A stretch of 21,119 bases of DNA, from positions 1 to 21,119 of IMG/VR virus record IMGVR_UViG_3300027797_000175. The stretch is one strand, 5' to 3'. This document shows, piece by piece, positions 1-21,119 of this stretch. The notes below the pieces were generated by a model. It was given only the letters and a program-made list of their open reading frames with translations. It had not been told where the DNA came from and did not search any database. Made by a program: the position numbers and the translations under genes. Position 1 is the first letter of the stretch; every line of letters starts with the position of its first letter. This stretch comes from a virus.

Positions 1-21
1 CGTCTTGCCACCCATGGGACC

Positions 22-106
22 CCCCTGTATCTAGATTCTATCTATAGCTTAGATTATATATATACTTAGATACTGTCTAGATACAGCTTGTATCTAAATA
101 CAGGGG
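22..106. repeat. AT-rich island with inverted repeat and palindromic TATCTAGATAC sites
   Basis: The outer arms 22-36 and 92-106 are inverted copies that match at 14 of 15 positions (CCCCTGTATCTAGAT against ATCTAAATACAGGGG). Inside, 71-86 and 88-103 repeat the same TCTAGATACAG-type half sites. Compared with the 16-bp palindrome CTGTATCTAGATACAG, the sites at 25-40, 71-86 and 88-103 match 13, 12 and 14 positions. A 15/16 copy occurs far away at 10540-10555. The array could bind a phage repressor or initiator, or be a DNA-unwinding element. Confidence 0.6.
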
Positions 107-387
107 AATTATAACCGGTGGTGCAGGATCTTGCTCACTTTTGATGACGGCGGCTACCGGACAGGGTGATGGACACCTTTTGGGCCTGCGTCTGTGACAG
201 GGTACCAACCACACCACCGCATGCGCGGAGCACAGACCCCCATCCCCCCCTAGGCAAATGATCTGAGTTTCCGGCGGCTCATCACATAACCTGTCTTATC
301 GGAACCACTGTGCTGACCCTGGGGCTCCAAGGATCAGGTGGTGACGACCGGGGTGCTTGGGACATGGAGAGAGGACGGTTGTTACCC

Positions 388-425
388 CTTGATCCTGGCA
401 CCTTGAGCCCTGGTCTTGAGCCCTG
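388..425. repeat. Short direct repeats (CTTGAnCCTG type)
   Basis: CTTGATCCTGG starts at 388, CTTGAGCCCTGG at 402 and CTTGAGCCCTG at 415, spaced 14 and 13 bases apart. A related CTTGACCCTG starts at 486, inside the promoter spacer. The near-helical spacing looks iteron-like, but the units are short and partly resemble the -35 and upstream elements of this phage's promoters, so chance or decayed promoters remain possible. Confidence 0.35.
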
Positions 426-473
426 TCCACCACCACCTCAATGCCGGCACAGCAGCCACCACCTGGCACCCTG

Positions 474-502
474 TTGACGGCAGCCCTTGACCCTGTTAAG
501 GT
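474..502 (+). promoter_or_regulatory. Sigma70-type promoter for the early rightward genes
   Basis: A -35 TTGACG (474-479), a 17-base spacer and a -10 TAAGGT (497-502) are visible. The bases just before the -10 read ACCCTGT, giving a TGn extended -10 element that recurs at 10411-10425 (minus), 10453-10464 and 10843-10854. Transcription would begin near 509, leaving a leader of about 38 bases before the gene at 547. Confidence 0.55.
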
Positions 503-509
503 GATGTCA

Positions 510-528
510 GACGAGCCATGCTCTCGTC
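510..528 (+). promoter_or_regulatory. Leader hairpin before the first early gene
   Basis: GACGAG (510-515) pairs with CTCGTC (523-528) across a 7-base loop, at the predicted 5' end of the transcript and 18 bases before the start codon at 547. It is the weakest and first member of a series of leader hairpins on this strand. Confidence 0.45.
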
Positions 529-546
529 CAAACTGGAGGTGTAACA

Positions 547-909
547 ATGAACGAAGCCAAGCAGGCAGAACTGCTCCCGACGATGCCGGAGAAGGATCTG
601 ACCAAGTTGATCAAGCGCCTTGAGGCTCAGGTTTCCGACCTGGAGAACTCGATCTCTTCCTACCAGATCAACATCACCGTTGCCGGAGCCCAGAAGGAAC
701 TCGACTGGAACAAGGCGATGAACCCGCACTACAACCTCACCATCACAGCCGAAGAACTGGCTCTCCGGAATCAGCAGCGCTACGGCAAGACCAACCAGAC
801 CCGGATGGCGAAGTTGATCACCAAGACCCGCCGGCTCAACGCAGCCCGGGAAGAGGTGGGCAAGCGCAACCGCCAGGTCATCTTCGGCAGCCGGGAGTCA
901 CTGGCTTGA
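547..909 (+). CDS. Hypothetical protein, coiled-coil, 120 aa
   Basis: First gene of the early rightward region. The ATG follows a good ribosome binding site (GGAGGTG about 7 bases upstream). Residues about 15-42 form a charged heptad-like stretch suggesting a short coiled coil, and the C-terminal third is rich in arginine and lysine (TRMAKLITKTRR and onward), so nucleic acid binding is possible. I recognise no family. Its place directly behind the early promoter and a leader hairpin suggests early expression, a position often held in phages by host-takeover or anti-defence proteins. That role is inference only. Confidence 0.75.
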   Translation: MNEAKQAELLPTMPEKDLTKLIKRLEAQVSDLENSISSYQINITVAGAQKELDWNKAMNPHYNLTITAEELALRNQQRYGKTNQTRMAKLITKTRRLNAAREEVGKRNRQVIFGSRESLA

Positions 910-941
910 CGACCGGCTCAACAACCTGTAAGGTGGTCTCA

Positions 942-964
942 GCCAGGGGCACTTCGCCCCTGGC
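942..964 (+). promoter_or_regulatory. Leader hairpin H1 (9-bp stem, 5-nt loop)
   Basis: Arms GCCAGGGGC (942-950) and GCCCCTGGC (956-964) pair perfectly around loop ACTTC. The stem ends exactly 25 bases before the ATG at 990, just upstream of a GAGGAGGG ribosome binding site. There is no T-run after it, so it is not an intrinsic terminator. It has covarying relatives at 1860-1882 and 2550-2572. Confidence 0.7.
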
Positions 965-989
965 AGACCGGACAGACGAGGAGGGCACC

Positions 990-1841
990 ATGACCGAGGC
1001 ACAGAAGGCGATCAAGGATCTCGAGGAGAAACTGGAGGCGCTCAAGGCAGGCAAGGAGTACCGGGTCACCGTGACCTACGGCGACGGCGAGGATCTCGTC
1101 TCCTACGACGAGACCTGGCTCCTGGCGCTCAACACCTTGACCGGGTGGCGCGACGACGAGGTCGGCGACGACTTCTACAAGTCCCACTGGGAGTATCTCC
1201 GGGCTTGGAATGCCGACTCGGCAAATGCCGGCAAGTCGTTCCTGGTCGAGATCTTCAACCTCTTGGAGGCAGACCTCATGGACACCCCGATGGTCGGGTC
1301 GGTCACCATTGAGTTCATCGGCGAAGGCACCGGGCTGATTCCCGGGCAGAAGGAGGAGAACATGACCAAGGACACCGGTAGCAACTGCGAGGGGACACAG
1401 GTCTTCCTCACCGAGATCCTGACGACCGGCTCCGGTCGAGTCAGCACCCTGGGGACGAGCCTCAACGAGGTGGTGGCTGCCTCGTTCATCCTGGTCAAGG
1501 ATGAGGTCGGCTTCCCCGACCGGGATCTCCGCAGCCTCGCCGCTGATGCCGTCAATGCCGGCGACACCGACCTGGCTCGTGACCTTCTTGGTGAGGTCAC
1601 CTGCGAGAGCGAGGAGGTCGCCTTCGGCGACATCGCCCTTGCCTACCAGGTTCACGTCGGCTGCGACTGCTCGCCGGAGCAGCGCGAGGTTGAGCCATCA
1701 GACCTGCCAGGCGGCTGCCCGGAGTGCGAGATGATCGGCTCCTGGTCAGCGATCACGGACGAGGTCTGGTACTGCGAGGCTTGCGGTCACCAGTCCGGCG
1801 ACGCCGGCGACGACGCGCCGGTCTCGACCGACCTGGTCTGA
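990..1841 (+). CDS. Acidic early protein with C-terminal zinc ribbon, 283 aa
   Basis: The start at ATG 990 is chosen because it has a strong GAGGAGGG ribosome binding site; the frame is open back to a TTG at 906 but without such a site. The protein is strongly acidic. Residues 1-20 are a short charged helix. The C-terminal part carries paired cysteines: C225/C227, then C243-x2-C246 and C262-x2-C265, separated by 15 residues, a typical zinc-ribbon arrangement. The tail after it is Asp/Ala-rich. The middle is not recognised and may contain two domains, since an internal Met sits near residue 125 after a GGAGGAG-like stretch (about 1353), where an internal start could be possible. Function is unknown; the ribbon suggests nucleic acid or protein binding. 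Confidence 0.75.
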   Translation: MTEAQKAIKDLEEKLEALKAGKEYRVTVTYGDGEDLVSYDETWLLALNTLTGWRDDEVGDDFYKSHWEYLRAWNADSANAGKSFLVEIFNLLEADLMDTPMVGSVTIEFIGEGTGLIPGQKEENMTKDTGSNCEGTQVFLTEILTTGSGRVSTLGTSLNEVVAASFILVKDEVGFPDRDLRSLAADAVNAGDTDLARDLLGEVTCESEEVAFGDIALAYQVHVGCDCSPEQREVEPSDLPGGCPECEMIGSWSAITDEVWYCEACGHQSGDAGDDAPVSTDLV

Positions 1842-1859
1842 AAGTACTTCTCAGCCGGA

Positions 1860-1882
1860 GCCCGGGGCGCTGTGCCCCGGGC
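1860..1882 (+). promoter_or_regulatory. Leader hairpin H2 (9-bp stem, GCTGT loop)
   Basis: Arms GCCCGGGGC (1860-1868) and GCCCCGGGC (1874-1882) pair perfectly around loop GCTGT. The stem ends 25 bases before the ATG at 1908, the same spacing as H1. Its loop is identical to that of H3, and the sequence between stem and start shares GCAGCAAGGAGG with H3. No T-run follows. Confidence 0.75.
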
Positions 1883-1907
1883 AGGCAGAGGCAGCAAGGA
1901 GGCAACC

Positions 1908-2234
1908 ATGTGGAGTGACACCTGCAAGATCTCGATCAATCAGCACATCCCTAACTACCGGCTTGAGGGTCGCAGCACCGGTCACTGCGGCAAGCCGGCG
2001 AGCCACATCTGGACGAAGACCAAGGAGGAGACCGGCAAATCCTGGCGCACCCGCAACACCGGGCTCACCGCTGTCGGCACGCAGGTGCCGGTCTGCAAGC
2101 GCCATGCCGGCATCGTCACCAAATCCCGCAACTCGCAGGACTGGCGGGTCTGGTACATGATCTGGACGCTGAGCCACGACGAGGCAGTCTTGGCACCTGT
2201 AGAGCCGGCAGCAACGCCGGCGCCAGTCAAGTAG
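1908..2234 (+). CDS. Hypothetical protein, 108 aa, possible metal-binding Cys/His
   Basis: The ATG at 1908 follows AAGGAGG by 6 bases; the frame is open further upstream through the leader hairpin, which argues against an earlier start. The protein contains C6, H26-C27 and C63-H66, which could form one metal site. It has several tryptophans around residues 35-90 (IWTKTKE, SWRTRNTG, RVWYMIW) and a proline/alanine-rich tail. I do not recognise a family. It lies between the zinc-ribbon protein and another small unknown gene in the early cluster. Confidence 0.7.
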   Translation: MWSDTCKISINQHIPNYRLEGRSTGHCGKPASHIWTKTKEETGKSWRTRNTGLTAVGTQVPVCKRHAGIVTKSRNSQDWRVWYMIWTLSHDEAVLAPVEPAATPAPVK

Positions 2235-2248
2235 AGAGGAGAGCAATC

Positions 2249-2524
2249 ATGGCAATGAGCAAGAAGGATTACATCAAACTGGCGACCCTGGGGTCAGCCC
2301 GGGCAGAGGTGACTTCCGAGCTGAAGAAGGCAAAGAGCCTTGGTGGTCTGACCCTGGGCGACCGGGATCATCAACTGATTGAGGAGGTGCTTGCCAAGGT
2401 CAACGCGATCTATGCAGCCCGGATCATGTGGATCCTGGCGACCGACAACGAGCGCTTTGACTCCTACCGGTTCTCGGTGGCTTGGGGTCAGGCATCGTTC
2501 AAGGAGGTGCCGGTTGACAAGTAG
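2249..2524 (+). CDS. Hypothetical protein, 91 aa
   Basis: The ATG at 2249 is preceded by GAGAGGAGAG with suitable spacing; a second in-frame ATG two codons later is an alternative start. The gap to the upstream gene is only 14 bases, so the two are probably cotranscribed. Residues about 6-55 are predicted helical and charged; residues 60-91 look mixed and aromatic. No family is recognised. Confidence 0.7.
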   Translation: MAMSKKDYIKLATLGSARAEVTSELKKAKSLGGLTLGDRDHQLIEEVLAKVNAIYAARIMWILATDNERFDSYRFSVAWGQASFKEVPVDK

Positions 2525-2549
2525 GGCGGCAACCTTTAGGATGGTCGTA

Positions 2550-2572
2550 GCAGGGGGCGCTGTGCCCCCTGC
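2550..2572 (+). promoter_or_regulatory. Leader hairpin H3 (9-bp stem, GCTGT loop)
   Basis: Arms GCAGGGGGC (2550-2558) and GCCCCCTGC (2564-2572) pair perfectly around loop GCTGT, ending 22 bases before the ATG at 2595. Relative to H2 the stem has changed at paired positions while pairing is kept, which supports a selected RNA structure. It heads the chain of overlapping genes that runs to 4954. Confidence 0.75.
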
Positions 2573-2594
2573 CGGCAGCAGCAAGGAGGACACC

Positions 2595-2759
2595 ATGAGC
2601 ATGGAAGAGATCATGAGAGGCAGGCACTTCGCTACGGCTCTCGGCATTGAGGTGGTCGTCATCGGGACGTCACCGGCGACCGAGAAGGCGATCAGCCGGG
2701 CCGTTGAGACCGGCGCAATCACCGAGGTGGTGGAAGAGGAAGAGGAGGTTTCAAAGTGA
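2595..2759 (+). CDS. Small acidic protein, 54 aa
   Basis: The ATG at 2595 follows AAGGAGG by 6 bases and sits behind leader hairpin H3. The short protein has a hydrophobic core strand (IEVVVIGTS) and ends in a run of glutamates (VVEEEEEVSK). The frame in which it is read is open further upstream, but only this start has a ribosome binding site. Its stop overlaps the GTG of the next gene by four bases (GTGA), indicating translational coupling. No family is recognised. Confidence 0.65.
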   Translation: MSMEEIMRGRHFATALGIEVVVIGTSPATEKAISRAVETGAITEVVEEEEEVSK

Positions 2760-2992
2760 GCAACGAGACAGCAGGGTACGTAACGGCAGAGGAGTTGAGC
2801 CAGGTGGCGCCAGTGCATGGCGACTCCCGGATCATCATCTCGTACGACAAGGAGACGGTGGAGGGTGTCGTACGTAAGGAAATCACCGACGCCCAGTACG
2901 AGGCGATCAAGAAGCTCGTTGAGAATGACGATGCGCTTTGGCAGCACCTGTTTGACGTGGTCGAGCAGGTAGGAGAGGAGGTCATCAAGTGA
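2756..2992 (+). CDS. Small acidic protein, 78 aa
   Basis: Starts with GTG inside a GTGA overlap with the gene before it; the GAGGAGG stretch encoding the upstream glutamate run doubles as its ribosome binding site. The protein is acidic, with predicted strands around residues 22-40 (RIIISYDKETVEGVV) and a helix at 44-75. It ends in another GTGA overlap with the next gene. No family is recognised; the compact coupling suggests fixed ratios with its neighbours. Confidence 0.7.
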   Translation: MSNETAGYVTAEELSQVAPVHGDSRIIISYDKETVEGVVRKEITDAQYEAIKKLVENDDALWQHLFDVVEQVGEEVIK

Positions 2993-3249
2993 GCGAGGAG
3001 CAGCGAGAGATCAAGAGCAGGGATCAGATCGACCTGCGTCATGTGAGCGACCGGCTTACACTCATCCAGGATGAGATCAAGTTCTTGGGGCAGATTGTCG
3101 GAGCTCACAACGCCGACCTGCCGGAGCATTACTTCGGTGGCGACTACTCGCACTGCGTCTTCCAGGTGCTGTACAAGGACATCGCCGATCTCGTAGTGGC
3201 TGCCGGTCGCCTTGACCGGAAGGCAAAGAAGTTGAAGGAGACATTCTAA
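2989..3249 (+). CDS. Hypothetical protein, 86 aa
   Basis: GTG start within a GTGA overlap, with GAGAGGAGG upstream. The chain is mostly helical and charged, with an aromatic patch in the middle (EHYFGGDYSHCVFQVLY, residues about 43-60) and a basic C-terminus (LDRKAKKLKETF). The stop TAA shares a base with the ATG of the next gene. No family is recognised. Confidence 0.7.
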   Translation: MSEEQREIKSRDQIDLRHVSDRLTLIQDEIKFLGQIVGAHNADLPEHYFGGDYSHCVFQVLYKDIADLVVAAGRLDRKAKKLKETF

Positions 3250-3623
3250 TGAGCGACAAACTAGTCAAGAACATTCTCAAGAACGGTGGCGGCACCTACA
3301 ACGCAGCAACCCTGCACGAGATCTTCCCCGACGACCGGGGCGGGTACTGGGTAGGAGCCATTAAGGGCAGCGCCCTTGTCATTACTGCCGACCGGGTAGC
3401 CGACCTGAGCGACCTGACGCTGACGAGCCTGATCCAGGGGATCTCAGCTCGCTACGGTGTCAGCAATGTCGGTGCCTGGGTTGACGAGTTTGGTGACATC
3501 CACCTTGATCCGAGCCTCTGGATGCCGGATCGAGAGGGTGCCCTCCGCCTCGGATACGCAAACAAGCAGCGCTCCATCTGGGACATTGCGGCGGGAGAGG
3601 CCATCTCCCTGGAGGTAAACTGA
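3249..3623 (+). CDS. Hypothetical protein, 124 aa
   Basis: The ATG at 3249 overlaps the preceding stop (TAATG), with AAGGAG upstream. The sequence alternates strands and short helices and has several Gly/Asp turns (DDRGGYWVGAIKGSALVI), which suggests a small globular alpha/beta protein. It ends in TGATG, the ATG being the start of a small membrane protein. I do not recognise the fold or role. Confidence 0.7.
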   Translation: MSDKLVKNILKNGGGTYNAATLHEIFPDDRGGYWVGAIKGSALVITADRVADLSDLTLTSLIQGISARYGVSNVGAWVDEFGDIHLDPSLWMPDREGALRLGYANKQRSIWDIAAGEAISLEVN

Positions 3624-3799
3624 TGAAGAAGAAGATTCTTTTGGCGGCATGGGGGCTCTTCGTGCTCGACATGCTCATCTTTTCCGCCGCCGAGGGCAGC
3701 GACCCGGCAGCTACCGGGTACATGGTCTTGGCAGCAATCGGTGCGAGCCTGGTGACGTTCCTCGTCATCTTGACCGAGGTAAACAATGAAGGGATCTGA
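3623..3799 (+). CDS. Small two-helix membrane protein, 58 aa
   Basis: This short gene starts at ATG 3623 in a TGATG overlap, with GGAGGTAAAC just upstream. The translation begins MKKKILLAAWGLF, has a hydrophobic segment at about 5-22 and a second at about 33-52, joined by a short acidic loop (AAEGSDPAATG). It looks like an inner-membrane hairpin with a positive N-terminus. It overlaps the next gene by 14 bases. Function is unknown; phage early membrane microproteins can alter host membrane or exclusion functions, but that is inference here. Confidence 0.7.
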   Translation: MKKKILLAAWGLFVLDMLIFSAAEGSDPAATGYMVLAAIGASLVTFLVILTEVNNEGI

Positions 3800-4028
3800 C
3801 GCCGAGATCATCGTAGTGATGGGCGACGGGTCAGTCTCAATCTCAGCGCCGTCCCGTCCCTGGGGGAACCGGGGGCGGGAGGCGCTCGAGCAGGTAACCG
3901 GAGAAGGGGGAGAGCACGTGATGATTATTATCAAGAGCCAGGCACATGCCCTGGCGCTGATTGCAGCGATGCGATCTGATGGCCTGGCAGTAAAGGTGTA
4001 CGGGAGGACTGAAGATGATAAGAGATAG
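3786..4028 (+). CDS. Hypothetical protein, 80 aa
   Basis: Starts at ATG 3786 inside the end of the membrane microprotein, with a GAGG site upstream. Two hydrophobic strand-like stretches (AEIIVVMGDGSVSI near the start, HVMIIIKSQAHALALIAAM in the middle) surround a Gly/Arg-rich loop. The pattern suggests a small alpha/beta fold. It overlaps the next gene by 14 bases. No family is recognised. Confidence 0.65.
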   Translation: MKGSDAEIIVVMGDGSVSISAPSRPWGNRGREALEQVTGEGGEHVMIIIKSQAHALALIAAMRSDGLAVKVYGRTEDDKR

Positions 4029-4278
4029 CCTCCGGCAACGAGACGCCGAGCGTCTTGAGCAGATGGTAGAGGATGCGACCCGGCTCATGGAGGAGAACGG
4101 GCACAAGCTCGGAGCCTGGGATGAGGACACGTTCAGCTCGAGAGTGGCGGCATGCGTCAGGTGTGGTGTGACGGTGGGGGCAGATGCCGACCCCCTCTTG
4201 ACAAGGCAGATCGGGGACTTTAAGATGGAGTCAGGGATCAATTCCGCAGGGATTGACCAGAAGTGTAGGGGGTTCTAA
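4015..4278 (+). CDS. Small probable zinc-binding protein, 87 aa
   Basis: ATG at 4015, with GGGAGGACTG upstream. An N-terminal acidic helix (residues 4-29) is followed by H30, then C47-x2-C50 (CVRCG) and a lone C84. The order His, CxxC, Cys with the ACVRCG knuckle resembles small zinc-binding proteins frequent in phage early regions. The stop overlaps the next ATG (TAATG). The exact function is not known. Confidence 0.7.
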   Translation: MIRDSLRQRDAERLEQMVEDATRLMEENGHKLGAWDEDTFSSRVAACVRCGVTVGADADPLLTRQIGDFKMESGINSAGIDQKCRGF

Positions 4279-4676
4279 TGGCACGAGAATACGTCAAGGA
4301 ACTGGAGTGCTCAGTCGAGGTGAACCGGGAGGAGCTCTTTAAAACGGTCTGGCTAAACGACTTTACCGAGGCAGTTGTGGCTATCCTCCGACATCCGGAG
4401 CAGGACATGGCGCATGGCCTGGAGACCGTCTCAGAGCGCGTAGACGAGGAGATGACCCGGTGGTGCTTGCTACCGGTAGCACCGACCGACTTCGAGCGCC
4501 AGTGCGTAGCCACCGAGGTAGGCAACTGGCTCCACGAGCGAGCTGAGGAGTACTACGGGGTCGGCATGTTTAAGACCCCGGGGGTTGAGGTTGTCTCAGA
4601 GCCCCTCATCCTAGCCTCGCTTGGCCAGGTGGTCTGGTCTGAGATCGCTGACGCTGCAATTAGGGGGGCACTATAA
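4278..4676 (+). CDS. Hypothetical acidic protein, 132 aa
   Basis: ATG 4278 in a TAATG overlap. The protein is acidic and mostly helical, with strands at the start (YVKELECSVEV). It resembles no family I know. The last codons overlap the next gene's ATG (TAATG), keeping the coupled chain intact. Two cysteines (in WCLLPV and RQCVATE) do not form an obvious motif. Confidence 0.7.
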   Translation: MAREYVKELECSVEVNREELFKTVWLNDFTEAVVAILRHPEQDMAHGLETVSERVDEEMTRWCLLPVAPTDFERQCVATEVGNWLHERAEEYYGVGMFKTPGVEVVSEPLILASLGQVVWSEIADAAIRGAL

Positions 4677-4954
4677 TGAAGGCGCAGGACTACATGGATG
4701 GCCGGGTATTAATTTCCCGGGACGACTATAAGCGGCTTCTCCAGGTCGAGGTGATGCTCAACAAGCGCAACCTCCAGGTCAAGAAGCTCGCGGTAGCCCT
4801 GACAGAGGCCAGTGCCGGGATGATGAAAGCCCTTACTAATGGCAGTGGGGTCACTGCCTATCATTATGAATCCGGAGTCCGGGATGGCATCAAGAAGGCG
4901 CTCGAGATCACCGGCGCCGAGCCGGAGAAGGAGGACGACGGCCTACCGTTTTAG
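4676..4954 (+). CDS. Small protein with SSB-type C-terminal tip, 92 aa
   Basis: Last gene of the coupled chain, starting at ATG 4676 in a TAATG overlap. Residues 1-60 are helical with basic stretches (LNKRNLQVKKLAVALTEA). The last residues read EKEDDGLPF: an acidic run followed by LPF at the extreme C-terminus, as in bacterial SSB proteins (DDDIPF or DDDLPF), whose tip docks many replication and repair enzymes. The phage's own SSB at 7169-7513 ends in NDNLPF. There is no OB fold here, so this is not an SSB; it may bind SSB-partner proteins or the helicase/primase machinery. That is inference from the tail. Confidence 0.7.
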   Translation: MKAQDYMDGRVLISRDDYKRLLQVEVMLNKRNLQVKKLAVALTEASAGMMKALTNGSGVTAYHYESGVRDGIKKALEITGAEPEKEDDGLPF

Positions 4955-4964
4955 TGACATGGCA

Positions 4965-4986
4965 ATTGTTACAGTATTGTAACAAT
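4965..4986. promoter_or_regulatory. 22-bp palindromic operator candidate
   Basis: ATTGTTACA (4965-4973) and TGTAACAAT (4978-4986) are perfect inverted 9-mers separated by GTAT. The site lies 19 bases upstream of the -35 box of the strongest promoter in the window. No T-run follows, so it is not a terminator. Its symmetry and position fit a dimeric activator or repressor site. Confidence 0.6.
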
Positions 4987-5005
4987 CCCTGGATTTGAGC
5001 ACGAC

Positions 5006-5034
5006 TTGACAAAACCGAAAGTACTCGTTATACT
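5006..5034 (+). promoter_or_regulatory. Strong sigma70 promoter
   Basis: TTGACA (5006-5011), exactly 17 bases, TATACT (5029-5034): a near-perfect housekeeping promoter. Transcription would start near 5041 and read the genes at 5094 and 5588, ending at the terminator 5901-5928. A short hairpin (CCCGG 5059-5063 with CCGGG 5069-5073) sits in the leader. It lacks the ACCCTG element of the other promoters here. Confidence 0.85.
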
Positions 5035-5093
5035 TGTATCAGAGCACAAAGCTCCCGACCCGGCGGTTCCGGGGGGTTAACATAGGAGGAACT

Positions 5094-5534
5094 ATGAAGG
5101 CCAAGAAGATGACGATCCGGGAGATGATCGCCTATAGGAACCGGGCTCTGAAGTCAGAGATCGGCCATCTAGCCAAGGGTCGCCGTAGCCTTAAGAGGAA
5201 GTATACCGGTGAACGACTTGAGCTGGCACTCAAGAGCCTTGATCTCTATAAGCTCCGTTGCACAATCAACCGGGACATCTCAGTAGTCAGGCTTCGTATC
5301 GGTCTCCTTGTTAAGGCCGGCAAGCCACAGAGCCGGAAGCTGAATAGCGAGATGAAGATCCTCCAGTACAAGTTGAGTGAGACAATCCGGGAGGCAGACT
5401 TTACCGACTGCAAGAAGGCAGTCCTAGATGGTAGCCATGAGCACATGGTTCTCTCGTTCAGCACTCTAGGGTTCCACAAGGTGAGCTGCAAGTTTGGCCT
5501 GCCGGTCAGCGAGAAGGCTCCGGTCAAGGCGTAG
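5094..5534 (+). CDS. Basic hypothetical protein, 146 aa
   Basis: Start set at ATG 5094, 4 bases after AGGAGGA; the frame extends upstream to a TTG, but that codon overlaps the -10 box and lies before the expected transcript start. The protein is strongly basic (KAKKMTIREM, KGRRSLKRKY), largely helical up to about residue 105, followed by a compact mixed region containing C103, H112/H114 and C129. High positive charge suggests DNA or RNA binding. It is the first gene behind the strongest promoter, so high early expression is likely. No family is recognised. Confidence 0.75.
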   Translation: MKAKKMTIREMIAYRNRALKSEIGHLAKGRRSLKRKYTGERLELALKSLDLYKLRCTINRDISVVRLRIGLLVKAGKPQSRKLNSEMKILQYKLSETIREADFTDCKKAVLDGSHEHMVLSFSTLGFHKVSCKFGLPVSEKAPVKA

Positions 5535-5545
5535 TCAACGATAGT

Positions 5546-5573
5546 GGGGAGCTGGCCAGTGTGCCGGCTCCCC
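5546..5573 (+). promoter_or_regulatory. Leader hairpin H4 (11-bp stem)
   Basis: GGGGAGCTGGC (5546-5556) pairs with GCCGGCTCCCC (5563-5573) with one T:G wobble, loop CAGTGT. It ends 14 bases before the ATG at 5588 and directly before the GGAGG ribosome binding site, the same architecture as H1-H3. No T-run follows. Confidence 0.65.
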
Positions 5574-5587
5574 GGAATGGAGGTTCT

Positions 5588-5833
5588 ATGGAAGTCGAGA
5601 TCCTAAAGCCATCAAAGTGGGAGAACGCAGATCTCCATGGCGACTGCCCGGTATGCGGCAAGTACGTTGACAAGATCAAGGCCGGCGAGCTAGCTCCCTG
5701 CTTTGAGTGGCAGCGAGTGAGCTTTGATACCGGCAACTCGACAACCAAGTCGGGATGCCTGGGATGTGGTGGAGAAATTGAACCGACTGGCAAGCGAGGT
5801 CGACCACCGGTGCGATGCGAGGCATGCCGCTGA
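5588..5833 (+). CDS. Small zinc-finger protein, 81 aa
   Basis: ATG 5588 follows GGAGG by 5 bases and leader hairpin H4. Cysteines occur as C20-x2-C23 (CPVCG), C38, C57-x2-C60 (CLGCG) and C77-x2-C80 at the C-terminus, within GKRGRPPVRCEACR. The paired knuckles suggest two zinc sites; the RGRPP stretch before the last CxxC is a motif seen in many small phage and bacterial zinc proteins. Likely nucleic acid binding, perhaps a regulator. It is the last gene before the terminator at 5901. Confidence 0.75.
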   Translation: MEVEILKPSKWENADLHGDCPVCGKYVDKIKAGELAPCFEWQRVSFDTGNSTTKSGCLGCGGEIEPTGKRGRPPVRCEACR

Positions 5834-5900
5834 TACTGCACGCAGCATGAGGAGCTGCTAGCGTTATCAACCGACCGGGTTTCCTCCTACCTGGTCTCCG

Positions 5901-5928
5901 CCCCGGGGCTTCGGCTCCGGGGCTTTTT
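5901..5928 (+). terminator. Rho-independent terminator of the early rightward region
   Basis: CCCCGGGGC (5901-5909) and GCTCCGGGG (5914-5922) form a 9-bp stem with one G:T wobble, closed by a TTCG tetraloop and followed by CTTTTT. It terminates plus-strand transcription. On the minus strand no T-run follows, so it would not by itself stop the converging leftward operon, which ends at 5930. Confidence 0.9.
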
Positions 5929-5929
5929 A

Positions 5930-6070
5930 TTATCTGGTAGCGAGGATGGTCAGCAGGACAATGAGCGCGCCGGTAATCTGGCCAAGGATGAATGCCGGGC
6001 TGACATTAATCCGGGAGAGGCGCTGCTCTACCGAGGCACGCTTCTCAGGAGCCGGTGGGTTCAGCGGCAT
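5930..6070 (-). CDS. Single-pass membrane microprotein, 46 aa
   Basis: A short gene read on the minus strand from ATG 6070 to TAA at 5930. It begins MPLNPPAPEKRASVEQRL, then has one hydrophobic segment at about residues 26-44 (AFILGQITGALIVLLTILA) and ends after ATR. It overlaps the end of the upstream gene by 10 bases and is the last gene of the replication operon. The basic N-terminal half would face the cytoplasm. No family is recognised; the ribosome binding site is weak and expression probably depends on coupling. Confidence 0.6.
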   Translation of the reverse strand: MPLNPPAPEKRASVEQRLSRINVSPAFILGQITGALIVLLTILATR

Positions 6071-6288
6071 GAGCACTCGACTAACCGGGCTCGGCTGATG
6101 TCCAGGTTGGCCTTGGCAATCTCGAGCCGGACTGCGTACTCAGTATCGCAGAGCTTCTGGGCTGCCCAGGTACTGGTGCCGGATGCCACAAGCCGGGCAA
6201 ACTCCGTGGCCTGGGACTCCAGTGTCCGGCCAAGCTGCTCGGCTGCCTCTAGGTGGCGCTGATACTTATCCTGTACTTCGTCGGTCAT
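6061..6288 (-). CDS. Small helical protein, 75 aa
   Basis: Start at ATG 6288, behind AAGGAG and in an ATGA overlap with the primase-polymerase gene. The frame is open further upstream within that gene, but only this start has a ribosome binding site. The protein is almost all helix with heptad-like leucines and alanines (YQRHLEAAEQLGRTLESQATEFARL and LEIAKANLDISRARL) and ends CSCR. It may be a small coiled-coil accessory protein of the replication operon. No family is recognised. Confidence 0.65.
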   Translation of the reverse strand: MTDEVQDKYQRHLEAAEQLGRTLESQATEFARLVASGTSTWAAQKLCDTEYAVRLEIAKANLDISRARLVECSCR

Positions 6289-7169
6289 CGTACACTCCTT
6301 GCTGCGCGCAACGTGGTGGCCAGCCAACGGCTGCCATCCCGGCGCTCGGCATACTTCTCGCCCACCCCAGTGGGGTACTGCAAGAACAACTGCTCGATCT
6401 GCCCATCGCTCCACCCATACCGGGCAAGCCAGAGGCAGGCCTTGAAGGCCGTCTCCGACCTAGCGCCACGTGGCGCCGGGTTAATAATAATCTCGGTCAG
6501 CCATCCTGGCAGCTTTTCTAATGGCATCGGCTCGCCGGTATAGAGCCTTGTAGGCTGGCGCACTGCGGCCTCGGCTGCCCGGATCTCGGGGGCAAAGTCG
6601 TCAATGCTCCTTCGGGCGCGGCTATCAAGCATGAGCAGCCTGACCGGGAGCGGGTCGCGCTTCCAGTTCGAGGTGCCCGGTACCCGCAATACCCGGGGAA
6701 TATCGGCAACGGCATCCCCGCCGATGGCCTTGGCGATACCCTTCATGATGATGGTAGCGGTCGGAGATTCAATCTCTTCCCGGAGCAACCAGTAAAGATG
6801 GTAGCCGTTACCGGAGTCAACGATGATTGAGGGAGATACCCGGGCGCCGGAGATAACCCGGAAGGCCTCTTCCTTGGAGCTGAAGTTCTTGGCGTCAACG
6901 TCCGCCCAGAGTACGCCGACCTTGCCAGGGCAGTGGGCAGCGGTACCACCTCGACCGGTGCGCGGCACTACGCCGTAGTAGACATCCCAGTGCTCGGCTG
7001 AATGCCGGCCGGCTGTCTCAGAGGCGGCCAGCAGGCCGAGACCGGTGTCGTTAAGCTCGTGCCACGACTGCCGAATCTCAGGCCTGCCATCCCGACCCTT
7101 GCGGATCATGCGGATCTCGCCGAAGCCGGAGCTATCGCCCCAGATCTCAGCGAAGAACGCCACCGACAT
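6285..7169 (-). CDS. AEP-type primase-polymerase (PrimPol), 294 aa
   Basis: The N-terminal domain shows the archaeo-eukaryotic primase signature: WADVDAK with D90 and D92 (metal-binding DxD), SGNGYHLYW with H124 (sxH motif), and GGDAVADIPRVLRVPGTSNW at about 151-169, the GD...D..R..R.PGT.N pattern of phage and plasmid PrimPols. A helical C-terminal region (about 205-294) may help template binding. These enzymes make primers and can polymerise DNA at origins or forks. The stop overlaps the ATG downstream (ATGA) and its start overlaps the SSB stop (TAATG). No helicase domain is fused; DnaB is encoded separately upstream in the operon. Confidence 0.85.
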   Translation of the reverse strand: MSVAFFAEIWGDSSGFGEIRMIRKGRDGRPEIRQSWHELNDTGLGLLAASETAGRHSAEHWDVYYGVVPRTGRGGTAAHCPGKVGVLWADVDAKNFSSKEEAFRVISGARVSPSIIVDSGNGYHLYWLLREEIESPTATIIMKGIAKAIGGDAVADIPRVLRVPGTSNWKRDPLPVRLLMLDSRARRSIDDFAPEIRAAEAAVRQPTRLYTGEPMPLEKLPGWLTEIIINPAPRGARSETAFKACLWLARYGWSDGQIEQLFLQYPTGVGEKYAERRDGSRWLATTLRAARSVR

Positions 7170-7513
7170 TAGAACGGAAGGTTATCGTTACCGCCTGCCG
7201 ACGCATCGCGCTTCACCCAGGAAACGACGCCGACCTTGTATGCGGTAACATTGTGATAGACCTTGCCCTGAACCTCGCGGCTCTTGATGCTGCCCTCTAC
7301 TGCCACCGTGGCGCCCTTGTAGATGGCTTCCTGTACTGGCTTCTTGAGGTTCTCGTTGAACACAGCGATCTGATACCAGGTGCTGTCGCCATCGTCGTAT
7401 GAATTGCTTACGGCGATACTGAACTCAACGATATTATTTTCCCCGGCCTGCTTAGCGACCGGATCCTTGCCGACACGACCGACAAGCTGAGTGAGCTTCT
7501 TCTTCTCAGGCAT
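7169..7513 (-). CDS. ssb: Single-stranded DNA-binding protein, 114 aa
   Basis: An OB-fold SSB: LTQLVGRVGKDP at the start, NNIVEFSIAVSNSY, then TWYQIAVFNENLKKPVQEAIYKGATVAVEG, the typical order of strands and the W/F positions that stack on bases. It is shorter than cellular SSBs because the flexible linker is almost absent, but it keeps an acidic-type tip NDNLPF at the C-terminus. It protects ssDNA during replication and recombination and recruits partners through the tip. Its start overlaps the upstream nuclease gene and its stop overlaps the primase start. Confidence 0.92.
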   Translation of the reverse strand: MPEKKKLTQLVGRVGKDPVAKQAGENNIVEFSIAVSNSYDDGDSTWYQIAVFNENLKKPVQEAIYKGATVAVEGSIKSREVQGKVYHNVTAYKVGVVSWVKRDASAGGNDNLPF

Positions 7514-7844
7514 CTTCGCCCTCCTTATTTACTAGCCTGGAGAAATCCTCCAGGTCGCAGACAATCATAACCCTAGTCTGCTCGCCGGGTTTTGGATTAT
7601 CAGCTACCGCAAGCAGGCGCATCACGCCTGTCTCCGGCATCTCCATAATCCAGTTCCAATACCGGTCGCTCCAATACCCAGTGCCCTTCTTGCACTGAAC
7701 GAGGAACCGACCTGCCGCATCTGGCTTCCCGCCAAAGTGACCGACACGCTGTAGGCCAAGCCGCTTCGCGATGCGGCGTTCAAACTCTATGCCTCTACGC
7801 CTGGCCAACCGGCCGCGAGTAGATGGGCTCTGATCCTTAGCCAC
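7506..7844 (-). CDS. PD-(D/E)XK nuclease, probable Holliday junction resolvase-like, 112 aa
   Basis: GTG start at 7844, 8 bases inside the end of dnaB, with AGAGGG upstream; no good ATG is available. The core motif is readable: GIEFERRIAKRLG with E20/E22, then GGKPDAAGRFLVQCKKG with D42 and Q50-x-K52, the PD...(D/E/Q)xK nuclease signature. Its size and position beside SSB and DnaB match small resolvase-like or VRR-type endonucleases in phage replication operons, which resolve branched DNA before packaging. The Q in place of the usual D/E in the xK motif occurs in several nuclease subfamilies. The exact subfamily is uncertain. Confidence 0.75.
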   Translation of the reverse strand: MAKDQSPSTRGRLARRRGIEFERRIAKRLGLQRVGHFGGKPDAAGRFLVQCKKGTGYWSDRYWNWIMEMPETGVMRLLAVADNPKPGEQTRVMIVCDLEDFSRLVNKEGEDA

Positions 7845-9075
7845 GGAATGCTACCCTCTCTAGGTCAAACGATAGGGTCACGCGACCCACCCGACCCTGT
7901 CGGTTCTTTAGGATATCAAGCTCGACTGTCTCGGTGCCGAGTTCGCGCCAGATACCCATGACCAGGTCAGCATCCTGCTCGATAGCGCCGGACTCCCGGA
8001 GGTCATAGAGCTTGGGGTGCTTGTCATCGCGTAGCTCAACTGATCGGTTCAGCTGAGAGAGCGCCACAATCGGCACATCAAACTCACGAGCAATGGCCTT
8101 GAGGTTCCGGGAGATTCTTGTCACCCGCTGTACCTCTGATTCTTTTGTTTCGTCCTTAAGGATCTGGAGGTAGTCCACAATAATGCCGCCGATCCCACCG
8201 GCTACCATCTTGACCTTGGCAGCTGCGCCACGTAGCGTCGCTGTCGTTCCATGCGGATCATCCAGGTACCAGATATTAGACTGCGACCGATAACGCAGCG
8301 CCTCTTCGGCAGCGGCAGACTCCTCAAGGTTGAGGTTGCCACGCGTGACCCGGCTCGCGTCAATATTCCCGACACGAGATACTTCCCGGTCAAGCAATTG
8401 ATTGACCGACATCTCGAGAGACGCAAAGAGAATCGGCTTGCTCTGTACCTTAGCCCAGTGGTCGGCGATCTGTACTGCCAGCGCTGACTTGCCGACTGAC
8501 GGCCGGGCAGCAATGACAATCATATCCCCACCCTTGGCAGGCTGTACCAATTTATCCAGGGCAGCTAGGCCATACGATAGCCCCGGCTCCCCAGTAGCGC
8601 GTGCCTCTACCGCCTTGCGGTACTCGTTGACTGCCTGTACCGGGCTCAGCAACTTGCCACCGTCAGCGTCCGTGGATAGTCGAGAGACCTCCTCGGATAC
8701 ACCGGCAAGCAGTTCCTCTGAGCCGCTATCGCTATTGGCCTGGCGGCTGATCCGCGCTGCCATCATGACGATCTGTCGCTTGAACCATAGATTGCGGACG
8801 ATGGTGGCGTACTCCTCCACCGGTGCCGTATAGCCGGCGCCTACCTCGCGGATGGCGTCAAACAATACCTGCTGATCACCGCCCAGAGTCACGACATCAA
8901 CGGACTTCGCCTTGCGGGTCAGCTCCACCATCTGGTCGTAGGCCTCGCGGAATTCCGGTACGTGGAAATACTCCCCACGAAGGACGCCCTGTAGTTGGGC
9001 GATCTTCGCCGGGTCGAGGAGCAGGCGCCCGATCAGCGCCTGCTCCGTCTCCCTGCTATAAGGCAGGTCGGTCAT
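7837..9075 (-). CDS. dnaB: Replicative DNA helicase, DnaB family, 412 aa
   Basis: A DnaB-type helicase with an N-terminal helical domain (about 1-105, starting PYSRETEQALIGRLLLDP) and a C-terminal RecA-like motor. Walker A is ARPSVGKSA at 190-198, the next conserved block is FASLEMSVNQL at 218-227, Walker B is GIIVDYLQIL near 297-306, and the C-terminal ESGAIEQDAD and KNRQGRVG blocks (361-370, 390-397) are intact. It is slightly shorter than the cellular enzyme of about 450-470 residues. It unwinds DNA 5' to 3' at the fork. Start overlaps the stop of the annealing-protein gene (TAATG). No separate helicase loader is seen in the window. Confidence 0.95.
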   Translation of the reverse strand: MTDLPYSRETEQALIGRLLLDPAKIAQLQGVLRGEYFHVPEFREAYDQMVELTRKAKSVDVVTLGGDQQVLFDAIREVGAGYTAPVEEYATIVRNLWFKRQIVMMAARISRQANSDSGSEELLAGVSEEVSRLSTDADGGKLLSPVQAVNEYRKAVEARATGEPGLSYGLAALDKLVQPAKGGDMIVIAARPSVGKSALAVQIADHWAKVQSKPILFASLEMSVNQLLDREVSRVGNIDASRVTRGNLNLEESAAAEEALRYRSQSNIWYLDDPHGTTATLRGAAAKVKMVAGGIGGIIVDYLQILKDETKESEVQRVTRISRNLKAIAREFDVPIVALSQLNRSVELRDDKHPKLYDLRESGAIEQDADLVMGIWRELGTETVELDILKNRQGRVGRVTLSFDLERVAFRG

Positions 9076-9665
9076 TAGCCTACCTTCACAACATCAACGG
9101 CCTGCTGGAATGCAGCGCCCTTGGTGTTGACTTCACCGATAAGCTTGTCGATATCGGCAAAGGTATACTCAGCCGACGAGGTGCGGCCAGTGACGAGGGC
9201 GGACAAAGCCTTGAGCTGCTCAGCTCCGAGGCCTGCCTCCGTTGCCATGGCAAAGAACTTCTTCTTCATCGGGTCGGTTGCGAGTCGCTCTGCACCCTGG
9301 CGCTCCGGCTGAGCGACTACCTCGTCGCCACCGCGCTTAGAAGCAACCTCATCTTCCGAGGCAATCCGCTTTGACGGAAGACCTGCGGCAACGATAGCCC
9401 GGCCTACTGCCGAGGTCTCGCAATTCTCTAGCTCGCTGCCGCGAGTATAGGGCGTGCTCCCTGGGATGTTCATTGCCGAGTGTCCGGTGCCGGCGGGACG
9501 AGCCTCGTCAGCGGTACGGTATACCTCAGCACGTACAACCACGCGGCTGTCCGTCAGGTTAATGATCGAGGTCTCAACGCGAGCCTCAGGGTACTGGCCG
9601 TAGAACGAGCGGAGTCGCTCGGCTACATCAACGTAATCCTTTAGCGCTGTCTTGTCGAAAGCCAT
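9075..9665 (-). CDS. Erf/Rad52-like single-strand annealing protein, 196 aa
   Basis: The N-terminal part (YVDVAERLRSFYGQYPEARV, then alternating strands with VVVRAEVYR) leads to SELENCETSAVGRAIVAAGL at about 77-95, which matches the ExxxTSAxGRAL signature of phage annealing proteins of the Erf/Rad52-like group. The C-terminal part (about 125-196) is a separate helical region after a charged linker. It follows directly after a Cas4/RecB-like exonuclease gene (one base apart), the classic exonuclease plus annealing protein pair for phage recombination. Strong ribosome binding site GAGGAGG. Subfamily assignment needs a profile search. Confidence 0.7.
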   Translation of the reverse strand: MAFDKTALKDYVDVAERLRSFYGQYPEARVETSIINLTDSRVVVRAEVYRTADEARPAGTGHSAMNIPGSTPYTRGSELENCETSAVGRAIVAAGLPSKRIASEDEVASKRGGDEVVAQPERQGAERLATDPMKKKFFAMATEAGLGAEQLKALSALVTGRTSSAEYTFADIDKLIGEVNTKGAAFQQAVDVVKVG

Positions 9666-9666
9666 G

Positions 9667-10386
9667 TCAGTCCTCCTCTACTTCCCAGCAACGGGTCTCA
9701 AATGGGCAGTACCCACAGAGCCAGTTGCGCTTACCGCCTGATCCGGCCAGACGTTCCGGCAGCTTGCCAGTCTCCTGGAAGCTTGCAAGTGCACCCACCC
9801 TGGACTCCACCTCGGCATCCCACGATGGATCGTACTCAAGGACGTACTCCTTAATCGCAAAGTCGTCCTTGCAAATGTAGGCGAACCGCACAGACTTGAG
9901 CTTATCCCCAAGTGGTGGGATCACCTCGCCGTCGCGACGGACTCCGCCGTACTTACGAAGGCAGTACACATAGGCCTTTGTCTGGCCAATATGGTCTTCC
10001 TTTGGTCCGTCGAGCTTCTTAAAGCCCCAGGACTTAGTGGTCTTGTACTCCAAGACCTGCGCCTCGTCCGGCGACAGCATGATCACGCCGTCTACAGAAC
10101 CGGTGAGGTTGAGGTCTGGCGAGTAGATCTTTACCTCGTCGTATACCGGGAGCCCTGCCGTATTGGCAACGGCCTCCTGGATAAACTCGTGGTAGATATG
10201 ACCCTGGCGTAGGGCACGCTTGCTCGATGGGTCTCGCTCGTCCGACGGTACGGTGGCGCGGATCTCGTATACGGCCTTCCGGTCGCAGCCATAGAGGCTG
10301 GATGGGTGCCACTTGCCGTCGGGTAGCCGAGCTGTCTCGAGCTGCTCAATATGGGCGTCCATTGCCCCGGAGATGGTGAATTCCAT
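9667..10386 (-). CDS. Cas4/RecB-like PD-(D/E)XK exonuclease with Fe-S cysteines, 239 aa
   Basis: ATG 10386 is chosen because GAAAGGAG lies 6 bases upstream; longer readings would run through the promoter. Visible motifs: HPSSLYGCDRKAVYE with C34, RQGHIYHEFI with H66, GSVDG with D99, EYKTT with E113 and K115, QTKAYVYC with Q135, and a C-terminal CGYCPFETRC with C224, C227 and C233. C34 plus the three late cysteines form the 4Fe-4S site of Cas4/AddB-type nucleases. The likely role is resecting DNA ends for the annealing protein encoded next. It is the first gene of the leftward operon. There are no CRISPR repeats or cas1/cas2 nearby, so it is not an adaptation Cas4. Confidence 0.88.
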   Translation of the reverse strand: MEFTISGAMDAHIEQLETARLPDGKWHPSSLYGCDRKAVYEIRATVPSDERDPSSKRALRQGHIYHEFIQEAVANTAGLPVYDEVKIYSPDLNLTGSVDGVIMLSPDEAQVLEYKTTKSWGFKKLDGPKEDHIGQTKAYVYCLRKYGGVRRDGEVIPPLGDKLKSVRFAYICKDDFAIKEYVLEYDPSWDAEVESRVGALASFQETGKLPERLAGSGGKRNWLCGYCPFETRCWEVEED

Positions 10387-10410
10387 GCGGTACTCCTTTC
10401 TTGGATGGGC

Positions 10411-10425
10411 ATCATAACAGGGTCT
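10411..10425 (-). promoter_or_regulatory. Extended -10 promoter for the leftward replication operon
   Basis: On the minus strand the bases read AGACCCTGTTATGAT: a -10 TATGAT (10416-10411) with TGT directly before it and the ACCCTG element shared with three other promoters. No clear -35 is seen at 17 bases. A start near 10404 would leave an 18-base leader before the ATG at 10386. It is divergent from the promoter at 10453-10464. Confidence 0.6.
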
Positions 10426-10452
10426 GGAAAAGTCTGCACACGTTTTGAAAAA

Positions 10453-10464
10453 CCCTGGTACACT
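10453..10464 (+). promoter_or_regulatory. Extended -10 promoter of the tRNA-like RNA
   Basis: CCCTGGTACACT: -10 TACACT (10459-10464) with TGG before it and the AACCCTG element; a poor -35 TGCACA lies 18 bases upstream. The expected start, 6-7 bases after the -10, coincides with G10471, the first base of the tRNA-like acceptor stem. Confidence 0.55.
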
Positions 10465-10470
10465 GCCACC

Positions 10471-10541
10471 GGGCCCGTGCAGATGGTCTCGCGCTATTGC
10501 GGAGACGTAACGCCAGGTGCAACTCCTGGCCGGGTCCACCA
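10471..10541 (+). ncRNA. 71-nt tRNA-like RNA with encoded CCA, no D-arm
   Basis: GGGCCCG (10471-10477) pairs with CGGGTCC (10531-10537) as a 7-bp acceptor stem whose third pair is G:T, followed by A (discriminator) and CCA (10539-10541). The T-arm is CCAGG (10513-10517), loop TGCAACT, CCTGG (10525-10529), with an extra pair G10512:C10530; T54, C56 and A58 positions are kept but position 55 is G. Between them there is no normal D-arm. Instead GTCTC (10486-10490) pairs with GAGAC (10502-10506), and an inner CGC/GCG closes a TATT loop. A G3:U70 pair with A73 is the alanyl-tRNA synthetase signature, and a missing D stem recalls the tRNA-like end of tmRNA. It may be aminoacylated, or act as a leader for the gene at 10567. 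It could also be a decayed tRNA. Confidence 0.7.
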
Positions 10542-10555
10542 GTATCTAGATACAG
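10540..10555. promoter_or_regulatory. Palindromic site shared with the left noncoding region
   Basis: CAGTATCTAGATACAG contains the perfect 12-bp palindrome GTATCTAGATAC (10542-10553). It begins at the CCA of the tRNA-like RNA and runs into the AGGAGG ribosome binding site of the gene at 10567. Three less perfect copies lie at 25-103. It may be an operator, or in RNA a small hairpin that affects CCA-end processing and ribosome access. Confidence 0.5.
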
Positions 10556-10566
10556 GAGGTAGTTAT

Positions 10567-10815
10567 ATGCAAGTTACTGTAACTAGTAATCTAAGAGAGG
10601 AGCTTGAGAAGACAAGCGATCCTCTCAAGCGCAAGGCATTGAAGGCCGCCATTTACATGAAGATGGAGAAGAGGCTTGAGAAGCTTCTTGGCAAGGCAGC
10701 ACTCAACATGCCGTCGAGCACTGTCTGGGTTGGCAAGGGTGTCCAAATGGTATACGGAAACCACGGTTACAGGCGGGATGCGCGCAAGACCCGGCGCAAC
10801 TTCTCGGTCTGGTAG
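10567..10815 (+). CDS. Small basic hypothetical protein, 82 aa
   Basis: ATG 10567 follows CAGGAGG by 7 bases; the frame is open upstream through the tRNA-like RNA, but that would be implausible as coding. The protein is basic and helical in residues 8-46 (LREELEKTSDPLKRKALKAAIYMKMEKRLEKLL) and has an aromatic, arginine-rich C-terminus (YGNHGYRRDARKTRRNFSVW). This suggests nucleic acid binding. It is directly downstream of the tRNA-like RNA and probably shares its transcript. No family is recognised. Confidence 0.7.
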   Translation: MQVTVTSNLREELEKTSDPLKRKALKAAIYMKMEKRLEKLLGKAALNMPSSTVWVGKGVQMVYGNHGYRRDARKTRRNFSVW

Positions 10816-10842
10816 CCGCCAAAGTCAACGCAATTTCTAGAA

Positions 10843-10854
10843 CCCTGTTATAGT
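10843..10854 (+). promoter_or_regulatory. Extended -10 promoter for the exonuclease-lysis operon
   Basis: CCCTGTTATAGT: -10 TATAGT (10849-10854) with TGT directly before it and the AACCCTG element. No good -35 is visible. The start would be near 10861, giving a 38-base leader ending in AGGAGG before the ATG at 10899. Confidence 0.6.
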
Positions 10855-10898
10855 CTAAGCGGCGGACATCAGTCTGTCATGTAGCTAGGAGGTTCACC

Positions 10899-11681
10899 AT
10901 GTTGTGGACGCTAGATTTGGACCGCCGCCTGTTGGCAGCGGAAGCCTCGTTCGGGGGAGCAACAGCCAAGGAGTTGGCCAAGAAGCTCACCACAGATCTG
11001 GGGACTCCGTTTTCGGAAGACCAGATCCGCAACCGGCTCAAGCGCATTAAGGCGCAGATCGATGCCCACGACACGGCTCGTACGGTATCGCAGGACGAGC
11101 AGAAGTTCGCCCTGGCAGATCTTCCAAAGGATCGCTATGTCGGGCCACGCCTGGCATTCTTTGACATCGAGACCACGGGTCTTAAGGCACACGTAGGACG
11201 CATGCTGTGGGGTTCTATTGCAGACTCCTGGGGCAACGTCGAGAGCTTCTCGATTGAGGACTATCCGGGGAAGACCCCTATTGACGACAGCGAGCTGGTC
11301 GATGCCTATGCTCGCCGTCTGGAGAAGTACGATGGCGAATGGGTTTCGTGGAACGGTAAGCTCTTCGATGTGCCGTTTATGAATGCTCGTCTGCTTAAGG
11401 GTGGCAAGGAGATCGTCCGTGGGGACCGAGTCCATGTTGACCTTATGTACTATTCGAAGGGATCGTCAGCCCGTATCGGCACGAGCCGACTGGCAGGTGT
11501 TCAGGACTTCTTCAAGACCGGCAACTCAAAGACGCCGCTTGACTTTGATACCTGGAACATGGCAATCTCCGGAGATCACGATGCAATCCAGAATGTGGGT
11601 CAGCACTGCGAGGCCGACTGTCTCGTCCTTCGGGATGTGTACGAGCACCTCAAGCCGCTTATCCGAAACAAGCACCGCTAG
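10899..11681 (+). CDS. RNase H-fold 3'-5' exonuclease (DnaQ-like) with N-terminal helical domain, 260 aa
   Basis: ATG 10899 follows TAGGAGG. Residues about 84-255 show the DEDD exonuclease motifs: FFDIETTGL (D89, E91), SWNGKLFDVPF (N152, D157), VHVDLMYY (D181) and HCEADCLVLRDVYEHL (D240). This matches the RNase_H_2/YprB-like group of single-strand exonucleases. The first 60 residues form a helical segment (AKELAKKLTTDLGTPFSEDQIRNRLKRIKAQ) that looks like a helix-turn-helix or other small DNA-binding module. It likely trims DNA or RNA ends, perhaps degrading host nucleic acid or assisting repair. It starts an operon that ends with lysis genes. Confidence 0.85.
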   Translation: MLWTLDLDRRLLAAEASFGGATAKELAKKLTTDLGTPFSEDQIRNRLKRIKAQIDAHDTARTVSQDEQKFALADLPKDRYVGPRLAFFDIETTGLKAHVGRMLWGSIADSWGNVESFSIEDYPGKTPIDDSELVDAYARRLEKYDGEWVSWNGKLFDVPFMNARLLKGGKEIVRGDRVHVDLMYYSKGSSARIGTSRLAGVQDFFKTGNSKTPLDFDTWNMAISGDHDAIQNVGQHCEADCLVLRDVYEHLKPLIRNKHR

Positions 11682-11689
11682 GGGGTAGT

Positions 11690-12193
11690 ATGGGGGCGTT
11701 TAAGAATCGTGACATCGATGAAAAGAACGCCCTTCGCGAGGCCGCAAGGGCTCGCGGGGGGCAATATACCGACAGCTTTGAGGGCACGTTCTCAGTCATT
11801 TATTCGGAAGCCCTTGAGCTACTTATCAATCGCCAGCGTAAATATGGCCCAGAGAATATCCGGCAGCAAGGAATCTATGGTGTCATTACTCGGATTGCTG
11901 ACGATAAACTTGCGCGGGTAAAGCAGTCACTAAACGGAACGCTCGAGAACGGTAGGCTTGAACTTGAACCGATTGGGAGCAGGGGTAACACTGGCGAAGG
12001 GGACGATAGCTTTGAGGACGCCCTCCTAGATATTGCCAACTACGCGCTGATCGCCCTGGCCCTCCATCGTGGCGAGTGGGGCAAGCCACTTATTGAAGAC
12101 ATGGAAGACGACTTTGACAAGTTCATTGATGACTGGTCGAAGGAAGACGACTTTGATCTTCCTGATATCCTAAACAATATTGGAGACCTGTAA
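11690..12193 (+). CDS. NMAD1 (DUF1599)/MazG-like all-alpha protein, 167 aa
   Basis: ATG 11690 sits 8 bases after the exonuclease stop with an AGGGGGTAG site. The core FSVIYSEALELLINRQRKYG, GIYGVITRIADDKLARV and SFEDALLDIANYALIALAL (about 34-126) follows the nucleotide-modification-associated domain 1 pattern, related to all-alpha NTP pyrophosphatases: an acidic helix with E..D metal ligands and a DxANYA helix. In phages this domain is linked with modified bases or dNTP pools. After it comes an extremely acidic tail (about 134-167, EDMEDDFDKFIDDWSKEDDF), unusual for the family. It may be a housecleaning pyrophosphatase; I see no base-modification genes nearby. Confidence 0.7.
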   Translation: MGAFKNRDIDEKNALREAARARGGQYTDSFEGTFSVIYSEALELLINRQRKYGPENIRQQGIYGVITRIADDKLARVKQSLNGTLENGRLELEPIGSRGNTGEGDDSFEDALLDIANYALIALALHRGEWGKPLIEDMEDDFDKFIDDWSKEDDFDLPDILNNIGDL

Positions 12194-13077
12194 TGGCAAA
12201 GCTCAAGATTGTTACGCAGACAGATAACATTGAGGCCGGTAAGCCCGGCGTGCAAGACAACTGGATGGATGACTGTGCTTGGGCTACGCTCGCATGTGCC
12301 GGGAATCATTTGACCGGTGGGACATGGAAATCTAAAGACGCAGTTGCGTGGGGTGAGAAGGTCGGGCGCCATGACCGAGATGGTTTGCCTGACCCTACCT
12401 CCCTGGCCCAGTTGGCGAAGGCATCAAAGTACGCTGGCCTCAAGGCACGATATCCGAAGTCTTGGGCAGACGTACTGAAGGCCTTTGCTGACGGAGCTGT
12501 TATCGGCGTCAACGTAGAGCAGGCCAAGAATTATCCCGCCAAGGTATACATGTCGGTCTGGCACCGCAAGCATCAGAAGCGAAAGCCAGGCGCAACGTAC
12601 GGTCATATGGTTTGCTTTGCCAAGCTGGACGATAAGGCTCAGTTTGCAGATCCAACGATGTCTGGCGTAGGCGTAGAGACATACGCTGTGCCGGTAACAC
12701 TAGATCAGTTTAAGCAGATCGCCTCGTCAAAGGGGGACGCGCCACATAAGCGCTGCCTGATCTGGACGTCGATCAAGCCTAGGCCACCGGAAGGGGATAT
12801 CGATGTAGCCCTTACGGTCTTCATGGAGAAGGCAGATCCGACGGTCACCAGCATGAGGATCAGGTCTCTCGAGGAGGCGAAGCGTCTAATCGCTGATCCA
12901 AAGATCCCTCATAAGATTGGCCTGCTACCTCAACCGGTTGACGGCAAGGCTGTCAAGCGGGAGCTACAATTGCTAGTAGACCAGGTGGATGGCACGCCAT
13001 GGGGCGCAGCCAGGCAAATGCTATGGGATCGTATTGACGACCTCAAGCGCAAACTGAGAGGGGATAGAAATGTTTAA
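12193..13077 (+). CDS. C39-like cysteine peptidase/amidase, probable endolysin, 294 aa
   Basis: ATG 12193 overlaps the previous stop (TAATG). The N-terminal domain has a papain/C39-like catalytic layout: Q21 and C28 in VQDNWMDDCAWATLA, H138 in YGHMVCF, and D153 in FADPTM, matching Gln-Cys-His-Asp order and spacing. The C-terminal region (about 205-294, helical and charged, ending DRIDDLKRKLRGDRNV) may target the enzyme to the wall. The next gene is a small holin-like membrane protein, so cleavage of host peptidoglycan at lysis is the likely role. A processing peptidase is the alternative. Confidence 0.7.
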   Translation: MAKLKIVTQTDNIEAGKPGVQDNWMDDCAWATLACAGNHLTGGTWKSKDAVAWGEKVGRHDRDGLPDPTSLAQLAKASKYAGLKARYPKSWADVLKAFADGAVIGVNVEQAKNYPAKVYMSVWHRKHQKRKPGATYGHMVCFAKLDDKAQFADPTMSGVGVETYAVPVTLDQFKQIASSKGDAPHKRCLIWTSIKPRPPEGDIDVALTVFMEKADPTVTSMRIRSLEEAKRLIADPKIPHKIGLLPQPVDGKAVKRELQLLVDQVDGTPWGAARQMLWDRIDDLKRKLRGDRNV

Positions 13078-13291
13078 GGTTCCAGCAAAGCTCAAGACTG
13101 CCCTTACGGACGTAGTCCGCACAGTGGTAGCAACGGCCATCGCGGTATGGCTCGGTCTTGGTATCAGCATCTTCGATGCTGGCGCTGACACGATCAAGGT
13201 AGTCGTCGCTACGGCTGTAGCGGCTGGCCTTCAGGTGGCGTTGAAGTATGTCGACCCTACCTCGAAGGACTATGGCGCGGGGTCAAAGTAA
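13070..13291 (+). CDS. Holin-like membrane protein, 73 aa
   Basis: Begins at ATG 13070, overlapping the peptidase gene by 8 bases. Hydrophobic segments lie at about 15-35 (VVRTVVATAIAVWLGLGISIF) and 41-58 (TIKVVVATAVAAGLQVAL), with a basic N-terminus and a polar tail. Size, two helices and position behind an endolysin-like gene fit a small holin that opens the membrane for the lysin. It is the last gene of the rightward operon; a hairpin and a terminator follow. Confidence 0.65.
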   Translation: MFKVPAKLKTALTDVVRTVVATAIAVWLGLGISIFDAGADTIKVVVATAVAAGLQVALKYVDPTSKDYGAGSK

Positions 13292-13298
13292 GTAACAA

Positions 13299-13321
13299 CT
13301 AGTCCAAGCGGTATGGACTAG
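13299..13321. other. 8-bp inverted repeat before the convergent terminator
   Basis: CTAGTCCA (13299-13306) pairs with TGGACTAG (13314-13321) around a 7-base loop. It touches the terminator stem that begins at 13323. In minus-strand RNA the stem is followed by TTGTTACTTACTTT, a weak T-rich stretch, so it might stop the leftward late operon. Confidence 0.45.
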
Positions 13322-13752
13322 GGCCGGGGCCTTCGGGCTCCGGCTTCTTTCTTTTTCAGGACCTTTGCCAGGGTGAAGTCTGGTACCGGTAGGAGCGAGC
13401 AGACCACGTGCGAGAGTGCCTCAGCAACACGCTCTGTCTCCGTATCCCAGGCCTTGTTAAGCAGGTCAAAAGTCTGGGACCCGAGGATACCCTCAAGGGA
13501 ATTAATAAAGCGCTCTAGGCCTGCATCGTGGACGTGCATCAGCTCGTGGCTCAGGATGCGGCGCTGGCTCTCCGGAGTCTCCTTGAAGAAGTCGTTGCTG
13601 ATCCGGATGGTAGCTTCCCACAGGTTCTCGCTTACCTCGACATCGGCCCAGGCATCGTCCGGTGGTAGGTCCTCGCTTACCTTAATGACCCACTGCTTTA
13701 GGTTGAGAAGGTGCAGGTTCTCGTTACAGTATTGTGCAACTTCTCGGCGCAT
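13318..13752 (-). CDS. HExxH zinc metallopeptidase-like protein, 144 aa
   Basis: Last gene of the late operon. SHELMHVHDAG carries H69-E70-x-x-H73, the zincin motif, in a predicted helix, and a following helix TETERVAEALSHVV contains E107 and E111 as possible third zinc ligands. N-terminal strands (WVIKVSEDL, EATIRISND) resemble the small sheet that precedes this helix in minimal zincins. Its stop and the codons for the last few residues (GARRPRP) lie inside the rightward terminator. Lying just past the tail genes, it could be a virion-associated or lysis peptidase; the substrate is unknown. Confidence 0.7.
   Translation of the reverse strand: MRREVAQYCNENLHLLNLKQWVIKVSEDLPPDDAWADVEVSENLWEATIRISNDFFKETPESQRRILSHELMHVHDAGLERFINSLEGILGSQTFDLLNKAWDTETERVAEALSHVVCSLLPVPDFTLAKVLKKKEAGARRPRP
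13323..13356 (+). terminator. Rho-independent terminator of the exonuclease-lysis operon
   Basis: GCCGGGGCC (13323-13331) pairs with GGCTCCGGC (13336-13344) with one G:T wobble and a TTCG tetraloop, followed by TTCTTTCTTTTT. Same design as the terminator at 5901. It overlaps the 3' end of the converging metallopeptidase-like gene. Confidence 0.88.
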
Positions 13753-13769
13753 GAGGGTCCCCCTTAATG

Positions 13770-13955
13770 TTACTTTCCTTGTGCGGACAGCCAGGCTAGT
13801 ATAGCGCCAATTCCGGAGACGCCCAGGAATGCGGCAATAGCCCGTAGGACCTTGATCCCGCCCCGGGTTTCTGCCAGCTCGATCTCGATTTTTGATAAAG
13901 ACTTCTCAATCTCTTCGAGCCTATCCAAGATAAGACCAGCTTGCGTACGCGTCAT
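13770..13955 (-). CDS. Coiled-coil plus membrane-anchor protein (XhlA/holin-like), 61 aa
   Basis: ATG 13955 in an ATGA overlap with the tail fibre gene. Residues about 8-30 form a heptad coiled coil (LDRLEEIEKSLSKIEIELAE) and residues 37-57 a membrane helix (LRAIAAFLGVSGIGAILAWL), ending QGK. This order is that of hemolysin XhlA-type phage proteins, which act with holins or anchor lysis complexes. The match is by architecture only. Confidence 0.65.
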   Translation of the reverse strand: MTRTQAGLILDRLEEIEKSLSKIEIELAETRGGIKVLRAIAAFLGVSGIGAILAWLSAQGK

Positions 13956-15712
13956 GTCTTCACAATGTAGTTTACGCGGGTACGCTCATGCGTCGGCGAA
14001 ACAGTCATAGCGCTAGAGGTGACTGATGCCGGGTTAACTGTGTGCGAGTGGGAGTCTGACCCCGAAGTAAAAGAGAGAATATTGGTAGAGTGCGTATGCG
14101 TGCTGGTTGCAACAGTAGCACTTGTTCCGCCAGAGGAATAGTTCAGCACCGTCGTCGTGCTTGGGCCTCCAGATGTCGTAGCCGTTGGGTCGACAGCGTG
14201 GGCATGCGAGTCAGAAGATGAAGTCGTTGAGGCGACGTCGACAGTATGATCGTGGTCCCAGGTTGCGTTGAGGTAGGAGTCGGCAGAACCAGTCTGGCTT
14301 GCGGTTCCTGGGGTAGTTGTTGAAGTACCTCCAACAAGCATGTGTCCAAAGAGGTTGGGCAAGTTAAATGTTGTCGTCCCGTTACCTACGCCGAAGGTAG
14401 TGCCGATCACTGCAAACAACGCGGCGTAGGTAGTTCTAGATACAGCAGTGCCGTCGCAGAAGAGCCAGCCTGTTGGGATGTTTGTATACGCGCCAAGGTA
14501 GGCCTGGACAGATCCAGCTGGAACCCCGTAGATTACCGTGGTCCCTACGGTAAGGCTTCCCGTGACTACGAGGTTGTCGTCTGTCGTGAGCGTGTTGGCA
14601 GCGGATCGGTACAAGTTAGTGTCTGCGCCGATAGTCAATCCGGTAGTAGTCGTGGTATCTGGCAATGTCATCGCGGTCTTGCCGGTACCGCTTACGGCCA
14701 AGGTGCTGTTGCTGGTAAGGCCACCGTTAACCACAACGCCGGCTGAGCTAATGTAGATGGTGTCTCCACTGTTCAGTGCGCTAGTGGTACCAATCATAAC
14801 CTGCGGAGATTGAATAAGAACAACGTCATCGCCAACTACTCTAACACCGTTTGCGGTAGAGGTTGCTAGGGATGGGTCGTAGGTAGTTCCCTCACTGTCA
14901 AGGTAAATACTGTTCGGCGCGTATAGTGCGGCATCTCCCACTCCTGTAATTCCAAGATTACCAACAGTCAAGCCGGAAAAAATTAGCGCGTTATCTTGTC
15001 CTCCAAACGCTGAGTCAACCCCGGTTGTATTTGCCTGAATAAGAATACCGTAGTACCCGCCAGTAATTTTTTCAGCTGTGAGGTTAACGATCTTTGCGCT
15101 TTGAATTGTGGCATCGGCAATCTTTGCATTAGTAATAGCGGCGTCGGCAATGATACCCGAGGCAGCAGTAATGGTTCCGGCAACCATCTTAGCTGAGGTA
15201 ATAGTGCTTGCGGCAATCTCTGTCGCAGTAATAGTTCCGGCCGCGATCTTAGCTGCGGTCACGGCATTGGCATTGAGCTTGTCAGTGGTAATAGCGTTGG
15301 AGGCAATCTTGTCTGCAACGATAGCATTGGCTGCCACCTTGGCGGTAGTAATAGAGCTATCAGTGATCTGTGTCTCGGTGATCTGGCCGGTAAGGTCTAC
15401 GGTCGGGACTGCCGAGGTCCACACGTCCGAGTCATTTCGGTATAGCTTCCCGTTGGTCGTAAGGTACACAACCTTTCCCTCTGGGTAGTCAACATCCGGA
15501 AGGGTTGGCAAAGCATCAACCTTGCCAACAAGAGTGGAGCCGTCTACAAGCTCGACATCGGTGATAACGCCGTCAGCAATCCACCCCTCTGGACCCTGTG
15601 GGTCCGAAAGAAAATCCTTCTGGAGTTCGTACGAGGTATCGTTAGTCGGGTTGTTATTGAATGGATCTCGTCGAAGGTTATCAAACAGCTCGTCAATAAA
15701 GTTGTTACTCAT
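13952..15712 (-). CDS. Tail fibre / receptor-binding protein with collar domain, 586 aa
   Basis: ATG 15712 in an ATGA overlap with the baseplate gene. The N-terminal 100 residues probably attach to the tail. Residues 111-217 are ten-residue repeats of ITxxKIAAxA type, a trimeric fibre shaft. A Thr/Ser/Gly-rich shaft follows. Residues about 398-455 (PAGSVQAYLGAYTNIPTGWL, then FCDGTAVSRTTYAALF, FNLPNLFGHMLVG) are a phage Tail_Collar domain. The last 105 residues carry four HxH motifs (H487/H489, H503/H505, H539/H541, H555/H557), which in T4 fibres bind metal inside a trimeric needle. It is likely the host-binding fibre. Confidence 0.9.
   Translation of the reverse strand: MSNNFIDELFDNLRRDPFNNNPTNDTSYELQKDFLSDPQGPEGWIADGVITDVELVDGSTLVGKVDALPTLPDVDYPEGKVVYLTTNGKLYRNDSDVWTSAVPTVDLTGQITETQITDSSITTAKVAANAIVADKIASNAITTDKLNANAVTAAKIAAGTITATEIAASTITSAKMVAGTITAASGIIADAAITNAKIADATIQSAKIVNLTAEKITGGYYGILIQANTTGVDSAFGGQDNALIFSGLTVGNLGITGVGDAALYAPNSIYLDSEGTTYDPSLATSTANGVRVVGDDVVLIQSPQVMIGTTSALNSGDTIYISSAGVVVNGGLTSNSTLAVSGTGKTAMTLPDTTTTTGLTIGADTNLYRSAANTLTTDDNLVVTGSLTVGTTVIYGVPAGSVQAYLGAYTNIPTGWLFCDGTAVSRTTYAALFAVIGTTFGVGNGTTTFNLPNLFGHMLVGGTSTTTPGTASQTGSADSYLNATWDHDHTVDVASTTSSSDSHAHAVDPTATTSGGPSTTTVLNYSSGGTSATVATSTHTHSTNILSFTSGSDSHSHTVNPASVTSSAMTVSPTHERTRVNYIVKT
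15062..15382 (-). repeat. Ten-codon degenerate repeats in the tail fibre shaft
   Basis: About ten to eleven units of 30 bases encode ITTAKVAANA, IVADKIASNA, ITTDKLNANA, VTAAKIAAGT, ITATEIAAST, ITSAKMVAGT and related units. The DNA period of 30 is visible as recurring GTAATAG-N-GCTTGC-like segments. These arise by duplication and can vary fibre length. Confidence 0.8.
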
Positions 15713-16983
15713 GGAGCCTCCTGCAAGAGCAGACGGACGTTCTCAGACTCGCGGCTCCAGACCACCTTGTACCCAGAGACGATTAGGTTGGAGTTGATAT
15801 TAGTGGAGCCGAACCGGATATCAACCGGGATAGTTTCACCAATAGAACAGAGGCCGGACGACGATGCCGGTGACGGGAAGCTATTGGTGTGGAGTGAGAT
15901 TTGTACCGCAACATCATACCGCTTGGCACGCTTGAGTCGAAGGGCACTGACACGCATCATGTCAGACATGGATGGGATGTAGGAGTAATAGATTGATTCC
16001 TGTCGTAGGCCGTACTCGGAAAGCTCGGCGTCGTTGGTACCGGTATCAACCCATGAGCCAGATCCAAACCCACCGCTCTTGCGAAACAGGTTGCCGCCCT
16101 CAACCTGGAGGAGTTGACCCTCCGTGTACCCAGCTGCTGCGGATGTTGGAAGGCCGCCGGAACCTGCCTCAATGATTGGCTGCACCCCGTTGGTGGCAAT
16201 TGTCGATTCGCTGGAGTTCGGCTTAGACCCAACGAAGGCGAGCTGGTTGCGGAACTCGATAGGCATTCGCCGTTCGCTGAAGTTCTGGATGCGGTCATCA
16301 CCCCAGCGGAGCGCTGCCTCTGGCCGGTGTGTCGCTACTGCGCTGGTGAAGTTAAAGACCCCGGCAGGCGTAATATAGAACCGGCAGACCTGGGTTGTAT
16401 CGGATGCACCGAGGGCTGCTAGCTCGCGCATGACAAAGAGCGCACGCTTGTAGTAGGCAGCATACTTGGGAATAGCCAACTTTGTGACGAACGTGTCGTC
16501 GGTGTAAGGGTTGCTTAGCGTCCCCAGCGTAGTCCATCGGAGTGGGGAGTACGAGTAGGCCTTGACCTGCGTGTACAGTTCCTGGGCAATACCAGACTTA
16601 GCCGGGCTGGTCTCGGTCTTTACCGGGTGGGCGTCCTCCCACTGCTGTGGGTAGCCGGAGTGTAGGGAGTAGAGCGAAGAGAGGTAGCCATAGCAGTAGT
16701 AGATGACATCGTTGGTATTCGAGTCTGCCTCGCCAAGCCAGCCACCCCAGACCAGCTCGTCGTCCCGGAAGATCCTTACGTGTGCTTTGTTCTCGTACGT
16801 GCGGACAAGAAGAGCGTCAGCATCTTCCTGTGCGAGCGTGAAGAACGCTTCGGGAATATCGTTCGCATAGTCCGCATATCCAATGTTCTTGGCATTCTCA
16901 AGCGTCGCAAGGAGCGTCCCAACTCCATAGCTAGCAGCAGCTCCGGTGGCTTCGTAGGCATAAATCCGAACCTTGTACTTCAT
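15709..16983 (-). CDS. Gp37-like baseplate/minor tail protein, 424 aa
   Basis: Start set at ATG 16983, in an ATGA overlap with the preceding gene; the frame is open 21 codons further but without support. The N-terminal part (YKVRIYAYEATG, then TLENAKNIGYADYANDIPEA, with DDELVWGGWLGEAD) resembles the siphovirus Gp37-like/Tal N-terminal domain that forms the baseplate hub, where strands carry a KNIGYADYANDIPEA-type turn. The middle is mixed alpha/beta, and the C-terminal end (about 340-424) is beta-rich. It lies between a Dit-like protein and the fibre, the usual place for a Tal or fibre-attachment protein. Confidence 0.75.
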   Translation of the reverse strand: MKYKVRIYAYEATGAAASYGVGTLLATLENAKNIGYADYANDIPEAFFTLAQEDADALLVRTYENKAHVRIFRDDELVWGGWLGEADSNTNDVIYYCYGYLSSLYSLHSGYPQQWEDAHPVKTETSPAKSGIAQELYTQVKAYSYSPLRWTTLGTLSNPYTDDTFVTKLAIPKYAAYYKRALFVMRELAALGASDTTQVCRFYITPAGVFNFTSAVATHRPEAALRWGDDRIQNFSERRMPIEFRNQLAFVGSKPNSSESTIATNGVQPIIEAGSGGLPTSAAAGYTEGQLLQVEGGNLFRKSGGFGSGSWVDTGTNDAELSEYGLRQESIYYSYIPSMSDMMRVSALRLKRAKRYDVAVQISLHTNSFPSPASSSGLCSIGETIPVDIRFGSTNINSNLIVSGYKVVWSRESENVRLLLQEAP

Positions 16984-17915
16984 ACACTGAACGCCGGATT
17001 CCAAGCTAGCGACCGGGTTGATACACCCGTCGAGGTAACGCTCCAAGACTGCCCAGCAAATGCCGGGATATCCCAGAACTCACCACTGACATAGAGGGAC
17101 CGGGCCTCGGTGCCGTCCTTCTTGATGGAGCCGTTCTCCATGTTGATGACGTAGACGCTTCCGTTGGTGGCTGCGCTAAGGTTAAGTGTCAGGGTCCGGG
17201 TAACCGATGATCCACTGACGCTGCTCGTGATAGAGATAGCATGGGTAGCCGATCCTGCGCCGCTCATGGTAAGGGTCAGGGTTGGCCAGGAGCTATAGGT
17301 TGCGCCACCCAGCTCCCCGCTGGAGATGGTCCCAACTGCGGTCTTGGTGGTACCGGTGTAGGCGTAGCGCCGGGGGTCGGTGACTAGGAGCTCGACGGAG
17401 AACGGGACAGACGTGCCGTTGAACTGGCTATAGGTAATAGCCGGGATGTTCTTTGGCCGGGCCAGGTAGTACGAGCGGACCAGGTTGCCAGCCGACTTAC
17501 TGACTCCAAAGAGGCTAAAGCTGGTGGCTGTACCGCTGGCTGAGGGGGTATAAAATCCAAGTGCCTGGTTATAGGTGGTAGGATTTTTAAGGCCTACTAG
17601 GGCCGGGTCAAAGGCCGCTGCAAGGTCCTTGATGCGGTCGTTGAGGGTCTCCATGTTCTCGCACCGGATGATCCCATCCATGCGGACATTGAGGTTGACC
17701 TTCTTGGCCAGATAGGACTCGCTGCCATCCTTTGACTGGCGGACCTCGGAGACGAAGTCGTAGGCTGAGTTGGCCTGGACAGAGTTGATCTCATAGATAT
17801 CGATGGCATCCCCTTCGGCTGCCCGAAGGTCAGAGTTGAGGGTGAGACTGCCGTAGGTAATAGGAAGCCGGACCGATGGATCAGATCCCTGGGGCTGTCC
17901 AAATACTCCGATCAT
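16980..17915 (-). CDS. Dit-like distal tail protein, 311 aa
   Basis: Start at ATG 17915, inside an ATGA overlap with the connector gene; ten extra in-frame codons upstream are not needed. Features of distal tail proteins: an early beta domain (SLTLNSDL, DFVSEVRQSKDGSESYLAKK), the helix NLNVRMDGIIRCENMETLND followed by RIKDLAAAFD, then YYLARPKNIPAITY and FSVELLVTDPRRYAYT, the xFxVxxxATDPRxY signature. The C-terminal half (about 200-311) is a beta-rich galectin-like domain. It would form the ring at the tail tip. Unusually, no tape measure gene lies before it. Confidence 0.78.
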   Translation of the reverse strand: MIGVFGQPQGSDPSVRLPITYGSLTLNSDLRAAEGDAIDIYEINSVQANSAYDFVSEVRQSKDGSESYLAKKVNLNVRMDGIIRCENMETLNDRIKDLAAAFDPALVGLKNPTTYNQALGFYTPSASGTATSFSLFGVSKSAGNLVRSYYLARPKNIPAITYSQFNGTSVPFSVELLVTDPRRYAYTGTTKTAVGTISSGELGGATYSSWPTLTLTMSGAGSATHAISITSSVSGSSVTRTLTLNLSAATNGSVYVINMENGSIKKDGTEARSLYVSGEFWDIPAFAGQSWSVTSTGVSTRSLAWNPAFSV

Positions 17916-18559
17916 CCCTGGCGCCCCGGAACAGGTGCCTGCCACGAGCGACGCTCGCCAAGCAGCCGTCGGGCAGCAGACTCAGATTCGTTGACCATGG
18001 AGAGGAGCTCGTTGACCGAGACGTTCTGGGACTGGTTACGTGCAAGCCAGGCGCTGAAGCGTCCGCGCTCACCGACAACACGTCGGTATGCCTCGACACG
18101 AGAGAAGCCCAGGACAATGTTGGCCAGCTCGTCAGGGATATAGGTCGTCGTTGCGCCGATAGTGACACCGGCAAGTGGCCATGCTGCGTTACCAATGAGG
18201 CGGAGTGTGCCCTCTTGGTCGGCAATGACAGGGGAGATATGAAGCCTAACAGTACCAAGCTCAATAGATCCAGTTACCACCCAAGCCGATCCGTCAAGGC
18301 TGCCGTACTCGTCGTCGCCGTTGTAGCGCTCGATACGGGAGATGGTCCGGATGTTTGCCGGTACAGCGTAGTACTCAGTCCCTGATACAAGGGCGATGGT
18401 TGCGGTAGTAGGGTCTGGCTGGTAGGAGAACCGTGGCCAGAGGCGAGCTACATTCTGAGTAAGAATCTCAGATAGCTCGGCCTCTGACCAGGTCACATAG
18501 TTAGGGTCGGATAGCGCGGTCTTAAGCGACGTCTTTAGCGTTGCAAGATCGTTTGGCAT
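17912..18559 (-). CDS. Probable head-tail connector/adaptor protein, 215 aa
   Basis: ATG 18559 with a GGATA-type site 17 bases after the upstream gene. The first half has a short helical start (LATLKTSLKTALSDPNYVTWSEAELSEILTQNVARLWPRFSY) as in connector proteins, followed by strands and turns. The second half has TYIPDELANIVLGFSRVEAYRRVVGERGRF and a long helical end with QSQNVSVNELLSMVNESES. Size, position between capsid and tail genes and helical core suggest an adaptor under the portal. The assignment rests mainly on context. Confidence 0.55.
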   Translation of the reverse strand: MPNDLATLKTSLKTALSDPNYVTWSEAELSEILTQNVARLWPRFSYQPDPTTATIALVSGTEYYAVPANIRTISRIERYNGDDEYGSLDGSAWVVTGSIELGTVRLHISPVIADQEGTLRLIGNAAWPLAGVTIGATTTYIPDELANIVLGFSRVEAYRRVVGERGRFSAWLARNQSQNVSVNELLSMVNESESAARRLLGERRSWQAPVPGRQG

Positions 18560-18576
18560 ATCCTACCCTAATCTAT

Positions 18577-19053
18577 TTAGGCAAGCGCAGCAAGCGTGCC
18601 GACGCCCTTGCCAATAACAATCGCCTTAACCGAAGGTGCGCCGGTAACCCACGCTGCCGAAGCGGCGTTGGTCGAGACGTTACGGGTAATTCGGATTGCC
18701 GTTGGCCCATCGAATGGACCAGCCTTGAATACCGCATAGGAGGTTGGCTCAGTGCCAGCAGCGTTCAAAGCGCCGCTAACAAGGAACGTACCCTCTGCAT
18801 CGTTCGAAGCAACAGCAAGCACATCATCGGCCGAGGCCCAGGTCTTGCCGCCATCGTGGCTGTACTCAACAACGTCAATACCGGCCGTGCCGTTAGCGCC
18901 GTCGTTGTCCTGAATGAACAAAACACGGTCTGCACCGGTAATGTCATAGGCCTGCGTGTTGTCTGACGTACCATTGAGGTCGTCAGAGGTTGCAAGCACC
19001 AGGAGGTTTGCGTTGATTGGAGAGCGGTTGCTCCCCTTTCGGGTAATAGCCAT
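18577..19053 (-). CDS. Small structural protein with Asp-box, possible capsid decoration, 158 aa
   Basis: ATG 19053 follows AAAGGA. The protein is almost entirely beta and rich in Ala, Gly, Asp and Thr. VEYSHDGGKTWASADD contains S65-x-D67-x-G69-x-T-W72, an Asp-box turn as in sialidase beta-propellers, but only one copy is present. It is separated from the major capsid gene by a hairpin. In this position phages often encode a decoration or head fibre protein. No family is firmly recognised. Confidence 0.6.
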   Translation of the reverse strand: MAITRKGSNRSPINANLLVLATSDDLNGTSDNTQAYDITGADRVLFIQDNDGANGTAGIDVVEYSHDGGKTWASADDVLAVASNDAEGTFLVSGALNAAGTEPTSYAVFKAGPFDGPTAIRITRNVSTNAASAAWVTGAPSVKAIVIGKGVGTLAALA

Positions 19054-19071
19054 TTTCTTTTTCCTTTCTTT

Positions 19072-19095
19072 GGGGCTGGGATTTCTCCCAGCCCC
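19072..19095 (-). other. 10-bp hairpin with GAAA loop after the major capsid gene
   Basis: GGGGCTGGGA (19072-19081) pairs with TCCCAGCCCC (19086-19095). In the minus-strand transcript the loop is GAAA, a stable GNRA tetraloop. The sequence after it in that direction is A-rich, not T-rich, so it is not a normal terminator. It may protect the capsid mRNA or mark a processing site between genes with different expression. Confidence 0.6.
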
Positions 19096-19118
19096 GGATA
19101 ACTCTCTAGACTAGAACG

Positions 19119-20081
19119 TTACGCGAGTGACGTAACAGCCGACTCTACTCGGAAGTAGTAGCTGTTGTTCAGGACGGCGCAACCGTAGTTGACCTTCCAG
19201 CCCATCAGTTCCTCGGTGCCGAGTGGGTCCGTGTGGTCCCCACCTGGAGCAACGTGGTACGTCTGGAGCGACTGAATGTCACCGCAGCCCCAACCCTTAA
19301 CATCGCCAAGAGCGATGCCGAGGTGGACGCTAACCGAAGAGGCATTCGTTGCCGTCTTCAGGCGGTTGGTTTCCATAATGCGGAAACCCTCAAGGCGGCC
19401 AAGCTCGCCACGGAGGATCGTCTCCGGGGTGGCGTACTTGTTAACCTCGACAAAGTTCGACCCTGAGGTCGTGTCATTGCGGAGGTCGTAGCCCTGCTCA
19501 GCGCTGATGTGTACGCGATAGAATCCGTCCCCGAAGGTTGGGATGTTCGCCTTGGTCATCTTGGCGCGGAGAAGTCGCAGGTCGTTCATCTTGAGCTTAG
19601 CGCCCGATGAAATGCCGTCGCGGGTCGTGTTGGCATCGCCGTTCGACTCCGTTGCGTAGAATGCCGTACCACCAGCCGCGATCACGTCGCGGTTGAGGAC
19701 ATCGAGCACTTCACCCGCTTCGCGGGAAAGGCGCTCTGAGGCAATCGAGACAATCTCAAGTGGCGACTTAACCTTAGCAATGTCGGTAATAGCCATAAGG
19801 CTACCGTACTGCGCGGTCGAGACGTCAACGGTCGAGATGGTCAGTGCCTTCTTGTCCGGTCGGCTTCCTTCGGTGAAGTTGAACGACGAGGCGGCCGAGA
19901 CCGTGAGGTCAGGAACCGACACGAAGCGAAGCGTGTCAAACCCTGGGAGGAACGTGCCACGCTCAGCGTAGGCGTCGTTGTCCCAAAGGAGGACGTTGCG
20001 AAGATTCTCAAGAATCTTCTTCTGTACCTTGAACGTAATCGCGCCCGATAGCGCGTTCGCTGCAAGCTGTGTATCTGCCAT
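19119..20081 (-). CDS. Major capsid protein, N4-gp56 family, 320 aa
   Basis: ATG 20081 follows AAGGAAG. The sequence has the pattern of the N4-gp56-like capsid family with HK97 fold: an N-terminal helix (ALSGAITFKVQKKILENLRNVLLW), RGTFLPGFDTLRFVSVPDLT, SFNFTEGSRPDKKALTISTV, QYGSLMAITDIAKVKSPLE, EAGEVLDVLNRDVI, a long middle domain and a beta-rich end (LMGWKVNYGCAVLNNSYYFRVESA). A separate scaffolding gene lies directly upstream. It builds the icosahedral head; no cleaved delta domain is evident. Confidence 0.85.
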   Translation of the reverse strand: MADTQLAANALSGAITFKVQKKILENLRNVLLWDNDAYAERGTFLPGFDTLRFVSVPDLTVSAASSFNFTEGSRPDKKALTISTVDVSTAQYGSLMAITDIAKVKSPLEIVSIASERLSREAGEVLDVLNRDVIAAGGTAFYATESNGDANTTRDGISSGAKLKMNDLRLLRAKMTKANIPTFGDGFYRVHISAEQGYDLRNDTTSGSNFVEVNKYATPETILRGELGRLEGFRIMETNRLKTATNASSVSVHLGIALGDVKGWGCGDIQSLQTYHVAPGGDHTDPLGTEELMGWKVNYGCAVLNNSYYFRVESAVTSLA

Positions 20082-20095
20082 TTTTTGTTACTTCC

Positions 20096-20644
20096 TTACT
20101 TTGGTCGAAGAGCTCCCTTGAATGAGCTGAGGATTCGTTCTGCGATATCCCCGTTCATACCGTCAGCGTTACCGCCAACGTCAGAGCGCATCGGATTGGT
20201 TTGGTTAATATCCGGGACATCAACATCCGGCCCTGGGGCGGTGGGTTGACTATTGCCAGCTAGGCCACCACGGAGAGCCCGTAGTACCTTCAACTGGTCT
20301 TCTGCGGACTCAGCAGCCAATAGCTGCTGGAAGATTGGGAGTTCCTCGCCATAAGCCTGACCAAGCTTTACAAGCTCAAGCTCCTTGCCGAGTCGTTCGT
20401 TGTCTTCCTTAATCCGCGTCACTTCCAGCTGTGCCCGTTCGTCCTCGGAGAGCGAAGCGGTCTTTAGCTGAAAGAGCTCCTGGTTACGGGCCTCCAAGGC
20501 CTGATCCTTATCGGCGATCACTCGCTGGAGGCCCTTAAAGCGCTCCTCGAATTCACGTCGAACAGACTCGATGTCGTTATTTGCCTGAGCGGGTGCAGAT
20601 GCACTGGCGCCCTGAGCGAACTGACCGGCGAGTTCCTGAGTCAT
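20096..20644 (-). CDS. Capsid scaffolding protein, 182 aa
   Basis: ATG 20644 follows GGGAAGGGG. The region about 25-130 is a long charged helix suited to a coiled coil (RREFEERFKGLQRVIADKDQ, then LEARNQELFQLKTASLSEDE), flanked by low-complexity ends rich in Ala, Gln, Pro and Asp, ending KGALRPK. Location directly before the capsid gene and this composition are typical of scaffolding proteins that template head assembly and then leave the shell. Confidence 0.85.
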   Translation of the reverse strand: MTQELAGQFAQGASASAPAQANNDIESVRREFEERFKGLQRVIADKDQALEARNQELFQLKTASLSEDERAQLEVTRIKEDNERLGKELELVKLGQAYGEELPIFQQLLAAESAEDQLKVLRALRGGLAGNSQPTAPGPDVDVPDINQTNPMRSDVGGNADGMNGDIAERILSSFKGALRPK

Positions 20645-20669
20645 ACGGTATACCCCTTCCCTAATGCTG

Positions 20670-21119
20670 CTATGGCTGGTCTTGCGTTAATTCGTCATAG
20701 ACCTCTTGCAGCATCTCTGAAGTGTACAGGATACCGTAGCTTGTTACAGATTTAAAGAATTCTCCTGGATCCTCAGAGGCCTTGTACTTAGGGAACAGAC
20801 CGAGCGCGCCGCCGACGTATCGGGTTGGCCGTCCAAGGCTGGCACCGATTTCGGAGAGGATTGGGGAGACAGGGAGGAACATGGAGGCCAGGCGCCAGGC
20901 AGCCGGGTTGTCCTCGTACATGGCCCGGTACTCTGGGTTATCAGCAATAGCCCGGTAGTGCGCCTGGGCGAACTTGTCGGCCCTAATAACGTTGACACCG
21001 GACAGCTCCCCGTTGTGCGTCATGAGGGTCGTAAGCATCCACTTGGTCGCCTTGATCATGTAGGATGCTGGCCAGTACAGGAAGTAGTTGTTGATAATCT
21101 TCTCAATATTAGTGCGGTT
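20670..21119 (-). CDS. C-terminal fragment of a larger protein (at least 149 aa)
   Basis: The frame is open to the window edge, so the true start lies beyond 21119; an internal ATG at 21059 is possible but has no convincing ribosome binding site. Two hydrophobic or aromatic stretches are visible: NYFLYWPASYMIKATKW near the edge and AAWRLASMFLPVSPILSEIG in the middle. The end is YTSEMLQEVYDELTQDQP. It is encoded just before the scaffold, where portal, head maturation or large internal virion proteins commonly sit. I do not recognise a family; a large virion protein with membrane-active segments is one possibility. Confidence 0.6.
   Translation of the reverse strand, partial: NRTNIEKIINNYFLYWPASYMIKATKWMLTTLMTHNGELSGVNVIRADKFAQAHYRAIADNPEYRAMYEDNPAAWRLASMFLPVSPILSEIGASLGRPTRYVGGALGLFPKYKASEDPGEFFKSVTSYGILYTSEMLQEVYDELTQDQP

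Follow-up and report, generated by a model that had tools for sequence, protein, structure and literature searches.

A family of D-arm-less phage RNAs resembling the tRNA-like domain of tmRNA: possible decoys in trans-translation

The stretch of DNA analysed here, referred to as the window, is a virus record of 21 kb (21,119 nucleotides) that encodes a DnaB helicase, an SSB-like protein, a Cas4-like nuclease, an exonuclease and head genes. Searches with its capsid and exonuclease, made for the host, returned distant matches only. On the plus strand, flanked by the Cas4-like gene and a small basic open reading frame, positions 10471 to 10541 specify a 71-nt RNA that resembles a tRNA or the tRNA-like part of tmRNA and has no D-arm. 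The open reading frame that follows (10567-10815, plus strand) encodes 82 amino acids of no family, is preceded by the ribosome-binding site AGGAGG (10554-10559) and is probably co-transcribed with the RNA. BLAST searches of the RNA locus and of this open reading frame against 50,697 phage records gave no match.

The RNA begins with the 5' strand of a 7-bp acceptor stem, GGGCCCG (10471-10477), which pairs with CGGGTCC near the 3' end such that G3 lies opposite U70. The place of the D-arm is taken by the linker TGCAGATG (10478-10485), whose family consensus nGYRGAYG is kept across families. The central hairpin (10486-10506; GTCTC(g)CGC-TATT-GCG-GAGAC, 3' part GCGGAGAC) consists of five base pairs, a bulged G and three further pairs closed by the loop TATT, and occupies an H2-like position. 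It is followed by GTAAC and by the T-arm (10512-10530) with the stem GCCAGG/CCTGGC and the loop TGCAACT, which contains G55. The acceptor 3' strand, the discriminator A73 and an encoded CCA complete the molecule (10531-10541). As the T-stem has 6 bp, acceptor and T-stem form a stack of 13 bp as compared to 12 bp in tRNA and tmRNA. The minimum free energy of the fold is -35.8 kcal/mol (z = -3.2), none of 200 dinucleotide shuffles being as stable, and in the folding ensemble the pairing probability was at most 0.04 for any candidate D-stem. Folding thus agrees with the original prediction of a D-arm-less RNA with a 7-bp acceptor stem, G3:U70, A73, CCA and a bulged hairpin. The predicted T-arm is present as well, but its stem has 6 bp instead of 5.

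A tRNA-model match with a D-arm, which had been named beforehand as evidence against the prediction, was looked for with two programs: ARAGORN reported neither a tRNA nor a tmRNA at the RNA, and an Rfam search of a 201-nt stretch around it gave no tRNA or tmRNA match at E values up to 10. The D-arm and the 7-nt anticodon loop that define the RF00005 cloverleaf are absent, and neither the tag reading frame nor the pseudoknots of RF00023 are found in the 71 nt. Where the tRNA-like domain of tmRNA has the D-loop nUGGnUUCGAC and a 12-bp stack, the window RNA has TGCAGATG and 13 bp. All general features of such a domain are nevertheless there, namely the 7-bp acceptor, G3:U70, A73, CCA, the T-arm, the lack of a D-stem and a helix for H2. 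The predicted plan of a tmRNA end, with an acceptor stem joined to a T-arm and no D-stem, is thereby borne out.

Upstream of the RNA lies the promoter element ACCCTGGTACACT (10452-10464, plus strand), which includes the extended -10 sequence TGGTACACT 7 nt before G1 and is kept in the related contig L006. The sequence ACCCTGKTAYNNT occurs in three exact copies in the window, at 10411 (minus strand), 10452 (plus strand) and 10842 (plus strand), all within one control region. These copies represent a phage promoter type, two of them pointing rightward and one leftward. No good -35 sequence was found for the promoter at 10452, and a generic sigma-70 scan of the window omitted it. The proposal that the RNA has a promoter of its own is hence supported by the extended -10, from which transcription would start at or near G1, while the -35 is poor. 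Immediately 3' of the CCA follows the perfect palindrome GTATCTAGATAC (10542-10553), also kept in L006. Near copies with one or two mismatches are present at 27-38, 73-84 and 90-101 in the AT-rich contig end (0.3 expected); the palindrome and its near copies are possibly sites for a phage DNA-binding protein.

The RNA is present in two contigs whose neighbouring proteins are 94-97% identical to those of the window. It differs there by four changes, of which two are in the linker (positions 8 and 10), one is in the hairpin loop and one turns a hairpin pair from U-A into U-G, such that every change falls in the linker or loop or in a pair that is kept as a wobble; in the intergenic stretch just 5' of the RNA, 9 of 84 positions differ. 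In five further contigs (L008-L012) with an exonuclease 75-81% identical to that of the window, the RNA is absent. When window positions 10567-10650 are compared with L006, about 80 nt of the 10567 reading frame and its leader match exactly; beyond them the sequences diverge, to 68% identity at the protein level. This break in identity suggests that recombination may have occurred near the RNA.

More distant relatives were collected from viral contigs by sequence patterns. A first pattern, composed of the T-loop and the 3' end, matched mostly the 3' ends of permuted tmRNAs, and matches were kept only when both acceptor strands lay within 130 nt. It also yielded RNAs with both acceptor strands in 70-97 nt, nearly all of them with G3:U70. 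The second pattern, AACNNNNGGTKCRANTCCNNNNNNNNTCCACCA, fixes the 13-bp spacing and was found in 74 viral contigs, 69 of which have a 7-bp acceptor partner starting with GG within 52-117 nt (68 identified by script plus L185, a 52-nt RNA under the script's length limit). The third acceptor pair is G:U in every RNA of this pattern that was inspected. When 257 Gb of genome sequence from bacteria and archaea were searched, the same pattern occurred once, with about two occurrences expected by chance. This match, in an archaeal metagenome-assembled genome, lacks the acceptor partner and was dismissed as a chance occurrence. Judging by these counts, the family, which we define by the 13-bp stack, the linker nGYRGAYG and AAC before the T-stem, occurs only in phages among the sequences tested.

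A covariance model (R1) was built from 14 relatives; neither the window RNA nor those of the two nearest contigs were among them. R1 finds the window RNA at full length (model positions 1-85) with 58.6 bits and E = 1.2e-10, and scores the relative in L137 at 65.8 bits; in the same searches real tRNAs reached about 23 bits at most and tRNA-Ala-like genes 26-28 bits. The window RNA is therefore almost certainly a member of a structured RNA family. D-arm-poor tRNA-Ala-like genes with a TGC anticodon and a tmRNA-type T-loop were seen in Mycobacterium phage Rey (L135:2995-3070), in H8-H28 and in L098 and L120, the L120 contig also carrying a full tmRNA. They are unannotated in many cluster relatives. 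The genes of Rey, Myrna, L098 and L120 were set apart as different from the window RNA.

Since partner strands had initially been found by pairing, which biases any count of pairs, the 5' strands were re-chosen by the linker motif alone. Strands picked in this way pair at all 7 acceptor positions in 9 of 9 distinct families, compared to 2.0 after shuffling, and the T-stem of these RNAs forms 6 of 6 pairs in 9 of 9 families, where 1.6 would be expected. When the 14 RNAs, that of the window not included, are aligned, all cells (100%) are paired and 36 of them carry double changes. The covariation score over both stems is 0.575 as opposed to 0.114 for shuffled and at most 0.10 for slid alignments. 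G1:C72, G2:C71, G3:U70 and G7:C66 are constant in all 14; the signature of G3:U70 and A73 is found in 14 of 14 relatives, and CCA is likewise invariant. In group A, which like group B and L053 comprises phages with several genes in common with the window phage, the equivalent of the central hairpin shows compensatory changes among 21 variants (C-G/U-A; G-C/C-G/U-A; G-C/C-G). Otherwise this hairpin is free: its 4-nt loop varies (TATT/TGTT), and L185 (52 nt) and L191 (57 nt) have no hairpin worth naming. The stem structure of the family is under selection, and the stems, whose lack of conservation would have spoken against the prediction, are kept in relatives by compensatory changes. As a separate observation, L031, L038 and L053 have a hairpin directly 5' of the RNA, in a region that covers the final 45 nt ahead of G1 and reaches further upstream. 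The loop of this upstream hairpin is near-constant (GTGGTGTCCTCCCAT) in group A and L053, and its stem covaries (CCCTGCCG/CGGCAGGG, GCTGGCTG/CAGCCAGC).

A third pattern, the tmRNA D-loop UUCGAC, was searched in viral contigs and recovered a second, larger class from more than 120 viral stretches (L204-L319; for example L206:3031-3110 and L259:9154-9235). It comprises 87 distinct sequences of 67-97 nt with a 7-bp acceptor and the D-loop nUUCGAC, thus outnumbering the class of the window, and its three helices covary with a score of 0.82 as opposed to 0.18 after shuffling. Among the RNAs scanned, six of 73-82 nt exceed the cut-off of RF00023 in alignments that span model positions 1-374 with the middle deleted (L206, 74.5 bits; L259, 65; L225, 52.8; L058, 51.2; L052, 50; L023, 48.2). 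Judged by sequence and model matches, the phage RNAs of this class are coding-less tmRNAs. One of them is carried, unannotated, by the isolated phage Stenotrophomonas virus Jojan60 (ON045087.1, 37722-37804, minus strand; L336:588-670), where it scores 61.8 bits and adjoins genes for tRNA-Gln, tRNA-Asn and tRNA-Pro. T-arm similarity was also seen in Pseudomonas phages PA_L9 and SM1, Stenotrophomonas phage Moby, Acinetobacter phage BUCT628, Xanthomonas phage Rb1 and Tunturiibacter phage Tunturi_4. The Rfam scan covered SM1, Moby, BUCT628, Rb1 and Tunturi_4, which have permuted tmRNAs and hence do not count as coding-less. In Tunturi_4 a gene annotated as an RF-1 domain release factor, perhaps ArfB-like (L338:218-565), adjoins the permuted tmRNA, such that two rescue functions are adjacent.

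How the window RNA relates to this class was assessed with R2, a covariance model of the coding-less tmRNAs. With R2 it reaches 26.1 bits, within the range of true tRNAs, the best of which score 27.2 bits, and the link of the window RNA to tmRNA runs only through intermediates. In L115 and L132 the linker measures 10 nt and the stack 12 bp, and both RNAs score far above the tRNA background with both models (45.8 and 44.6 bits with R1, 43.5 and 34 bits with R2). L115 (27.2 bits) and the window-type L158 (21.7 bits) align to RF00023 end to end, under the 47-bit cut-off, and for both of them the tRNA model, which belongs to the same clan, gives the poorer fit. As L115, L132 and L158 bridge the two classes, the window RNA is likely, if not proven, to be a coding-less tmRNA with a shrunken D-loop and a stack extended by one pair; descent from the tRNA-like domain of tmRNA is, in our judgement, probable.

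The position of the RNA differs between related phages. In the window it lies between the Cas4-like gene and the small basic reading frame, in group A directly 5' of a metallopeptidase-like gene, as also in L164, which is distant in other respects, and in L162 (RNA at 12515-12592) embedded in the coding sequence of a homologue of the window gene at 12193-13077. L143, L206, L115 and L132 have it in or beside tRNA arrays, and in L085 no gene follows. The window has its own homologue of the metallopeptidase-like gene, a putative zinc metallopeptidase-like protein with the motif HELMH (13318-13752, minus strand). In L162 and in L029, L034 and L047 of group B, the RNA stands in frame in an Ala/Pro-rich part of the 12193-13077-related gene, an RNA gene nested in coding sequence. 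These differing locations fit an RNA that acts in trans and uses or blocks host factors, and they speak against a leader of a single gene. A role in cis, as a leader by which the mRNA of the 10567 gene is controlled or stabilised, would be in keeping with the promoter, RNA and ribosome-binding site being in line, the CCA lying 25 nt from the start codon, and with the RNA of group A and L053 being likewise close 5' of a ribosome-binding site. Such a leader, however, needs neither CCA nor a charging signature, and the downstream gene is not constant. Control of the 10567 gene, one of the functions suggested originally, is for these reasons very unlikely. That the RNA is a degenerate tRNA-Ala, or what remains of an attachment site, is even harder to sustain. 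The D-arm-poor tRNA-Ala-like genes of mycobacteriophages such as Rey and Myrna do share its T-loop and G3:U70; but the window RNA has no anticodon loop, its 4-nt hairpin loop varies among relatives, no tRNA match was obtained, and compensatory changes indicate selection. Unlike attachment-site copies of tRNAs, the family is not found in the 257 Gb of cellular genomes searched.

Two further explanations assume action in trans. The RNA could serve as a decoy for other tRNA-handling proteins such as AlaRS, EF-Tu, CCA or T-arm enzymes, or for a host defence toxin acting on the acceptor end. All kept features reside in the acceptor/T half, the anticodon half being variable or even absent as in L185 and L191, and members of the family and its kin sit in phage tRNA arrays. 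Moreover, tRNA-Sec has a 13-bp stack and is poorly bound by general EF-Tu; the 13-bp stack of the window RNA resembles it and, together with the altered D-loop, leaves room for such a role. The intermediates, however, point to tmRNA rather than tRNA, and no defence partner was identified; we regard this explanation as fairly unlikely. Alternatively, the RNA could be a minimal working rescue RNA in the manner of the tag-less mitochondrial tmRNAs. It would enter stalled ribosomes with host SmpB, accept the peptide on its alanine and free the ribosome with no degradation tag added, so that phage proteins are spared. Strong selection on CCA, G3:U70 and the T-arm is what charging would demand, and mitochondrial and some plastid tmRNAs without a tag frame are nonetheless thought to be helpful (PMC11915505). 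Release without a stop codon would, on the other hand, require an additional step, for example by peptidyl-tRNA hydrolase or a release factor, and an RNA like that of phage DS6A is reported, at second hand, to be a tmRNA inhibitor. We consider a working rescue function unlikely.

The reading that we prefer, to which we give about an even chance, is that of a tmRNA-like decoy that can be alanylated and acts in trans to interfere with trans-translation; the decoy or translation interference proposed originally thus still offers the best account. From the data presented here, it draws on the fold, the family and its covariation, the restriction to phages and the link to coding-less tmRNAs. An ancestral tmRNA would have lost its tag frame and pseudoknots and kept the tRNA-like domain with a shortened D-loop. 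Transcription of the RNA would begin at G1 or close by, driven by a phage promoter of its own, and its release would take place at the encoded CCA or close to it; host AlaRS would probably alanylate the RNA, given the G3:U70/A73 signature. It could then occupy AlaRS, EF-Tu, SmpB and the A site of stalled ribosomes in trans without offering a resume codon, such that host tmRNA would be inhibited and ribosome rescue and tagging blunted during infection. No SmpB scored over the cut-off in the 34 phage records tested, and the target would therefore be that of the host. The altered D-loop, which lacks UUCGAC, and the 13-bp stack may change binding of SmpB or EF-Tu. More tentatively, and with rather less confidence, we propose that unrelated phages have repeatedly stripped tmRNA to its tRNA-like domain as an inhibitor of ribosome rescue and that the subclass of the window, with its short D-loop and 13-bp stack, might be a second generation tuned to AlaRS and the ribosome/SmpB and escaping normal use of EF-Tu.

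One phage coding-less tmRNA, that of DS6A, and tag-less organellar forms are already known. The inhibition of tmRNA by a DS6A-like RNA reportedly goes back to original work by Mao et al. in 2009. New within the literature searched are the number and diversity of phage coding-less tmRNA-like RNAs and the subclass defined by nGYRGAYG and the 13-bp stack. Trans-translation is near-universal in bacteria and an antibiotic target, and in the literature found, phage action on it is described for DS6A only. Coding-less tmRNA-like RNAs are here seen in far more than a hundred phage contigs, the isolated Jojan60 among them, with strong covariation and an invariant alanine signature. Whether phages target ribosome rescue or turn it to another use, and for what reason, thereby becomes directly testable. 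The phage RNAs also provide natural minimal tRNA-like domains for studying recognition by AlaRS, SmpB and EF-Tu.

When set beside known systems, the window RNA shares with tRNA-Ala the G3:U70 pair, A73, CCA and a T-arm, but has neither D-arm nor anticodon arm, and its T-stem is longer by one pair with G55 in the T-loop. Its likeness to tmRNA (ssrA, RF00023) extends further, to the 7-bp acceptor, G3:U70, A73, CCA, the T-arm, the lack of a D-stem and a helix placed between D-loop and T-arm. It differs from tmRNA in the lack of the mRNA-like region, tag and pseudoknots, in a shorter D-loop, in the 6-bp T-stem and in giving no Rfam match. The tag-less organellar tmRNAs (RF02544; about 65 nt in plastids of Mallomonadaceae, PMC11915505) have no tag frame either, but are of separate derivation and are thought to aid rescue rather than to inhibit it. 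The ssrA of mycobacteriophage DS6A has been described as 'TLD only', with little beyond the tRNA-like domain, and a similar RNA is said in these second-hand accounts to inhibit tmRNA strongly in E. coli, perhaps via titration of SmpB (Hudson et al., 2014, PMC4131195; PMC11915505). Compared with DS6A by description only, the window RNA stands apart by its short D-linker nGYRGAYG, its 13-bp stack and its not being recognised by the tmRNA model; the two are alike in being phage-borne and in consisting of a tRNA-like domain from which the tag frame is absent.
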